Source: Afipia sp. Root123D2 (GTDB lineage Bacteria > Pseudomonadota > Alphaproteobacteria > Rhizobiales > Xanthobacteraceae). Taken from it: a stretch of 64,000 nucleotides of DNA. Of this stretch, positions 1 to 64,000 are shown one piece after another. The translations under genes and the position numbers were made by a program. Below the pieces are notes generated by a model. The model was not told the origin of the DNA, did not search any database, and saw nothing but the letters and a program-made list of their open reading frames with translations. How positions within the stretch are numbered: position 1 is the first letter of the stretch; each line of letters opens with the position of its first letter. The stretch is taken from assembly GCF_001425835.1 (NCBI RefSeq), contig NZ_LMDP01000001.1:435476-499475 (forward strand), in the 5' to 3' direction.

Positions 1-483
1 GGTCAGCATGCCGCGCAGCGCATCCGAATAGCTCGGGCCGTAGAAGAAGTTGTAGGGCGCGGCCTTGGCCTTGCCGCCGGCGCCGGTCGGGTCGGACAAC
101 GCCGCGGCATACGAGCCCGAGATGTCGGGGATCTTGTCGTTGGCGAGGAAGCCGGTGAGCGCTTCGGTATCGGCCGTGCCCCAGCCGAGAATGGCGGCGA
201 CCTTGTCGGAGCCCGACCACTTCTTGTACTGCGCGATCGCGCGCGGCACCTGATAGCCGTAGTCGACGGTATCGACATTGACCTTGGCGCCGTTGATGCC
301 GCCGTTCTTGTTGACCCAGGCGAAAGCGTCAGCGACGCCCTGGCCGAACGGGGTGCCGACGTCCGATGTCGGACCCGAATAATCGGCGAGATGGCCGAGC
401 GAGATCGCGTCCGCCGCCAGAGCGGGCGCGCCGCCAAGCACAACCGCCATGGCTGCCGTGCCGAGAAGAGACTTGATGTTCAT
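1..483 (-). CDS. liv-type ABC transporter substrate-binding protein (system A), C-terminus cut off
   Basis: Periplasmic binding protein of the branched-chain amino-acid/amide (Leu/Ile/Val-binding, type 1 fold) family. The first 161 residues are present and the rest lies beyond the left edge. A Sec signal peptide is clear: MNIKS, a hydrophobic core, then cleavage after PALAA. The mature part opens with ISLGHLADYSGPTSDVG, the usual first beta strand and ligand loop of this family. The start ATG at 483 has a GGAGG 9 bases upstream. It is the next gene after livM on the same strand, 57 bases away, so it should bind the ligand for system A. The ligand cannot be read from sequence; the adjacent acyl-CoA ligase suggests a carboxylic acid (inference). 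Confidence 0.9.
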   Translation of the reverse strand, partial: MNIKSLLGTAAMAVVLGGAPALAADAISLGHLADYSGPTSDVGTPFGQGVADAFAWVNKNGGINGAKVNVDTVDYGYQVPRAIAQYKKWSGSDKVAAILGWGTADTEALTGFLANDKIPDISGSYAAALSDPTGAGGKAKAAPYNFFYGPSYSDALRGMLT

Positions 484-540
484 GAGCTAATCCTCCGGTT
501 ATCACTCGAGGTCATTATTGTTGCCAGTCCCGTTCCGACC

Positions 541-1614
541 TCAATGCGAGAACGGGTAGAGTTTCCAGTAAGCCTTGATCTGCCGCCAGCGATGGGCGAG
601 CCCATCCGGTTCGAAAATCAAAAAGACGATGATGATGATGCCGATGGCCATCTCGCGCAAGAACGCGATGTTGTTCTTGAGTGCGAGAAGATGGTCGATC
701 GACGAGCCGCGCAGCGCCGCGCTCAGCCATTCCATCGATTCCGGCAGCAGCACCATGAAGGCGGTGCCCATCAGCGTGCCCATCACCGAACCGAGCCCCC
801 CGATAATGATCATCGCGAGGAAGATGATCGAGCGGTCGATGCCGAAGCCTTCGTTCGAGACCACCAGATTGTAGTGCGCGTAGAGCGCGCCGCCGATGCC
901 GGCGAAGAAGGCGGCGAGGCCGAACGACAGGGTGCGGTATTTCGTGAGGTTGATGCCCATGATCTCGGCGGAGAGATAATGGTCGCGCACCGCGATCAGC
1001 GCGCGTCCGTCGCGCGTCCGCATCAGGTTGGTCACCAGGAGATAGCAGACGATCACATAAGCCAGCACGACGTAGAAATATTGCCGGTCGCCCTGGATGG
1101 CCTTGCCGAAGATCGAGAACGGCTCGGCGATCGCCGGAACGCTGCCGCCGGTGAACCATTCGGCGCGCGAGAAGAAGTCGAGCAGGATGTACTGCGCGGC
1201 CAAGGTGGCAATGGCGAGGTAGAGTCCCTTCAGCCGCGCCGCGGGCAGACCGAAGATAAGGCCGACCGCCGCGGTGACGATGCCGGACAGCGGAATGGCG
1301 AAGAACACCGGCACGCCGAGCTTGCCGGAGAGATAGGCCGAGGTGAAAGCGCCGAAGCCGAAGAACGCGGCATGGCCGATCGAGATCTGCCCGGTGAATC
1401 CGACGACGATATTCAGCCCGAGCGCCGCGATGCCGAAGATGCCGATCTGGATCAGCAGGCTGAGCCAGTATTCGTTGATCGCGTAAGGGGCGAAGCAGAT
1501 CAGGATGACGCCCACGATCATCGCGTTGCGGCTGGTCGTGGTCGGGAAGATCGTGGTGTCCGCCGCGTAGGTGGTGCGGAAATCGCCGGCGGGAATGAGG
1601 GTCTGGCTCGCCAT
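541..1614 (-). CDS. livM: liv-type ABC transporter permease, LivM family (system A)
   Basis: Inner-membrane permease of 357 residues that pairs with LivH to form the transport channel. It is a multi-spanning hydrophobic protein, with a soluble N-terminal stretch of about 30 residues before the first segment. The family hallmark GLNIVVGFTGQISIGHAAFFGFGA lies around residues 66-89 (core motif GQISIGHAAFFG), and a coupling-region motif with GGLGSVMG lies near residue 260. It is transcribed in the order livG, ligase, livH, livM, binding protein. The gap to livH holds a palindromic repeat and not a gene. Confidence 0.95.
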   Translation of the reverse strand: MASQTLIPAGDFRTTYAADTTIFPTTTSRNAMIVGVILICFAPYAINEYWLSLLIQIGIFGIAALGLNIVVGFTGQISIGHAAFFGFGAFTSAYLSGKLGVPVFFAIPLSGIVTAAVGLIFGLPAARLKGLYLAIATLAAQYILLDFFSRAEWFTGGSVPAIAEPFSIFGKAIQGDRQYFYVVLAYVIVCYLLVTNLMRTRDGRALIAVRDHYLSAEIMGINLTKYRTLSFGLAAFFAGIGGALYAHYNLVVSNEGFGIDRSIIFLAMIIIGGLGSVMGTLMGTAFMVLLPESMEWLSAALRGSSIDHLLALKNNIAFLREMAIGIIIIVFLIFEPDGLAHRWRQIKAYWKLYPFSH

Positions 1615-1639
1615 GATCAGATGCGCTCGTTCTTTCTTT

Positions 1640-1757
1640 CACCTCTCCCCGGCGGGGAGAGGTCGACGCGCGTAGCGCGGCGGGTGAGGGGGGTCGATGG
1701 CCTGATCGAGGCACCGGACCCCCTCACCCCAACCCTCTCCCCCAAGGGGAGAGGGAG
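1640..1757. repeat. Intergenic GC-rich palindromic repeat pair
   Basis: Two short hairpins of the same type occur: CCTCTCCCC/GGGGAGAGG with a 3-base loop at 1642-1662, and a 10-bp version at 1733-1755. Between them lies a wider inverted pair (GGTGAGGGGGG near 1683 and CCCCCTCACC near 1719). The whole block can fold as a long mosaic stem between livH and livM. Such elements are dispersed through genomes of this family. It may stabilise or attenuate the operon transcript, which is inference. Confidence 0.8.
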
Positions 1758-1816
1758 CCCACCGTGCATGGTGTCCGCGCTCATGTCTGCTCCGATAGCT
1801 TCTGCATGCGCCATGC

Positions 1817-2710
1817 TCATATCCGCTCGATGTCTTTGGTGCCGAACAGGCCGTATGGCTTGATCATGAGGACGATAATCAGAACGTAGAATGGCGCGAT
1901 CTCGTAGAGATTGCCCCAGTGCAGGTATTCGCTGTCGATGAAGTGGGCGAGATGCTCGAGCACACCGATGATGATGCCGCCGAGCACCGCGCCGCCGATG
2001 CTGTCGAGGCCGCCGAGAATGGTGGCCGGGAACACCTTGATGCCGTACACCGACAGCCCGGCCGAGACGCCGTTGACGACAGCCACCACGACGCCGGCGA
2101 CCGCCGACACCATGGCCGAGATCGCCCACGCCATCGCGAACACGTTCTTCACCGAAATGCCGAGCGACTGCGCGACCTGCTGGCTGAAGGCGGTGGCGCG
2201 CATCGCAAGGCCGTATTTGGAGACGCGGAAGAACCACGCCATGCCGGCCATCATCGCCAGCGAAACCACGAGCGACAGCACGTAAACGGTCTGGATCTGG
2301 ATGCCGAGAATGGTGACGATGCGGCTTTCGAAAATATCCGGAAATGGCTGAAGATTGACGCCGAAGATCCACTTCATCAGCGCCGAGAACACGGTGGACA
2401 GCGCGATGGTCACCATGATGACCGATATGATCGGTTCGCCGATCATCGGGCGCAGGATCACGATCTGGATCGCGATGCCGAAGATGAACATGAACACCAG
2501 CGTGATCGGCATGCCGATCCAGAACGGCACGTGATATTTGGTGAGCAGCCACCAGCACACCCATGCGCCGATCAGCAGCAGTTCGCCCTGCGCGAAGTTG
2601 ACGACCTGCGTCGCCTTGTAGATCAGCACGAACGACATCGCGACCACGCCGTAGAGCGTGCCGATGACGACGCCGTTGACCAGAAGCTGGATCAGAAGCT
2701 GGGTATTCAT
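1817..2710 (-). CDS. livH: liv-type ABC transporter permease, LivH family (system A)
   Basis: Inner-membrane permease of 297 residues, the usual LivH length, predicted to have about eight membrane segments. It opens with LLIQLLVNGVVIGTLYGVVA and contains NFAQGELLLIGAW, the conserved first-loop motif of LivH (NFAHG in many relatives), plus ATILGGLDSIGGAVLGG, the coupling motif near residue 235. Its ATG overlaps the stop of the upstream acyl-CoA ligase by 4 bases (ATGA), so translation is probably coupled. Confidence 0.95.
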   Translation of the reverse strand: MNTQLLIQLLVNGVVIGTLYGVVAMSFVLIYKATQVVNFAQGELLLIGAWVCWWLLTKYHVPFWIGMPITLVFMFIFGIAIQIVILRPMIGEPIISVIMVTIALSTVFSALMKWIFGVNLQPFPDIFESRIVTILGIQIQTVYVLSLVVSLAMMAGMAWFFRVSKYGLAMRATAFSQQVAQSLGISVKNVFAMAWAISAMVSAVAGVVVAVVNGVSAGLSVYGIKVFPATILGGLDSIGGAVLGGIIIGVLEHLAHFIDSEYLHWGNLYEIAPFYVLIIVLMIKPYGLFGTKDIERI

Positions 2711-4638
2711 TCCGCGGCCTCCGCCGTCTTGTGGAGCAGGCCGAGATCGACCACCGGCAGCGTGGTGCGGATGCGCTGGGTGGTGCCGTCCTGGAACTTG
2801 ATCACGGTGTCGATGTCGATATCGGGCTGGCCGCCGTAGATGGCGTCGATGATGTCGGCGTATTTCTCGTTGATGACGCTGCGACGGACCTTGCGGGTGC
2901 GGGTCAGTTCGCCGTCGTCGGCATCGAGTTCTTTATAAAGCAGCAGGAATTTGGCGATGCGCTGCGCCGGCGGCAGCGTCGCGTTGACGCTTTCCACTTC
3001 CTTGCGCAGCAGGGCGTAGACCTCCGGCCGCGAGGCGAGGTCGGTGTAGGTGGTGAAGGAAATCCGGCTCTTCTCGGCCCATTTGGACACGATCGAGAAG
3101 CGGATGCAGATCATCGCCGCGAGATGGTTGCGGCCGTCGCCGAGCACCACGGCTTCGGCGACGTAGGGCGAGAATTTCAGCTTGTTCTCGATGTATTGCG
3201 GCGAGAAGCGCGCGCCCTGCGCCGTTTCGGCAAGATCCTTGATGCGGTCGATCACCACGAGCTGCCGGGCATCGTTGAAATAGCCGGCGTCGCCGGACCG
3301 CATCCAGCCGTTGTCCATGTCGGCGGCCGAGGCTTCCGGATTCTTGTAGTAGCCGAGGAACATGTTGGGGTGCTTGACCACGATCTCGCCGACGCCGTTG
3401 ACGTCGGGACGCTCGACGCGGATTTCGACCTCGTCGGCCATCGGCACGCCGGTGGTGTCGGGATCGACGGCGTCGGGCTTGTGAAGCGTGTAGGCGCCGA
3501 GCAGTTCGGTCTGGCCGTAGAGCGTGCGCAGCGGCACGCCCATGGCGCGGAAGAAGCGGAAGGTATCGGGGCCGAGCGCGGCGCCGCCGGTCGCGGCCGA
3601 ACGCAGGCGGCTGAATCCAAGCCGGTCGCGCAGCGCGCGGAAAAGCAGTATCTCGCCGACCGCCGAATGTTTGCCGTCGTCGAGCGCGGCGAGGCCCGCC
3701 TTCATGCCGAGATCGTAGAGACCCTGTTTCATCGCGGAAGCATCCATCACCCGGGCGCGGACATCGGCGGCGATCGCTTCCCAGATCCGCGGCGCGAACA
3801 GCACGAAGGTCGGCGCGATCTCGCGGAAATCGTGCATCATGGTGTCGGCCTGCTCGACGAAGTTGACCTTCATCCGGCACAGCAGCCCTTTGCCCAGTGC
3901 GTAGACTTGCTCCATGATCCACGGCAGCGGCAGCACGGAGACGTATTCGTCGTCCGGCCCCTTGGGATCGAAGGCGAGATAGATCGCGCAATGGCGCAGC
4001 ACGCGGCCCGCCGCCAGCATCGCCAGTTTCGGATGCGCGGTGGTGCCCGAGGTGGTGCACAGCACCGCGACGTCCTCGCCCTTGGTGGCATCGACCAACT
4101 GGTCGTAAAGCCCGGGCTCGCGCGCGGCGCGCTCGCGGCCCTTGGCGGCAAGGTCGTCGGCGAACAGCAGGCGCGGATCGTCATATTTCCGCATCCCGCG
4201 CGGATCGGAATAAACGATGTGGCGGACATGCGGAATGCGGTCACCCAGCTCGAGCAGCTTGTCGACCTGTTCCTCATCCTCGGCGAAAACGATCTTGGCT
4301 TCGCCATAGGTCAGGAGATAGGCGACTTCCTCGCCGAGCGCGTCGCGATAGACGCCGAGCGACATCGCGCCGATGGCATGGGCTGCGATTTCCGCGGCCA
4401 CCCAGTCCGGCCGGTTGTCGCCGACGATGGCGACGACGTCACCGCGCGTGAAACCGAGTTCGACCATGCCGAGCGCGAAATCGCGGACGCGGGTCTGGTA
4501 GTCGGCCCAGGTGAACACGCGCCACAGGCCGAAATCCTTCTCGCGCAGCGCGATCTCGCTGCCGTGTTCCTTGGCGTTCAGCCGCAGCAGTTTCGGATAG
4601 GTGTCGGCCTGCGCGGCGCGGCCTGCATAATCCATCAT
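2707..4638 (-). CDS. AMP-dependent acyl-CoA ligase inside the liv operon
   Basis: ANL-superfamily enzyme of 643 residues that should adenylate a carboxylic acid and pass it to CoA. The P-loop-like motif TTSGTTAHPKL lies near residue 195, the YGQTELLGAY motif near 373 and the hinge/adenylate motif SGDAGYFNDARQLVVIDR near 447 (core GDAGYF). It overlaps livH and livG by 4 bases each, so it is a true operon member. This gene order is known from long-chain/aromatic acid-CoA ligases that co-occur with liv transporters in this family; the implied job is to trap the imported acid as a CoA thioester. The exact acid cannot be assigned. Confidence 0.92.
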   Translation of the reverse strand: MMDYAGRAAQADTYPKLLRLNAKEHGSEIALREKDFGLWRVFTWADYQTRVRDFALGMVELGFTRGDVVAIVGDNRPDWVAAEIAAHAIGAMSLGVYRDALGEEVAYLLTYGEAKIVFAEDEEQVDKLLELGDRIPHVRHIVYSDPRGMRKYDDPRLLFADDLAAKGRERAAREPGLYDQLVDATKGEDVAVLCTTSGTTAHPKLAMLAAGRVLRHCAIYLAFDPKGPDDEYVSVLPLPWIMEQVYALGKGLLCRMKVNFVEQADTMMHDFREIAPTFVLFAPRIWEAIAADVRARVMDASAMKQGLYDLGMKAGLAALDDGKHSAVGEILLFRALRDRLGFSRLRSAATGGAALGPDTFRFFRAMGVPLRTLYGQTELLGAYTLHKPDAVDPDTTGVPMADEVEIRVERPDVNGVGEIVVKHPNMFLGYYKNPEASAADMDNGWMRSGDAGYFNDARQLVVIDRIKDLAETAQGARFSPQYIENKLKFSPYVAEAVVLGDGRNHLAAMICIRFSIVSKWAEKSRISFTTYTDLASRPEVYALLRKEVESVNATLPPAQRIAKFLLLYKELDADDGELTRTRKVRRSVINEKYADIIDAIYGGQPDIDIDTVIKFQDGTTQRIRTTLPVVDLGLLHKTAEAAE

Positions 4639-5456
4639 GCGCGCGCCTCCGCGATGGGGAGCGTATCGTCGAGGACATCGAGGACTTCATCTTCCTCGCC
4701 GAGATAGGCCTTGCGCACATGCGGATCGTCCAGCACGGCGACCGGATCGCCTTCGGCGATCTTGCGGCCGAAGTCGAGCACGGTGACGCGATGGGAAATA
4801 TCCATCACCACGCCCATGTCGTGCTCGATCATCATCACCGTCATCCCGTATTCCTCGTTGAGATCGACGATGTAGCGCGCCATGTCTTCCTTCTCCTCGA
4901 AATTCATGCCGGCCATCGGCTCGTCGAGAAGAATGAGTTTCGGCTCCAGCGCCATCGCGCGCGCGAGTTCGACGCGCTTGCGCAGGCCGTAGGACAGGGT
5001 GCCGGCGGTCGCCTTGCGCACCGATTGCAGATCGAGGAAGTCGATGATCTCCTCGACCTTGTGGCGATGTTCGAGTTCTTCGCGGCGCGCGCCGGTCAGC
5101 CAGTACAGCGAGCCGGTGATGAAGTTGTTCTTCAGCAAATGGTGGCGCCCGACCATGATGTTGTCGAGTACACTCATGTGGTGGAACAGCGCGAGGTTCT
5201 GGAAGGTGCGGCCGATGCCCAGCGCGGCGCGGGCATTCGGTTTCAGGCCGGTGATGTCGCGGCCCTGATAGAACAGCTGGCCTTCGGTCGGTGTGTAGCG
5301 CCCCGAGATGCAGTTGACGATCGAGGTCTTGCCGGCGCCGTTCGGTCCGATAATGGAAAACAGTTCGCCGTTGTTGACGGCAAAACTCACGTCGGTCAGC
5401 GCGCGAACGCCACCGAAACGCAATGAGACCCCTCGGACCTCCAACGCAGACGCCAC
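4635..5456 (-). CDS. livG: liv-type ABC transporter ATP-binding protein, LivG family (system A)
   Basis: Cytoplasmic ATPase of 273 residues. Walker A is GPNGAGKTS near residue 38, the signature is LSYGLRKRVELARAMA near 155, Walker B is LILLDEPMAGMN, and the switch His lies in IEHDMG. It ends with the LivG-type tail KAYLGEEDEVLDVLDD, a little longer than usual. It is the first gene of system A on the minus strand. The second ATPase (LivF) is not seen and probably lies beyond the left edge. Confidence 0.95.
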   Translation of the reverse strand: MASALEVRGVSLRFGGVRALTDVSFAVNNGELFSIIGPNGAGKTSIVNCISGRYTPTEGQLFYQGRDITGLKPNARAALGIGRTFQNLALFHHMSVLDNIMVGRHHLLKNNFITGSLYWLTGARREELEHRHKVEEIIDFLDLQSVRKATAGTLSYGLRKRVELARAMALEPKLILLDEPMAGMNFEEKEDMARYIVDLNEEYGMTVMMIEHDMGVVMDISHRVTVLDFGRKIAEGDPVAVLDDPHVRKAYLGEEDEVLDVLDDTLPIAEARA

Positions 5457-5899
5457 TCATTCCTCCCGGGATACGGCGCTTTTGCGCGCTCTTTATCTTG
5501 TGGGTTTAATTTACGAGCCCGACATTGCAGCCTCGATCCTACATCGGCGACTGCGAGCAAGCCATTCTACTATTGATGCTTTACGCCACGGAGTCTCCCT
5601 GGCGCAGCCCGGCGGCTTTGAGCGTCATCGTGACGCATCCAGCGGTCGTTTCAAACTTCGCCATCGGGTCATCCTGCCAGCATCCGTGTTGCGCGGAGCG
5701 ATGGTCTTCATTACGGCAAAGCGGTACAGTGAAATGTCTTGCGCCTGACATTTCGCCGGGCAAACTCGTCGCAGCGGGACGTTGTCCCGGCTTTCCCGCA
5801 CCAGAGGTCGTTTCTGCAACGCAACATGATCACGCTATCGGATGAAGTTCAGGATATCGGGCAGGGCGAGCCGGCCCGGCGCGCGACCCCGATGGCATC
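5457..5899. other. Divergent intergenic region between liv system A and a Crp/Fnr gene
   Basis: 443 bases separate livG (minus) from the regulator gene (plus), so both promoters should lie here. The only short ORFs show no family motif. A locally AT-rich stretch, GGGTTTAATTTACG, occurs near 5502-5516, about 50 bases upstream of livG. No FNR/FixK-type dyad (TTGAT-N4-ATCAA) is visible. Confidence 0.5.
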
Positions 5900-6574
5900 A
5901 TGATCGCGGCGGATTACCTGAAACGTATCGCGGTGTGGTCGCGCGGGCTGACCGAGCCGGAGCTTGCGATCGCACGCGCCGGGATCGTCGAGAAAACGTT
6001 TCAGGCCAACGAATTCATCTGCATGCGTGGAGATCACTTCGAGTACTGGACCGGCGTGGTCACCGGTCTGGTCCGGATCGGCACGGTGTCGCGCGACGGC
6101 AAGGCTGTCAGTCTCACCGGCATGGCCGCCGGCGCCTGGTTCGGCGAAGGAACCATGCTCAAGAACGAAGCGCGGCGCTACGATGCGGTCGCCTTGCGCG
6201 AAACGCGGCTGGCCATGATGGACCGCGCCACCTTTCTGTGGCTGTTCGAGAACAGCGTCGGCTTCAATCGCTTTCTGGTGGCGCTGCTGAACGAGCGCCT
6301 CGGCCAGTTCATCGGCCTTCTGGAATACGGCCGTATGCTGGATGCCAAGGCGCGTCTCGCGCGCTCCATCGCGTCCCTGTTCAATCCGATCCTCTATCCG
6401 GACGTCACCCGCCATCTGGAGATCACGCAGGAGGAACTCGGCGCCATTTCCGGAATCTCCCGGCAAAACACCAACCAGTGCCTCAAGACACTGGAGCGGG
6501 AAGGGCTGCTGCGCATCGAGTACGGCGGCGTGACGATCGTCGATCTGGAGCGGCTGCGCAGTTACGGGGAGTAA
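5900..6574 (+). CDS. Crp/Fnr-family transcriptional regulator
   Basis: DNA-binding regulator of 224 residues. Residues 20-125 form the cyclic-nucleotide-like sensor barrel (GLVRIGTVSRDGKAVSLTGM, core GAWFGEG), a long dimer helix follows, and a winged helix-turn-helix lies around 165-215 (ITQEELGAISGISRQNTNQCLKTLE, core GISRQNT). The N-terminal cysteine cluster of oxygen-sensing FNR is absent; only isolated cysteines are present. It is divergent from liv system A and convergent with system B, so it may control either. This is positional inference. The effector is unknown. Confidence 0.88.
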   Translation: MIAADYLKRIAVWSRGLTEPELAIARAGIVEKTFQANEFICMRGDHFEYWTGVVTGLVRIGTVSRDGKAVSLTGMAAGAWFGEGTMLKNEARRYDAVALRETRLAMMDRATFLWLFENSVGFNRFLVALLNERLGQFIGLLEYGRMLDAKARLARSIASLFNPILYPDVTRHLEITQEELGAISGISRQNTNQCLKTLEREGLLRIEYGGVTIVDLERLRSYGE

Positions 6575-6597
6575 TAGTGCTGCGTGATCCCCCGCGC

Positions 6598-6622
6598 GTC
6601 GTCCCGCCTTCGCCGGGACGAC
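6598..6622. terminator. Palindrome between convergent genes, possible bidirectional terminator
   Basis: GTCGTCCCG at 6598-6606 pairs with CGGGACGAC at 6614-6622 around a 7-base loop. It sits between the ends of the Crp/Fnr gene and livF, which converge. No clear T-tract follows, and this hairpin is also a common dispersed repeat in the group, so terminator function is a guess. Confidence 0.5.
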
Positions 6623-6656
6623 CTTGATGGAGTCCGTGTTCCTCCCTTATGAAGCC

Positions 6657-7352
6657 CTAAACTTCGAGCCACTCTTTCCGCACCGATTCATTGGCCTTGA
6701 GTTCGGCGGGAGTGCCTTCGAACACGATCCGGCCGTGGCCCATGACGTAGACACGGTGCGAGATCCGCATCGCGATCGACAGCTTCTGCTCGACCAGCAG
6801 GATCGCCACGCCGCGCCGGGCAATTTCCGCGATCAGGTCGCCGACCTGATGCACGATCAAGGGCGCGAGGCCTTCAGTCGGCTCGTCGATCATGATGAGT
6901 TCGGGATCGCCCATCAGGGTGCGGCACGTCGTCAGCATCTGCTTTTCGCCGCCGGACAGCACGCCGGCCGCGGTGTCGGCGCGCGCCTTCAGGTTCGGAA
7001 ACATCTCGAGCATGTCGTCGAGCTTCCACTTGCCCGGGCGTTTGGTGTCCTTGATGCCAAGCATCAAGTTCTGCCGCACCGTCAGGCCGGGGAAGATGTC
7101 GCGATGCTCCGGCACGTAGCCGAGGCCGAGATGGGCGATGCGATAGCTCGGCAGCCCGGCGATGTCCTGGCCCTTGAACTTGATCGTTCCATGCGGGGCG
7201 ACCTCGCCCATGATCGCCTTGACGGTGGTGGAACGGCCGACGCCGTTGCGGCCGAGCAGGCTGACGATCTCGCCGGCGCCGATATGCATATCGACGCCCT
7301 GCAGGATGTGGCTCTTGCCGTAGTAGGCGTGAAGATCGCGAACTTCGAGCAT
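6657..7352 (-). CDS. livF: liv-type ABC transporter ATP-binding protein, LivF family (system B)
   Basis: Cytoplasmic ATPase of 231 residues, the normal LivF length. The signature LSGGEKQML lies near residue 134 and Walker B LIMIDEPTEGLAP near 155. The Walker A segment reads GRNGVGRST: the lysine that normally contacts ATP phosphates is arginine at residue 40, while the other two LivF/LivG pairs in the window keep lysine. The protein is otherwise intact, so it may still function in a heterodimer with LivG. It is the last gene of system B and meets livG at a single shared base. Confidence 0.93.
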   Translation of the reverse strand: MLEVRDLHAYYGKSHILQGVDMHIGAGEIVSLLGRNGVGRSTTVKAIMGEVAPHGTIKFKGQDIAGLPSYRIAHLGLGYVPEHRDIFPGLTVRQNLMLGIKDTKRPGKWKLDDMLEMFPNLKARADTAAGVLSGGEKQMLTTCRTLMGDPELIMIDEPTEGLAPLIVHQVGDLIAEIARRGVAILLVEQKLSIAMRISHRVYVMGHGRIVFEGTPAELKANESVRKEWLEV

Positions 7353-8101
7353 CAGGCAGCCTCCTCGCCGAGATAGGCTTCCTTGACCTTCGGATTTTTG
7401 CGGATTTCCTCCGGCGTGCCCGACGCGATGATCTGGCCATAGACCAGCACAGAGATGCGGTCGGCGAGGCCGAACACCACGCTCATGTCATGCTCGACAA
7501 TCAGCAGGGTTCGGCCTTCGGTGAGGCGGCGGATCAGCGAGACCGCGCGTTCGGTTTCGGCGTGGCTCATGCCCGCGGTCGGCTCATCCAGCAGGATGAC
7601 GTCGGCGCCGCCCGCCACCGTGATGCCGATCTCCAGCGCGCGCTGCTCGGCATAGGTCAGAAGGCCGGCCGGGACGTCTCGCCGTGAGACGAGGCCGATG
7701 TCCTGCATGATGCGCGCAGTGCGTTCGCGCACCTCGGGCAGGTTGTCGACATTCTTCCAGAACGCATAGCGCTGGCCGGTGGCCCACAGCACCGAGCAGC
7801 GCAGGTTCTCCCACACGGTCATGCGCGCGAAGACGTTGGTCACCTGAAAGCTGCGCGACAGGCCGCGGCGGTTGATCTGGTAGGGCGCAAGGCCCGAGAT
7901 CACCTGGTCGCGGAGCAGGACCGTCCCCGAGGTCGGCGCCATGTAGCCGCTGATCAGGTTGAACGTGGTCGATTTGCCGGCGCCGTTCGGCCCGATCAGG
8001 GCATGGCGTTCGCCTTGCGCGACCGTGAGGTTGATGTCGCGGATCACCGTGGTGAGGCCGAAGTTCTTGTTTACTCCACGAAGTTCGATAGCTGCGGTCA
8101 T
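7352..8101 (-). CDS. livG: liv-type ABC transporter ATP-binding protein, LivG family (system B)
   Basis: Cytoplasmic ATPase of 249 residues with Walker A GPNGAGKST near 37, the LivG-type signature LLTYAEQRALEIG near 147, Walker B VILLDEPTAGMS and the switch His in VEHDMSVV. The tail PKVKEAYLGEEAA is typical of LivG. It overlaps livM by 4 bases, consistent with one operon. Confidence 0.95.
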   Translation of the reverse strand: MTAAIELRGVNKNFGLTTVIRDINLTVAQGERHALIGPNGAGKSTTFNLISGYMAPTSGTVLLRDQVISGLAPYQINRRGLSRSFQVTNVFARMTVWENLRCSVLWATGQRYAFWKNVDNLPEVRERTARIMQDIGLVSRRDVPAGLLTYAEQRALEIGITVAGGADVILLDEPTAGMSHAETERAVSLIRRLTEGRTLLIVEHDMSVVFGLADRISVLVYGQIIASGTPEEIRKNPKVKEAYLGEEAA

Positions 8102-9399
8102 ACGGCGATGCCCTGTTCACGAGCGGCGGAGGTGGCATCGTCCCAGGCCTGTCCGACCTTGGTCCATGTCCGCCGCGCGATGATAAAGCCGCCGACGATC
8201 AGGACGGCGGAGGTGACCCAGATCAGCGGGCTCGCGGCATTGAAGCTGACGCCGAACGCGCGGATGTGCGGGTCGTCGCCGGGATTGACGGTGAAATGCA
8301 CGATGGTCTCGATCATGAGCGCGAGGCCGGCGACCATCGCCAAAGTCGGCACGAAGGCGATCGCGTACCACGGCAGCACCTTGCTGAGCGTGCCGTTGCG
8401 GATCAGCGGGCGGTGCATCATCAGCAGGCCGGTGATGCCGCCGGGCGCGAACATCACCACGGCGATGAAGAACAGGCCGAAGTAAAGCTGCCACACCGAG
8501 GTGACGTCGCTCAGCGCCAGCGACAGGAACGTCACGAAGATGGCGCCGACGATCGGGCCGATGAAGAACGCGACGCCGCCGATGTAGGTCGCGAACAGAA
8601 CCGTGCCGGACTGCACCGCGCCGAGATAGGCGGAGTTGGCGATCTCGAAATTGATCGCGGACAACGCGCCGGCAATTCCGGCGAAGAAGCCGGAGAAGCA
8701 GAACGCGATATAGCGGACGACGTGCGGATCGTAGCCGACGAACTCCACACGCTCTGGATTGTCGCGCACCGCATTACACATGCGGCCCCATGGCGTGCGC
8801 GTCAGCGCATACATCGCGATCATGCAGGCCAGCGTCCAGGCCGCGACCAGAAAGTAGATCTGGATTTGCGGGCCGAAGCTCCAGTCGAACACTCTCAGCA
8901 GCTTGGTGCGGTTGGCCGAAACGCCGCCTTCGCCGCCGAAGAACGTGCGCAGGATCAGCGCGGAGGAGGCGACCAGTTCGCCGACGCCGAGCGAGATCAT
9001 GGCGAACACGGTGCCGGAACGCCGGGTCGACACCCATCCGAGCAGGATTCCGAACGTAAGCCCGGTCAGGCCGCCGATCAGCGGCACCACCGGCAGCGGG
9101 ATCGGCCATTTGTTGGCGCCGATGATGTTGATGGCGTGAATGGCGAGAAAGCCGCCAAGGCCGTAATAGACCGCGTGTCCGAACGACAGCAGGCCGGTCT
9201 GGCCGAGCAGGATGTTGTAGGACAGCGCGAAGATGATCGAGATGCCGATCAGGCTGAATGTCGTCAGCGATCCGCCCGAGGTGAAAATCCTGGGCAGCAG
9301 CAGCAGCGCGACGGCGGTGAGAACCCACAGGCCATAGAACTTCGCCTGACCGGCGGCGGTCGGGCGCGGCGGGGCGACGGTTGCGACGGTATCGGTCAT
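8098..9399 (-). CDS. livM: liv-type ABC transporter permease, LivM family with C-terminal extension (system B)
   Basis: Inner-membrane permease of 433 residues. The start ATG at 9399 overlaps the livH stop (ATGA); an in-frame upstream codon exists but would run far into livH. The LivM motif LLGQTGLLSFGHAVYYGLGG (core GLLSFGHA) is present. The family usually ends near residue 340. Here about 95 further residues follow ITGLLMMHR, including two more hydrophobic segments (around WYAIAFVPTLAMVAGLALMI and ASPLIWVTSAVLIVGG). The function of this tail is unknown. Confidence 0.93.
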   Translation of the reverse strand: MTDTVATVAPPRPTAAGQAKFYGLWVLTAVALLLLPRIFTSGGSLTTFSLIGISIIFALSYNILLGQTGLLSFGHAVYYGLGGFLAIHAINIIGANKWPIPLPVVPLIGGLTGLTFGILLGWVSTRRSGTVFAMISLGVGELVASSALILRTFFGGEGGVSANRTKLLRVFDWSFGPQIQIYFLVAAWTLACMIAMYALTRTPWGRMCNAVRDNPERVEFVGYDPHVVRYIAFCFSGFFAGIAGALSAINFEIANSAYLGAVQSGTVLFATYIGGVAFFIGPIVGAIFVTFLSLALSDVTSVWQLYFGLFFIAVVMFAPGGITGLLMMHRPLIRNGTLSKVLPWYAIAFVPTLAMVAGLALMIETIVHFTVNPGDDPHIRAFGVSFNAASPLIWVTSAVLIVGGFIIARRTWTKVGQAWDDATSAAREQGIAV

Positions 9400-10343
9400 G
9401 TTTCGCGCGTTCCCATCAGGCCAAGGGGGCGGAAGATCAGGATCAGCACCAGCAGCACATAGGGCATGATGGGCGCGATTTGAGCGATCGTGACATTCCA
9501 GATGTCGGACAGCCACGTCTTGGCGAGATCAGGGCTCAGCGGTCCGAAGACCTCGGAGAGCGATCCGTTCATCGACACCGCGAAGGTTTGCAGCAGTCCG
9601 ATCAGCAGCGAGGCGATGAACGCGCCGGGCAGGGAGCCGAGCCCGCCGACCACAACGACCACGAACAGAATGGGGCCGAGCAGCCCGGCCATGTTCGATT
9701 GCGTCACCAGCGCCGGACCGGCGATGACGCCGGCGACGGCGGCGAGCGCGGTGCCGACGCCGAACACCATCATGAAGATGCGGCCGACATTGTGCCCGAG
9801 ATGGCCGACCATATGCGGATGCGTCAGCGCCGCCTGCACGATCAGGCCGATGCGCGTCTTTTTCAGCGCGACCAGAAGGCCGACGAAAATGGCGATCGAC
9901 ACCGCCAGCATGAACATCTTGTAAGCAGGATAATTGGTCGAGAAAATCCGGAAGGCAGGGAATTCGAGCACATCCGGCACACGGAAATCGAGCGGGCTCT
10001 TGCCCCAGATGATCTGCACGATTTCCTCGATCGCGAAGGCGAGACCGAAGGTGAACAGCAGTTCGGCGACATGGCCGTTGTTATGGACCCTGCGCAGGCC
10101 GTAGCGCTCGACGGCAGCGCCGATCAGTCCGGCAAGGATGGGAGCCACCAGCAGCGCGATCCAGAAGTTGAACCAGTGCGCCAGCTGAAATCCGAAGAAC
10201 GCGCCGAGCATGTAGAAGCTCGCATGCGCGAAGTTCAACACGCCCAGCATGCTGAAGATAACGGTGAGGCCGCTGGCCATCAGGAACAGCAGCATTCCGA
10301 ACAGAACGCCGTTGAGCGTGGATATAACGATTAATTCGAGCAC
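9396..10343 (-). CDS. livH: liv-type ABC transporter permease, LivH family (system B)
   Basis: Inner-membrane permease. The GTG at 10343 is chosen because it gives the family N-terminus LELIVISTLNGVLFGM (315 residues) and has GGGAG about 11 bases upstream. A TTG at 10373 would add ten residues but has no ribosome site. Motifs are VLNFAHASFYMLGAF near 45 and VVVVGGLGSLPGAF near 243. It lies downstream of the binding-protein gene, separated from it by a strong stem-loop. Confidence 0.9.
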   Translation of the reverse strand: MLELIVISTLNGVLFGMLLFLMASGLTVIFSMLGVLNFAHASFYMLGAFFGFQLAHWFNFWIALLVAPILAGLIGAAVERYGLRRVHNNGHVAELLFTFGLAFAIEEIVQIIWGKSPLDFRVPDVLEFPAFRIFSTNYPAYKMFMLAVSIAIFVGLLVALKKTRIGLIVQAALTHPHMVGHLGHNVGRIFMMVFGVGTALAAVAGVIAGPALVTQSNMAGLLGPILFVVVVVGGLGSLPGAFIASLLIGLLQTFAVSMNGSLSEVFGPLSPDLAKTWLSDIWNVTIAQIAPIMPYVLLVLILIFRPLGLMGTRET

Positions 10344-10378
10344 GGCGACCGCATCTCCCTGCAAGGCGATCAAGAGAG

Positions 10379-10414
10379 AACTGCGCCCGCCGGACGAGAC
10401 CGGCGGGCGCAGTT
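10379..10414 (-). terminator. Intercistronic stem-loop between binding protein and permease genes
   Basis: A perfect 15-bp stem (10379-10393 with 10400-10414) with a 6-base loop lies just past the stop of the system B binding-protein gene. The stem is strongly GC-rich and is followed on the minus strand by only a weak T-rich run (TTCTCTCTTG). In liv operons such structures commonly let the binding protein be made in excess over the membrane parts, through partial termination or mRNA protection. That role here is inferred. Confidence 0.75.
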
Positions 10415-10427
10415 ATGACGGGATCCG

Positions 10428-11660
10428 TTACGGACGGGTCATTTTGCAGGTGGTGGGCACGTTGGTCTGATCGGTGTCGATCTTGGCGACCACGTGCCAG
10501 CCCCAGCCGGTCTTTTCCTCATCGAACGGCTCGTCGGCCTTACGCTCGCCGAACGAGGCAATGTACATCGGCTGGAAGAACTGGTGATCGTCCTTCCGCA
10601 TATGGCCCTTGCCGCCGCTGAACACCTCGAACTCCATGCCTTCGAGCGCGGTCGCAACCTTGACCGGATCGAGCGACTTGGCCTTTTCGGCGGCTGCGGC
10701 GAACATCCGCATTTCATTCACGGCACGCGGATAGAAGAGGCCGAAGTTGTATTTATCACGCAGCGCCTTTTCGAAATCCCTCGATGCCTTGTGGTCGATA
10801 TTCGCGACGCCCTCGGCGATCTGGAAGACCTGATGGTTCAGGCCGGCCTGCTTGATCGCGGTCGGGCCGCCGGTGCCGCCGGCATAGTAGGTGTACCAGT
10901 TCACCTTGAGACCGGCGTCGGCCGATGCCTTCAGCAGCAGCGCGATGTCCTGACCCCAGTTGCCGGTGATGACGCTATCTGCGCCGGACGCCTTGATCTT
11001 GGCGATGTACGGCGCGAAATCGGTGATCTTCAGCAGGGGGTGCTTTTCATCGCCGACGATTTCGACGTCGGGGCGCTTTTCCTTCAGCATCGCGCGGGCC
11101 GCGGTGCGGACCGATTCACCGAACGAGTAGTCCTGATTGATCAGGTACACCTTCTTCACGGACGGCTGGGTTTTCATGTAGTTGGTGAGCGCCGCCATCT
11201 TGATGTCGGAGTTCGCGTCCCAGCGGAAGTGCCAGAAGCTGCACTTTTCATTGGTCAGGACCGGGTCGACCGCGGCGTAGTTGAAGTAGAGGACTTCCTT
11301 GCCGGGGTTGCGCTCGTTGTACTTGGTGACGAATTCGGACAGCGCGATGGCGACCGACGAACCGTTGCCCTGCGTGAGGTAGCGGATGCCGGCGTCGATG
11401 GCTTTCTGAGCCTGAACGATGCTTTCCTGAGGATTGGTCTTGTTGTCGAGCGGAACGATCTCGACCTTCTTGCCGAGAATACCGCCCTTGGCGTTCAATT
11501 CGTCGGCGAGGAATTGGTAGGTCTTGAAGCCGACTTCGCCGACGCTGGCGCCGCCGCCCGAGAGCGGATCGATATATCCGATCTTGACCGTGTCCTGGGC
11601 GAAGGCCGTACCGCCGAGCATCGGCAGCGCGAACGCCGCAGCCATCAATAGTTTACGCAT
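10428..11660 (-). CDS. liv-type ABC transporter substrate-binding protein (system B)
   Basis: Periplasmic binding protein of 410 residues. A Sec signal peptide (MRKLLMAAAFALPMLGG, cleavage after TAFA) is followed by QDTVKIGYIDPLSGGGASVG, the usual start of the type 1 periplasmic fold. The ATG at 11660 is chosen over a TTG one codon earlier, and AGGAGG lies 8 bases upstream. It is the first gene of system B. The order binding protein, H, M, G, F is standard. Two dyad sequences upstream mark a likely regulated promoter. The ligand is unknown. Confidence 0.94.
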   Translation of the reverse strand: MRKLLMAAAFALPMLGGTAFAQDTVKIGYIDPLSGGGASVGEVGFKTYQFLADELNAKGGILGKKVEIVPLDNKTNPQESIVQAQKAIDAGIRYLTQGNGSSVAIALSEFVTKYNERNPGKEVLYFNYAAVDPVLTNEKCSFWHFRWDANSDIKMAALTNYMKTQPSVKKVYLINQDYSFGESVRTAARAMLKEKRPDVEIVGDEKHPLLKITDFAPYIAKIKASGADSVITGNWGQDIALLLKASADAGLKVNWYTYYAGGTGGPTAIKQAGLNHQVFQIAEGVANIDHKASRDFEKALRDKYNFGLFYPRAVNEMRMFAAAAEKAKSLDPVKVATALEGMEFEVFSGGKGHMRKDDHQFFQPMYIASFGERKADEPFDEEKTGWGWHVVAKIDTDQTNVPTTCKMTRP

Positions 11661-11703
11661 CAATTTTCCTCCTTGGGGTTTTTGACGTGTTCTTAAGAGC
11701 GGC

Positions 11704-11719
11704 CGAGATCTTGATCTCG
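11704..11719. promoter_or_regulatory. Short perfect dyad in the system B leader
   Basis: CGAGATC-TT-GATCTCG, a 7-bp perfect inverted repeat with a 2-base centre, lies 44 bases upstream of the binding-protein start. It could be an operator half-site pair or a leader hairpin. No regulator can be named. Confidence 0.45.
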
Positions 11720-11783
11720 TGCCACGCTATCATCTTGTTGGCCGGATTGTGGTCCAAGCCTCCGCAGGCTGCAAGCCCAAGGT

Positions 11784-11813
11784 CAAATTAAGAACGCGGC
11801 CATCCTTAATTTG
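11784..11813. promoter_or_regulatory. Operator-like dyad upstream of liv system B
   Basis: CAAATTAAG at 11784-11792 and CTTAATTTG at 11805-11813 are perfect 9-bp inverted copies. Their centres are 21 bases apart, two helical turns, as expected for a dimeric regulator. It stands out as an AT-rich island in a GC-rich gap and lies 124 bases upstream of the binding-protein ATG. The protein that binds is not identified. Confidence 0.55.
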
Positions 11814-11998
11814 CTCGCGGCAAGAAAGGCATGTCAGCGATCGGTGCATTTTCGCACAGCGGAAGAACCATCGGCCTATGGTTTATGCAGTCCGGTACCG
11901 GGACGCGGTTTTTAGTGCAATCCGCGGCTACGCTCGGGTTTGTGATGCGGCCGATCCGTCCGCCGCTCGGTCGCAGCCTCGTCTTCTCCGGCACGGGG

Positions 11999-14455
11999 CT
12001 ATCCCGCCTTGCGTTTCGCGTCGGTCTTTTTCACCGGCTTTTTCTCGATCGCCTCGGTGCCGATGATTTGATCTTGCGCAAGCTGGGCGATCTCGTCCGC
12101 GGTCAGCCCCAGCACGTCGCGCAGGACGTCGTCATTGTGCTGGCCGAGCGTCGGCGCGAGATGCTCGATCTTGTAGGGCAACAGCGCGTCGCCTTCGCGA
12201 TACGCAGCCGACGGCTCCAGATGCGGCCCGATGAATGCCCGGTTGCACACCTGCCAGTGTCCGGTCGTCATCAAATGGGGATCGGCGGCGAGGTCCTGCG
12301 GCAGCCGGGCAATGCCCGCCGGGACGCCGAGCCCCTGCAGCGTCATCATTGCGATGTCGGGCCGCACGTCGGCAAGCCAGGTGCGGATCGCGACCTCGAT
12401 ACGGTCTTCCTCGTTGCGCCGTCCGTCCGCCGTCGCCAGCGCCGGGTCGGCAGCAAGATCGGGCCGCCGCATCGCCTTGCACAGCGCCTGCCATTCCTCG
12501 TCGCTGCGGACAGCGAGCGTGAGCCATTGGTCGTTGCCGAGACAAGGGAAGCAGCCGTGCGGCGTGTATTCGGGATGCCTGTTGCCGAGACGCGGGCCGG
12601 TGGTGCCAGTCGCGGACTGTTCGAGGATCGAGGGCGCAACCAGCGGTAACATGCACTGCACCTGCGACAGGTCGATGTGCTGGCCCTGTCCGGTATTTTT
12701 CTGATGCATGAAGCCGACCATCAGTGCGGCTGCGGCATTAAGTCCACCGACCGGATCGCCCAGCGCGGTGTGCAGCATGGTCGGCGGATCTTCCTCGCGC
12801 CCGGTAACCGATGGCAGGCCCGACGCCTGTTCCAGCGTCGAGCCGTAAGCGCGTACGCCGCTCCATGCGCCGGTCATGCCGAACGCCGGCATGGTGAGAA
12901 CGACAGCGCGCGGATTGAGCTTGAAGATCGCGTCGGTGCCGAGACCGAGGCGCGGCATTACGTCGGCGGCGTAGTTGTCGATCACGCCGTCAGCGCCGGC
13001 GATCAGTTGCTTGAGCAGCGACAATCCCTTTTCGGAGGTGAGGTCGAGGGTGATGCCGCGCTTGTTGCGGTTGTTGTACTGAAACCAGTGCGTCTTCTCG
13101 TAGGTCCGCTCTTCATGATAGGGCGGACGCGTGTCGGTGCCGCGAAACCAGTCGGGATACTGGCACGACTCGATCTTGATGACGTCGGCGCCGAGATCGG
13201 CCATCTGCCGCGTCGCGGTCGGCCCCGCCCAGCCCATCGTGAGATCGATGATGCGCAGCCCCTTGAGCGGCAGCGGATCGTTCGCCGTCGCGGCGCGTGT
13301 TGCGGTGCGCGTGTGCGCAGGAAAATCCTGCCTGTCATGCTCGCCGGCGCGCGGCGCACGGCCGTTCGGCAACGGGCGCGAGCGCGTCAGATGTTGCGGC
13401 ACCACCGGACCTTCGAACGAGGCGTCGCCGATATTCACAGTACCGAACGCACCACGGCTGCGATGCACCTCCTGTTCGAGAAGCTCCTTCATGTCCGGCA
13501 CGACGGCGAGCGGCAGCCGCAGTTCGATACCGCGCTGGAACCAGTCCATCGCGGTCTTGTGCAACAGAACGGGGCGGATGATCGCGCCGAGTTCGTCGGC
13601 GTGGAGAAAGCGGCCGATGGTCGCCGAATATTTCGGCTCCTTCGCCAGTTCCGGCAGTTCGATCAACTGGCAGAATGCAGCCCACTGCGCCGGCGTCACC
13701 ACGGTGATGCCAAGCCAGCCGTGTTTGGTGGGGAAGTTGCCGCTCGGATAGCCGCGGCCGAAGCGGTTGATGCCGGGGCGGGGGCGGCTGAAGCCGGACT
13801 CGAGCGCAAGGCCGATGTCGAATTCGCTGATCTGCAGCATCGCATCGAAATTATTGATCGCGAAGCGACGGGCGCCATGCGCATTGCCATAAAGGCCGGC
13901 GAGCGTCGGAATGAATGCGGTGATGCCGGCAATCGGGCCGGTCTGGCCGTCGCGCGGCAACACCGGCGGCCCTTCGACATGGCCGACCAGTTTCACCAGA
14001 CCGGCAAGGCTGCGGCACACCGATTCCGTCACCGCGTAGTCGCGGTAGGGGCCGTGCTCGCCGAACCATGAGATCGCGGTGATCGCGAGTCCCGGCATCG
14101 CTGCGCGCAATTTCGCGTGAGACAGTTCCGATGACTCGGCAACGGGCGGATGGCGGGCATCGAGCAGGACGTCCGCCGTTTCGAGCAGCGCCGTGATCCG
14201 CCGTGCACCTTCGGGCGTTTCAGGATCGGCGATGATGCTGGACTTGTTGGTGTTGAGCCACGCAAAATGCACGCTCTCACGTTCACCGCTGCCGGCATCG
14301 ACGCGCGGTTCGACGCGGCGGCCCGGATCGCCGCCGGTCGGTTCGATCTTGATGACCTCGGCGCCGAAATCCGCAAACAGCTTGCCGCAATATCCCAGCG
14401 TGTCCCCCGTTCCAAGTTCGACCACGCGAAATTTCGACAGGGGCAAATTGGGCAT
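11999..14455 (-). CDS. Tandem-domain CaiB/BaiF family CoA-transferase
   Basis: Class III CoA-transferase of 818 residues made of two CaiB-like halves (about 1-360 and 397-800). The ATG at 14455 (MPNLPLSKFRVVELG) fits the family start. The second half keeps the catalytic-aspartate motif ALGDPVGG (Asp567), the residue that forms the acyl/CoA intermediate in formyl-CoA transferase. The equivalent place in the first half reads TGPIAG, with Gly173 where Asp is expected, so only one half should be catalytic. The lysine-rich tail (KKPVKKTDAKRK) is unusual. It lies upstream of liv system B on the same strand, but a 338-base gap with operator-like dyads suggests a separate transcript. The substrate is unknown. 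Confidence 0.9.
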   Translation of the reverse strand: MPNLPLSKFRVVELGTGDTLGYCGKLFADFGAEVIKIEPTGGDPGRRVEPRVDAGSGERESVHFAWLNTNKSSIIADPETPEGARRITALLETADVLLDARHPPVAESSELSHAKLRAAMPGLAITAISWFGEHGPYRDYAVTESVCRSLAGLVKLVGHVEGPPVLPRDGQTGPIAGITAFIPTLAGLYGNAHGARRFAINNFDAMLQISEFDIGLALESGFSRPRPGINRFGRGYPSGNFPTKHGWLGITVVTPAQWAAFCQLIELPELAKEPKYSATIGRFLHADELGAIIRPVLLHKTAMDWFQRGIELRLPLAVVPDMKELLEQEVHRSRGAFGTVNIGDASFEGPVVPQHLTRSRPLPNGRAPRAGEHDRQDFPAHTRTATRAATANDPLPLKGLRIIDLTMGWAGPTATRQMADLGADVIKIESCQYPDWFRGTDTRPPYHEERTYEKTHWFQYNNRNKRGITLDLTSEKGLSLLKQLIAGADGVIDNYAADVMPRLGLGTDAIFKLNPRAVVLTMPAFGMTGAWSGVRAYGSTLEQASGLPSVTGREEDPPTMLHTALGDPVGGLNAAAALMVGFMHQKNTGQGQHIDLSQVQCMLPLVAPSILEQSATGTTGPRLGNRHPEYTPHGCFPCLGNDQWLTLAVRSDEEWQALCKAMRRPDLAADPALATADGRRNEEDRIEVAIRTWLADVRPDIAMMTLQGLGVPAGIARLPQDLAADPHLMTTGHWQVCNRAFIGPHLEPSAAYREGDALLPYKIEHLAPTLGQHNDDVLRDVLGLTADEIAQLAQDQIIGTEAIEKKPVKKTDAKRKAG

Positions 14456-14541
14456 GAGTTTCCATCCGCTTGTTGGCGCCGCAACACGTTTCGGTCGCGT
14501 TTCAGTTTTGTGGACGGATGTTAACGGCCGATTTGAGAACC

Positions 14542-15384
14542 TCAACCTGTCTTGTGACGGGGCGGGGCCTTGTTCAGCGCCACGGCCATCGCGCTGATCA
14601 AAGGTTTCATGAAGAAAGCATCGTTGGCAGGATAGATGTCGGTGCGCAGGCCATATGTCTTCAGTTCGCCGGAGACCACCGGGCCGACCGATGCAATCGG
14701 CGTACGCTCAAGGCCGGCGCGCAACTGCTCCTCGCGGCCATGTTTGATCGCGACCTCGACAAGGCGGCGGACCTGGCCCGAACTCGTCAACGCGATGGCG
14801 TCGATGTGTCCGGCAACCATTTCGTCGATGGCGGCGACGATATTGGTGTCGGCGGCTTCGGCGTCATACACATAAGGCAGCACCGGATCGACCTCGGCGC
14901 CGCATCCAGCGATGGCCGCGGTCAGTTTCGCATGATCCTTGTCGGGATAAAGCTGCAGCCCGACGCGATGACCCTTGATGTCCGAGCGGGACAGCAGCGC
15001 CGCCATGCCTTCCGAAGTCGGCGTTTCGGTGACCGCTTTCGGCTCGAGGCCGATCTCGCGCAGCGCCCGGCCGGGTTTCGGCCCGCGCGCAAACGTGCGC
15101 GATCGTCCGATGGCCGCGACGAACGCCTGCTCGACGTCGATTTTTCTCGCGACTTTCATCAGCCGCCGCAGGCCTTCGCCGGTCATCAGCACCAGATCGT
15201 CGAACGGCCGTTCGATGGCGCGACGAATCCAGGCTTCGACCGGCCCGGAGTCGGGCGCGTCATGAATGGTGAACATCGGGCATTGCATGGCGTCGGCGCC
15301 TTGTTCTTGCAGCAGCCGCGAGAACTGCGCTTCCTCGCGCGTCTCCAGAATGAGGATCCGGTAGCCGATCAGCCTGTCCGCCAT
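14542..15384 (-). CDS. Uroporphyrinogen-III synthase (HemD)-like protein
   Basis: 280 residues with the two-lobed HemD pattern: an N-terminal strand ILILETREEAQFSRLLQEQG, a linker (EGMAALLSRSDIKGHRVGLQLYP, core KGHRVGLQ), then IDAIALTSSGQVRRLVE and PIASVGPVVSGELKTYG near 230-250. HemD cyclises hydroxymethylbilane to uroporphyrinogen III. HemD sequences diverge strongly, and this copy lies next to a CoA-transferase and not to other haem genes, so it may be a HemD relative with another role. It is 86 bases upstream of the CoA-transferase on the same strand and divergent from purU. Confidence 0.75.
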   Translation of the reverse strand: MADRLIGYRILILETREEAQFSRLLQEQGADAMQCPMFTIHDAPDSGPVEAWIRRAIERPFDDLVLMTGEGLRRLMKVARKIDVEQAFVAAIGRSRTFARGPKPGRALREIGLEPKAVTETPTSEGMAALLSRSDIKGHRVGLQLYPDKDHAKLTAAIAGCGAEVDPVLPYVYDAEAADTNIVAAIDEMVAGHIDAIALTSSGQVRRLVEVAIKHGREEQLRAGLERTPIASVGPVVSGELKTYGLRTDIYPANDAFFMKPLISAMAVALNKAPPRHKTG

Positions 15385-15612
15385 GACTTTCCTTTGAAAC
15401 TCCGCCTTTAAACGTGCCGTCGTTGACCGGCAGCACGGCCGCCCCGGAATGACACATTATCATTTGGTCTCGTGACCCTATTGTGGTCCCAGGCGGGATT
15501 GGCGCAAGAGGGCGGCGGTGTTAGACGGAGGCGAATTCTCCCCCTGTCTGCGGCGGCGCCTTCGCGGCGCCGGTCCAACGACGCCTTCCAGAAGATTGCC
15601 AGAAGATTTGCC

Positions 15613-16476
15613 ATGTCACAGCAGCAGTTCGTCCTGACCTTGTCGTGCCCCGACCGGCCCGGCATCGTGTCGGCGGTGTCCACCTTCCTGTTCGCCAGCG
15701 GCCAGAACATTCTCGACGCCCAGCAATATGACGACATCGAAACCGGCAATTTCTTCATGCGGGTGATGTTCAATCCCACCGCCGGGACCTCGGATCTGGC
15801 GACCCTGCGCGGCGGCTTCGGCGCCATCGCCAAGCCGTTCGGGATGGAGTGGCAGATGCGGGACCGCTCCACCCATCATCGGGTCCTGCTGATGGTGTCG
15901 AAGTTCGACCATTGCCTCGCCGATATCCTGTATCGCTGGCACCATACCGAACTGCCGATGATCCCGACCGCGATCGTGTCCAACCATCCGCGCGAGACCT
16001 ATAACGGTATGGAATTCGGCGATATCCAGTTTCACTATCTGCCGGTGACGCGCGCCACCAAGGGCGAGCAGGAAGCCGCGATCTGGAAACTGATCGAAGA
16101 CACCCAGACAGACCTCGTCGTCCTGGCGCGCTACATGCAGGTTTTATCCGACGACCTTGCCGGCAAGCTGTCCGGCCGCTGCATCAACATCCACCATTCG
16201 TTCCTGCCGGGCTTCAAGGGCGCCAAGCCTTATCATCAGGCTCACGAGCGCGGCGTGAAGCTGATCGGCGCGACGGCCCATTATGTCACCGGCGATCTCG
16301 ACGAAGGCCCGATCATCGATCAGGACGTCGAGCGCATCAGCCATCGCGATTCCCCGGACAACCTCGTCCGCAAGGGCAGCGACATCGAGCGGCGGGTGCT
16401 GGCGCGCGCATTGCGCTACCACCTCGAGGACCGTGTGATCCTGAACGGCCGCAAAACGGTGGTCTTCACCGACTGA
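15613..16476 (+). CDS. purU: Formyltetrahydrofolate deformylase
   Basis: 287-residue enzyme that hydrolyses 10-formyl-THF to formate and THF, balancing one-carbon pools. Residues 1-85 are an ACT domain ([18 protein letters not shown], core CPDRPGIV) and residues 88-287 a formyltransferase-like domain. The catalytic motifs are [20 protein letters not shown] (core HHSFLP) and [18 protein letters not shown] (core HYVTxDLDxGPII), with the conserved Asn/His/Asp. The ATG at 15613 is chosen because [17 protein letters not shown] is the family start. Confidence 0.96.
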
Positions 16477-16714
16477 GGCGGCCCACGCGTTGCCGGGCCT
16501 TCGTTGCGCCGCACTCTTGACGGCATCCTTGGCGGTCGTCGTTCAATCGTCGCATTGGCCAGCCGGGGCCGGCGGCTTACAGATGGCTGGCGTCCAGCAT
16601 CGACATGGCGTCGCGCGCTATTGCGCCTTTGCGCCGCCACGTGCATTTCAGCTAGGATAACCGCAATGGCCGGAGACGCGGCCTTGGCACAATGACATGC
16701 GAGGGAGATGGTTC

Positions 16715-17896
16715 ATGTTCGTTCGTCCGACACAATTGATGCTGGCGGCGGCCGGTGCGGCGCTGCTGGCCGTGGCGACAATGCCGGGCGCGCAGGCGCA
16801 GGACTCGGTCAAGATCGGGCTGATCCTGCCGATGACCGGCGGCCAGTCCTCGACCGGCAAGCAGATCGACAACGCGGTCAAACTCTACATGAAGCAGCAT
16901 GGCGACACCGTCGCCGGCAAGAAGATCGAAATCCTGCTCAAGGACGACGGCACCGTTCCCGACAACACCAAGCGCGCCGCGCAGGAATTGATCGTCAACG
17001 ACAAGGTCAATGTCATCGCCGGTTTCGGCATCACCCCGTCGGCATTGGCGGCCGCGCCGCTGGCGACGCAGGCCAAGGTGCCTGAGGTCGTGATGGCGGC
17101 GGGCACCTCGATCATTACCGAGCGTTCGCCCTACATCGTGCGCACCAGCTTCACCCTCGGCCAGTCGTCGATCATCATCGGGGACTGGGCCGCCAAGAAC
17201 GGCATCAAGAAGGTTGCGACCCTGACCTCGGATTATGCGCCGGGCAATGACGCGCTGAAGTTCTTCAAGGATCACTTCACCGCCGCCGGCGGCGAGATCG
17301 TCGAGGAAGTGAAAGTGCCGCTGGCCAATCCGGATTTCGCGCCGTTCCTGCAGCGCATGAAGGACGCCAAGCCCGACGCGATGTTCGTGTTCGTGCCGGC
17401 CGGGCAGGGCGGCACCTTCATGAAGCAATATGCCGAGCGCGGTCTCGACAAGAGCGGCATCAAGGTGATCGGGCCGGGCGACGTGATGGACGACGACCTG
17501 CTGAACAGCATGGGCGATGCGGCGCTGGGTGCCGTGACCGCGCATCTGTATTCGGCGGCGCATCCGTCGCAGATGAACAAGGATTTCGTCGCGGCCTACA
17601 AGAAGGCCTACGGCCAGCGTCCCGGCTTCATGGCGGTCGGCGGTTATGACGGCATCCACCTGATCTACGAAGCGCTCAAGAAAACCGGCGGCAAGGCCGA
17701 CGGCGATTCCCTGATCGCGGCGATGAAGGGCATGAAGTGGGAAAGCCCGCGCGGGCCGATCTCGATCGATCCGGAGACCCGCGACATCGTGCAGAACATC
17801 TACATCCGTAAGGTCGAGAAGGTGGATGGCGAACTCTACAACGTCGAATTCGCCACCTTCGAGGCCGTCAAGGATCCGGGCAAGACGAAGAAGTGA
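16715..17896 (+). CDS. liv-type ABC transporter substrate-binding protein (system C)
   Basis: Periplasmic binding protein of 393 residues. The ATG at 16715 follows GAGGGAGA by a normal spacing; an in-frame ATG at 16697 overlaps that ribosome site and is less likely. The signal peptide (MFVRPTQLMLAAAGAALLAVA, cleavage after AQA) is followed by QDSVKIGLILPMTGGQSSTG. It is the first gene of system C, separated from the permeases by a palindromic repeat. Ligand unknown; the downstream methionine-synthase-like gene hints at a methylated or sulfur-containing compound (weak inference). Confidence 0.94.
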   Translation: MFVRPTQLMLAAAGAALLAVATMPGAQAQDSVKIGLILPMTGGQSSTGKQIDNAVKLYMKQHGDTVAGKKIEILLKDDGTVPDNTKRAAQELIVNDKVNVIAGFGITPSALAAAPLATQAKVPEVVMAAGTSIITERSPYIVRTSFTLGQSSIIIGDWAAKNGIKKVATLTSDYAPGNDALKFFKDHFTAAGGEIVEEVKVPLANPDFAPFLQRMKDAKPDAMFVFVPAGQGGTFMKQYAERGLDKSGIKVIGPGDVMDDDLLNSMGDAALGAVTAHLYSAAHPSQMNKDFVAAYKKAYGQRPGFMAVGGYDGIHLIYEALKKTGGKADGDSLIAAMKGMKWESPRGPISIDPETRDIVQNIYIRKVEKVDGELYNVEFATFEAVKDPGKTKK

Positions 17897-17950
17897 GAGT
17901 GTGTTGGCGCTACTTCCTGCGTCGCGTCTGACAACGCAAGCATCAAGGTT

Positions 17951-18094
17951 TCCCTCCCCCTTGTGGGGAGGGTCGGCCGAGCGAAGCGGAGGCCGGGGTG
18001 GGTGGCCTCGGCCAGCGCGGCTCATCGTGCACCCCCACCCGGCGCATCGCTCGCTTCGCTCTCGACGCGCCACTCTCCCCACAAGGGGGAGGGA
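17951..18094. repeat. Long inverted palindromic repeat between system C genes
   Basis: A 20-base arm at 17951-17970 is repeated in perfect inverse at 18075-18094. An inner inverted pair (GAGCGAAGCG near 17980 and CGCTTCGCTC near 18052) lies between. The element can form a cruciform or a long mRNA hairpin between the binding-protein gene and livH. It is the same class as the repeat at 1640-1757 and is a dispersed element of these genomes. Confidence 0.85.
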
Positions 18095-18145
18095 TAAAAG
18101 AGCGAACATCATCCGCCGGAATACGCGAAGCGAAGCCATCTCCAT

Positions 18146-19015
18146 ATGACCACGCTGTTCACCATCCTGTTCGACGGTATCGCCTACGGCATGTTGCTGT
18201 TCGTGCTGTCGTGCGGATTGGCGGTGACGCTCGGCCTGATGAATTTTGTCAATCTGGCGCACGGCGCGTTCGCGATGGCCGGTGGCTATATTTGCGCGGT
18301 CATCGTCAACGGCTACGGCGTGCCGTTCTTCGCGGCCTTGCCGGTGGCGTTTCTGGCGAGCGCGCTGCTCGGCGCGGTGATGGAGCGCGGCGTCTATCGC
18401 TACATGTACGGGCGCAGCCATCTCGATCAGGTGCTGTTCACCGTCGGTCTTGTTTTCATGTCGGTGGCGGCGGTCGACTACATCATGGGCTCGACCCAGG
18501 TGTTCGTGAAACTGCCGGACTGGCTGCATGGCCAGATCAACATTTTCGGCGTCGGCGTCGGGCGCTATCGCCTCATGATCATCGTGATTTGCGGCCTGCT
18601 GACGATCGCGCTGCAATTGATCCTGGCGCGGACCCGTTTCGGCAGCCGGTTGCGTGCCGCGGTCGACGATCCGCGCGCCGCCAGCGGTCTCGGCATCAAC
18701 GTGCCGCAGGTGTTCGCGCTGACGTTTGCATTTGGGTCAGGGCTTGCGGGCCTCGGCGGGGCGCTCGGCGCGGAGATCCTCGGCCTCGATCCGTATTTCC
18801 CGCTCAAGTTTCTGATCTATGTGCTGATCGTGGTCGCGGTCGGCGGCACCTCGACGATGACCGGCCCGTTTCTCGCCGCGCTGCTGCTCGGCATCGGCGA
18901 CGTCGCGGGAAAATACTATGTGCCGAAGCTCGGCGCTTTCGTCATTTATGCGATGATGATCGTGCTGCTGCTGTGGCGTCCGCACGGCCTGTTCGGCCGC
19001 ACGGCAGCGCGCTGA
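18146..19015 (+). CDS. livH: liv-type ABC transporter permease, LivH family (system C)
   Basis: Inner-membrane permease of 289 residues. It has the expected LivH opening (ILFDGIAYGMLLFVLSCGLA), the motif NFVNLAHGAFAMAGG near residue 33 and the coupling motif VVAVGGTSTMTGPF near 232. It is followed 7 bases later by livM. Confidence 0.95.
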   Translation: MTTLFTILFDGIAYGMLLFVLSCGLAVTLGLMNFVNLAHGAFAMAGGYICAVIVNGYGVPFFAALPVAFLASALLGAVMERGVYRYMYGRSHLDQVLFTVGLVFMSVAAVDYIMGSTQVFVKLPDWLHGQINIFGVGVGRYRLMIIVICGLLTIALQLILARTRFGSRLRAAVDDPRAASGLGINVPQVFALTFAFGSGLAGLGGALGAEILGLDPYFPLKFLIYVLIVVAVGGTSTMTGPFLAALLLGIGDVAGKYYVPKLGAFVIYAMMIVLLLWRPHGLFGRTAAR

Positions 19016-19022
19016 GTTCGTG

Positions 19023-20048
19023 ATGGCGCATCATCAACCCCTCGGCGAACGGTTTGCCGAACTGGCGCGCTGGCGCTGGAGCGAGATCGCGTTCTGGCTG
19101 TTCGCGGTCGCCACCATCTTCGTGTTTCCGAACCGCTATCTGATCCTCACCGAAATGGCGTGGCTGGGGCTGTTCGCGCTGTCGCTCGATCTGATCCTCG
19201 GTTACGCTGGGATCATCTCGCTCGGCCACGCGGCGTTTTTCGGAATCGGCGCCTACACCGCCGGATTGCTCGCCGTTCATGGCGCGATCCCGCAGCCGGT
19301 GCTGGCGCTGGCCGTTGCGGGATTGGCCGCCGCGCTGCTCGGATTCCTCACCAGCTTCCTGGTGATGCGCGGATCGGACCTGACGCGCCTGATGGTGACG
19401 CTCGGCATCGCGCTGGTGCTGCGCGAACTCGCCAATAAATTCTCCGACATCACCGGCGGCTTCGACGGCTTGCAGGGCATCGTGATGGAGCCGCTGCTCG
19501 GACTGTTCGCGTTCGACATCTTCGGGCGGACCGCGTTTATCTACTGCCTGGTCGTGCTGTTCATCCTGTTCGCGGTGGCGCGGCATCTGGTTCATTCGCC
19601 GTTCGGGCTGTCGCTGCGCGCAATCAAGAACAATCCGCTGCGCGCGGCTGCCATCGGCATTCCGGTCAATCGCCGCCTGATCGCGATCTACACCATCGCC
19701 GCGTTCTACGCCGGCATCGCCGGAGGGTTGTTCACGCAGAGCACGGCGCTCGCCTCGCTCGACGTGTTCTCGTTCGAGCGTTCGGCGGATCTGCTGCTGG
19801 TGCTGGTGCTCGGCGGCACCGGCTATCTCTACGGCGGGCTGATCGGCGCGGTGGCGTTCAAGCTGCTGCAGGAATTCTTCTCGACGATCACGCCGCAATA
19901 CTGGCAGTTCTGGATCGGGCTCGTGCTGGTCATCGTGGTGCTGATCGGCCGCGAGCGCATCCAGCGCTGGGCGCAATGGGGGCCGCGGCGGATCGAAAAG
20001 CTGTTCCGGCGCGATGCCGCGCCCGCGGCGGACGGAGGCGCGTCATGA
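19023..20048 (+). CDS. livM: liv-type ABC transporter permease, LivM family (system C)
   Basis: Inner-membrane permease of 341 residues. The motif LGYAGIISLGHAAFFGIGAY (core GIISLGHAAFFG) lies near residue 60 and VLGGTGYLYGGLIG near 260. The ATG at 19023 is directly preceded by an in-frame GTG at 19020; either could start translation. Its stop overlaps the livG ATG (ATGA). Confidence 0.95.
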   Translation: MAHHQPLGERFAELARWRWSEIAFWLFAVATIFVFPNRYLILTEMAWLGLFALSLDLILGYAGIISLGHAAFFGIGAYTAGLLAVHGAIPQPVLALAVAGLAAALLGFLTSFLVMRGSDLTRLMVTLGIALVLRELANKFSDITGGFDGLQGIVMEPLLGLFAFDIFGRTAFIYCLVVLFILFAVARHLVHSPFGLSLRAIKNNPLRAAAIGIPVNRRLIAIYTIAAFYAGIAGGLFTQSTALASLDVFSFERSADLLLVLVLGGTGYLYGGLIGAVAFKLLQEFFSTITPQYWQFWIGLVLVIVVLIGRERIQRWAQWGPRRIEKLFRRDAAPAADGGAS

Positions 20049-20797
20049 CCATCGCGCTCGAAACCGTCAATCTCGAAAAGACATTCGGCGCGCTGGCCGT
20101 CACCCGCGATCTATCGCTCAAGGTCGAAGCCGGCGCGCGTCATGCGCTGATCGGCCCTAACGGCGCCGGAAAGACCACGGCGATCAATCTGCTGACCGGC
20201 GTGCTGAAGCCAAACAGCGGCCGCATCCTGCTCGAAGGATCGGACATCACGTCGCTCCCGGTCCACAAGCGGGTGCTGCGCGGGCTGTCACGCACCTTCC
20301 AGATCAACCAGCTTTATCCGGATCTGACGCCGCTCGAAACTGTCGGCCTCGCGGTGTCCGAGCGGATGGGCCACGGCGGCGACTGGTGGCGGCGGCTCGG
20401 CACCCACGCCGAAGTCAACGGCGAGATCGCGGAACACCTGTCGCGTTTCCATCTGCTCGACGCCATGAACGAGCGCACCGCGACACTGCCTTACGGCAAA
20501 CAGCGGCTGCTGGAGATCGCGGTCGCCATCGCCACCCGGCCGCGCGTGCTGCTGCTCGATGAGCCGGCAGCCGGCGTGCCGGAAAGCGAGCGTCACGATA
20601 TTCTCGCCGCTGTCGCCAGCCTGCCGCGCGATGTGACCGTGCTGCTGATCGAACACGACATGGATCTGGTGTTTTCGTTTGCCGACCGGATTTCGGTGAT
20701 GGTGGCCGGATCGATCCTGGTCGAGGGCACACCCGAGGAGGTTGCGCGCGATCCGCGCGTGAAGGCGGTTTATCTCGGTGAGGGCGCCGATGTCTGA
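20045..20797 (+). CDS. livG: liv-type ABC transporter ATP-binding protein, LivG family (system C)
   Basis: Cytoplasmic ATPase of 250 residues, starting at the ATG that overlaps the livM stop. Walker A is GPNGAGKTT near residue 38, the signature region is TLPYGKQRLLEIA, Walker B is VLLLDEPAAGVP and the switch His lies in IEHDMDLV. The tail DPRVKAVYLGEGADV is typical of LivG. Confidence 0.95.
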   Translation: MTIALETVNLEKTFGALAVTRDLSLKVEAGARHALIGPNGAGKTTAINLLTGVLKPNSGRILLEGSDITSLPVHKRVLRGLSRTFQINQLYPDLTPLETVGLAVSERMGHGGDWWRRLGTHAEVNGEIAEHLSRFHLLDAMNERTATLPYGKQRLLEIAVAIATRPRVLLLDEPAAGVPESERHDILAAVASLPRDVTVLLIEHDMDLVFSFADRISVMVAGSILVEGTPEEVARDPRVKAVYLGEGADV

Positions 20798-21530
20798 GCT
20801 GCTGTCCATCGAAGGATTGCGCGCCGGATACGGCGAGGCCGTGGTGCTGCCGCAGATGACACTCAGTCTCGGCGAGGGGCAGGTGCTGGCGCTGCTCGGG
20901 CGCAACGGCACCGGCAAGACCACGCTGATCAATTCCATCGTCGGCGTCACCCGCCGTTTTGGCGGCACGATCCGGGTCGGCGGCCACGACATCACGCGGC
21001 TGCGCGCCGACCAGCGCGCCCGCGCCGGAATCGGCTGGGTGCCGCAGGAGCGCAACATCTTCCGCTCGCTTACCGTCGAGGAGAACATGAGCGCGGTGGC
21101 GCAGCCAGGACCCTGGACCATCGCCCGGGTCTACGAGATGTTTCCGCGTCTTGCCGAGCGGCGCAGGAATTTCGGCAATGAACTCTCCGGCGGCGAACAG
21201 CAGATGCTGGCGATCGGCCGCGCGCTGACACTCAATCCCAAGGTGCTGCTGCTCGACGAGCCGACCGAGGGGCTTGCTCCGATTATCGTCGAGGAACTGC
21301 TGCGCGCGCTCGGCGAGATCACGCGCGCCGGCGGCACCTGCTCGATCATCGTCGAGCAGAACGCGCAAAAGATTCTGGGTCTTGCCGACCGTGCCGTGAT
21401 ACTGGATCGCGGGACGATCGTGCACGATGCGACCAGCGCGGAACTCAAGGCTGATCCTGCGGCGCTGGAGCGTCACCTCGGCGTCGCGGGCGCTTCGGAC
21501 AGGCAGAACCACGCCGGCCGGCCAGTTTGA
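20790..21530 (+). CDS. livF: liv-type ABC transporter ATP-binding protein, LivF family (system C)
   Basis: Cytoplasmic ATPase of 246 residues. The ATG at 20790 overlaps the livG stop by 8 bases. Walker A is GRNGTGKTT near residue 37, the signature is LSGGEQQMLAIGRAL and Walker B is VLLLDEPTEGLAP. It lacks the arginine substitution of the system B homologue. Confidence 0.95.
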   Translation: MSELLSIEGLRAGYGEAVVLPQMTLSLGEGQVLALLGRNGTGKTTLINSIVGVTRRFGGTIRVGGHDITRLRADQRARAGIGWVPQERNIFRSLTVEENMSAVAQPGPWTIARVYEMFPRLAERRRNFGNELSGGEQQMLAIGRALTLNPKVLLLDEPTEGLAPIIVEELLRALGEITRAGGTCSIIVEQNAQKILGLADRAVILDRGTIVHDATSAELKADPAALERHLGVAGASDRQNHAGRPV

Positions 21531-21552
21531 TTTAAGTTGGGAGAAAACAACC

Positions 21553-22671
21553 ATGCAAAGAACCAGAGCTCCTTTTCGCGCCGATGAAGTCGGAAGCCTG
21601 CTGCGTCCGCAGCGCATCAAGGAGGCGCGCGCCAGACTGGAGAAGGGCGAGATCAAGGCCGATGAGTTGCGCCGCATCGAGGACATCGAGATCGAGAAGG
21701 TCGTCCACAAGCAGCAGCAGATCGGATTGAAACTCGCGACCGACGGCGAATTCCGCCGCTCGTGGTGGCACTTCGATTTTCTCAGCCATCTCACCGGCTG
21801 CGAATTGTATCATCCCGAGACCGGCATCCAGTTCGCCGGCGTCCAGACCCGCCATGACAACGTTCGCGTCATCGGCAAGATCGACTTCCCGCTCGACCAT
21901 CCGATGCTCGATCACTTCCGGTTTCTCAAGAAGCATTGCGATGTCGCGGGCGTCACCGCGAAGATGACGATCCCGTCGCCGTCGGTGCTGCATTTCCGTG
22001 GCGGCCGCAACGCGATCTCGAAAGACATTTATCCCGATCTCGAACCGTTCTTCGAGGATCTCGCCAAGGCCTATCGCAAGGCGGTGAAGGCGTTCTACGA
22101 TGCAGGCTGTCGTTACTTGCAGTTCGACGACACCGTGTGGGCCTATCTGTGTTCGCAGGACGAACTGGATAAGGTGCGCAAGCGCGGCGAGAATCCGGAC
22201 AACTTCCAGCAGATTTATGCGCGCGTCATCAACTACGCGATCGCCGAGCGGCCGAGCGACATGGTCATCACCACACATGTCTGCCGCGGCAATTTCCGCT
22301 CGACCTGGATTTCGTCGGGCGGCTACGAGCCGGTGGCGGAGACATTGCTCGCCGGCATCAACTACGACGGCTATTTCCTCGAATACGATTCCGAGCGTGC
22401 CGGCGGCTTTGAGCCGCTGCGTTTCCTGCCGAAGGGCAACAAGGTTGTCGTGGTCGGCGTCATCACCTCGAAGTTCGGCGAGCTTGAGAGCAAGGACGCC
22501 GTGATGGTGCGGATGCAGGAAGCCGCCAAATTCGTCGATCTGGATCAACTGGCGATTTCGCCGCAATGCGGCTTCGCCTCGACCGAGGAGGGCAACATCC
22601 TCAGCGAAGACGAGCAATGGGCGAAGCTGACACTGGCCGTCGATGTCGCGCAGGAGTTATGGGGCAAATAA
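21553..22671 (+). CDS. Cobalamin-independent methionine synthase (MetE C-terminal domain)-like protein
   Basis: 372-residue single-barrel protein related to the catalytic half of MetE and to the YxjG/YxjH group. The zinc/thiol ligand pattern is complete: His242 and Cys244 (THVCRGN), Glu277 (FLEYDS) and Cys339 (SPQCGF). The folate-binding N-terminal half of MetE is missing, so it is not a classical methionine synthase; it may move a methyl group from another donor to a thiol. It lies 22 bases after livF of system C and is probably in the same operon, so the methyl donor or acceptor may be the imported ligand (inference). Confidence 0.85.
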   Translation: MQRTRAPFRADEVGSLLRPQRIKEARARLEKGEIKADELRRIEDIEIEKVVHKQQQIGLKLATDGEFRRSWWHFDFLSHLTGCELYHPETGIQFAGVQTRHDNVRVIGKIDFPLDHPMLDHFRFLKKHCDVAGVTAKMTIPSPSVLHFRGGRNAISKDIYPDLEPFFEDLAKAYRKAVKAFYDAGCRYLQFDDTVWAYLCSQDELDKVRKRGENPDNFQQIYARVINYAIAERPSDMVITTHVCRGNFRSTWISSGGYEPVAETLLAGINYDGYFLEYDSERAGGFEPLRFLPKGNKVVVVGVITSKFGELESKDAVMVRMQEAAKFVDLDQLAISPQCGFASTEEGNILSEDEQWAKLTLAVDVAQELWGK

Positions 22672-22786
22672 TCTCTCTTCATTGGCGCGCGCCGCTTCTG
22701 ACATGACCGGATTTTAATGTTGGCGCGAATTCGGCTTCGGCAGTTCCCTGTGGATCGAAAGATTCGCATGGAACTGCGTAATGCCC

Positions 22787-22811
22787 GGAACGATCACGAG
22801 TAGCGGTCGTT
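22787..22811 (+). promoter_or_regulatory. Sigma-EcfG-type promoter
   Basis: GGAAC at 22787-22791 and CGTT at 22808-22811 with a 16-base spacer match the alphaproteobacterial general stress response consensus GGAAC-N16/17-CGTT. Transcription should start about 30 bases before the ATG at 22847. Confidence 0.8.
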
Positions 22812-22846
22812 GATTTCCCGCATCCAATGCAAGGGGAGATCGCATA

Positions 22847-23101
22847 ATGAATTCGAAAATTTTGAGCGCTGTTCTGGCGGCCGGATTGATTGCAGGCGTT
22901 TCGAGCATGGCGTCCGCGGAAGGCATGAAAAAGTCTGACTCGATGAAGAAGTCGGACACCATGATGAAGAAGGACAAGCCCGGCACGATGACGCCGTCGA
23001 CCACCGGCTCGTCAGGAACGTCGCAGCCGTCGGCCAAGCCGCAAACAAGTCCGGCTCAGCCGATGGGCAAGGATTCGTCCGCTGAGACGCCCAAGAAGTA
23101 A
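22847..23101 (+). CDS. Small secreted, lysine/serine/threonine-rich protein
   Basis: 84-residue protein with a Sec signal peptide (MNSKILSAVLAAGLIAGVSS, cleavage near MASA). The mature part is a low-complexity chain: repeats of MKKSD/KKSDT, then Ser/Thr/Pro-rich sequence. AGGGGAGA lies upstream of the ATG. It has its own stress-type promoter and its own terminator, so it is a monocistronic stress gene. No enzymatic domain is visible; its role in the periplasm or envelope is unknown. Confidence 0.8.
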   Translation: MNSKILSAVLAAGLIAGVSSMASAEGMKKSDSMKKSDTMMKKDKPGTMTPSTTGSSGTSQPSAKPQTSPAQPMGKDSSAETPKK

Positions 23102-23177
23102 TTTGGCAAGATAACTCAAGAACTGGTGCGATCGCGATGCCGGATGCATGGCATCAGGCATCGTCGGTCGAATCTCA

Positions 23178-23209
23178 GCCGCTGCCGTTCGTTCGGCGGC
23201 GGCTTTTTT
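23178..23209 (+). terminator. Rho-independent terminator
   Basis: GCCGCTGCCG at 23178-23187 pairs with CGGCGGCGGC at 23194-23203 (one mismatch) and is followed by six T. It ends the small secreted protein transcript. Confidence 0.85.
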
Positions 23210-23239
23210 GATCCGCATCGCGGGGGCGCGGCCGGATAT

Positions 23240-23264
23240 GGAACCAGTTTCCCCCATCGCCGTT
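23240..23264 (+). promoter_or_regulatory. Sigma-EcfG-type promoter
   Basis: GGAAC at 23240-23244 and CGTT at 23261-23264 with a 16-base spacer, the same consensus and spacing as the promoter at 22787. The predicted start near 23273 lies downstream of the GTG at 23270, which supports the TTG at 23300 as the translation start of the next gene. Confidence 0.8.
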
Positions 23265-23299
23265 AATGGGTGCTGCGCCGTGCGGCGACGGAGGACGAA

Positions 23300-25264
23300 T
23301 TGAAAACCGACGCGACGCTCTACCCGGATGGAGCAGGTGCTCGCGCCGGTCGTGCGCTTTCGACAGCCATCATCGCCGCGCTCGTGATTACCGGTCTGTA
23401 TGTCGGACGGGAAATCTTTGTCCCCATCGCGCTGGCCATTCTACTCAGTTTCGTCCTCGCGCCCCCGGTCGATTTTCTCGAGCGCTGGCATCTGCCGCGT
23501 GCGGCGGCCGTGCCGATCGTCGTCATCGTCGCTTTCCTAGTATTGTTCGGGCTCGGCAGCGTGATCGTCTCGCAGGTGACGCAGCTTGCGGAGCGGCTGC
23601 CGGCCTATCAGGTGACCATGCACCAGAAGATTCTGTCCCTGAAAAGTGCGACGACCGCGGGTCCGCTGGAGCGCGCGGCCGATATTCTGCAGGGCCTCGG
23701 CAAGGAGCTGAACAGGCCGGAAACCAAGGCGCCGACTCGCGGGCCGTCCACCGCGCCTGCGCCCGAAGCCGAAGCCGAGGCAGTGCGTCCGATCCCGGTG
23801 GAAGTTCGCCCGCCGCCGCCGACCGCGCTGGAAAGCATTACCTCGCTGATCGCCCCGCTGCTTCATCCGCTCGCAACGGTGGGCGTCGTGATCATCTTCG
23901 TGGTGTTCATTCTTTTCCAGCGCGAGGATTTGAGAAACCGGCTTATCAAGCTCGCCGGCTCGCACGACTTGCAGAAGACAACATCGGCCATTGACGATGC
24001 CGCAAGCCGCCTCAGCAGTCTGTTCCTGTCGCAACTCGGATTGAACACGGCTTTCGGCGTGGTGATCGGTCTCGGGCTTTGGGTGGTCGGCGTGCCGAGC
24101 GCGATCCTGTGGGGCATCCTTGCCGGCATCATGCGCTTCGTGCCGTATATCGGTGCGTTCATCGCGGCATTTTTCCCGCTCACCCTCTCGATTGCCGTCG
24201 ATCCCGGATGGTCGATGCTGATCTGGACGGCCGTGCTGATCCTGAGCACTGAACTAATCGTCGGCCACATCATCGAGCCGATGCTGTTCGGCCATAGCAG
24301 CGGCCTCTCGCCGTTCGCCGTCGTCGTCTCCGCGACATTCTGGACCGCGCTATGGGGGCCGATCGGCCTTGTGCTGGCGACGCCGCTCACGGTGTGCCTC
24401 GTGGTGCTGGGCCGTCACGTCGACCGGCTGAAGTTTTTCGACATTCTGCTGGGCGACCGGCCAGCGCTGTCGCCGCCGGAAATCTTCTACCAGCGTATGC
24501 TGGCTGACGATCCGGCCGAGGCGGTGGAGAAGGCCGAGAAATTTCTCAAGGAACGCTCGCTGTCGGAATACTACGAGGATGTCGCGCTGCGCGGCCTCAA
24601 GCTCGCACAGAACGATGTGTTGCGCGAACGCCTGGATGCGAAGCAGCTTGCGGAAATCCGCGACAACGTCGCCGAACTGATCGAGGATCTGTCCGACGAG
24701 GCCGATACGAGGCGGACCGGCGATGCTCAGGACGCCGAAACCGAGGCGGCCATCGACTATGCCGCGATGCCGATGCCCGAATTGCCGTTCCTGATCAAGG
24801 AAGGTCTGCCGCAAGGTTGGCAGGCCGAGCAGCCGGTGCTGTGTGTCGCCGAACGCAGCGATCTCGACGAGGCTGCCGCGCTGATTCTGGCGCAGGTCCT
24901 GACCAAGCACGGCCTCGGTGCGCGGGTGGCGAAGAAGGGCGATGTCGCGGGCCCCGCGATTTTCCGTCTCGACGGTGAAGGTGTCGCGCTGGTCTGTGTC
25001 TCCGCGCTCGACGATTCAAGTCCCGCGCACACCCGCTATGTGGTGCGCAGACTGCGGCGCAAGCTGCCGCAGGCGAAAATTCTGGTGTGTTACTGGATGG
25101 GTGAGAACAGCGCGGCGATGGACGAGGCGGTGAGGGCCGATGCGGTCGCAACCACCCTGAGCGCCGCCGCGCAATATTGCCTCGATCTCGCACAACCTTC
25201 CGCAAAGGCCGGCAAGGACAAGACGCCAACGGCTCACGGCGCCACCCTGCGTGTCGCCGGCTGA
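23300..25264 (+). CDS. AI-2E family membrane transporter with C-terminal cytosolic domain
   Basis: Inner-membrane protein of 654 residues. Residues about 20-370 are the AI-2E/PerM family core with about eight membrane segments (IFVPIALAILLSFVLAPPVD; GIMRFVPYIGAF; HIIEPMLFG). The family normally ends there. The remaining 280 residues are soluble: a helical part (AEKFLKERSLSEYYEDVALR), then a Rossmann-like segment (VLCVAERSDLDEAAALILAQ to AKILVCYW). The TTG at 23300 is chosen because GGAGG lies 5 bases upstream and the stress promoter would start RNA after the alternative GTG. The substrate is unknown; family names include autoinducer-2 export and Na+/H+ antiport. Confidence 0.88.
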   Translation: MKTDATLYPDGAGARAGRALSTAIIAALVITGLYVGREIFVPIALAILLSFVLAPPVDFLERWHLPRAAAVPIVVIVAFLVLFGLGSVIVSQVTQLAERLPAYQVTMHQKILSLKSATTAGPLERAADILQGLGKELNRPETKAPTRGPSTAPAPEAEAEAVRPIPVEVRPPPPTALESITSLIAPLLHPLATVGVVIIFVVFILFQREDLRNRLIKLAGSHDLQKTTSAIDDAASRLSSLFLSQLGLNTAFGVVIGLGLWVVGVPSAILWGILAGIMRFVPYIGAFIAAFFPLTLSIAVDPGWSMLIWTAVLILSTELIVGHIIEPMLFGHSSGLSPFAVVVSATFWTALWGPIGLVLATPLTVCLVVLGRHVDRLKFFDILLGDRPALSPPEIFYQRMLADDPAEAVEKAEKFLKERSLSEYYEDVALRGLKLAQNDVLRERLDAKQLAEIRDNVAELIEDLSDEADTRRTGDAQDAETEAAIDYAAMPMPELPFLIKEGLPQGWQAEQPVLCVAERSDLDEAAALILAQVLTKHGLGARVAKKGDVAGPAIFRLDGEGVALVCVSALDDSSPAHTRYVVRRLRRKLPQAKILVCYWMGENSAAMDEAVRADAVATTLSAAAQYCLDLAQPSAKAGKDKTPTAHGATLRVAG

Positions 25265-25275
25265 CGAATGGCGCG

Positions 25276-25677
25276 CTAGTTCAGCTTGCTAAGGCGCATC
25301 AGTTCAATTCCGTCCTTGTCGAGCAGCAGCAGCTTGGTCTGCTCGATCCGCCATGACGCCACCGTGGTGAGCGCAGCGTGAAACTTGTTCTCCTGATCCA
25401 TGACAGCCGGCGAGCAGGCCTTACGCGTGCTGGCCATCGGCCGGAATGAAATCGTGCTTTCGGTGACGGTCGCGGATCCCATGTAGCGGTTGCAGCCGCC
25501 CATGCCGGTCACCTTGCCGTCGGTGCCCAATTCCAGCGTGGTCTGCAGTCGGTCGATGACGCCGCCGCCGTTGATGTCTTCCGCCAGCCAGCGCCCCTGC
25601 GGCGATGCTGCACCGGCAGTGGCGGGCAGGGCGATCGCGCAAAAGAGAAAGACTGCGGCGAGCGGTTTGGGAAACAT
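25276..25677 (-). CDS. META-domain (HslJ-like) secreted protein
   Basis: 133 residues: a Sec signal peptide (MFPKPLAAVFLFCAIALPATA, cleavage near AGA) and a META domain with GRWLAEDINGGGVID, GKVTGMGGCNRYMGS and MASTRKACSPAVMDQE (core GGCNRY and RKAC). The two conserved cysteines may form a disulfide. META/HslJ proteins are periplasmic or outer-membrane associated and linked to stress or drug resistance. It converges with the AI-2E gene and may share the stress context. Confidence 0.85.
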   Translation of the reverse strand: MFPKPLAAVFLFCAIALPATAGAASPQGRWLAEDINGGGVIDRLQTTLELGTDGKVTGMGGCNRYMGSATVTESTISFRPMASTRKACSPAVMDQENKFHAALTTVASWRIEQTKLLLLDKDGIELMRLSKLN

Positions 25678-25807
25678 GAGGTTCTCCGGGCGGCGAACGG
25701 GCCGGTTCGTTGCGGGTGCCCACCCAGACGTGTCGGGAGATGCGGCTGTTTGAAGGCGGGATATTTCGCAAGAAGTGCGATTTTAGCCTGAGTCACGGGT
25801 TTCAAAG

Positions 25808-25883
25808 GTGGGCAGAAGGTGGTAGGAAGCGCGCATCAAATGAACTCTGCCCACAAATTTCTGCCCACGCAAGGTCTGCCCAC
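25808..25883. repeat. Triplicate TCTGCCCAC direct repeats with an inverted copy
   Basis: TCTGCCCAC occurs at 25846, 25860 and 25875 (14 and 15 bases apart), and its inverse GTGGGCAGA at 25808. The last copy ends 7 bases before the ATG at 25891. The spacing suggests repeated protein-binding sites or leader structure controlling the methyltransferase-metK block. If translation began at 25840 the repeats would be coding, giving a less plausible N-terminus. Confidence 0.55.
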
Positions 25884-25890
25884 CGCTCGC

Positions 25891-27234
25891 ATGAGAAACG
25901 AACCGCTGCTCGCACAGATATCGGATTACTGCCGTCAGGCGGATATGGCCGAGTCGACGTTCGGCCGCCATGCGGTCAACGACGGCAAACTGGTGCAGCG
26001 GCTGCGTGAGGGCAAGCGCATCACCGTCGATACGCTGGAGCGGATTCAGGCGTTCCTCGGCGACAGTGCGCCGGTGCCGCGTCCGCCGGAGCCGCCGATC
26101 GAGCGACGCGATCCCCGCGGCAATTTCCGGTTCTTCGAGAACCGCCAGAAATATCTGCTGTTCGTCCATACCTGCAGCGAGAAGCGGGTGATTGCCCAGC
26201 GCGTCTCGCTGGAGTTGGGGAGCATTCATCCGCGCCCACCCGCACTGCGGGTATTCGACGCGGGCGTGGGGGACGGCACGGTGCTGGCGCGGGTGATGCG
26301 GTCGATGCACGGCCGCTTCCCGCACATGCCGTTCTATATCGCCGGCAAGGAGATCAGCCTCGAGGACGTCCGCCTGACCCTCGACAAGGTGCCGGACCGG
26401 CTGTTCGAGCATCCTGCGACGGTGTTCGTGCTGACCAACATGAATTATGCCGAGGCCCCGTGGCTGGCGCCGAAATCGCCTGCTGCCGCTGCCGGGATGA
26501 TCTGGCGCGAGGTGGCGCTGACCGGCAACTCGTCCGGGGAGTTCGAGGAGCAGATCGCCGAGCTGGAGCCGTTTATCGAGGACAACTGGCGCGCCAGCGT
26601 TTCGTCGCGCTCCGGCATGCCGGTCTATGAGCGGCCGATCGTGATCGTCCTGTACCGGGAGGATCACCGGTTTCTGCTGGATTCGATCATTCCCCGGGCC
26701 GGCAAGGTCGAGGCGAATTTTGACCTCGTGATCGCCTCCCAGCCTTACCGGGCCAAATCTTCGCTCAATTTCAGGTCCAAACGGATCATCGCACCGCTGG
26801 CACGGTCGCTACGCGCGGGAGGGCGATTGATAGGAATCCACTCTTACGGCCACGATCCCGGCATGGAGATCGTCCAGTCGGTATGGCCGGGAGAAAATCC
26901 TTTCTCTCTCAGCCGCCATGAGCTACTGCGCACGGTAAAATACGAGCTTGGGTCTGCCGCGCGCGACCTCAATTTCAACGCATACGCCGATAACCGCTCC
27001 ATCTTCCGATACGATATGGAAGCATTGCCCAACGAGGTCACCGGTCCGATCGGGACTTCAACGGCCTTTGCAGCATGGAACGCGGCGGTGTATGTCGCTC
27101 AGGTCGAAGATGACCGCTTGACGGAAGTCACCCAAAGCGGTCGCTATCTCGATGCCACACGAGACGTTCTGCGCAAGCATAACGGGCTGTGGTTCTACGA
27201 CGAGTCCTACGTCATCTCGCGTCGCCGCGACTGA
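25891..27234 (+). CDS. SAM-dependent methyltransferase-like protein with N-terminal helix-turn-helix-like domain
   Basis: 447 residues from the ATG at 25891. Residues 1-60 (LLAQISDYCRQADMAESTFGR to RITVDTLERIQAFLG) resemble a small helical, regulator-like domain found in alphaproteobacteria. Residues about 110-440 look like a Rossmann methyltransferase with motif I VFDAGVGDGTVLARV and FDLVIASQPYRAKSS (core NPPY-like SQPY). It ends 57 bases before metK on the same strand, so it probably shares the transcript with the SAM synthetase. The acceptor substrate is unknown. Starts at 25840 or 25819 are possible but would translate the repeats. Confidence 0.75.
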   Translation: MRNEPLLAQISDYCRQADMAESTFGRHAVNDGKLVQRLREGKRITVDTLERIQAFLGDSAPVPRPPEPPIERRDPRGNFRFFENRQKYLLFVHTCSEKRVIAQRVSLELGSIHPRPPALRVFDAGVGDGTVLARVMRSMHGRFPHMPFYIAGKEISLEDVRLTLDKVPDRLFEHPATVFVLTNMNYAEAPWLAPKSPAAAAGMIWREVALTGNSSGEFEEQIAELEPFIEDNWRASVSSRSGMPVYERPIVIVLYREDHRFLLDSIIPRAGKVEANFDLVIASQPYRAKSSLNFRSKRIIAPLARSLRAGGRLIGIHSYGHDPGMEIVQSVWPGENPFSLSRHELLRTVKYELGSAARDLNFNAYADNRSIFRYDMEALPNEVTGPIGTSTAFAAWNAAVYVAQVEDDRLTEVTQSGRYLDATRDVLRKHNGLWFYDESYVISRRRD

Positions 27235-27291
27235 CGATTCCAGAGAAATTCATGAACCAGCCGCAGCGATAAGCGAGAAGGAATTGGGTTG

Positions 27292-28488
<1,197 letters not shown>

Positions 28489-28500
28489 AGCAACATCCAC

Positions 28501-28590
28501 GACGTCATGGCCGGGCCTGTCCCGGCCATCCGCGTCTTGGTGATGATTCAGGAAGGCGTGGATGCCCGGCACAAGGCCGGGCATGACGAA
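28501..28590. repeat. Dispersed palindromic repeat between metK and ahcY
   Basis: The block contains CATGGCCGGG/CCCGGCCAT near 28506-28529 and a second hairpin, GCCCGGC/GCCGGGC near 28563-28581, both flanked by CGTC/GACG ends. This double-hairpin form is a common intergenic repeat in Bradyrhizobium-type genomes. It may affect mRNA processing between the two genes. Confidence 0.8.
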
Positions 28591-28646
28591 ATCAAACTGC
28601 GGATCGCGCGACTGCGCCGGGCCGCCTCGAATAAGGATAGCGACAC

Positions 28647-30083
28647 ATGACCACTGCCACTGCGAAGAAGCCGACCCCCGGCGTCGACTACATCGTTGCC
28701 GACATCGGTCTCGCCGATTTCGGCCGCAAGGAACTCTCGCTGGCCGAGACTGAAATGCCGGGGCTGATGGCCACCCGTGAAGAGTACGGCCCGAAGCAGC
28801 CGCTGAAAGGCGCGCGCATCGCAGGCTCGCTGCACATGACGATCCAGACCGGCGTGCTGATTGAAACGCTGAAGGCGCTCGGCGCCGACATCCGCTGGGT
28901 CTCCTGCAACATCTATTCGACGCAGGATCACGCCGCTGCCGCCATTGCCGCCGCCGGAATTCCGGTGTTCGCGGTGAAGGGCGAGACGCTGAAAGATTAC
29001 TGGGATTACACCGCCAAGCTGTTCGACTGGCACGGCGGCGGCCATCCCAACATGATCCTCGATGACGGCGGCGACGCCACCATGTACGTTCACCTCGGCC
29101 TGCGCGCCGAGAACGGCGACACCGCATTCCTCGACAAGCCGGGCTCCGAGGAAGAAGAAGTGTTCTTCGCGCTGCTCAAGAAGCAGCTCAAGGAAAAGCC
29201 CAAGGGCTACTTCAAGGCAATTGCCGACAGCATCAAGGGCGTCTCGGAAGAGACCACCACGGGCGTGCATCGTCTCTACGACATGCAGAAGGCCGGCACG
29301 CTGCTGTGGCCCGCCATCAACGTCAACGACTCGGTCACCAAGTCGAAATTCGACAACCTCTATGGTTGCCGTGAATCGCTGGTCGACGGCATCCGCCGCG
29401 GCACCGACGTCATGATGTCGGGCAAGGTCGCGATGGTCGCGGGCTTCGGCGACGTCGGCAAGGGTTCGGCAGCGTCGCTGCGCCAGGCCGGCTGCCGCGT
29501 GATGGTTTCCGAAGTCGACCCGATCTGCGCGCTGCAGGCGGCGATGGAAGGCTATCAGGTCGTGACGATGGAAGACGCCGCACCGCAGGCGGACATCTTC
29601 GTCACCGCGACCGGCAACAAGGACATCATTACGATCGAGCATATGCGCGCGATGAAGGATCGCGCCATTGTCTGCAACATCGGCCACTTCGACAACGAGA
29701 TCCAGATCGCGTCTCTGAAGAACCTGAAGTGGACCAACATCAAGCCGCAGGTCGATGAGATTACGTTCGCCGACGGTCACCGCATCATCATGCTGTCCGA
29801 AGGCCGCCTCGTGAACCTCGGCAACGCAATGGGCCATCCGTCCTTCGTGATGTCGGCGTCGTTCACCAACCAGACGCTGGCGCAGATCGAGCTGTTCGCC
29901 AACAACAAGGACGGCAGGTACAAGAAGGAAGTCTACGTGCTGCCGAAGTCGCTCGACGAGAAGGTCGCGCGTCTCCACCTGTCGAAGATCGGCGTGAAGC
30001 TCACGGAGCTGCGCAAGGATCAGGCAGATTACATCGGCGTGAAGCAGGAAGGTCCGTACAAGGCTGATCATTACCGTTACTGA
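28647..30083 (+). CDS. ahcY: S-adenosylhomocysteine hydrolase
   Basis: 478-residue NAD-dependent cytoplasmic enzyme that splits SAH to homocysteine and adenosine and so relieves methyltransferase inhibition. Motifs: [16 protein letters not shown] near 88, the nucleotide loop [15 protein letters not shown] near 263 (core GFGDVGKG), and the C-terminal [15 protein letters not shown] and DHYRY ending that closes the active site of the tetramer. It has the roughly 40-residue insertion typical of bacterial forms (around [20 protein letters not shown]). It is followed by a strong terminator. Confidence 0.98.
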
Positions 30084-30111
30084 GCGCTCACTGGCGCTCG
30101 CAGGGGATCTC

Positions 30112-30158
30112 AAACCGCCATGCCGTCGGTCCGGAAGGGCCGCCGGCATGGCGGTTTT
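30112..30158 (+). terminator. Strong terminator after ahcY
   Basis: A perfect 14-bp stem (30112-30125 with 30144-30157) around an 18-base loop, ending in TTTT. It closes the metK-ahcY transcript and marks the boundary to the accessory region. Confidence 0.85.
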
Positions 30159-30345
30159 CCTTTGTGCGTGATTTTCGTCCGCCGTGGGAATCGCTCTTTC
30201 AGGCCCGACCGCCGGCGTGGAACCTGTCGCGAACAGGCACGAACCCGCTCGTCATCCGGCCCTTTGTGCTTCTTTCAGACCTATCCGACCGAGCCGGTAT
30301 TTGGCGGTGGGGCCAGAAAGGTTTTGATCTCTCTCAATGTGGAAC

Positions 30346-30387
30346 CATGATCGCCTGATACCTCTTTCAGGCGAATTTTCGATCATG
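30346..30387. repeat. Nested hairpin in the gap after ahcY
   Basis: The inner stem TCGCCTGA (30351-30358) pairs with TCAGGCGA (30367-30374). An outer pair, CATGATCG (30346) with CGATCATG (30380), overlaps it. The two folds compete because they share TCG. It lies in the 30159-30444 gap, where no gene is seen, and upstream of a small ORF. It could be a terminator remnant or a leader structure. Confidence 0.45.
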
Positions 30388-30444
30388 CGATGTCCGCATA
30401 AATTGAACTGAAAAGAATTTTCGCGCGTCGTTGGGGGGCGTGTC

Positions 30445-30804
30445 ATGGGTGTTCCGTCGAATTCCATGCAGTGGTCTGCGCGCTTTGGTGAGGCCGTCGT
30501 CGTCCGTCACAACAGAAAAATTCTGACCATACACCAGGCGCGGCACTTCATTTTGGCGCTGCCGGATGCAGAGCGGGCCAGCGAGGAATGGAAGGCTGCA
30601 GATGATGTTCTGCTTCTCGCCGCCGAACACGGCATTCCATGGATAGAGCGCGCACGTCTCCTCTTGCTCCGTGCACTATTGAGTACCTTAAGACGGGAAT
30701 TTTCTATTGCTGAAACTTGCCACGAACGCGGTGGGAAGTTTGGGCGCCGACATGCTCATTTAGAGCCCTTCGGACCAGTGCGGCTTGCTCGCAGCCGGTG
30801 GTGA
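30445..30804 (+). CDS. Small hypothetical protein
   Basis: 119 residues, no family recognised with certainty. The first 75 residues look like a real helical protein (AVVVRHNRKILTIHQARHFIL; LPDAERASEEWKAADDVLLLAAEHG). The last 40 (CHERGGKFGRRHAHLEPFG) look like read-through of unrelated sequence, so the true gene may be truncated. GGGGGGCG precedes the ATG. Confidence 0.45.
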   Translation: MGVPSNSMQWSARFGEAVVVRHNRKILTIHQARHFILALPDAERASEEWKAADDVLLLAAEHGIPWIERARLLLLRALLSTLRREFSIAETCHERGGKFGRRHAHLEPFGPVRLARSRW

Positions 30805-30967
30805 GGTTCAGGGCCTGTCTGTTGATCAGTTGAAGGCGCGAGTTAAGCAATTTCAACCGTGCCTTGATGCGTCGCTCTTCAGCTGCACCGAGTTTGGAAT
30901 CGCGCGCAGTCCTGTTCGAACGCTCAGTCTGGCCGGCTTTCCGCTTTTTTCTACCCTGTGGGGCCAC
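30704..30967 (-). CDS. Possible small basic helical protein
   Basis: 87 residues: a basic start (MAPQGRKKRKAGQ), then a helical, coiled-coil-like stretch (AAEERRIKARLKLLNSRLQL and EQAALVRRALNEHVGA). It overlaps the 3' end of the plus-strand ORF by 101 bases, so at most one of the two overlapping ends is real. No homology claim is made. Confidence 0.3.
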   Translation of the reverse strand: MAPQGRKKRKAGQTERSNRTARDSKLGAAEERRIKARLKLLNSRLQLINRQALNLTTGCEQAALVRRALNEHVGAQTSHRVRGKFQQ

Positions 30968-31359
30968 CAGATGGCTCCTTTGGAAATCTTATGAAAGCTT
31001 GGCGTTTGCGCAATGAAGTCACGAGTAGCAATAATTGTGGTTTCGGCTCGTCCTGCGTTGAAAATTAAACAGGCGCGCACGAACGCTATCCGATTTCGAT
31101 CTGACCGCAACAAAAGTCAGTAAACATCCTAAAGTCTCAAGCTTAATAGGCGCGATCCGGGTTAAATCTGGAACCGCCTGGCGCGCGACTGGCGCCGACA
31201 TCCCTGCTGCGTGCAGGGTGATGGATCGAAAAGATCCGACTGCTGCACCTGAAGGCCGGACGGAAGAGCAGCAGCAAGTGGCCAGCCTGTTTGTCACGTA
31301 AGGTCCAGAACGTTGAAAAGGCGACGAAGGTTGCAGCGCAGGTCAGATGCCCATGAGGG
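30968..31359. other. Gap without a convincing gene
   Basis: Several short ORFs exist on the minus strand but none shows a domain, a ribosome site or consistent composition. Short hairpins occur (CCCTGC/GCAGGG near 31204 and GGATCGAAAAGATCC near 31223). This is likely decayed accessory DNA. Confidence 0.4.
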
Positions 31360-31935
31360 CTAGTCACTGTTGACGCTTCTCTTGCTCAACGCTCGGCTAA
31401 TCTGCTCCAGCGCGTCGAGATCCGATGCTGCATTTTGGGGTGGCGGGATTGTTTTCGGCACCGCCGTCAACCTTGGCCGGTGCACCACGGGCGCCCTGCG
31501 AGGGACTGCCGGTTCATCTTCCAGGCGGATCGTTTTGATGGCTTCCAGGATTTGTTCGCGCGTAGGGCTGGCGGAAGCAAGAAGCCCTTTAAAATATATC
31601 AGCCAAAGATGCTCTTTCTTTGAGTCCTGAAGTATCGGAAATCGTGTGACGATGGTGTCGAAGGCAATGGTGCTGAAATTTTTAATCTGCTGATCGAGTG
31701 GCTCGTCTCGCTGCTTCTTCGTCAGCGCCGACCTGTGAAGCATCCAGATGATGGCGATTTCGGCCGTACTATCCTGAATCGAACCGGCCAGATCGCGCGG
31801 AGGCGGCGTCGCTGAGAGCGGCATCCGCTTCAAAGATGAGTTGGCGCCTCTCAATGCGGATACTGCCGCGTCCGGCTGTGCGTCGCGCTTGAACGCGTGA
31901 CTGCCGAGCTTGTAAGGCTGCTGCTCTCCGCTCAT
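31360..31935 (-). CDS. Hypothetical protein
   Basis: 191 residues from the ATG at 31935, which has GGAG 11 bases upstream; a GTG at 31956 is possible. The centre is helical and globular-looking (IAIIWMLHRSALTKKQRD; HLWLIYFKGLLASASPTREQIL) and the ends are low-complexity, Pro-rich. No signal peptide or known motif is seen. It lies on the same strand as the twin-arginine-like small gene, 104 bases downstream of it. Confidence 0.5.
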   Translation of the reverse strand: MSGEQQPYKLGSHAFKRDAQPDAAVSALRGANSSLKRMPLSATPPPRDLAGSIQDSTAEIAIIWMLHRSALTKKQRDEPLDQQIKNFSTIAFDTIVTRFPILQDSKKEHLWLIYFKGLLASASPTREQILEAIKTIRLEDEPAVPRRAPVVHRPRLTAVPKTIPPPQNAASDLDALEQISRALSKRSVNSD

Positions 31936-32039
31936 CGACGCTGCTACTCCGCACACCCTATTGAGACATCGACTGTGCGCCGCAGGCAGGATTCGCGCTG
32001 ACGAGTAAGGAACGCAACATGCTTCTCTCTGTCACGCCT

Positions 32040-32384
32040 TTACATGCGTCCGGTGTCTTGCCGTTTTACGAACTTGCGGCGCCGGTCGTTATCGAAGTCC
32101 CAATCCCAAAACGAACTGCGATTGCTGCGGATGCCGTTATTTTTGTGCCACTCACTGCTGCCGCCGCTGTTGTTGTTGCCGCGACCACGGCCCCGGCCAT
32201 GCCCGTTATTGCCCTGACCGCTGGAATGAGCGATCGCCGACGAAGTCAAGGAGGTCGACAGCAGCATCGTGATGGCGGGCGGCGTTACGAGGGCAAACTT
32301 CCCGCATGCGGCAAGAAATTTCCGCCGGTCTTCGTTCGCGTCGTCTGCGTTAGCGGAGGTGGATTTGTCGTTCTCTGGCGCCAT
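32040..32384 (-). CDS. Small Gly/Asn/Arg-rich protein with twin-arginine-like leader
   Basis: 114 residues with a very good ribosome site (AGGAGGAG) before the ATG. Arg20-Arg21 in EDRRKFLAACGKFA resemble a Tat signal, followed by a hydrophobic stretch (LVTPPAITMLLSTSLTSSA) and a possible cleavage after AIA. The rest is low complexity: SSGQGNNGHGRGRGRG, then NNNSGGSSEW and a charged tail (FDNDRRRKFVKRQ). It is divergent from the PqqD-kinase gene and shares an AT-rich promoter region with it, so the two may act together. Structural protein, export partner or peptide substrate are all possible; no function is proven. Confidence 0.75.
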   Translation of the reverse strand: MAPENDKSTSANADDANEDRRKFLAACGKFALVTPPAITMLLSTSLTSSAIAHSSGQGNNGHGRGRGRGNNNSGGSSEWHKNNGIRSNRSSFWDWDFDNDRRRKFVKRQDTGRM

Positions 32385-32411
32385 TGTCTCCTCCTACATT
32401 TCATACTTCCG

Positions 32412-32470
32412 AGTTTGATTTAATTAGCTTCATATTTAATTGTCAATGTTTCGATTATAAACATTAATGA
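32412..32470. promoter_or_regulatory. AT-rich divergent promoter region
   Basis: Contains GATTTAATTAG and ATATTTAATTGTC, two copies of the TTTAATT motif, in an otherwise GC-rich genome. It lies between the Tat-like small gene and the PqqD-kinase gene. Similar islands precede the other operons of this region. Confidence 0.55.
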
Positions 32471-32588
32471 ACGGAAATTCCCCGAGTTGTGTTTAGTATT
32501 CCTGTCGTGGAAACTGCCAGCTGGCGCCTGTTGCAGGCCTTGCAGCAAGTTCCAGTCATCTTGCGCATGCCAACGATGTCGCGGTCAC

Positions 32589-33758
32589 ATGAACCTAGAA
32601 GCATCAGCGGGTCGGCGATCGCCGAATTTGAGCGACAATCGGCCGTTCCGTGGCATTTTTAAACCGGCCAGCGGTGTATCTTTTTTGCTCCTCGACGGGC
32701 AGGGAGCGATTTTTTCGGAACGAAGCCAGCAGATTTACGCGCTGAATCAGACCGCGGCTTACATCTGGTGCCGTTTCGAGGAGCATGCGGACATCGATGC
32801 CTTATGCGGCGAACTGACGCGATCGGGAACCCCTCCGGGTGCGGCCAGGCAATACGTCCGTAAAATTTTCGAGAGCTGGCTGAAGCTGGGGCTGGTTGAA
32901 CCCAATCACACGTGGGCTTTCGATCACACGCGCTTCCCGCCGCAGCTTACATTCAATCTCGACATCGCGGGCTTTAATGCCGTCGTCCATAGCGCCAATG
33001 CCGGCCTGGTGGAATTGATGTCGGCGTTCGATCAGAACCGGGCGGCTGTCCGGGACGGTGCCGATACTTTCCATCTCGGAGAGGTCGAAGGCTTCGTCGA
33101 GGTGTTTCACAACGAGCGGCTGGTTATCTGCTGCGAGCCGAGCGAACTCGTTCCGTTGATCAAGGCCTATTTCACCGAGCAGATCCTCGCGGCACGGTCG
33201 CGAGACGTGGCGTTTCACGCTGCCAGCGTCGTGAGCAAGGGACGAAACCTGCTTATCAGCGGGCGTCCCGGCGCCGGCAAGACGACGCTTGCTCTTTGCC
33301 TGGCTGCCCGGCCTGGGTTCGATTGTGCCGGCGACGATATCGCTCTCATCGCCGAGAATGGTTGCGCCACCGCTGTGCCTTTCCCCTTCACCGTGAAAGC
33401 CGGTGCGTGGAATATCGCCAATCGTTTCCGTGCCGACCTGGACGGGGCGCGCATTCATAAGCGGGTCGACGGCAAGCGCGTACGTTATCTCAAGCCGGAG
33501 ACCGCCCTGGGTAACCCATATCCCGTGGGTTGGATCGTCTTCATCAGAAGGAAGAAAGGGCACGCAGCTCTTGAGCCGCTCCGGCCCTTGGAAGCCATGG
33601 GCCGGGTGATGGAAAGCTCCTACAGGGCGGGAGGACAGCTCGACATTGCGTCGTGCCACGCGATCAAGCGCATGCTCGAGGGTGCGAGATCCTTCGAGCT
33701 GAGATATTCGGATCTGGCCGAAGCGAGCGATCTGATGGTTCGTTTGTGCGATGAATAG
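32589..33758 (+). CDS. PqqD-like domain fused to HPr-kinase-like domain
   Basis: 389 residues from the ATG at 32589; an in-frame TTG at 32487 would add a Cys-rich stretch unlike the family. Residues about 18-105 form a PqqD/RRE-type winged-helix domain (LLDGQGAIFSERSQQIYALNQ; ESWLKLGLVEP), which in other systems holds a peptide leader. Residues about 200-385 are HprK-like: P-loop GRPGAGKTT at 225-233, His210 in FHAAS and the acidic pair Asp249-Asp250 in CAGDDIALI. HprK relatives phosphorylate serine; in lasso-peptide clusters such kinases modify the peptide. The stop overlaps the next gene by 8 bases, so the two work as a pair. Substrate unknown. Confidence 0.85.
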   Translation: MNLEASAGRRSPNLSDNRPFRGIFKPASGVSFLLLDGQGAIFSERSQQIYALNQTAAYIWCRFEEHADIDALCGELTRSGTPPGAARQYVRKIFESWLKLGLVEPNHTWAFDHTRFPPQLTFNLDIAGFNAVVHSANAGLVELMSAFDQNRAAVRDGADTFHLGEVEGFVEVFHNERLVICCEPSELVPLIKAYFTEQILAARSRDVAFHAASVVSKGRNLLISGRPGAGKTTLALCLAARPGFDCAGDDIALIAENGCATAVPFPFTVKAGAWNIANRFRADLDGARIHKRVDGKRVRYLKPETALGNPYPVGWIVFIRRKKGHAALEPLRPLEAMGRVMESSYRAGGQLDIASCHAIKRMLEGARSFELRYSDLAEASDLMVRLCDE

Positions 33759-34830
33759 CCGAGGCAGCGAACTATCGCAGCTATGTCAATGCCTTCGAAA
33801 TTTGCCGCCAGGTGATTTTGACTGGATGTCTGTGATCGGCCTGGCAAACCAGACCCTGACGACGCCAGCCTTGCAGCGTATCGTCAGCCGCTTCCCCGAC
33901 AAAGTCCCCGAAGATGTTGGGCAGTATGTGCTCGAGCTTTTTGCGCGAAATTCGGAGCGCAACGACAGGCTTGGTGCGCAGCTGATGGATGTTCTGGCTG
34001 CTCTCAACAAGGTCGATATCACGCCAATTCTTTTGAAAAGCACCGCGTTCCTGGCAGCACGACCGCCGGAGGAGATGGCCCACAGGATCGTCTCGGATCT
34101 GGATATTCTCGTTGCCCCCGAAGACATCGAAGCGGCGTTGGCCGGCCTGTCCGATATCGGCTACCAGACCTATCTCAGAACGTCCGATGACGCTGCCAAG
34201 TGGTATGTCGAACTCGAACGGCAGGGCGATGTCGGGATGATCGACCTGCACAAAAATCCTCCGGGGCACGCGTTCTTCTACACGGCCGCCGGTGAGGCAA
34301 AGGACAATTGCCGGAAGACGACGTGGCGGGGCGGGACCGCCTACATCCCGTCGGCGACCTATCACGCCTTCATGCTGATGATTCATGACCAGTTCCAGGA
34401 CGCCGATTACTGGATCGGCAGAATGGACCTGCGTCACCTTCTGGATTTGCACGATCTGGCAAATTCGCCGGAAGGTATCGACTGGACTTTGCTGGCATCG
34501 TTCTGTTCTGGCTCGCTCGCCAAAAACGCCATCGAAACCCAGCTCGTCACGCTGTCATCGTTGCTTGGGACGGATGTCCCCCCGGCCATGCGGTCGCGGC
34601 TGGTCCCGTGGCTGCAGAACTGGCGCCGCTTAACTCAGATCCGTTTTCCGGTCCTCAGCGATCTGTTCTTGACCATGATGCTTCTCGATTACCGGAATTA
34701 TCGTCGGGAGTTGGGGAGAGAGGAAAGGAAGGCGAATGACCTCAGGCCCCGGACCTGGGTCTTGCCCAAATGGAACACGGCGCGGTTCCTGTTCGATCTC
34801 TCTCGGGAGCACCGTGCCGGAAAGATCTAG
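33751..34830 (+). CDS. Nucleotidyltransferase-like protein (NTP_transf_5 type)
   Basis: 359 residues. An LLKSTAFL motif near 94 and the metal-binding pair Asp116/Asp118 in VSDLDILV match the minimal nucleotidyltransferase core. After it, HDQFQDADYWIGRMDLRHLLDLHDL (core RMDLRHLLDL) is the usual second motif. Proteins of this type occur beside PqqD/HprK-like genes in peptide and polysaccharide clusters. It is translationally coupled to the kinase fusion and likely acts on the same target. Nucleotide and acceptor are unknown. Confidence 0.82.
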   Translation: MNSRGSELSQLCQCLRNLPPGDFDWMSVIGLANQTLTTPALQRIVSRFPDKVPEDVGQYVLELFARNSERNDRLGAQLMDVLAALNKVDITPILLKSTAFLAARPPEEMAHRIVSDLDILVAPEDIEAALAGLSDIGYQTYLRTSDDAAKWYVELERQGDVGMIDLHKNPPGHAFFYTAAGEAKDNCRKTTWRGGTAYIPSATYHAFMLMIHDQFQDADYWIGRMDLRHLLDLHDLANSPEGIDWTLLASFCSGSLAKNAIETQLVTLSSLLGTDVPPAMRSRLVPWLQNWRRLTQIRFPVLSDLFLTMMLLDYRNYRRELGREERKANDLRPRTWVLPKWNTARFLFDLSREHRAGKI

Positions 34831-34972
34831 GCCCCGATGCGGTTCACGGAGGAGTGTGGCGGGTGCGGTGGTGTCCCTGGCGGACGCTTCCAAAGACGGC
34901 AGCCCACGGCTTGCGCCGAGCGGGCTGTCGGTTCGTAAAGAGCACGAGTACGAAGAGTGTCGGTTCTATCCG

Positions 34973-35329
34973 CTAGTCATTCCGCTTGCCGGAATGATTG
35001 ATTTTAAAGTCGTCGATCTTGCGTCCGGTCTTGAGTGCCACAACCAGCCACCGTGGAGTTTTACCGCGGCCCGACCAGGTTTCCGACGGTGACGAGGGGT
35101 TGCGGTATTTAGGCAGCACTCTCGGATACTTACGGCGGGGGCGACTCGCCGGATTAACCGCCGCATCCGATAAATTAGCACCGGAGATATTGTCCCTGTT
35201 GAGCTGAGCCAATCGTTTTTCCAGCTCGTGCTTTTCGGCGACTATCCTTTCAGCCAGAATCTTCGTGATCTCCTCGTGGAGGAGCCAAAGCTCGTCAAAT
35301 GGCATGTCGTTCAGATTTGGTTTTCGCAT
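34973..35329 (-). CDS. H-NS family nucleoid protein
   Basis: 118 residues. The N-terminal half is a coiled-coil dimerisation segment (LWLLHEEITKILAERIVAEK, ELEKRLAQLN). The C-terminal half has the H-NS DNA-binding signature: YRNPSSP, then SETWSGRGKTPRWL. Such proteins bind curved AT-rich DNA and silence acquired genes, often those for surface polysaccharide. It faces away from its paralogue at 36181. Confidence 0.9.
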   Translation of the reverse strand: MRKPNLNDMPFDELWLLHEEITKILAERIVAEKHELEKRLAQLNRDNISGANLSDAAVNPASRPRRKYPRVLPKYRNPSSPSETWSGRGKTPRWLVVALKTGRKIDDFKINHSGKRND

Positions 35330-35707
35330 CGAATTATCTCGTCAGTTGTTTGTCCAATTGTCGTAACGGGCAATGCATTCCACTGACTGGGTTCATGATC
35401 GAACCATTAGATATTGGTCATGACGCTTATGATAATAATCGATTCGTTTTAAATGTGACCGTTTAATTGTGTCATATGAGATTTGTTCCACAAGAGGATA
35501 TTGAACTAAGGTTTGGGAACTTTTCGAAGAAGCGGCCCCGGTGTGGTATCGTGGTGGGATACAGTCCCATACCATTGGTATGCCAGATGGGAACACGCGG
35601 AAGGCGAGGTATCGGCATATTGCATCACAAGAATGTTGTTTCACAATGCTTGGCGGATGAAATTAGATTTAAATGTTTAAAATTTCTGGTTGTGTGTGGA
35701 GGTTATA
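35330..35707. other. AT-rich gap between H-NS gene and frameshifted gene
   Basis: 378 bases with no credible gene; the short ORFs lack motifs. It contains AT-rich blocks (GATTTAAATGTTTAAAATTT near 35666), a GGGATACAGTCCC hairpin near 35558 and TACCATTGGTA near 35572. It probably carries the promoters of the two divergent genes and could be an H-NS autoregulatory site. Confidence 0.45.
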
Positions 35708-36029
35708 ATGTCTGCTATTTATCCGGACTTGCCGGAATTTAATTGGTACCCCTCCCAGCGCATCAAGGCCGTTACAAATCAGCTCCTCCCCGTTTCCGAT
35801 GGCTTTTCCCGATCCGTGCTCGAACATCAAATCGAGCTGCGGGCGTGTTTGCTGAGAGACATCGAATTGATTCGCGCGCGCCTCAAAGGACCGAAGAAGG
35901 GGCGGGGTCGCCTGTCTGGTTGCCGGCGAAGCGGTTATCGTCGAAGCATTTACCGCGCTGCACACAGTCGAATTCGCCGCGCGACGATATGGTGAGTGGC
36001 GGCGCATCATACAAATTTCGTCAGCGTAA
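35708..36029 (+). pseudogene. Frameshifted small gene of unknown function
   Basis: GGAGG sits 5-6 bases before the ATG at 35708. The first frame reads MSAIYPDLPEFNWYPSQRIK through RDIELIRARLKGPKKG, then turns into Arg/Ser-rich nonsense. In the +1 frame a protein-like end continues: VACLVAGEAVIVEAFTALHT, then VEFAARRYGEWRRII, to a TAA at 36027. The switch lies at G runs (AAGGGGCGGGG near 35898-35907), so one inserted G explains it. It could be real decay, a sequencing error or programmed slippage. Repaired, it would be about 106 residues. Confidence 0.65.
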
Positions 36030-36180
36030 CCATCGGGATGTCAGGACGTGGGTGATACACCGCGAACTCCCCGGTCGTGGCGCACGCCTGTCAAATCTGT
36101 TTTATCCCACCTGGCGTTGAAAAATTCCCGGGCATAGCCTAAACGTTGCGGTGGAAATTTGGAAATGCAGGTGCTTACTC

Positions 36181-36555
36181 ATGAAGAAAGCCGATCTGGA
36201 AACGATGTCATTGGATGACCTGTGGGTGCTCCACGAAACGGTCAGCAAAATATTGTCTTCACGGATCATTTCTGAAAAACGCGAGCTGGAAAAACGGCTC
36301 GCCTACCTGAACAAGTCTGATGGCTTGATTTCTCCCGCCGGCGACCTGTCTTCCCGGAAGGAAGAAGGAAGGACCCGGCGGAAATACCCCAGGGTTCTGC
36401 CGAAGTACCGAAACCCCGCGGTGCCGTCTGAAACGTGGTCCGGCAGAGGAAAGCAGCCGCGCTGGCTGGTTTCGGCGATAAGATCCGGCCGCAAGATTGA
36501 TGATTTCAAGATTGGCGCGCCCGCCACGGCAAAAAGCAAACGCCAGAAAAATTAA
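36181..36555 (+). CDS. H-NS family nucleoid protein, second copy
   Basis: 124 residues from the ATG at 36181 (MKKADLETMSLDDLWVLHET). It has the same layout as the copy at 34973: a coiled coil (KILSSRIISEKRELEKRLAYL), a basic linker (RRKYPRVLPK) and the DNA-binding signature YRNPAVP then SETWSGRGKQPRWL. The C-termini of both copies share GRKIDDFKI. The two are clearly paralogues. Likely target: the AT-rich promoters of this island (inference). Confidence 0.9.
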   Translation: MKKADLETMSLDDLWVLHETVSKILSSRIISEKRELEKRLAYLNKSDGLISPAGDLSSRKEEGRTRRKYPRVLPKYRNPAVPSETWSGRGKQPRWLVSAIRSGRKIDDFKIGAPATAKSKRQKN

Positions 36556-36777
36556 ATCCGGGTAATGTTTCCCGCCTGTTTTCGCGGTCCGTTTCCGCGC
36601 CCGGCGGATTGATCCTCCGCGACACAGAACTCGCCTCATTGATGTTCTGCCGATCGCTGCGGGGACCGGCGGCGAGATCCTGCGGCAGCGAATATTTAAC
36701 TATAAAATCCGCGGTTTACTTCTTGGCTAGGGATTTCTGGTAGGCCTGCGTGATCCAAAACAGCGCGCAGAAATTCC

Positions 36778-36960
36778 ATGAGCACCGTGGACTGGAAATC
36801 AGTTGAAGCCCAGCTGCGCAGCAAGACGCCTGCGCAGATTCAATCCGAAAACGCGGCAGCGGAATCGGCCAAGGCTGAGGCCGATATACTCAAGCACATC
36901 GCGGATGCGTTGAAGCTCGATACCACGAACCCTGATCGGTCCTCCAGCCGGCGGGACTGA
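36778..36960 (+). CDS. Possible 60-residue helical protein
   Basis: Short ORF reading MSTVDWKSVEAQLRSKTPAQ and on through an Ala/Glu/Lys-rich helix (ENAAAESAKAEADILKHIAD). Composition is protein-like but the ribosome site is weak. It converges with the sugar transferase gene. The rest of the 36556-36997 gap shows nothing. Confidence 0.3.
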   Translation: MSTVDWKSVEAQLRSKTPAQIQSENAAAESAKAEADILKHIADALKLDTTNPDRSSSRRD

Positions 36961-36997
36961 CGGGATCGCTTCAGCGGCCAGAACGCCGGAAGCTCGA

Positions 36998-38473
36998 TCA
37001 GTAAGCGTTCCGGCGGCGCAGAACTTCGGCAAATGTCTGGAGTATGATTGTGAAGTCGAGGCGGAAGCTCCAATTGTCGATGTACCAGAGGTCATGCTGC
37101 ACACGCAGCTCGATATCCCTCGGTGTCGGAGTGGGGCCGCGGAATCCATTGACCTGCGCCCAACCCGTGAGACCCGGCTTGACGCGATGCCGGAAGGCAT
37201 AATTCTTCACGACCTTGTCAAACGCCGTATCGTGGGCGATGGCGTGAGGGCGGGGGCCGACAAGCGACATGGTGCCTTCCAGCACGTTGAGCAATTGGGG
37301 CAACTCATCGATACTTGTCACGCGTAACAGATGGCCCATGCGCGTAACCCGTGCGTCGCACCGCTGCGCTTGCGTAACCGTGGCTCCATCTTCCTGCACG
37401 GACATCGTCCTGAACTTGAAGATCTGGAAGCACCGGCCATTGAATCCGCAACGCCGCTGGCGGAAGAACACGGGGCCGGGCGAGTCGAGCTTGATTGCGA
37501 TCGCGACGGCAACAAGCAACGGCAAGAACGCAACCAGCGCGGCAGCCGCCAGAACGATGTCGACCGTTCGCTTGACGATGCATTCGAACTGCGTCAGCGG
37601 GCCGCGCTGAATCTCCACGCAGACAGTGTTCCCAAACGCCTGGGACGGTTGCTTCATGATCTCGGATATCGCGCCGACCGGGATGAGATTCACCGGCAAT
37701 GGCAGCACGCGGAGCTGGGCGACAAGTTCCCGCAGGTCGGACCAGTTGCTCAGATCGGTACCGACGACGATCTCTTCGACCTCGGATCCGCGGATACAGG
37801 CGATCACCCTGTTGATCGTGTCTCTGCGGTCCTGGGCTCCCAGCTCGGGCGGCGGCAGCCTGAAATGATGATCGAGCTGGAAACCTAAACGAGCGAGGAG
37901 GTGCGGGAGATTCCGTCCCGCGAACCGCTGATGGTCGGTAATCAGCACGATCTTGCGGCCCGAAAGCCGCCTTTGTGAGATGCCGCGTGTGAGCAGCCTT
38001 CGCCAGAAAATCCGATGGACAGCGATTGCGCCCAGGCCGGCACCCGCGAACAGCAGGATCGAGCCGCGCGACAGCTGGTTGCCTGCCTTCAAGGTAAACA
38101 GGATTCCCGCAAGCAGCAGGAATACCGTCGCCCAGACCAGGCAGACGGCGCGAAGTTGCTTGCCCAGAAGAAGCAGTTCGGCAGGCCTGTACATGCCCTG
38201 GCCTTTCATCAGCACGATGAAAAGCGCGGCGACCACAGCGGATGCCCCGGCATGCTGGCCGAGGTCGCCCGTCGTTCCGAAGGCCTGAATGTTATAGGCC
38301 GTGCTGGTCAGGATGCCGACGGACAGAATAATAACGGCGTCGGCGAGGACAGTCGCGAAATTCAGGGATTCATAGGAGATGGGCCATTTCCGCTCAGCGC
38401 GTTGCCCATTCGGCACGCCCCTGACGACAATGGGGACAACGTCCAAGTCCGTGTGCCGCTTCATGAAATTCAT
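36998..38473 (-). CDS. Undecaprenyl-phosphate sugar-1-phosphate transferase (WbaP/ExoY type)
   Basis: 491-residue polyprenyl-phosphate hexose-1-phosphate transferase that starts polysaccharide repeat units on the inner membrane. It has four N-terminal membrane segments (about 35-135), a Rossmann-like middle, one further hydrophobic helix (VDIVLAAAALVAFLPLLVAV, near 310) and the catalytic C-terminus with FFRQRRCGFNGRCFQIFKFR, TSIDELPQLLNVLEGTMSLV and GPRPHA. The exact sugar (glucose or galactose) is not readable. It has its own AT-rich promoter region upstream at 38474-38665. Confidence 0.93.
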   Translation of the reverse strand: MNFMKRHTDLDVVPIVVRGVPNGQRAERKWPISYESLNFATVLADAVIILSVGILTSTAYNIQAFGTTGDLGQHAGASAVVAALFIVLMKGQGMYRPAELLLLGKQLRAVCLVWATVFLLLAGILFTLKAGNQLSRGSILLFAGAGLGAIAVHRIFWRRLLTRGISQRRLSGRKIVLITDHQRFAGRNLPHLLARLGFQLDHHFRLPPPELGAQDRRDTINRVIACIRGSEVEEIVVGTDLSNWSDLRELVAQLRVLPLPVNLIPVGAISEIMKQPSQAFGNTVCVEIQRGPLTQFECIVKRTVDIVLAAAALVAFLPLLVAVAIAIKLDSPGPVFFRQRRCGFNGRCFQIFKFRTMSVQEDGATVTQAQRCDARVTRMGHLLRVTSIDELPQLLNVLEGTMSLVGPRPHAIAHDTAFDKVVKNYAFRHRVKPGLTGWAQVNGFRGPTPTPRDIELRVQHDLWYIDNWSFRLDFTIILQTFAEVLRRRNAY

Positions 38474-38490
38474 AGGCGGTCCTGATCGGC

Positions 38491-38566
38491 CTAATTCTTA
38501 ATATTTAATAAATTAAATATGCTGCGGTATTTAAATTGATGCAAGTATTTAATCTATTTAATTCAG
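38491..38566. promoter_or_regulatory. AT-rich promoter island before the sugar transferase gene
   Basis: In 76 bases there are three to four TTTAAT copies, one ATTAAA and one TTTAAA (for example ATATTTAATAAATTAAATAT and GTATTTAATC). It lies just upstream of the minus-strand sugar transferase start. Likely binding ground for a MucR- or H-NS-type protein (inference). Confidence 0.6.
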
Positions 38567-38665
38567 GAATGTGATTTGCGGCGTCTTGTGCCGCGCAGGG
38601 CCGGGTAACCCCGGCTTCCGATCGGGGCGGAGCCGCTTCGATCCGGCAGGATCGTGCGGCGATCC

Positions 38666-39409
38666 CTAAAGCATCCCGGCCCGCAGCAGTGCGAGGTATG
38701 TCGGATCGATCTCGGAGATCACGCGCTCGACAAAGGCTTTGCCTGCGGGCGACGCCTGCTTGTAGGCCTCGACCAATGCAGGCCGCAGGGTGGGGGCTTT
38801 GGTCACGACCTGACGGATGTCGTGCTTGCTCATGTCTTGAATTTCGGGATCGTCGATCATCCCGGCGCGGAGCGAGGTTTTGACGCGCAGGGCAAACAGC
38901 GCAAGTTCGTTCGGCGCGGTATAATAGGACATCCTGAGCAACAGCGTCGGCGCGTAGTTCTGCCAGTGATTCCGCTCGGCCAGTTCTGCCAGCATCAGCC
39001 ATACATCGCTGCGGTGAGGTGAATAGCGCAGCGCGTTTTCAAGATCTTCGCGCGCTTTCGCAGCCGTGGTCTGGGCGGCACCCGCCCCCGTTGTTCCGGC
39101 GCCCCACAGCAGGTTCGAATAGGTGAGGGCGCTTTCGGCCCATAGGTCGCCGCGAAGAGCGGCAAGCGAGGCTGCGCGTGCGGCACTGTCTCTCTTTGCC
39201 AGAAGTAACCGGCTTGCCGGCTCATTGGTGGGCAGTTCGATATTCCGGGCGCGATAGCTTTCGGGCAGCAGAACCCAAAGCGCCAGTGCCGCCAGGATCA
39301 GGCCGAACAGCAACAGCTGGGCGCGGTACCAGACGGGGACAGGGTCCCCCGGAACGGTGGACTGTCTCTGAGCGCGAGCGGCGTGGTCGTCGATGCCCGA
39401 CCGGGTCAT
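38666..39409 (-). CDS. Hypothetical membrane-anchored protein of the polysaccharide operon
   Basis: 247 residues: a cytoplasmic start, one membrane segment near residues 30-48 (LLLFGLILAALALWVLLPES), then a helical extracytoplasmic part with TPR-like pattern (AREDLENALRYSPHRSDVWLML). It lies 28 bases after the polymerase-like gene on the same strand. Similar anchored helical proteins accompany chain polymerisation or length control, but no exact role can be given. Confidence 0.65.
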   Translation of the reverse strand: MTRSGIDDHAARAQRQSTVPGDPVPVWYRAQLLLFGLILAALALWVLLPESYRARNIELPTNEPASRLLLAKRDSAARAASLAALRGDLWAESALTYSNLLWGAGTTGAGAAQTTAAKAREDLENALRYSPHRSDVWLMLAELAERNHWQNYAPTLLLRMSYYTAPNELALFALRVKTSLRAGMIDDPEIQDMSKHDIRQVVTKAPTLRPALVEAYKQASPAGKAFVERVISEIDPTYLALLRAGML

Positions 39410-39437
39410 GGATGCGCCTCAATCCATCTCAGCGGTG

Positions 39438-40715
39438 TCAGCCCTTGCTTCGGGCAAGGGCCAATCCGCAAACCATCGCACTCAAGAGAGATAACGCCAA
39501 GCCGAAGATCGCGGCATTGGCAAACGACAAAATCAGCAGCGACAGGATGCAGCCCGCACCCGTTCCTGAATAAAAGTAATCGCGGCCGCGGAGCAGGGAT
39601 CGCCGATAAAGGGCAAAAGCTGCCAGCAGCGCCAGGATGACCGTGGTCCATAGAAACGGCCGCCCCATTTCAATCGCGGTCGAAGCTGCGGCTGTGGTCG
39701 CCGCGCGAGGCTGCACATCCAAAGTGTTGCGATAGATCGGCCACAGCGCGCCGAACGTCCCTGCGCCGGTGCCGCCGAGTTTGGCGTCGGTCAGCATGCG
39801 CTCGACGATGGCGACCGACGCCGGCGGCTGGGTCGACAGCGCGAGCGTGGCATCGACGTCCTTGTTCGCCGGATTGATCGCGAAGAAGCCTGCGACGCAG
39901 ATCAGCGCCGCTGCAGCTATTCCGGACTTTCCCCAATTGCCGAGCCTCAGACGACGGATGACGGTAATGCTGAGCAAGGTGCCTATTCCGGCGACGCTGG
40001 CGAAAATGACTGCTGCGTTGGGTTCGGTGGCTATGGCGGCGAGACAAACCATGAAGCTCACGGCTGACGCTGCAAATGGAATGAGGGTCCCGATCTCGGG
40101 CTTTTTATTCCTTTCGCCATGCATTGTGCGGTGCTGATAGGCACGAATGCCGGTCGCGTAAGACAGCAGGAGCCCGATCACGGCAATGCTGGCGACCTGC
40201 GTGCGCTCGATCGGAATGACGTACTGAAGATGAATGGTGCTCAGACCCAACATCGCGACGGCGCTCACCGCGGCGCATGCCGTCAGCAGGCTGAAGATCA
40301 CGTCAGCCCTCTGCCGGTCGAGCGCGACGGCAGCCGTCGCGAGCGCTGCGGCCAGCGCCATCGCGTACCAGCAGAGGCTTAGCAGGGTCGCGCCGATGTC
40401 CACACTGATGGTGGCCTCGACCGGCCTGCTCAACGCCGAGGATGCGCTTTCCCAGATCGAATGAGCCAGCCAGCCGCCCGGCAGCGGCACGATCTGGATC
40501 AGCATCCATAGCGCTGGCAGGCAGGCAAGAGCCGTGATCGGTCTGGTCAGATGGGTGAGGCGGGCAAGGTCCACTGGGCGAAGGACCAGCGCTGTCATCA
40601 TGATCAGCGCGGCCGTGTACGCCAGAACACAACCACGGACGAAGGGTCCGTCGATAACCGTGAACGCGGGGGTGACGACAATCAGGGAGGCGAGGATTGC
40701 AAAGACAGCGGCCAC
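39438..40715 (-). CDS. O-antigen ligase/polymerase-like membrane protein
   Basis: 425 residues with about ten membrane segments and a larger periplasmic loop near 285-345 (NPANKDVDATLALSTQPPAS; GGTGAGTFGALWPIYRN). The motif GTGAGTF before the last membrane segments resembles the Wzy/WaaL ligase-polymerase family loop. The start is a GTG with GGGAG 7 bases upstream. It would join repeat units in the periplasm. The family is poorly conserved, so polymerase versus ligase is open. Confidence 0.72.
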   Translation of the reverse strand: MAAVFAILASLIVVTPAFTVIDGPFVRGCVLAYTAALIMMTALVLRPVDLARLTHLTRPITALACLPALWMLIQIVPLPGGWLAHSIWESASSALSRPVEATISVDIGATLLSLCWYAMALAAALATAAVALDRQRADVIFSLLTACAAVSAVAMLGLSTIHLQYVIPIERTQVASIAVIGLLLSYATGIRAYQHRTMHGERNKKPEIGTLIPFAASAVSFMVCLAAIATEPNAAVIFASVAGIGTLLSITVIRRLRLGNWGKSGIAAAALICVAGFFAINPANKDVDATLALSTQPPASVAIVERMLTDAKLGGTGAGTFGALWPIYRNTLDVQPRAATTAAASTAIEMGRPFLWTTVILALLAAFALYRRSLLRGRDYFYSGTGAGCILSLLILSFANAAIFGLALSLLSAMVCGLALARSKG

Positions 40716-40798
40716 AAACTGCTCCCACCATCAAGAACAGCGGCGTTTCAGCTTAAATTATAGACGGCCAATCGCGATCAAATCGAGAGTTCAAAAGA

Positions 40799-40821
40799 AA
40801 GGCGGCCAAAATGGCCGCCTT
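40799..40821 (-). terminator. Terminator after the export gene
   Basis: AAGGCGGCCA at 40799-40808 pairs with TGGCCGCCTT at 40812-40821 around a 3-base loop. Read on the minus strand it is followed by TTCTTTTG. It lies 9 bases after the stop of the Wza-like gene, so much of that transcript probably ends here and the polymerase gene is either attenuated or separately promoted. Confidence 0.82.
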
Positions 40822-40830
40822 CGATAAATC

Positions 40831-42060
40831 TTACGGTCCGACAGGTGTCGGCGTGTTGATGATCGTCGTCGACCCGACGCCCTTGATTGCAGCCTTCAAC
40901 GCGTACCCGTTGGTCGCGTAGATGATCGGATCGTTGGCCGTCGCCATGATCGTTCTCAGGAAATTCAAGAACTTCGTGGTTTCGACCGAGGCTGCGTTCG
41001 AGACGTAGATGACGTCCTTGTTCCGCATCTCAAACGTCTGCGCCAGGAAATAGCCGGAGGGGTCGCGCAAATTCACGAGGTAAATAACCGGAATGATCGG
41101 TCCCTGGAATTTGGAGCAATCGATCCCGAGCCGTTCGGCGACTTCTCTGGTCTCGCCGCGATACAGGAAGACCGAGGCCGGATCCGCCAGGGAATCGCTC
41201 AGGCCGCCCTGCTTGCCGACCGCTTCTGCCAGGCTGACCCGCCAGGCGTCGAACTTGTACTGTCCCTGGGTACCTGCGGCGCCAAAGGCCACAAAGGTCT
41301 GGGGCTGGCTGTAGAGATAGATGGTATCGCTGGGCAAGACGAAGATGTTGTTGGCCGGCTCATAGATCAGCGCACCGAAGGGGACGCTGGCCCGGTGTCC
41401 GGAGCGCTCGAGCGTCACCCAGATGTCGTATCCCTGACTGATCGGTCCGCCGGCACGCGTAATGGCGTCCAGGATGCGCTCGCCCGAAGCGCTGGCCGGG
41501 AATCGCCCTGCGGAGCGCACATCGCCGAGCACGCTGATGAGAGAGGCGTGCTGATCGATCAGCGTGACGACAGCCTGAGGATCGATGGCGCGGTTCTTGA
41601 GGGCGGCCACCACGGCCTGCTGGACCTCGAACGGAGTCTTGTCCTTCGCCCGGATGGGGCCAGCATATGGCACGGAAATATTGCCATTATTGTCAACGGC
41701 CTGATTTGGGATCGTGACGAAATTGCCGGGGCGGACGCCGGCTTCGGCCGGGATGAACAATCCGCCGGCCGCGGCTTCAAATATGGTCACGCTGACCGTG
41801 TCACCGATCCCGAAGCGAAACGCCTTGGGGGGACTGCGGTTTGCAAAGGCGGTTGAAAGTCGCGGGGTGAACTGGCCCAGCGTGCGAACAACCTCGGGGC
41901 TGAGTTTGATCAGCGCGTAGGGGAGGCTTTCGGCATCGGCCGTCTGCATCCGGACGTCCATGCTCTGCGGGCCACTGGCGGGCATGATCGTACATCCGCC
42001 GCACGCAAGTGCAGCGAGGGCTAGAGCGATCCACCCTCGATGAGAGCCAGAGCTGGACAG
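40831..42060 (-). CDS. Wza/ExoF-type polysaccharide export lipoprotein, probable CTG start
   Basis: Outer-membrane polysaccharide export protein. Polysaccharide-export domain FRFGIGDTVSVTIFEAA, then SLBB-type parts (SVLGDVRSAGRFPASAS; FVAFGAAGTQGQYKF). From the first ATG (41985) it has 384 residues and no signal. Read further upstream in frame, the DNA encodes RGWIALALAALACGGCTIMP, a lipoprotein signal with lipobox cysteine. No ATG, GTG or TTG is available before the stop at 42115-42117, but a CTG at 42060 with GGTGGGGA 6 bases upstream would give 409 residues. I therefore extend the gene to 42060. It sits between the tyrosine kinase gene and the polymerase gene. Confidence 0.88.
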   Translation of the reverse strand: MSSSGSHRGWIALALAALACGGCTIMPASGPQSMDVRMQTADAESLPYALIKLSPEVVRTLGQFTPRLSTAFANRSPPKAFRFGIGDTVSVTIFEAAAGGLFIPAEAGVRPGNFVTIPNQAVDNNGNISVPYAGPIRAKDKTPFEVQQAVVAALKNRAIDPQAVVTLIDQHASLISVLGDVRSAGRFPASASGERILDAITRAGGPISQGYDIWVTLERSGHRASVPFGALIYEPANNIFVLPSDTIYLYSQPQTFVAFGAAGTQGQYKFDAWRVSLAEAVGKQGGLSDSLADPASVFLYRGETREVAERLGIDCSKFQGPIIPVIYLVNLRDPSGYFLAQTFEMRNKDVIYVSNAASVETTKFLNFLRTIMATANDPIIYATNGYALKAAIKGVGSTTIINTPTPVGP

Positions 42061-42255
42061 ATTAAATCCCCACCTTAACGCCGTACCTGCAGAAGGTTGA
42101 CATTCTTGGCTGATTCAGACCAGCCGGTTTGATTGCTGCAACTGCGGTATCTCGCGTCTTGTGGCTTGTTTGCCACATATGCCTTGCTGGAATTCTTAAT
42201 GTTTTCCGGGAAATGGCGGTAGCCGATTAAGTCCGCAGCGGGACTCGTGAGGCGC

Positions 42256-44580
42256 CTACGACGTGTATCCATACCGGGTATAATGCTTATTGTTATAATA
42301 ATCGTTGTGATAGCCATCGTAGCTTTTAATCGCGTTCATATCGGTTTTATTCAATACGACGCCGATTAATGCTTCGCGCAGGTTGGGCGCGGTATGCAGC
42401 GCGTGCTGGACGACGTCTGTCTTGGTGCACCCCCACTCGACGGCCAGGATAAAGCAATCGATCAACGAGGTCGTCGCCCGGACATCGATCACCGGAGCCA
42501 GCGGAGGAAGATCGACCACGACATAGTCGTAGTTGGCCCGAAGGGTGTCGAACAGCTTCCTCGTGGAGGTGGCTGAGAGGATCTCGCTGGTATGGAACAA
42601 GGGCCGCTTCTTGACGGTCGGCAGGAAATCCATGTTGGTCTTGGGATCTCGCCAGATGACCTCTTCGAGGGGAGCGTGTCCTGCGATCACTTCCACGAGG
42701 CCGGCGGTGGCCTCGGGGGCGAGGCTGCGGGACAGCGACGGGTTGCGGAGATCGCAATCGACCACGATCACGCGCGCGCCTGCATGGGCTATCAGCTGCG
42801 CGAGAGCCGCTGCGATTGTCGATTTTCCCTCGTTGGGCAAGGACGATGTGATGCCCACCACCTTGTTGGACGTGTCGGTGACATGAAGATCGATCGCCAG
42901 CCTGATCGAGCGGATCGACTCGGCAAAGCGGGACAGCGGCATTTCGGTCGCCGTCCAGATAACCCCCGAATGGCGTGTGATTGTCCTTGGAGGTAGCGGC
43001 TTGTTGGGTGGCGGCTCCTTGCGGGGCGGGATATGTTTTGTCTCTTTCACAAGCGGGATGAGCGCGATGCTGGGAAGACGCAGCGTCGTTTCAACTTGCG
43101 CAGCGGTGCGGAATACCCGGTCCATGATGTCGCGGAGCAGCCCGAGCGCCGTGCCCAATGCCAGTCCGCCGAAAAGGCCGAGGGCTAGAATAAGGCTCGC
43201 CTTGGGCTTGCTCTTGCCCTGCGGCGGGAAGGCAGGCGAAATCACGCGGGCTTCCGAGATCGGGAAGGACTCCTGCTGAACCGCGCCCATGTAACGCTGC
43301 AGGAAGCTCTCGTATAAACTGCGATAGCTCTTTGCCTTGGTTTCCAGCTCTCGCATGGTCGTTTCAGCGGAGTTGACCGTCCGCGATTGCGACACGGCCT
43401 GTGCAAGCTGCTTTTCGACCTCGGTCTGCTTCTGTTTGGCGATTTCGTAATCGCTTCTGGAAGCCTCCGCGAGACGGCGAACCTCGTTCATGATGGAGGA
43501 TCGCAGGTCCTGCATCCTGGTGTGCAGATTGATGACAGCCAGATGGTTTTTCCCGAACCGGGTCGACCAGTCGGCTGCGCGCCGGGCAAACTCGAGATAC
43601 TGCTGGCGCAGATTGTTGATGATCGGACTGTTCAGGGTGTCCGTAATCGACGCGTCGAGATTGGCGTTCGCCTGACCGGCATCATTGTTGCTGGCCCGGA
43701 TCGAGGCCTCAAACCGGTTGAGGCGGGCTTGAGCATCGGCGGTCACGGCCCGTGCCGCGACAAGCCGGCTGTTCAGATCGGCGACCTGCTGGTCGTCCAT
43801 CAGCTTGCCGCCCGCTGTGACAATATTGTTCTGCGATTTGAACACGGCAACCGCGCGCTCCGCGGTCAGCGCCTGCTCGCCAATCTCGTTCAGGCGCCCC
43901 TGCAGCCACAGGGTGGCTCGCCGGTTGGCATCGAATTTCGCATTGAGCTGATCGGCAATATAAACATTCGCGACGGTATTCGCGATCTCCGCGGCGCGTT
44001 CCGGGTTGCTTGAGCTGAAGCTGATTTCGATGACGGCGCTGTAGCCGATGCGTTCGGCTCTCAACCGATCGTCAAAGGCCGCAATCAACCCGTCACTGGG
44101 CCCGTCATCCTGTTCGGCCTCGCTGTTGTCGCTCCCGATATTGAGCATTCTTTTCAGCTTCGCCGAGAGCCGGCGAACCGGCTGATCCGAACCGTTGAGA
44201 TCGGGATCGTCGGCGAGCTTGAGCTGATTGATCACCGCAATCGCGATCGCTTTCGATCGCAATATCTGGATCTGGCTCTCAAACTGCGCGCGATCGAGCG
44301 GATTATCCGCCAGGAGCGATTGCTGCTGCAGGAATTCAGCCTTGGGATTGACGAACAGAACCTTGGCCTGGCTCGTGTAGGTCGGCGGAGTTATGCGCAG
44401 ATAAATAAAGCTGGCGGCGAGCGCCAATGCGGTGACGAACAAAATGAGCAGATACTGACGCCGTACGAAGCCGATGACGAAGTTGATCAGATCGCCGATC
44501 CCGCCGTTTTCCTCGTGTTCGAAGGCTGGTCCATTATCGGCTCCATGCCGCATTCTATCGTTCTGAAGTGTCTGAAGCAT
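42256..44580 (-). CDS. Wzc-type polysaccharide co-polymerase / bacterial tyrosine kinase
   Basis: 774-residue inner-membrane protein controlling chain length and export. Wzz-type domain with membrane helices near 41-62 and 461-482 and a long periplasmic coiled coil between. The cytoplasmic kinase has Walker A SSLPNEGKST at 579-588, Walker A' VIVVDCD at 604-610 and Walker B VVVDLPP at 687-693. The C-terminal tail carries seven tyrosines (754, 757, 761, 762, 767, 770, 772), the autophosphorylation cluster of this family. It is divergent from rfbC across an AT-rich region and 195 bases from the export gene. Confidence 0.95.
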   Translation of the reverse strand: MLQTLQNDRMRHGADNGPAFEHEENGGIGDLINFVIGFVRRQYLLILFVTALALAASFIYLRITPPTYTSQAKVLFVNPKAEFLQQQSLLADNPLDRAQFESQIQILRSKAIAIAVINQLKLADDPDLNGSDQPVRRLSAKLKRMLNIGSDNSEAEQDDGPSDGLIAAFDDRLRAERIGYSAVIEISFSSSNPERAAEIANTVANVYIADQLNAKFDANRRATLWLQGRLNEIGEQALTAERAVAVFKSQNNIVTAGGKLMDDQQVADLNSRLVAARAVTADAQARLNRFEASIRASNNDAGQANANLDASITDTLNSPIINNLRQQYLEFARRAADWSTRFGKNHLAVINLHTRMQDLRSSIMNEVRRLAEASRSDYEIAKQKQTEVEKQLAQAVSQSRTVNSAETTMRELETKAKSYRSLYESFLQRYMGAVQQESFPISEARVISPAFPPQGKSKPKASLILALGLFGGLALGTALGLLRDIMDRVFRTAAQVETTLRLPSIALIPLVKETKHIPPRKEPPPNKPLPPRTITRHSGVIWTATEMPLSRFAESIRSIRLAIDLHVTDTSNKVVGITSSLPNEGKSTIAAALAQLIAHAGARVIVVDCDLRNPSLSRSLAPEATAGLVEVIAGHAPLEEVIWRDPKTNMDFLPTVKKRPLFHTSEILSATSTRKLFDTLRANYDYVVVDLPPLAPVIDVRATTSLIDCFILAVEWGCTKTDVVQHALHTAPNLREALIGVVLNKTDMNAIKSYDGYHNDYYNNKHYTRYGYTS

Positions 44581-44629
44581 TGAACTGGCTCGTACTTCCT
44601 GCCGTTGAACGATGCGGTCTGCCGGATGG

Positions 44630-44772
44630 ATTTAAATGGAAGTGCGCTGGTGTCGAAGTTCCGGCGCGAATTTACCATTAAATCCATATACTGGATAATT
44701 TATTGCATTTAATTTTGTTATATCATACGATTTTTTTGAGGGGCAAAATTTAATATTGAATGTGATTAATAT
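44630..44772. promoter_or_regulatory. AT-rich divergent promoter island between kinase and rfbC
   Basis: Four or more TTTAAT/ATTAAA copies occur in 143 bases (GGATTTAAATGG, CCATTAAATCC, GCATTTAATTTT, AAATTTAATATTG), with a run of seven T. It is shared by the divergent tyrosine kinase and rhamnose operons and so could co-regulate both. Confidence 0.6.
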
Positions 44773-44847
44773 TCGGGCGGCTGTGCTGAAGGTGAGTTCC
44801 TGACGGCTGATTCCGAGGCGAATGGAAAGAGTCTCGGGGAGAGACAG

Positions 44848-45408
44848 ATGCAACTGGATGTTCGCTCGCTGCCGATACCCGAGGTCAAATTGGTCAAAAC
44901 CAAACGGATCAGCGATACGCGGGGTTACTTCAGCGAAACCTACACGCGCTCGGCTTTCGCAAAGTGCAGCGTCGATCACGACTTCGTGCAGGATAATCAA
45001 TCCTGCTCAGCCGCCGCGGGAACCGTGCGCGGCCTTCATTATCAATCCCCGCCCTTTGCCCAGACCAAGCTCGTGCGCGTTCTTCGCGGGAAGATCCTCG
45101 ATGTCGCGGTCGATCTCCGGCGGTCGTCTCCGAATTACGGCAAGCACGTTGCGGTCGAGCTTAGTGAAGAGAGCGATGAGCAACTGATCGTGCCGGCCGG
45201 ATTTGCGCACGGCTTCTGCACGATGGAGCCAAACACGATCGTTTTCTACAAGGTCGATGCCCACTATTCGCCGGAACACGATCGCGGAATTAACTGGGCC
45301 GATCCTGCGCTCGGCATTGCATGGCCGGTGAGCAAGGAGCGCGCGATCCTCTCGGACAAGGATCGCCGGCTGCCGATGCTCAGCGAGAGTCCTCATGTCT
45401 TCAACTAG
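44848..45408 (+). CDS. rfbC: dTDP-4-dehydrorhamnose 3,5-epimerase
   Basis: 186-residue cupin enzyme of dTDP-L-rhamnose synthesis. Motifs: TRGYFSETYTRSAF, GTVRGLHYQSPPFAQTKLVR (core RGLHYQ, with the catalytic His) and VPAGFAHGFCTMEPNTIVFYK (core PAGFAHGF). GGGGAGAG precedes the ATG. It is the first gene of the rhamnose operon. Confidence 0.96.
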   Translation: MQLDVRSLPIPEVKLVKTKRISDTRGYFSETYTRSAFAKCSVDHDFVQDNQSCSAAAGTVRGLHYQSPPFAQTKLVRVLRGKILDVAVDLRRSSPNYGKHVAVELSEESDEQLIVPAGFAHGFCTMEPNTIVFYKVDAHYSPEHDRGINWADPALGIAWPVSKERAILSDKDRRLPMLSESPHVFN

Positions 45409-45426
45409 TGGTGCGGGGCGGTTCCA

Positions 45427-46485
45427 ATGCGCGTTCTGGTGACAGGTGGGGCAGGGTTCATCGGATCGGCCGTTTGCCGGCAGCTTGTCCATGAGCACGG
45501 CATGGACGTCATCAATGTCGATAATCTCACCTATGCAGCAAACCTTCGATCGCTCGACTCGATCGCCGGCGATCCGCGTTATGCGTTCGAGCAGGCCGAC
45601 ATCTGCGACCGCGCCGCGCTGGATGACATTTTCGTCAGGTACGCGCCGGCTGCCGTGATCCATCTGGCGGCGGAAAGCCACGTCGATCGCTCGATCACGG
45701 GCTCGTCGGCCTTTATCGATACAAACTTCGTTGGGACGTATCAGCTGCTGGAAGTTTGTAGGCGCTATTACGATCGGCTTCCCGCGGATCGCCGCAACCA
45801 GTTCCGCTTCGTTCATGTCTCGACCGACGAAGTTTATGGATCGCTCGGTGCAACAGGCCGCTTCCGGGAGGATACGCCTTATCAGCCCAGTTCGCCGTAT
45901 TCGGCCAGCAAGGCTGCATCCGATCATCTGGTTCATGCCTGGTTCAAGACTTACGGCCTGCCGGTCATGATCTCGAACTGCTCGAACAATTACGGGCCGT
46001 ACCAGTTTCCGGAAAAGCTCATTCCGTTGATCATTCTCAATGCCATCGAAGGAAAGCCGCTGCCGGTTTACGGAGAAGGCACCAATGTCCGGGACTGGCT
46101 GTACGTCGAGGATCATGCCGACGGCTTGATCACGCTCCTGCAGCGCGGACGGCCGGGCGAGAAGTATAATTTCGGCGGCGACAGCGAGCGCACCAATCTT
46201 GAGGTCGTCAAAACGATCTGCCGCATCGTCGACCGGGTTGCTCCGGCCCCGCGACCAAGGGAGTCCCTGATTACGTTTGTTCAGGATCGCCCGGGACACG
46301 ACCTGCGTTACGCCATCGATGCGACCAAGGCGCGCCGCGAGCTTGGCTGGGCACCGCGCGGAAATTTCGACGACAGGATCGAGCAAACCGTTCTCTGGTA
46401 TCTGGAGAACCATGCGTGGTGGGAACCATCGCGCGCGACGGTCTATAAAGGAGAGCGCCTTGGCCTCGCCCAAGCTCAGCTCTAG
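45427..46485 (+). CDS. rfbB: dTDP-glucose 4,6-dehydratase
   Basis: 352-residue extended short-chain dehydrogenase that makes dTDP-4-keto-6-deoxyglucose. NAD loop [16 protein letters not shown] at the N-terminus, [12 protein letters not shown] near 81, [10 protein letters not shown] near 135 and the [11 protein letters not shown] catalytic Tyr/Lys near 158. It follows rfbC by 18 bases and overlaps rfbD. Confidence 0.97.
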
Positions 46486-47395
46486 GCCAGGGACGGCCGA
46501 AGGGCCGATCCTTGTCGTCGGCAAGAGCGGACAGTTGGCCCGCTCCCTGATGGATCTGGCTGCGCCGTACAACACGCCGATGGTATCGATCGGGCGCCCT
46601 GAGCTCGATCTTGCGGATACTGCAAGCATCGAACACGCCGTCGCAACGCTCTCACCTTCGGCGATGATCAATGCGGCGGCTTACACCGCGGTCGATCGGG
46701 CGGAAGCCGAACCGGATTCCGCTTATGCCATCAACTGCGATGGAGCCGCGCGTCTTGCCGCCGTGGCGAAGCAGCGAGGCATCCCGTTCATTCATGTTTC
46801 CACCGATTATGTCTTCAACGGCGAAAAGCCAAGCGCCTACGTTGAAAGCGACGTGACCGCGCCACTCAATGTCTATGGTCAATCAAAGCTCGACGGCGAA
46901 ACCGCGGTTCTGGACGCCTGTCCCTGGGCCGTCGTGGTCCGGACATCGTGGGTCTACAGCCTGTATGGTCAGAATTTCGTTCGTACGATGCTCCGTCTGG
47001 CTGCGACCCAGCAGGACGTGCGCGTTGTTGACGATCAGCGAGGCACGCCGACTTCCGCTCCGGATCTGGCCGCAGCCATCGTTGAGATTGTCCGGCAACG
47101 GGACCAGGCCCGATCGCACTCCGGAATCTATCATCTGGCCGGGCAGGGCGAGACGACGTGGCATGGCTTCGCGAGTGAAATCTTCGCCGCCCTTTCGCGG
47201 CATGCCCTGCCGACACCGCGGCTTCACGCCATCCTCACGCAAGAGTATCCCACGCCCGCACGCCGGCCGTTGAACTCCTGCCTCGATTCCTCAAAGGCGC
47301 ACGCTGCCTTCGGCGTGCGGCTTCCCCCGTGGCAAACCTCACTCGATCGCTGTCTTGATCGGCTGATCAGTCAGATGGAGTTGACGACATGCTGA
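46460..47395 (+). CDS. rfbD: dTDP-4-dehydrorhamnose reductase
   Basis: 311 residues from a TTG start at 46460, chosen because GGAG lies 6 bases upstream and the longer frame would run antiparallel through rfbB codons. NADP loop [24 protein letters not shown] near 101 and the YGQSKLDGE catalytic Tyr/Lys motif near 132. It reduces the 4-keto group to give dTDP-L-rhamnose. The start overlaps the rfbB end by 26 bases and the stop overlaps rfbA by 7. Confidence 0.93.
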
Positions 47396-48303
47396 AGGGA
47401 ATCATTCTCGCCGGCGGAAGCGGAACGCGGCTCTATCCGATCACGCGGGGCGTCAGCAAGCAGTTGCTGCCGGTCTACGACAAGCCGATGATCTATTATC
47501 CGCTGTCGACGCTGATGCTCGCGGGAATTCGCGACATCCTCGTGATCACCACGCCCGAAGACCACCATCAGTTCGAGCGGCTGCTTGGCGATGGCGGGCA
47601 ATGGGGCATACGGCTGCAGTACGCGGAGCAGCCGACGCCTGCGGGGCTTGCCCAAGCATTTATTATCGGCGCCGAGTTCATCGGCCGCGATCGCGTCGCG
47701 ATGGTTCTTGGCGACAATATTTTCTTCGGTCACGGCTTGCCGGACATGCTGGCGGAGGCCGCCGGCCGGACGGACGGTGCGACGGTGTTTGCCTATCATG
47801 TGCGCGATCCCGAGCGTTACGGGGTGGTGACGTTCGATCGTGACGACCGCGCGATCAGCATTGAAGAGAAACCCCGCAATCCGCGCTCGAACTGGGCTGT
47901 GACCGGTCTCTATTTCTTCGACAATGACGTCGTGAAATATGCCTCCGAGGTGCGGCCCTCGGCGCGCGGCGAACTTGAGATTACCGATCTGCAATCGCGC
48001 TATCTCGCGGAAGGCAATCTTCATGTGGAGCGGATGGGGCGGGGCTTTGCGTGGCTCGACACCGGCACGTTCGAGTCGCTGATCGACGCGGCGAGTTTCG
48101 TGCAGACGCTGGAAACCCGGCAGGGAATGAAGGTCGCTTGTCTCGAGGAGATCGCATTCCGGCAGGGATTCATCGATCGCCAGCAGGTGATCGATCTGGC
48201 GAAGCCGCTGGAGAAGAGCGGGTACGGCCGATACCTGATCGAGCTGCTGGAATCCAGCGTTCAGGAGCCCGTGGCGGTTCCGCCCGCCGCCCGGGCCGTT
48301 TAA
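47389..48303 (+). CDS. rfbA: Glucose-1-phosphate thymidylyltransferase
   Basis: 304 residues. Nucleotidyl motif [20 protein letters not shown], then [17 protein letters not shown] and [11 protein letters not shown] with the metal-binding Asp, and [20 protein letters not shown]. It makes dTDP-glucose, the first step of the rhamnose pathway, and closes the rfbC-B-D-A operon. Confidence 0.97.
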
Positions 48304-48410
48304 TTATTGTGCCAAATCAGTACGGTTTTGCTTGGTTTATTTAATTTTAAATGCGCAATTGACTCGCTTCATAATGTGAATTTAAATGAATTTTGAACTG
48401 TTTTAAATCG
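48304..48410. promoter_or_regulatory. AT-rich promoter island before the giant secreted-protein gene
   Basis: Contains TTATTTAATTTTAAATGCG, GAATTTAAATGAATTTTG and TTTTAAATCG, the same motif family seen before the other operons of this island. It starts directly after the rfbA stop and precedes the 1388-residue protein gene. Confidence 0.55.
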
Positions 48411-48496
48411 ACGGAAATGAACGTGCGGTCTGGTCTGCTATCAGGCGCAGCAAGGCGCGCTCGCAACGTTTTCGCCGGCAAGTCTGGGGTGCCGAA

Positions 48497-51400
48497 ATGA
48501 GCATTTCTGACGTCTATGGTGCAGAGTCGGGCTCATCGAGCGGCGGTTCCGAACTCGATGCGTGGGCCAATCAATGGCGCGGTGAGGCCTCAACCTCGGT
48601 TTGCGGCACCTGCGTTGGCGGGGCCTGCGGGATCTGTTCGATACGCACCGGTACTGCACCCAAGGCGGACGGTCAGCCGACCGGCTACGTTCCTCGCACC
48701 CTTCAACTCTACAATCCGGACGATGGCGCCCTGGCTGCCTTCGGCAGCCTGGGTATTTCGAGTCTTGCAGCGCCGACGCAAACCGCCACGCTCGATCAGT
48801 CTGCTACGGTCAATGCGCTTGCACCTGGCGTGATCGCCAACCCGATCGTTGCCGAAAACATGAAGCAGGGTTCGCCGGAGAGCGAATGGCTGATTGCTCA
48901 GGGCGATCCCAGCATTGAAGGCTATGCCGCTCAATTCACCATCAATCACGGGCAGCAGGTCGATTTCAAGATCGACACGGATTCGACCAACTACCGCATC
49001 GATATCTACCGGATCGGTTATTACGGCGGTGATGGCGCCCGCAAGGTCGCGACGATCAATCAGAATCTTGCGACCGCGCAGGTTCAGCCGCTTCCGATCT
49101 TCGATCCCGTGAGAAAGCTGGTGGATGCCGGAAACTGGAACGTGTCGGCGTCATGGGACATCCCCGCCGACGCCGTGTCCGGCGTTTATTTCGCCAAGCT
49201 GACGCGCCTTGATGGCAGCGGCGGCGAGAACATGATTCCGTTTATCGTGCGGGATGATGAAACCCCGAGCGACATCACTTTCCAGACGTCGGATACGACG
49301 TGGCAGGCCTACAACTGGTGGGGCGGCTACAATTTTTATGGCGGCGTCGATCAGGGTGGACGGGCCGGGCGGGCTTCCGCCGTCAGCTATAACCGTCCGA
49401 TCATTACCCGCGATGGCGGCTTTGCAGCGGGACCGCAGGACTTCATCTTCGGGGTGGAATACCCCGCAATCCGCTGGCTCGAACAGAACGGTTATGACGT
49501 CAATTACATTTCGGGCATCGATACGGCGAGTACTGGCGCGCAACTGCTCAACAGCAAGGTGTTTCTTTCCGTCGGCCACGATGAATACTGGTCAGCGGAT
49601 CAGCGTGACAATGTCGAAGCGGCGCGGGACGCCGGCGTCAATCTCGCATTTCTGAGCGGGAACGAGGTCTATTGGCAGACACGCTGGGAATCGAGCATCG
49701 ACGGCAGCGGAACGCCGTACAAGACGCTCGTGTCCTATAAAGAAGTCTGGTCGAACGACAACGTCGACGTTAACGGCACTACATCGACATGGCGCGATCC
49801 GGAATTCGGTGCGGGTGAGCCGGAGAATGCGCTGACCGGCACGATGTTCACGGTCGACTCCTACCGGCTCGATACCATTACGATTCCGTACGATCTCTCC
49901 AACTTCCGGTTCTGGAGCAACACGGCGGTCGACGACATACAGCCCGGCCAGGTGTATTCGCTGGTGCCGAATCTGCTGGGTTATGAGTGGGATTCGGATG
50001 TCGACAACGGCTTCCGCCCCGATGGCCTTATTGCGCTCTCTTCGACGACTGTCGATGTCAACACACTGCTGCTGGATTACGGCAGCACGACCGGTCCGGG
50101 GACTGCGTCGCACAGTTTGACGTTGTATCGTGCGCCCAGCGGCGCCTTGGTATTTGGCGCCGGAACGGTCTACTGGGCGTGGGGTCTTGATGACCATCAC
50201 GACAACGAGGCGACGCCCACCGATCCGAACGTGCAGCAGGCGATGGTGAACCTGTTTGCCGATATGGGTATTCAGCCCCAAACGCTGATGGCGAGTCTGG
50301 CGGTTGCCGCGCAAACCACCGACCATGCGGCGCCGACCTCGACGATCGCGCCGCCAAACCCCGGCGATACTTTCATAACAAATGATCCGATCACGATCAC
50401 GGGTACCGCGGTCGATACCGGAGGAGGATCGGTCGCGGTTGTTGAAGTCTCGACCGATGGCGGAGCGACCTGGCATCGCGCGACCGGCTTTCAAAACTGG
50501 ACATATACTTTCACGCCGCTCGTCGGCGGCGACTATACGATCAAGTCGCGTGCCGTGGATGACAGCGTCAACCTGGAAACGCCGGGTGCCGGCAGGGTCT
50601 TTACTGTCGCGCCGCCGACAACGGTGACGCTGTTCTCACCCTTCGCCGTTCCATCAAATCCCGCTGATGCCGATACTGGAACCGTCAATCTGGGCGTCAA
50701 GTTCTCGGCCTCGCAGGCCGGCACCATTGTGGGTCTGAAATTCTACAAGGGGGTCGGTGACATCGGCACCCATGTCGGCTCGCTGTGGTCCGCCACGGGT
50801 ACGTTACTGACGAGTGCAACATTCACGGGAGAAACCAGCAGCGGCTGGCAAACCGTCATGTTCGGGACGCCGATTTCGATTTCAGCCGGCATGACGTTCG
50901 TCGCCAGCTATCAAAGCTTCGGACACTACGCGAACACGCCTGACTATTTCACGGCGACATATACCAACGGTCCGCTCTCCGCCCAGGCCGGGAATGGATA
51001 CTACACCTACAGCAGCGATACCGTGTTTCCCACCACGTCATCGAACGGGACGAATTACTGGGTCGACGTTGTTTTCAATCCGGGCACGTTCGTTAACGAA
51101 CCGCCGGTCGGGACCAACGACAACGGATATTCGGTCGAGCGCGATACGCCGATCACCTTCAACGCGGCGGTTCTTCTCGCCAACGACACCGATCCGAATG
51201 GCGACGTGCTGTCTATCACCGGCATTGGTGCTGCGTCGGGCGGGACGGTCAGCTTCAACAGCCAGACCAACATCATCACGTTCACCCCGAATGCGGGCTA
51301 CACCGGCCCCGCGACGTTCGGTTACGCGATTTCCGACGGCCGTGGCGGAGTCGGCTCCGCAATGGTCAATCTTACGGTGGTGCCGCCGTCGACCAGCGTC

Positions 51401-52663
51401 AGCCTGTTCTCGGCTTCGGATACTCCGGCCGTGCTCGGGGATTCGGATACGAACCAGGTCAATCTCGGCGTCCGGTTCGTCTCATCGGCGCCAGGCGTCA
51501 TTAGCGGAATCCGATATTACAAGGGCGCCGGCGATACCGGCACCCATACCGGTTCGCTGTGGACCAGCGGTGGTCAGTTGCTTGCCAGCGCGACGTTCAC
51601 CAACGAGACCTCGAGCGGCTGGCAGCAGGTCACTTTCGCATCGCCGGTCACGATCACGGCGAACACGACGTATGTCGCGAGCTATCACAGCAACGGCCAA
51701 TACACCGCGACGGGTGGCTATTTTGGAACGGCGCATACCAACGGCCCGCTGACGGCAGTAGCCGGAACCAACGGTGTGTATGCCTATGGCACCGGAAACC
51801 TGTTCCCGACCAATTCATACGGCTCAACCAACTACTGGGTCGACGTAGTGTTCGACGCGTCCGGTGCGCCGGTGAACGCGTCGCCGGTGGCTGTGAACGA
51901 CAACGGGTTTGTCGGATCGCGGAATACGGCGTTGACGCTGTCGGCTGCGAGTTTGCTGGCCAATGACAGCGACCCGGACGGCGACACGTTGACGATCACC
52001 GGCGCAAGCGGTGGCGTGAACGGCAGCGTGAGTTTCGACAGTCAGACCAACACAATCACCTTCAATCCGACCGCCGGATATACCGGTGCTGCGTCCTTCA
52101 GTTATGCGATCTCCGATGGTCAAGGCGGTACGGCGTCTGCCAATGTTGCCATGACGATCGAGGACACAACGATCGTCGGACTGTTCGGCCCCGATTTCGT
52201 GCCGAACATGGTGAGCGTGCCGGACTATGCATCCGTCGAGCTTGGGATGAAGTTCCAAGCGTCGGCGAGCGGTGAAATCGTTGGCCTGGAGTTCTACAAG
52301 AGCGCGGACAACACCGGCCCGCATGTCGCCAATGTATGGTCCGTAAGCGGCAATCTGCTTGCGACGGCGACTTTCACCAACGAAAGCGCCAGCGGCTGGC
52401 AGCAGGTGAACTTCTCGACGCCGATCGCGATTACGGCCGGCACCACCTACGTGGCGTCGTATCACACCAATGGCAGCTACTCGGCGGATCCCAACTACTT
52501 TGCGACCTCGCATACCGAGGGGCCTCTGACAGCGCCGTCGTCTGCGAGCAGCGGTGGCAATGGTCTCTATGCTTATGGCGGTTCGAGTCTCTTCCCGACC
52601 AACACCTATAACGCGAGCAGCTATGGTGTTGACGTGCTCTTCAGAGCGCAACTGGCTGCCTAG
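48497..52663 (+). CDS. Giant multidomain protein: dimethylformamidase-like domain plus three DUF4082 domains
   Basis: 1388 residues without an N-terminal signal peptide. A CxxC-x4-CxxC cluster (Cys36, 39, 44, 47) stands near the start. Residues about 125-595 resemble the N,N-dimethylformamidase large-subunit C-terminal domain (SVGHDEYWSADQR, FLSGNEVYWQTRWE, YWAWGLDDHHDN). An Ig-like domain lies at about 610-705. Three DUF4082 repeats (708-862, 966-1121, 1225-1384) alternate with two cadherin/tandem-95-like domains (869-962, 1130-1222, with LLANDTDPNGD and LLANDSDPDGD Ca-binding-type loops). The type I exporter genes directly downstream make it the likely secreted cargo. Probable adhesin or surface-matrix protein; enzyme activity unproven. 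Confidence 0.88.
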   Translation: MSISDVYGAESGSSSGGSELDAWANQWRGEASTSVCGTCVGGACGICSIRTGTAPKADGQPTGYVPRTLQLYNPDDGALAAFGSLGISSLAAPTQTATLDQSATVNALAPGVIANPIVAENMKQGSPESEWLIAQGDPSIEGYAAQFTINHGQQVDFKIDTDSTNYRIDIYRIGYYGGDGARKVATINQNLATAQVQPLPIFDPVRKLVDAGNWNVSASWDIPADAVSGVYFAKLTRLDGSGGENMIPFIVRDDETPSDITFQTSDTTWQAYNWWGGYNFYGGVDQGGRAGRASAVSYNRPIITRDGGFAAGPQDFIFGVEYPAIRWLEQNGYDVNYISGIDTASTGAQLLNSKVFLSVGHDEYWSADQRDNVEAARDAGVNLAFLSGNEVYWQTRWESSIDGSGTPYKTLVSYKEVWSNDNVDVNGTTSTWRDPEFGAGEPENALTGTMFTVDSYRLDTITIPYDLSNFRFWSNTAVDDIQPGQVYSLVPNLLGYEWDSDVDNGFRPDGLIALSSTTVDVNTLLLDYGSTTGPGTASHSLTLYRAPSGALVFGAGTVYWAWGLDDHHDNEATPTDPNVQQAMVNLFADMGIQPQTLMASLAVAAQTTDHAAPTSTIAPPNPGDTFITNDPITITGTAVDTGGGSVAVVEVSTDGGATWHRATGFQNWTYTFTPLVGGDYTIKSRAVDDSVNLETPGAGRVFTVAPPTTVTLFSPFAVPSNPADADTGTVNLGVKFSASQAGTIVGLKFYKGVGDIGTHVGSLWSATGTLLTSATFTGETSSGWQTVMFGTPISISAGMTFVASYQSFGHYANTPDYFTATYTNGPLSAQAGNGYYTYSSDTVFPTTSSNGTNYWVDVVFNPGTFVNEPPVGTNDNGYSVERDTPITFNAAVLLANDTDPNGDVLSITGIGAASGGTVSFNSQTNIITFTPNAGYTGPATFGYAISDGRGGVGSAMVNLTVVPPSTSVSLFSASDTPAVLGDSDTNQVNLGVRFVSSAPGVISGIRYYKGAGDTGTHTGSLWTSGGQLLASATFTNETSSGWQQVTFASPVTITANTTYVASYHSNGQYTATGGYFGTAHTNGPLTAVAGTNGVYAYGTGNLFPTNSYGSTNYWVDVVFDASGAPVNASPVAVNDNGFVGSRNTALTLSAASLLANDSDPDGDTLTITGASGGVNGSVSFDSQTNTITFNPTAGYTGAASFSYAISDGQGGTASANVAMTIEDTTIVGLFGPDFVPNMVSVPDYASVELGMKFQASASGEIVGLEFYKSADNTGPHVANVWSVSGNLLATATFTNESASGWQQVNFSTPIAITAGTTYVASYHTNGSYSADPNYFATSHTEGPLTAPSSASSGGNGLYAYGGSSLFPTNTYNASSYGVDVLFRAQLAA

Positions 52664-52674
52664 GACCATTGATC

Positions 52675-53013
52675 ATGCAGGAAGAGCTCTATACCGACGG
52701 CATCTCCGAGATCATGGTCAGCGGCACGATCGTGCGCGTCGATCTGATGAGCCTGTCGCCGACGGAACGGGACGCCAGCAATTTTCCGAAGAAGGTGTTC
52801 CGCCAGCGGCTCATCTTCTCGGCCGAGGCGTTCGCGAACTCCGTCGAAGTGATGCAGAACGCGCTTCAGGGACTGGTGGATGCCGGCGTGATCAAACGCA
52901 CTCCATCGCGGGAAACTCCTGAACATACCAGTGCCAATCCGGGCAGTGAGCGCTCCGGCTCGCCGGCTCCAAGTTTCCAACGGCCGCCAAATGTCTCAAC
53001 CAATTTCCGTTGA
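52675..53013 (+). CDS. Small protein between giant protein and type I exporter
   Basis: 112 residues from the ATG at 52675 (AGGA 9 bases upstream). The core, SEIMVSGTIVRVDLMSLSPT to RLIFSAEAFANSVEVMQNAL, looks like a compact alpha/beta fold with one long helix. The tail is Pro/Ser-rich. It lies 11 bases after the giant gene and its end overlaps the ABC gene by 23 bases, so it is an operon member. Export chaperone or regulator is possible; function unknown. Confidence 0.7.
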   Translation: MQEELYTDGISEIMVSGTIVRVDLMSLSPTERDASNFPKKVFRQRLIFSAEAFANSVEVMQNALQGLVDAGVIKRTPSRETPEHTSANPGSERSGSPAPSFQRPPNVSTNFR

Positions 53014-55213
53014 TGCGGAGGGTCGCCTGAACGGCCCGGATGTTGCGGCTGTCGATCCTTCCGAGCCATCACATCAGCAGTTGCGCACGGCGCTCGAGTC
53101 TCTGGTCAATGTCGCGAGATATCATGGCATCGACCTTTCGGTCGACCGGCTGCGTCACACCTACGCGTTGGGCGATCTGCCGATCCCGGAAATCCAGCTG
53201 TTGCGGATCGCCAAGGATTCCGGGTTTCGCGCCCGCCGCGTCCAGCTGACGTGGGAATCCCTGCTTCGATTGCGCGAGTCTTATCCTGCGCTCGTCAAGC
53301 TCGCCAACTGCAACTGGGTTGTCGCGATCGGCTGCACGACCGACGGGGAAGGGGAAGCGATCCGCGTCTTCGATCCGCTTTCGGTGCGGCCGGAACCGCT
53401 GGATGTATCGAAGGACAGCTTCTGCCCGAATTGGCGGGGCGACGTCATCTTGCTGAAGCCGAACCGCAAGCATTCCGCGGCGCATCGGCCTTTCGGTTTC
53501 CGCTGGTTTATCCCCGAACTGATCCGCGAACGGCGGTTGTTCCGGGATGTCGCGGTCGCCGCGGTGCTTCTTTATGGCCTTGGCCTGATCACGCCGATCT
53601 TCTTCCAGCTGGTGATCGACAAGGTCCTGGTGCATGAGAGCATCACGACGCTTTATGTTCTGGCTGCGGGTGCGATCGTCGCGTTGGTGTTCGATTCGAT
53701 CTTCAGCTTCCTGCGGCGCTATCTGTTGCTGTATGCGACCAACAAGATCGATATCCGCGTCGCAACCAAAACCTTCGGCCATCTGCTCGGCTTGCCGATC
53801 CAGTTCTTTGAGCACATCTCGGCGGGCGTGCTCGTCAAGCATATGCAGCAGGCGACGCGCGTCCGGGAGTTTCTCACCGGCCGTTTGTTCCTGACGGCGC
53901 TCGACGCGCTGTCGCTGTTCGTCTTCCTTCCCGTTCTGGCGCTTTACAGCCTCAAGCTGACCGGAATAGTGCTGGCATTCACGGCTCTCAGCGGGATCGT
54001 GGTCGCCCTGCTGGTCGGACCGTTCCGGCGCCGGTTGTTCAACCTCTATCAGGCCGAGGGCGAGCGGCAGGCGATGCTGGTGGAAACCGTCCACGGCATG
54101 CGAACGGTCAAGGCGCTTGCGATGGAGCCGCTGCAGCGCCGGGCGTGGGACGATCGCTGTGCCCAGTCGGTCTCGATGCGGTTCGATGTCGAGAAGATAT
54201 CGGCCAGCGCCCAGTCCGTGACCGGGTTGCTCGAAAAATTGATGTCGCTGGGGATTATCGGTTTCGGTGCTCTCGATGTTTTCAGCGGCGCGATGACCAT
54301 CGGCTCGCTGGTCGCGTTCAACATGCTGGCCGGCCGCGTCTCAGGGCCTCTCGTTCAAATGGTCACCATGGTCCACGAGTATCAGGAAGTGGCCCTGGCG
54401 GTGCAGATGCTGGGCGAGGTCATGAACCAGCAGGAGGAGCGTGCGGGAAAGCGGGACGGGATCCGGCCGGAATTCAACGGTCAGATTGAGTTCGAGAATG
54501 TTTCGTTCCGCTATGGTGCGGACGGTGCCCCGGCGCTGGATGACATTTCATTCACGATACCCGCCGGAACCGTGTTCGGCATTGTCGGCAGGAGTGGCTC
54601 TGGCAAGACCACGCTGACGCGGCTCATTTCCGGGCTGTATCCGATCCAGCAAGGTCTGCTTCGGATCGATGGTTTCGATGCACGCGAAATCGATCTGGTT
54701 CATCTGCGCACCAATCTCGGGCTCGTGCTGCAGGAGAACTTCCTGTTCCGCGGAACCGTTCGCGAAAACATCGCGTGCGTCAAACGCGATGCAACGTTTG
54801 AGGAGGTCGCCCAGGCCGCGCGCCTCGCCGGTGCGGATGAGTTCATCGAACGCCTGCCGCGTGGCTTCGACACCATGCTCGAGGAAAATGCGGAAAACCT
54901 TTCGGGTGGCCAGAAACAGCGCCTCGCCATTGCGAGGGCACTGATCACCAATCCTCGCATCCTGATCCTTGACGAAGCGACGAGTGCTTTGGATTCGGAG
55001 AGCGAATTGATCATCCGCCGGAACATCAGGCGTATCGCGGAAGGCCGCACTGTCATTATCGTCTCTCACCGGCTTTCGATGCTGGCGGATGCCGACGCGA
55101 TTCTGGTGATCGATCGGGGCCGGATCGTCGATGTCGATCGTCATGACAGGCTGCTGACGCAGTGCACGACCTATCGGCAGCTCTGGAATCAGCAGACGAA
55201 GCAGATCGCATGA
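52991..55213 (+). CDS. Type I secretion ABC transporter (HlyB type) with inactive C39-like domain
   Basis: 740 residues from the ATG at 52991. Residues about 20-145 are a C39-like domain; the peptidase Cys is missing (the region reads LVNVARYHGIDLSVDRL), so it should dock cargo and not cut it, as in HlyB. The membrane part spans about 175-450, with six segments. The ATPase has Walker A GRSGSGKTT near 534, signature LSGGQKQRLAIARAL near 637, Walker B ILILDEATSALD and the switch His in IIVSHRLS. It should export an uncleaved protein, most likely the giant neighbour. Confidence 0.93.
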   Translation: MSQPISVDAEGRLNGPDVAAVDPSEPSHQQLRTALESLVNVARYHGIDLSVDRLRHTYALGDLPIPEIQLLRIAKDSGFRARRVQLTWESLLRLRESYPALVKLANCNWVVAIGCTTDGEGEAIRVFDPLSVRPEPLDVSKDSFCPNWRGDVILLKPNRKHSAAHRPFGFRWFIPELIRERRLFRDVAVAAVLLYGLGLITPIFFQLVIDKVLVHESITTLYVLAAGAIVALVFDSIFSFLRRYLLLYATNKIDIRVATKTFGHLLGLPIQFFEHISAGVLVKHMQQATRVREFLTGRLFLTALDALSLFVFLPVLALYSLKLTGIVLAFTALSGIVVALLVGPFRRRLFNLYQAEGERQAMLVETVHGMRTVKALAMEPLQRRAWDDRCAQSVSMRFDVEKISASAQSVTGLLEKLMSLGIIGFGALDVFSGAMTIGSLVAFNMLAGRVSGPLVQMVTMVHEYQEVALAVQMLGEVMNQQEERAGKRDGIRPEFNGQIEFENVSFRYGADGAPALDDISFTIPAGTVFGIVGRSGSGKTTLTRLISGLYPIQQGLLRIDGFDAREIDLVHLRTNLGLVLQENFLFRGTVRENIACVKRDATFEEVAQAARLAGADEFIERLPRGFDTMLEENAENLSGGQKQRLAIARALITNPRILILDEATSALDSESELIIRRNIRRIAEGRTVIIVSHRLSMLADADAILVIDRGRIVDVDRHDRLLTQCTTYRQLWNQQTKQIA

Positions 55214-56637
55214 CCGGCTTGAACCAAAAACCGTCCGACGGCACTGCGAGGCGCATGATCGGCCTCCGGAAGGATAGGCGGCCTCGTCCTCCGAGGACCA
55301 CCGAGCCGGTGCGGCAGCGGTTGATATCGGAGTTTCAACCGGATGCGATCGAGGTCGAGGAAAGCACGCCTCCGCGTGTCGCGCGGATCACGCTCTATAC
55401 CGTGGTGGCGTTGATCGCCGCGGCCATCACCTGGGCGTCATTGTCCCAGGTCGATACCATCGTTGCCGCTCAGGGCAAGCTGATCTCGACCAGCCCCAAC
55501 ATTGTGGTGCAGCCGCTCGAGACGTCGGTCGTCAGGAAAATCCATGTCAAGGCCGGGGATGTCGTCGGACGCGGACAGGCGCTGGCGACGCTGGACCCCA
55601 CATTCTCGCAGGCGGACGTCGACCAGTTGCGGACCCGGCTCACTGCTCTCGACGCCAATATCCATCGGCTTCAAGCCGAACTGAACAATCAGAAATTCAT
55701 CGGGGTGGACCCGGGCAATCAGGATCAGGTCCTGCAGGCGAAGCTGTTTGCCGAGCGCAAGGCGTTCTATGAAACGTCGTTGCGGAACTACGATGCGCAG
55801 ATTGCCAGTGCGCAAGCCAATCTGAAGACCAGTCAGAGCGAGGAAGTCACGCTGCAACAGCGGCTCGAAACGCTGCGGTCGATCGAGACCATGCGAGAGA
55901 CGCTGATGGACAAGGCAGTCGGTTCAAAATTGAATTATCTGCTGTCGCGCGATGCTCGCCTTGATGTCGATGGCAATCTCGCTCGCTTGCGCGGCAATCA
56001 GGTCGACTACACGCACCGTATTGAGCGATCGCGGGCGGAGCAGCAGACATTCATCGAGGATTTCCGCCGGACCGCTTATCAGGATCTGGTTGACGCGATT
56101 GCCAAACGCAACAGCGCGGTGGAAGACCTGAAGAAGGCCGAGTTGCGGCAGCAATTGATTGTTCTGAAAGCGCCTGTGGATTCAATAGTACTCGAGATCG
56201 CGAGCCGCACGGTGGGCTCGGTGGTACGCGAGGCTGAAACGCTGTTTGTCCTGGTACCGCGCAACGAGAAGCTTCAGGCGGAAGTGAATGTCGAAGGGAA
56301 GGATATTGGGCAGGTTGCTGTCGGCCAGTCCGTGCGGCTGAAGTTCGACGCCTTTCCATTCCAGAAATATGGCACCGGGCACGGCACCGTTCGTGTCGTG
56401 AGCAGGGACTCGTTCGCGCCGGACACCAAGAACGACGCAACGCGCCATATGTCGTCGCCTTATTATCGCATCCTGATCGACGTCGATGAGGCGCGGCTGC
56501 GATCCCAGCCGGCGGATTTCCAGATGATTCCGGGAATGGCGGTGACGGCCGAGATGAAAGTTGGGCACCGGAGTGTGATGTCTTACTTCCTCTACCCGCT
56601 GATCCGCGGACTGGATGAAAGCATACGCGAACCCTAG
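55210..56637 (+). CDS. Type I secretion membrane-fusion (HlyD-family) adaptor
   Basis: 475 residues. A short cytoplasmic start, one membrane helix near 58-78 (ITLYTVVALIAAAITWASL), a lipoyl-like half (SPNIVVQPLETSVVRKIHVK and GQALATLDPTFSQADV), a long coiled coil (190-330), then the second lipoyl half and a C-terminal beta barrel ending ILIDVDEARLRSQPADFQMI and IPGMAVTAEMKVG. It bridges the ABC protein to an outer-membrane TolC-type channel, which is not encoded in this window. The ATG overlaps the ABC gene stop. Confidence 0.94.
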   Translation: MTGLNQKPSDGTARRMIGLRKDRRPRPPRTTEPVRQRLISEFQPDAIEVEESTPPRVARITLYTVVALIAAAITWASLSQVDTIVAAQGKLISTSPNIVVQPLETSVVRKIHVKAGDVVGRGQALATLDPTFSQADVDQLRTRLTALDANIHRLQAELNNQKFIGVDPGNQDQVLQAKLFAERKAFYETSLRNYDAQIASAQANLKTSQSEEVTLQQRLETLRSIETMRETLMDKAVGSKLNYLLSRDARLDVDGNLARLRGNQVDYTHRIERSRAEQQTFIEDFRRTAYQDLVDAIAKRNSAVEDLKKAELRQQLIVLKAPVDSIVLEIASRTVGSVVREAETLFVLVPRNEKLQAEVNVEGKDIGQVAVGQSVRLKFDAFPFQKYGTGHGTVRVVSRDSFAPDTKNDATRHMSSPYYRILIDVDEARLRSQPADFQMIPGMAVTAEMKVGHRSVMSYFLYPLIRGLDESIREP

Positions 56638-56654
56638 CTGTGGAATCACAATCG

Positions 56655-57827
56655 ATGAATATCAGCCAGACTTTTAGTGGTGGAGAGAACGTGGCTCGGT
56701 TGGCTGGCGCCAGCCGATCGCAATACTCGCCGCTGATCACGTATGCCCTGAAGGGCCTTCAGCAGTGCTGGATGCCGGATCACGGCCGCTGGTCTCACAT
56801 CTATCATCTTGACGGCAGGAGCCAGCCCAACCAGTCGGTTCCGCACAGTGACGTGTTCTATTCGCTCAACGTGCTTCTGGGCATGTCGCGTCTCAAGGTT
56901 AAGCCGGCTGATATCGACTGTGCGAAGATTTTCGAGCGGAACGTGGTGCTGCTGCCGCAGCTGCCGGTTGCGAAGTATGCATATGGCATGGCGCTGTGGG
57001 CGGCGGCGGAACTCAAACTCGAGATACCGGAGAACGTCGCTGGTGCGATCGATAGCCTGCTGTCGAATGAGCGCGAGTGGACGGCATTCCGTGCACAGGA
57101 TATCGGAATGCTGGTGTCGGGCATTGTCGCCCAGTCACGGGCGGGCAACAATCGGTGGCGCCGCTTTGCGCAACCTCTCTTTGCATTTCTCGTGCGTGGC
57201 TATCGCGGTCCGGCCGGTTTGTTTTTCGATGAACCGACGGGCTTTCGGCGGCGCTTCGCGTCCTTCGCCACCCAGACTTATCTGACTCTGGCCTGCTATC
57301 ACTATGGAGATTTCGCAGGCGACGCCACGGCGATCGATATCGCTAAAAGGTGCACCTGGCGGCTGATCGCCTTGCAGGGCCCTCAAGGCGAGTGGCCGTG
57401 GTTCTTCGATGCGCAGAACGGTCGCATTCTCGATTTCTATGAAGTGTATTCGGTGCATCAGTATGGAATGGCGCCGGCCTTCCTCGAATGCGCCGCACAG
57501 CATGACGTCCGTGAAGCGCGGGCGGCGCTGATCAAGGGCTTCAAATGGGTGCTCGGCGACAATCAGCTCGGGCGGTCGATGATGGTCCCCGACAAGAAAC
57601 TGAGCATTCGATCGCAGGTCAGAAAAGGGGAGCTGCATACCAACCGGCTGCGTATGTTGCGGGCTCTTCGCAATGCTTATTTTTCACGGCCGGCGGCGCT
57701 GATCGATCCCGCCGATATCGACTTGCGATTGGAATGCCGCAGTTACGAACTTGGGTGGATCCTCTGGTCGTTTGGCCAGCGCACGGATCTGGACGAACTG
57801 ACGCATCATCCGGCATTCAGTGGCTAG
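56655..57827 (+). CDS. Hypothetical protein with alpha/alpha-toroid-like helical repeats
   Basis: 390 residues from the ATG at 56655 (a GTG at 56640 is the alternative). There is no signal peptide. Repeated helical hairpins with aromatic residues (LITYALKGLQQCWMPDHGRW, PQGEWPWFFDAQNGRILDFY, YSVHQYGMAPAFLECA) recall six-hairpin glycosidases or prenyltransferase-like toroids. It lies 17 bases after the adaptor gene and ends the secretion operon. Sugar-related processing is plausible but not shown. Confidence 0.7.
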   Translation: MNISQTFSGGENVARLAGASRSQYSPLITYALKGLQQCWMPDHGRWSHIYHLDGRSQPNQSVPHSDVFYSLNVLLGMSRLKVKPADIDCAKIFERNVVLLPQLPVAKYAYGMALWAAAELKLEIPENVAGAIDSLLSNEREWTAFRAQDIGMLVSGIVAQSRAGNNRWRRFAQPLFAFLVRGYRGPAGLFFDEPTGFRRRFASFATQTYLTLACYHYGDFAGDATAIDIAKRCTWRLIALQGPQGEWPWFFDAQNGRILDFYEVYSVHQYGMAPAFLECAAQHDVREARAALIKGFKWVLGDNQLGRSMMVPDKKLSIRSQVRKGELHTNRLRMLRALRNAYFSRPAALIDPADIDLRLECRSYELGWILWSFGQRTDLDELTHHPAFSG

Positions 57828-57853
57828 GATCGTCGGATCGCGACCTGACGCCG

Positions 57854-58774
57854 CTAGACGCCGACTTCGCGGTTCCAGACCACGGCCTGGCTCTCCCTGA
57901 GCAGGCTTGCCATTTTCCGCGCGCGATGGGCGCGAATGGCGAAAAGGATCATGATGGCTTTAAGGCGCGGGGTGAGGCCCGCAATCCGGTCGCTGCGCAG
58001 AACTATTTCGATGTCGATAATCGGCGAACCCAGAACCGCCACCGACCGCAGGAGCCAGCGCCATTTCCACGCCGGCTCGCGCTGCGCCATGTTCAGATAA
58101 TGCTGGATTTGCCGGTCCCATTTGATGCGCAGTTCCCGCAGGGATTTACGGGCAGGGTGAAAAACGATCATCTCCGGAACGTAGTGGAATCTGAATCCCG
58201 CTTCGCGCGCCCGCTGCCCCCAGTCCATGTCTTCCGCAAACTGGATCCCGAGAAAAGGTGCGACCTTCTGCAGGTCCATTCTTCGTCCGGCGAGATTGGC
58301 CGTGACGGAATAGCCCTGCTTTTCGACATATAGCTTGTTCCGGAACCCGAACACGGTTTCGTACGCTTCCACCGCGGTGAACGCGGTTGGGTCATCGCGC
58401 CAGATCCGGACGTCGCCGCCCAGAATTGTCCCAGCCGGGATTGAATCAAAGGCTCTTATCGCGCTTCCGATCCAGTCCGGGTGAGCGCGGCAATCGGCAT
58501 CCAGAAACATCAGGATATCGCCGGTCGCGCTGCGAATTCCGGCGTTGCGCGCCGGCCCCGGACCCGGCTGCGGCTCATGAAGCAGGCGTACGCCGGGATA
58601 GCGCGCCACAGTTTCCGCTGGCGGGCTTTTCGAGCCGTTGTCGACCACGATGATTTCGTAAAGCGACCTGTCGATGCTTTGGGCACACAGCGTGCCAAGG
58701 CAGACGTTCAGCATCTCCGCCTGGTTGAGGTGCGGGATTATGACTGAAACCACCGGCCGATTTAATTCTGTCAT
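57854..58774 (-). CDS. Family 2 glycosyltransferase
   Basis: 306 residues from the ATG at 58774 (a TTG at 58804 would add ten residues). GT-A fold: VSVIIPHLNQAEMLNVCLGT, YEIIVVDNGSKSPP, PGPARNAGIRSATGDILMFL with DADCRAHPDW (the DxD metal site) and FAEDMDWGQRAREAGF (the ED base motif). A C-terminal hydrophobic helix may hold it to the membrane. It is convergent with the toroid gene and divergent from the WecG-like gene, and likely adds one sugar to the surface polysaccharide. Confidence 0.9.
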   Translation of the reverse strand: MTELNRPVVSVIIPHLNQAEMLNVCLGTLCAQSIDRSLYEIIVVDNGSKSPPAETVARYPGVRLLHEPQPGPGPARNAGIRSATGDILMFLDADCRAHPDWIGSAIRAFDSIPAGTILGGDVRIWRDDPTAFTAVEAYETVFGFRNKLYVEKQGYSVTANLAGRRMDLQKVAPFLGIQFAEDMDWGQRAREAGFRFHYVPEMIVFHPARKSLRELRIKWDRQIQHYLNMAQREPAWKWRWLLRSVAVLGSPIIDIEIVLRSDRIAGLTPRLKAIMILFAIRAHRARKMASLLRESQAVVWNREVGV

Positions 58775-58924
58775 CCCTGGTCTCGCGATCCGATCTGGCA
58801 ACAACCGGCAACCTGTTGGCGCTGGGCCGGATGTTCCGCCGCCACATTATAGCGGCGGCGGGTTCACTTCGCATGAAATAAGGCCGATGCGACGCGCCTT
58901 GCGCCCTTTTTTCATCGTTCCGAA

Positions 58925-59010
58925 AATTAACTAAGTCCGCTTTCAAATTAAATATATTGTATTTAATTCGATGGAGTATATTGTTTAAAGGATATTTAAA
59001 AGCAATAATC
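58925..59010. promoter_or_regulatory. AT-rich divergent promoter island before the ManNAc-uronate operon
   Basis: Contains CAAATTAAATATATTG, GTATTTAATTCG, TTGTTTAAAGG and GATATTTAAAAGC within 86 bases. It lies between the divergent family 2 glycosyltransferase and WecG-like genes, the same motif pattern as the other islands. Confidence 0.58.
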
Positions 59011-59050
59011 TCGGGTGATTGAATGTTGACAATCAAGTGGGGAGGGGAGA

Positions 59051-59845
59051 GTGCGCGACGTTCTTCTGGGTTGCCCCGTTGATGTTTTGACAATGGCCGA
59101 AACCGTTCATCTGGCGCGAGACGCCATGCGCACTCGGACAAGACTGCAGCATGTCGCGCTCAATGTCGCCAAGCTCGTCAACGCACGCAGCGATTCACTT
59201 CTCGCAGCCGATATCGGGGGCAGTGACCTGATCGGTATCGATGGAATGGGAATCGTATGGGCCGCGCGCCTGCTCGGCCTTCCGGTGCGTGAGCGTGTCA
59301 GCGGTGTCGATTTGCTGACCGAACTTCTTGCGGTTTGTGCCGCCGATGGCTTCAGGCCCTATTTCCTCGGAGCAACGCAAGACGTTTTGCATTCTGCGGT
59401 TCGCGAGACGGAGAAAAAGCATCCTGCGCTGCGCATGGCGGGATTCCGTGACGGCTATTTCACGCCGGATCAGGAAGCCGGCGTTGTCGCGGAGATCAGA
59501 AACAGCGGAGCGGACTGTCTGTTCATCGGCATGCCGACGCCGCGCAAGGAGCGGTTTCTGGCGGCTCACCGCGATGAACTCAATGTCCCGTTCATTATGG
59601 GTGTCGGTGGCTCGTTCGACGTCCTCTCCGGGAGCATCGACCGCGCGCCTGTTCGCATGCAGGCCATGGGCCTTGAATGGCTCTATCGCGTCTATCAGGA
59701 GCCGAGGCGGATGTGGTGGCGCTACGCCAAAACCAACGCGCTCTTTGCCGGAATTCTGGCGCACGCGATGATCCGTCACAACATCCTTGCACCGGCACAA
59801 TCGCGCAGCGTGCCGCACGTCAACTCGACCGGATCTGGAGGGTAG
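59051..59845 (+). CDS. WecG/TagA/CpsF family glycosyltransferase
   Basis: 264 residues from a GTG with GGGGAGGGGAGA directly upstream. Family motifs: LQHVALNVAKLVNARSD near 37, GGSDLIGIDGMGIVWAARLL, ERVSGVDLLTELL, then VGVGGSFDVLSGSIDRAP and GLEWLYRVYQEPRR. Members move N-acetylmannosamine or its uronic acid onto lipid-linked sugars. The next two genes make that sugar nucleotide, which fits well. It is the first gene of a wecB-wecC type operon. Confidence 0.92.
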   Translation: MRDVLLGCPVDVLTMAETVHLARDAMRTRTRLQHVALNVAKLVNARSDSLLAADIGGSDLIGIDGMGIVWAARLLGLPVRERVSGVDLLTELLAVCAADGFRPYFLGATQDVLHSAVRETEKKHPALRMAGFRDGYFTPDQEAGVVAEIRNSGADCLFIGMPTPRKERFLAAHRDELNVPFIMGVGGSFDVLSGSIDRAPVRMQAMGLEWLYRVYQEPRRMWWRYAKTNALFAGILAHAMIRHNILAPAQSRSVPHVNSTGSGG

Positions 59846-59847
59846 AC

Positions 59848-60966
59848 GTGGGAAAGCATTTCTTCGTTCTGTTGGGAACGCGACCGGAAGCCATCAAGCT
59901 GTTTCCCATCATCAATCGCCTGAAGGCGGATGGCGGCCCCACCCTGACCGTATGTGCCACGGCGCAGCATCGCCAGATGCTCGATCAGGTTCTTAAGCTG
60001 ACTCACATTGTTCCCGACGTCGATCTGAACGTGATGACGGCAAACCAGACGCTCGATCGGCTGAGCGCCCGTCTTCTCGAAGGCATTGGCGGCGTTCTCG
60101 ATCAGACGCGCCCGACCCGTGTCATTGTCCAGGGCGATACGACCACCGCCATGATGGGCGCTCTTGCCTGCTACTACCGGCGCATTCCGGTGTCCCACGT
60201 CGAAGCCGGATTGCGGAGCGGCGATATCTACGCACCATGGCCGGAAGAGGTGAACCGGAAGATCATTGGGTCGATCGCCGATCAGCATTTCGCGCCGACG
60301 GAGAGGGCCGCCAACGCCCTGCGGCGCGAGAATATTCCCAACGAGCGAATTCACGTCACGGGCAACACCGTAGTCGATGCGTTGCTGGCCGCGAAAGGCA
60401 TCGTCGATGCGGACCTCAAGCTGGCGTCGCGCTGGGACGATATCCGGGCGAGGCACGGCAATCGGCGCATTATCCTCGTGACGTGCCATCGGCGCGAGAA
60501 TTTCGGTGATGGCGTTCTCAACATTGTTGAGGCGCTGCTGACAATTCTCCGCAGGGAAGATGTGGCGATTGTCCTGCCGGTTCACCCGAATCCGAACGTC
60601 TACGACGTTCTTTCATCGCGCCTGTCGAACCATCCGCGCGTCGAACTGATCGAACCGCAGGAGTACACTGATTTCGTCAGCCTGCTGTCTCTGGCCTATC
60701 TCGTGCTGACCGATTCCGGAGGCGTTCAGGAAGAAGCGCCGACTCTCGGCAAGCCGGTTCTTGTGATGCGGGAAACGACGGAACGGCCGGAAGGTGTTGA
60801 AGCCGGCACGGCACTTCTGGTTGGCGCCGACACGCGGCGGATCGTCGAGGAAACCTTCCGGTTGCTCGACGACGATGATCACTACTCAGCAATGTCTCGT
60901 GCACACAATCCGTTCGGCGACGGTCTGGCGAGCGAACGGATTGCAAAGGTTCTTCTCGATGCTTGA
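59848..60966 (+). CDS. wecB: UDP-N-acetylglucosamine 2-epimerase (non-hydrolysing)
   Basis: 372 residues from a GTG with GGAGG 5 bases upstream (it spans the previous stop). Motifs: LGTRPEAIKLFPIIN at the start, VQGDTTTAMMGALA near 91, SHVEAGLRSGD, TCHRRENFGDG near 212 and LTDSGGVQEEAPTLGKPVLV near 286. It converts UDP-GlcNAc to UDP-ManNAc in the cytoplasm. Confidence 0.96.
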   Translation: MGKHFFVLLGTRPEAIKLFPIINRLKADGGPTLTVCATAQHRQMLDQVLKLTHIVPDVDLNVMTANQTLDRLSARLLEGIGGVLDQTRPTRVIVQGDTTTAMMGALACYYRRIPVSHVEAGLRSGDIYAPWPEEVNRKIIGSIADQHFAPTERAANALRRENIPNERIHVTGNTVVDALLAAKGIVDADLKLASRWDDIRARHGNRRIILVTCHRRENFGDGVLNIVEALLTILRREDVAIVLPVHPNPNVYDVLSSRLSNHPRVELIEPQEYTDFVSLLSLAYLVLTDSGGVQEEAPTLGKPVLVMRETTERPEGVEAGTALLVGADTRRIVEETFRLLDDDDHYSAMSRAHNPFGDGLASERIAKVLLDA

Positions 60967-62215
60967 CGTTCAGAAAGTCTCCGTCATCGGCCTCGGTTAT
61001 ATCGGCCTTCCCACCGCGGCCGTCATCGCCAGCCGTGGTATCAAAGTCCTCGGCATCGATACCAATCCCGATATCGTCAAAACCGTCGGGTCCGGCTCCA
61101 TTCATATCGCGGAACCTGATCTTGATGGCCTTGTGCAGAAAGTCGTGTCCAACGGCTCGCTGGTCGTCGGCACCGAGCCTGAACCGGCTGATGTGTTCAT
61201 CATCGCGGTCCCGACTCCGATCGATCACGCCAACCGGCCCGATCTGACCTGCGTGATGGCTGCCGTCGAGCGCATCACGGGGGTGCTCGCGCCGGGAAAT
61301 CTCGTGATCCTCGAATCGACGTCGCCGATCGGGACGACGGAACGGATATCGAAGAAGATCGTCGAGACGCGCCCGGACCTGACCGTCGGCACCGCCAATG
61401 GCAGCTCGATTTTCGTGGCCTATTGCCCGGAGCGCGTGTTGCCCGGCAGAATTCTCACAGAGCTTGTCAACAACGATCGCTGCATCGGCGGCGTTACCGC
61501 GTTGTGCGCGCGAAAGGCGCAACGATTTTACAAGATGTTTGTCCGGGGAGCTTGCGTCGCAACGACTGCCCGAACGGCGGAACTCGTCAAGCTGACGGAA
61601 AACGCCTATCGCGACACCAATATCGCCTTTGCGAACGAGCTGTCGCTGATCTGCGATCGTTACGAGATCAACGTCTGGGAAGCGATCGACCTTGCCAATC
61701 GCCATCCACGGGTGAATGTGCTTCGGCCGGGGCCTGGCGTCGGAGGCCACTGTATCGCTGTCGATCCGTGGTTCATCATCGACGCCGTTCCGGATCTTGC
61801 GCGGGTCATGCGGACGAGCCGCGAGGTCAACAATCACAAGACGGAAACCGTTATCGAACGCGCGGCCGCGCTGATCGACGATCATCCCTATGCCAACGTT
61901 GCCTGCTGCGGCCTCGCTTTCAAGGCAAACGTCGACGATCTGCGGGAAAGCCCGGCGCTCGAAATCGCGATCCATCTTGCCGAGAAATACGGTTCGCGCA
62001 TCAAGGTCGTGGAGCCGAATATTCGCAGTCTGCCTCCGGTGCTCGCCAATCACGGTGCGGAACGTATGGGCATCGATGAGGCATTACGGACCTGCGAGAT
62101 CGCCATTCTTCTTGTCGATCACGACGAATTCAAAATGGTGCCGCTGGCCGAGCGGCGTCATCTCGACGTGATCGATACGCGTGGCATTTGGCAGGATATG
62201 TCGGTGCGGTTCTGA
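60959..62215 (+). CDS. wecC: UDP-N-acetyl-D-mannosamine dehydrogenase
   Basis: 418 residues; the ATG at 60959 overlaps the wecB stop. NAD loop VSVIGLGYIGLPTAAVIA, then VPTPID near 88, ESTSPIGTTERI, LTENAYRDTNIAFANEL near 209 and the catalytic-cysteine motif GPGVGGHCIAVDPWFI near 258. It oxidises UDP-ManNAc to UDP-ManNAc-uronate. A closing GLAFKANVDDLRESPALEIA motif is present. Confidence 0.96.
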   Translation: MLDVQKVSVIGLGYIGLPTAAVIASRGIKVLGIDTNPDIVKTVGSGSIHIAEPDLDGLVQKVVSNGSLVVGTEPEPADVFIIAVPTPIDHANRPDLTCVMAAVERITGVLAPGNLVILESTSPIGTTERISKKIVETRPDLTVGTANGSSIFVAYCPERVLPGRILTELVNNDRCIGGVTALCARKAQRFYKMFVRGACVATTARTAELVKLTENAYRDTNIAFANELSLICDRYEINVWEAIDLANRHPRVNVLRPGPGVGGHCIAVDPWFIIDAVPDLARVMRTSREVNNHKTETVIERAAALIDDHPYANVACCGLAFKANVDDLRESPALEIAIHLAEKYGSRIKVVEPNIRSLPPVLANHGAERMGIDEALRTCEIAILLVDHDEFKMVPLAERRHLDVIDTRGIWQDMSVRF

Positions 62216-62280
62216 ATTTCCGGCGTGGAATGGAATTTATAGCAAGTGCGCTTTCATCGTTTCGAATGGTTTGGTGACAT

Positions 62281-63333
62281 ATGCAAGATAACCTGATTGG
62301 CATTGGTGTGATTGGTTACGGCTATTGGGGGCCGAACCTCGTTCGCAATTTTGCGAACAGTAAAGTCTCGCGCGTCGTAAGCGTGAGCGACCTTGATCCC
62401 GCGAAACTCGAAACAGTGAGCCGTCAGTATCCCGGCGTCGAAGTTACAACCGAGTTTCGTGATCTGCTCATGAACCCGGAAGTCGAGGCTGTCGCGATCG
62501 CAACGCCTGTCCATTCCCACTACAATCTTGCGCTCGCCGCATTGAGGGCGGGCAAGCATGTCTTTGTCGAAAAGCCCCTGGCGCAGACTTCCGAACAGGT
62601 GCGTCACCTCGTCGAGGAAGCGGAACGGCGCAACCTGACGCTGATGGTCGATCATACCTTCCTTTACACGCCAGCCGTTCAGAAAATCCGCAAGCTTATC
62701 TCCGACGGTGCCCTTGGCGACATCTATTATTACAACGGCGTTCGGGCCAGCCTCGGCTTGTTCCAGTGCGACGTGAACGTGATCTGGGATCTCGCGGTTC
62801 ACGATATCTCGATTATCCAGTATATTTTCGATGAGGCGCCGGTCGCGGTCTCCGCGACGGGGTCATGCCACGTTGCAGGAACGCCCGAGAACATGGCGCA
62901 TATCACCTTGTTCTTCGCCAGCAGCTGTGTCGCTCATGTCAGCGTCAACTGGCTGTCGCCGGTGAAGGTGAGGCAGACGTTCGTCGGCGGAAGCCAGAAG
63001 ATGATCGTCTATGACGATCTGGAGCCGACCGAGAAGATCAAAGTCTATGACAAGGGGATTACGGTGGATGGTCCCTCGGAGGTCGCTCATCAGCTCAGGA
63101 TCGGCTATCGTGCCGGCGATATGTGGGCACCCCATCTGGCGGCCACGGAAGCATTGCAGACCGAGGTCGAGCATTTTGTCGATTGCATTCGCACCAGTGC
63201 GACGCCCATTTCGAGCGGTGCAACAGGTCTGCGGGTGGTGGAAGTTCTTGAAGCCGCGTCGCGCTCGATCGCGGCGCAAGGCATTCCGGTTCGTTTGGGC
63301 TTGCCGCAAAGAATCACGGAGCTGGCATCATGA
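62281..63333 (+). CDS. Gfo/Idh/MocA-family NAD(P)-dependent sugar oxidoreductase
   Basis: 350 residues. Rossmann opening IGIGVIGYGYWGPNLVRNFA (core GYGYWGPN), then ATPVHSHYNLALAALRAGKH and VEKPLAQTSEQV (core EKP), typical of this family. Relatives such as WbpB/WlbA oxidise C3 of UDP-GlcNAc-uronate before an amino group is added. Its ATGA overlap with an acyltransferase gene fits synthesis of a 3-acetamido uronic acid; the aminotransferase would lie beyond the right edge (inference). Confidence 0.9.
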   Translation: MQDNLIGIGVIGYGYWGPNLVRNFANSKVSRVVSVSDLDPAKLETVSRQYPGVEVTTEFRDLLMNPEVEAVAIATPVHSHYNLALAALRAGKHVFVEKPLAQTSEQVRHLVEEAERRNLTLMVDHTFLYTPAVQKIRKLISDGALGDIYYYNGVRASLGLFQCDVNVIWDLAVHDISIIQYIFDEAPVAVSATGSCHVAGTPENMAHITLFFASSCVAHVSVNWLSPVKVRQTFVGGSQKMIVYDDLEPTEKIKVYDKGITVDGPSEVAHQLRIGYRAGDMWAPHLAATEALQTEVEHFVDCIRTSATPISSGATGLRVVEVLEAASRSIAAQGIPVRLGLPQRITELAS

Positions 63334-64000
63334 ACTCCGATAAGGACGACCGGGTTCTGCCGAGGAAGCGCAAAGGCGGGTCGCGCGTGGTCAAGGCGAT
63401 TCACGGCGCCCGCGCCGTCAAGCCGGACCCGCAGTTCGAGCTCGATATGGCGGCGCATCTGTCGGGCCATCTCAGCCGGGACCAGCTTCAAGAGGCCTAT
63501 CTTCGGCACGCGATGGGCGCGGGCCATATTGACGAGATGATGCGGCGCATTTGCTTGCGTACGCTGGTCAAGAGTCTCGGCCATGGCGCCACGGTCCATC
63601 GCAATGTGAGCGTGATTCATCCCGAAACCTTCGAGATCGGCGATGGCGTGTTCTTCGGTGAGCAGACGATCATTCAAGGCCGGTTCGACGGCCGTCTGGT
63701 GATTGGCAAGGGCGTGTGGATCGGCCCGCAAAGTTACTTCGATGCCCGCGATCTGGTTCTCGAGGACTATGTCGGATGGGGATCGGGCGCCAAGGTGCTG
63801 GGATCGGAGCACACCGGCGATCCGGTCGATGTTCCGTTCATCCAGACTGATCTGAAGATCGCGCCGGTTCGCGTCTGCGAGTGGGCGGATGTCGGCGTCA
63901 ACTCGGTTGTCTTGCCCGGCGTCACCATTGGCCGCGGCGCGGTGGTCGGTGCGGGATCGGTGGTGACCCGCGATGTTCCTGAATTCGCGACCGTGGTCGG
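63330..64000 (+). CDS. Hexapeptide-repeat acyltransferase, 3' end cut off
   Basis: The first 223 residues are present. After a basic start (VLPRKRKGGSRVVKAIHG) and a helical part come left-handed beta-helix repeats (IGDGVFFGEQTIIQG, IGKGVWIGPQSYF, LEDYVGWGSGAKV) and the catalytic-type end VNSVVLPGVTIGRGAVVGAG then SVVTRDV. The HTGDPVD loop may carry the active His. O- or N-acetylation of a sugar nucleotide is likely. It overlaps the oxidoreductase by 4 bases and continues past the window. Confidence 0.9.
   Translation, partial: MNSDKDDRVLPRKRKGGSRVVKAIHGARAVKPDPQFELDMAAHLSGHLSRDQLQEAYLRHAMGAGHIDEMMRRICLRTLVKSLGHGATVHRNVSVIHPETFEIGDGVFFGEQTIIQGRFDGRLVIGKGVWIGPQSYFDARDLVLEDYVGWGSGAKVLGSEHTGDPVDVPFIQTDLKIAPVRVCEWADVGVNSVVLPGVTIGRGAVVGAGSVVTRDVPEFATVV

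What the first reader, a model, noticed from the sequence alone, without database searches (positions are those of the whole stretch)
32040..34830. PqqD-HPr-kinase fusion with coupled nucleotidyltransferase facing a Tat-like low-complexity small protein
Seen: one protein joins a peptide-binding PqqD/RRE-type domain to an HprK-like P-loop kinase. It overlaps an NTP_transf_5 gene and is divergent from a 114-residue RR-leader protein rich in Gly, Asn, Arg and Ser. Known: HprK-like kinases (ThcoK, PadeK) phosphorylate lasso-peptide serines, and pseudomycoidin adds a nucleotidyltransferase (PsmN) to that step. No lasso cyclase or leader protease is here. Inference: an uncharacterised peptide or protein Ser-modification system tied to the polysaccharide island, with the small protein as a candidate target.
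Basis: partly seen in the sequence, partly recalled or inferred. Interest (0 to 1): 0.72.

Follow-up and report, generated by a model that had tools for sequence, protein, structure and literature searches.

The report
Leader-guided kinase for exported peptides
Many soil and plant-associated bacteria appear to carry a paired kinase and transferase that recognise a shared start signal on a set of small exported peptides and modify a serine near the start of the mature peptide; this looks like a variant of the recently described linear phosphopeptide pathways, and it has not been tested in the laboratory.

Summary
A PqqD/RRE-HprK-like kinase fusion (32589-33758 +) overlaps an NTP_transf_5 gene (33751-34830 +) and faces a 114-aa Tat-like small protein (32040-32384 -). 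The small gene sits beside the kinase in 14 of 18 full-length-kinase loci of its family. All 18 genomes carry proteins with its leader (E<1e-15), against 1 of the other 278. A wider leader scan kept loci from 55 organisms; 54 have the kinase. The 18 family genomes have one kinase each and one to six leader genes. The leader RRxFLxxCG[KR]FAxVTPP...AxA is nearly invariant; the remainder is variable and often Gly-rich. The most conserved residue after the predicted cut is a Ser (124 of 130 leaders). Best reading: the leader docks in the RRE, the fused kinase phosphorylates that Ser, the NTase caps the phosphate, then Tat exports the peptide. Nearest precedent: Bacillota 'linear polyphosphorylated peptides' (May 2026), differing in the fusion, the lack of a dedicated peptidase, the Tat-like leader and dispersed substrates. 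New variant of a known kind. Chemistry and role are inferred.

The parts
32040..32384 (-). precursor: 114-aa small protein with Tat-like leader and Gly/Asn/Arg/Ser-rich C-terminal part
   Evidence: ORF; AGGAGGAG before the ATG; leader conserved in 130 distinct proteins
32229..32384 (-). leader, residues 1-52 (RRKFL at 20-24, CGKFA, VTPP, hydrophobic stretch, A50-I-A52 cleavage-like site)
   Evidence: alignments A1, A2 and position counts
32223..32225 (-). candidate modified serine, Ser54 (position 35 counted from the first Arg of RR; two residues after AxA)
   Evidence: Ser in 124 of 130 distinct leaders; 74 of 74 among leaders found by a pattern that does not cover this position; modification itself not shown
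32589..33758 (+). PqqD/RRE-HprK-like kinase fusion; alternative start TTG 32487
32658..32903 (+). RRE (PqqD/lasso-B1-like) domain of the fusion
   Evidence: model residues about 25-106; Foldseek 6jx3_B TMt 0.90, rmsd 1.3; TbiB1 E 9.2e-6 by profile
32910..33755 (+). PEPCK/HprK-like kinase domain; His 33216-33218, Walker A 33258-33287, Asp-Asp 33333-33338
33751..34830 (+). NTP_transf_5 nucleotidyltransferase-like gene; Asp-x-Asp at 34096-34104

Best explanation
This is a leader-guided serine-modification system for a set of small exported peptides. The conserved N-terminal leader of the precursor is bound by the RRE (PqqD) domain. The kinase domain fused to it phosphorylates the conserved Ser two residues after the AxA site. 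The overlapping NTP_transf_5 enzyme then transfers a nucleotidyl, sugar or sugar-phosphate group onto that phosphate. The same leader carries a twin-arginine signal, so the modified peptide is exported by Tat after cytoplasmic modification and cut after AxA, releasing a short, often Gly-rich peptide with a modified Ser at position 2. One kinase-NTase pair serves several unlinked precursor genes. Shown here: the genes, their predicted folds and conserved active-site residues, leader conservation, co-occurrence and adjacency. Inferred: leader binding, phosphorylation, the site, the NTase product, Tat export and the order of steps.
For: Adjacency: small gene divergent and next to the kinase in 14 of 18 full-length loci, NTase directly downstream in 18 of 18, in pieces in one. 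Co-occurrence in 296 family genomes: kinase (E<1e-40) in 18, leader profile (E<1e-15) in 19, both in 18; NTase (E<1e-50) in the same 18 (Fisher p 7e-28, not corrected for relatedness). The four kinase genomes without an adjacent precursor carry precursors elsewhere. Leader scan of named genomes: of 55 organisms with kept loci, 40 have the kinase pair in the same locus and 14 of the other 15 elsewhere. The five full-length kinase genomes of a 259-genome phylum sample all have the leader. Four gene orders in 61 loci, 7 of them fetched twice. Leader far more conserved than the mature part; Ser35 in 124 of 130. Fold: RRE like TfuB1 bound to a lasso leader, kinase like HprK/PEPCK. The leader has L-x3-G-x5-T at the spacing of the lasso leader motif, and the TfuA leader shares L-x3-G-x-F-x3-T. 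Precedents: BsfK phosphorylates Ser3 of its precursor but not the core alone, helped by RRE BsfB1 (PMC10368454, passages); LppK polyphosphorylates core Ser3 near a signal-peptidase-type cut (PMC13381572); PsmN installs hexose on phospho-Ser (PMC9266682, passage).
Against: No biochemistry. G409 (100% complete) and G417 carry the leader without a full-length kinase, as do G244 (77% complete) and Mesorhizobium WSM3862. The leader lacks the [Y/W]xxP motif that known lasso and LPP RREs bind (PMC13381572). LppN had no detectable activity in its heterologous host, so the NTase step is the weakest. Leader conservation could partly reflect Tat or membrane constraints. The kinase matches HprK only weakly by sequence.
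Confidence: 0.65

Rival explanations
1. The RRE-kinase is an export chaperone or quality-control ATPase for these Tat signal peptides. It binds the leader and uses ATP to delay or license export, without a stable modification of the peptide.
For: The conserved block coincides with a Tat-like signal: an uncharged stretch of at least 13 residues after RR in 130 of 130 rows that were anchored on R[RE]xFL. Leader, not core, is the conserved part. RRE-type domains bind leaders.
Against: The overlapping NTase is kept in 18 of 18 family loci and has a conserved Asp-x-Asp, which a chaperone would not need. A Ser beyond the cleavage-like site is conserved. HprK-like relatives that work with RREs are peptide kinases (PMC10368454, PMC13381572).
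Confidence: 0.12
2. The kinase pair acts on another protein, for example a polysaccharide or PTS regulator, and the small protein is only a co-regulated neighbour.
For: In this family 15 of 18 loci lie by exopolysaccharide or rhamnose genes.
Against: Unlinked precursors elsewhere in the genome still track the kinase. Adjacency occurs in four gene orders and in an S. meliloti and an M. amorphae locus where none of the 10 neighbour ORFs searched is a recognised polysaccharide gene. No HPr/PTS family match above cut-off.
Confidence: 0.08
3. It is a remnant or variant lasso-peptide pathway whose protease and cyclase are encoded elsewhere.
For: RRE fold like lasso B1; L-x3-G-x5-T spacing of the lasso leader; kinase and NTase are known lasso tailoring enzymes.
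Against: Lasso leader-peptidase family PF13471 in 1 of 18 kinase genomes, 1.7 Mb from the kinase. Mature parts lack a regular ring-acceptor position (by eye). The Y and P of the lasso leader are missing. The cyclase was not searched for.
Confidence: 0.05
4. The same system, but the modified residue is another Ser/Thr of the precursor (leader S/T cluster or C-terminal residues).
For: Positions 25, 26 and 29 of the leader are T 115, S 111 and S 115 of 130; paeninodin-type kinases act on a C-terminal Ser (PMC9266682).
Against: Those positions vary more than Ser35 and lie in the predicted signal; C-termini vary in length and residue.
Confidence: 0.1

Closest known systems
Linear polyphosphorylated peptides (LPP; LppA/B/K/N/S/D) of Bacillota, PMC13381572 (May 2026; abstract and sections 6, 7, 8, 12 read)
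   Same: RRE, HprK-like kinase and NTP transferase; precursors with conserved leader and variable C-terminus; [quoted passage not shown] often in polysaccharide loci
   Different: Here RRE and kinase are one protein; the leader has RRxFL..CGKFA..TPP and no YxxP; no archaeal-type SpI over cut-off in any of 18 genomes; precursors are dispersed; alphaproteobacteria, whereas the paper calls LPP restricted to Bacillota
Phosphorylated lasso peptides (paeninodin, Bsf, pseudomycoidin)
   Same: RRE-assisted HprK-like Ser kinase; NTase that follows the kinase in pseudomycoidin; leader L-x3-G-x5-T spacing
   Different: No leader-peptidase family in 17 of 18 genomes; mature part not lasso-like by eye; leader is a Tat-like signal
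HPr-rel-A system (NCBIfam TIGR04352 kinase, TIGR04353 PqqD)
   Same: HprK-related kinase with PqqD partner (from the family names)
   Different: Scores 61.7 against cut-off 200 and 20.9 against 35; modelled there as two proteins, here one
PEP-CTERM/exosortase (PMC1569441, abstract and outline seen)
   Same: One machinery, many signal-bearing proteins of low similarity, linked to exopolysaccharide, found by phylogenetic profiling
   Different: C-terminal signal and a membrane protein proposed as transpeptidase there; N-terminal leader and a soluble-looking kinase here; an analogy only

Membership tests
LPP (Bacillota linear polyphosphorylated peptides) | HprK-like kinase plus NTP transferase | tested here: met
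LPP (Bacillota linear polyphosphorylated peptides) | discrete RRE protein | tested here: not met
   RRE and kinase parts lie in one ORF in all 22 aligned homologues; window protein modelled
LPP (Bacillota linear polyphosphorylated peptides) | archaeal-type SpI leader peptidase (LppS) | tested here: not met
   TIGR02228 over cut-off in 0 of 18 kinase genomes, 4 weak sub-cut-off matches; over cut-off in 4 of 14 control genomes
LPP (Bacillota linear polyphosphorylated peptides) | YxxPxVL leader motif | tested here: not met
   leader consensus is RRxFL..G.FA..TPP
LPP (Bacillota linear polyphosphorylated peptides) | conserved leader, variable core, Ser near core N-terminus | tested here: met
LPP (Bacillota linear polyphosphorylated peptides) | multiple phosphates on that Ser | not testable with these tools
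   needs mass spectrometry
LPP (Bacillota linear polyphosphorylated peptides) | MsbA-like exporter in the cluster | tested here: inconclusive
   An ABC/HlyD pair lies about 18 kb away in the window; related pairs only in some loci; no dedicated search
Lasso peptide pathway | B2 leader peptidase (PF13471) | tested here: not met
   1 of 18 genomes, far from the kinase
Lasso peptide pathway | macrolactam cyclase (C protein) | not tested
   no search was made
Lasso peptide pathway | YxxPxLxxxGxxxxxT leader | tested here: not met
   L, G and T spacing present, Y and P absent
HPr-rel-A system | TIGR04352/TIGR04353 above curated cut-off | tested here: not met
   61.7 of 200 and 20.9 of 35 bits
HPr kinase/phosphorylase of the PTS | Hpr_kinase_C domain above cut-off | tested here: not met
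   11.6 of 33.3 bits; the fold and the His, Walker A and Asp-Asp residues are HprK-like
Tat substrate | twin Arg, F-L, uncharged stretch, AxA (consensus recalled) | tested here: met
   RR-F-L was also used as anchor, so those letters are partly selected; export itself not testable

The most novel reading that the evidence does not exclude
An N-terminal address-and-label system: one RRE-kinase plus one transferase marks every protein carrying the leader, wherever it is encoded, with a phosphate-linked group on Ser +2 before Tat export, so that a set of small surface peptides is displayed or coupled to extracellular polymer through that group. It would be the N-terminal, cytoplasmic counterpart of PEP-CTERM/exosortase sorting.
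Probability: 0.25. Interest if true: 0.85.

Novelty: new variant of a known kind. Interest (0 to 1): 0.73.

Why it matters
A precursor family with no Pfam or NCBIfam model above cut-off among the members searched, a kinase fusion and a transferase turn out to be tightly linked across Bradyrhizobium, Sinorhizobium, Mesorhizobium, Tardiphaga, Rhodopseudomonas and other alphaproteobacteria, including a Sinorhizobium meliloti strain. The linkage names the substrates and one residue to test. It extends a phosphopeptide pathway kind, described in 2026 as restricted to Bacillota, to another phylum, with a kinase fused to its leader reader and a leader that is also an export signal. It also gives a direct route to the open question of what NTases of the PsmN/LppN sort do.

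Tried and rejected
Rejected: lasso pathway (PF13471 in 1 of 18); canonical HPr kinase; HPr-rel-A member; phage or defence protein (for the kinase PHROGs and PADLOC give only weak P-loop-region matches, E 6e-4 and 5e-6; nothing for the other two); dedicated archaeal-type SpI.

A genome-contig scan with the kinase alignment was not accepted for lack of conserved stretches. A solved-structure search with the leader profile gave only chance-level matches, best PvdN at E 0.23. A phylum-wide kinase profile search (259 genomes) gave 65 genomes at E<=1e-15. Only 5 matches reach into the PqqD part at E<1e-80 (G000, G024, G105, G122, G850), all of the same order as the window; the rest start at profile position 68 or later, most at 110 or later.

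Results against: leader without full-length kinase in G409, G417, G244 and Mesorhizobium WSM3862, and weak leader-like genes without kinase in G589. Kinase fusions without a leader-profile hit at E<1e-6 in the class sample, G608 and G528, have more divergent RR-x-FL small genes beside the kinase (G608 at a contig end). One class genome with a stronger kinase-part-only match (G302, E 4.8e-31) was not counted as a fusion. Family leader search: 30 of 296 genomes at E<=0.01; beyond the 19 strong ones, three (G097, G146, G226) have a distant leader beside a distant kinase and eight are weak, E 5e-4 to 9e-3. The polysaccharide link was not seen in the S. meliloti and M. amorphae loci inspected (10 neighbour ORFs).

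Bias told: profile hits gave 130 rows; dropped were 16 duplicates, 5 that start after model position 11 and 2 without an R[RE]xFL anchor, so R, F and L counts are selected. For the 74 rows brought the pattern fixes positions 8-16; Ser35 lies outside it. One search kept the best 80 of 193 relatives (78 loci), so its organisms are those closest to the query; the 55 organisms were counted by hand from its titles. Family, class and phylum samples are drawn from larger groups, and genomes are related.
Full report
What is there. The window holds a kinase gene at 32589-33758 (+; an upstream TTG at 32487 is possible), an NTP_transf_5 gene at 33751-34830 (+) that overlaps its end, and a small gene at 32040-32384 (-) that faces them. 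The small gene has AGGAGGAG before its ATG. Pfam finds PqqD (30.1 bits, cut-off 23.4) and NTP_transf_5 (84.9, cut-off 31.2). NCBIfam finds only sub-threshold HprK_rel_A (61.7 of 200) and PqqD_rel_X (20.9 of 35). No family is matched above cut-off by the small protein; TIGR04117, a radical-SAM target family, is a weak lead (E 0.018; 12 of 35 leaders at E up to 0.1).

Conservation beside the kinase. Of 296 genomes of the family, 18 have a full-length kinase (E<1e-40), one each. I took 14-20 kb around 17 of them plus the window. The NTase follows in 18 of 18, in pieces in L045. The small gene lies divergent and directly beside in 14 of 18; L039, L042, L043 and L044 lack it there. With loci from other families and from the named-genome scan, four gene orders occur: upstream divergent 28, downstream same strand 24, upstream same strand 5, downstream opposite 4. 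In 60 of the 61 the nearest leader ORF is within 1.3 kb of the kinase ORF, in one 1.6 kb; 7 of the 61 are second copies of a locus already fetched (duplicates judged from contig lengths).

The leader travels with the kinase even when unlinked. The leader profile A1 hits 19 of 296 family genomes at E<1e-15, and these include all 18 kinase genomes; the other is G244, 77% complete. The NTase at E<1e-50 is in the same 18. Fisher p is 7e-28, without correction for relatedness. The four kinase genomes without an adjacent precursor have precursors elsewhere; seven of the 18 genomes have three to six leader genes at E<1e-6. In 385 class genomes, 10 have a kinase fusion (RRE and kinase parts, one of them, G664, in two pieces on two contigs) and 10 a leader at E<1e-6; 8 have both (p 2e-13). 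The two fusion-only genomes, G608 and G528, have divergent RR-x-FL genes beside the kinase; the two leader-only genomes are G409 and G417. In a 259-genome phylum sample the only 5 full-length fusions (E<1e-80) are in the window's order, and all 5 genomes have the leader. A scan of the 84,980-species collection with the leader gave 193 relatives, of which 78 loci from 55 organisms were kept. Forty loci, one per organism, hold the kinase pair. Of the 15 other organisms, 14 have a full-length kinase elsewhere at E<=1.3e-86; Mesorhizobium WSM3862 does not (best 3.4e-15, kinase part only). Thirteen genomes searched hold one to eight leader genes each at E<=1e-6; S. meliloti 4H41 has six.

Anatomy of the precursors. 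Among 130 distinct leaders, numbered from the first Arg, positions read G9 127, F11 126, A12 127, T15 129, P16 128, P17 126, L23 129, A31 123, A33 120, S35 124, G36 114, G37 95; position 34 is free. For 74 found by a pattern covering only positions 8-16, A31, A33 and S35 are 74 of 74; for the 56 found by profile, S35 is 50 of 56. After position 37 conservation collapses. Mature parts have a median of 34 residues and 29% Gly. By simple text patterns 40 of 130 carry an NNGxGN core (as in GNNGWGNGGGDGSPNGKDD), 16 a C-terminal helix-like WLERLLxKxF, and 74 neither, among them His-rich and PGNGWGDKNHIHVGPP types. In the window the Ser is Ser54, codon 32223-32225. This is the architecture of a leader-guided peptide: conserved leader, a conserved Ser-Gly just after the cut, variable remainder.

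How it most likely works. The RRE binds the leader, the fused kinase phosphorylates Ser +2, the NTase adds a group to the phosphate, Tat exports, and a housekeeping signal peptidase cuts after AxA. Precedents: in Bsf lasso peptides the kinase acts on Ser3 of the precursor, not on the core alone, and RRE BsfB1 speeds it (PMC10368454, passages). In LPP the kinase LppK polyphosphorylates core Ser3 near an SpI-type cut (PMC13381572, sections 6, 7, 8, 12). In pseudomycoidin PsmN, annotated as nucleotidyltransferase, installs hexoses on phospho-Ser, or a host enzyme does so after nucleotidylation (PMC9266682, passage). LppN showed no activity in its host, so the NTase product here is open. The leader lacks the YxxP that known RREs bind but keeps L-x3-G-x5-T at the lasso spacing YxxPxLxxxGxxxxxTx (PMC6856326, one passage), and TfuA shares L-x3-G-x-F-x3-T. 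That is suggestive of descent from a lasso-like RRE pathway; it was not tested statistically.

Context. In the window the neighbours include a bacterial sugar transferase, polysaccharide export and chain-length proteins and four genes with dTDP-rhamnose-pathway domains. Homologues of one or more of these lie near the kinase in 14 of the 17 other family loci, so 15 of 18 in all. In S. meliloti 4H41 the five neighbour ORFs searched are histidinol dehydrogenase, a low-molecular-weight phosphatase, IF-1, DUF930 and a tRNA-editing domain; in M. amorphae a pyruvate-kinase/ATP-sulfurylase ORF, an APS kinase, an exchanger and two large cadherin-domain proteins. The polysaccharide link is thus common here but not defining.

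Is it known? It is not a lasso pathway (leader-peptidase family in 1 of 18). It fails LPP membership on three tested features: discrete RRE, archaeal-type SpI (0 of 18 over cut-off) and YxxP leader; it works like LPP. PMC13381572 states that LPP and paeninodins are restricted to Bacillota. Ten searches of the held open library, read as listings, showed no paper describing an alphaproteobacterial fused RRE-HprK with this leader family; most subscription papers and preprints are outside that library. Verdict: new variant of a known kind, with a clear and cheap decisive test.

Noticed in passing
48497-52663 (+): 1388-aa protein with DMFA2_C, three DUF4082 stretches and cadherin/Big domains and a Cys-rich N-terminus (CGTCVGGACGIC); homologues lie near the kinase in L041, L044, L045 and L046.
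   Followed up: partly
52931-56637 (+): ABC exporter with a weak C39-like N-terminal domain plus HlyD partner next to the 1388-aa protein; related ABC/HlyD genes lie near the kinase in L033 and L047 and an ABC exporter near a leader gene in L098.
   Followed up: partly
34973-35329 (-) and 36151-36555 (+): Two H-NS-like genes between the NTase and the polysaccharide genes; two such ORFs recur in 12 of the 17 loci L031-L047.
   Followed up: no
31360-31956 (-): 198-aa protein of no Pfam family, conserved near the system in 7 of the 17 loci L031-L047.
   Followed up: no
L048, L049, L050: Distant kinase loci whose leader proteins carry Thr-rich repeats after the leader.
   Followed up: no
L152: Tandem small leader-like proteins with Cys-rich ends (CEPCSTCTPCD) in G374; their weaker leader lacks the Ser after the cut.
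   Followed up: no
L090, L094, L104, L111, L112, L113: Related regulator-like ORFs next to dispersed leader genes; the one checked, beside the second leader gene of the window's own genome (L094), is a LuxR-type response regulator.
   Followed up: partly
L045/L244 and L238: NTase gene in overlapping pieces in different frames beside an intact kinase ORF: frameshift, sequencing error or decay; left as found.
   Followed up: no
L092, L093, L096, L098, L111: Degenerate leader genes lacking the RR start or in pieces.
   Followed up: no
L202 (G388): A separate PqqD-like ORF directly before a kinase-only ORF and an NTP_transf_5-like match: the unfused arrangement in the same class.
   Followed up: no
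32910-33180, model residues 109-200 of the kinase: The stretch between RRE and P-loop part is included in the alignment to PEP carboxykinase (model range 109-390).
   Followed up: no
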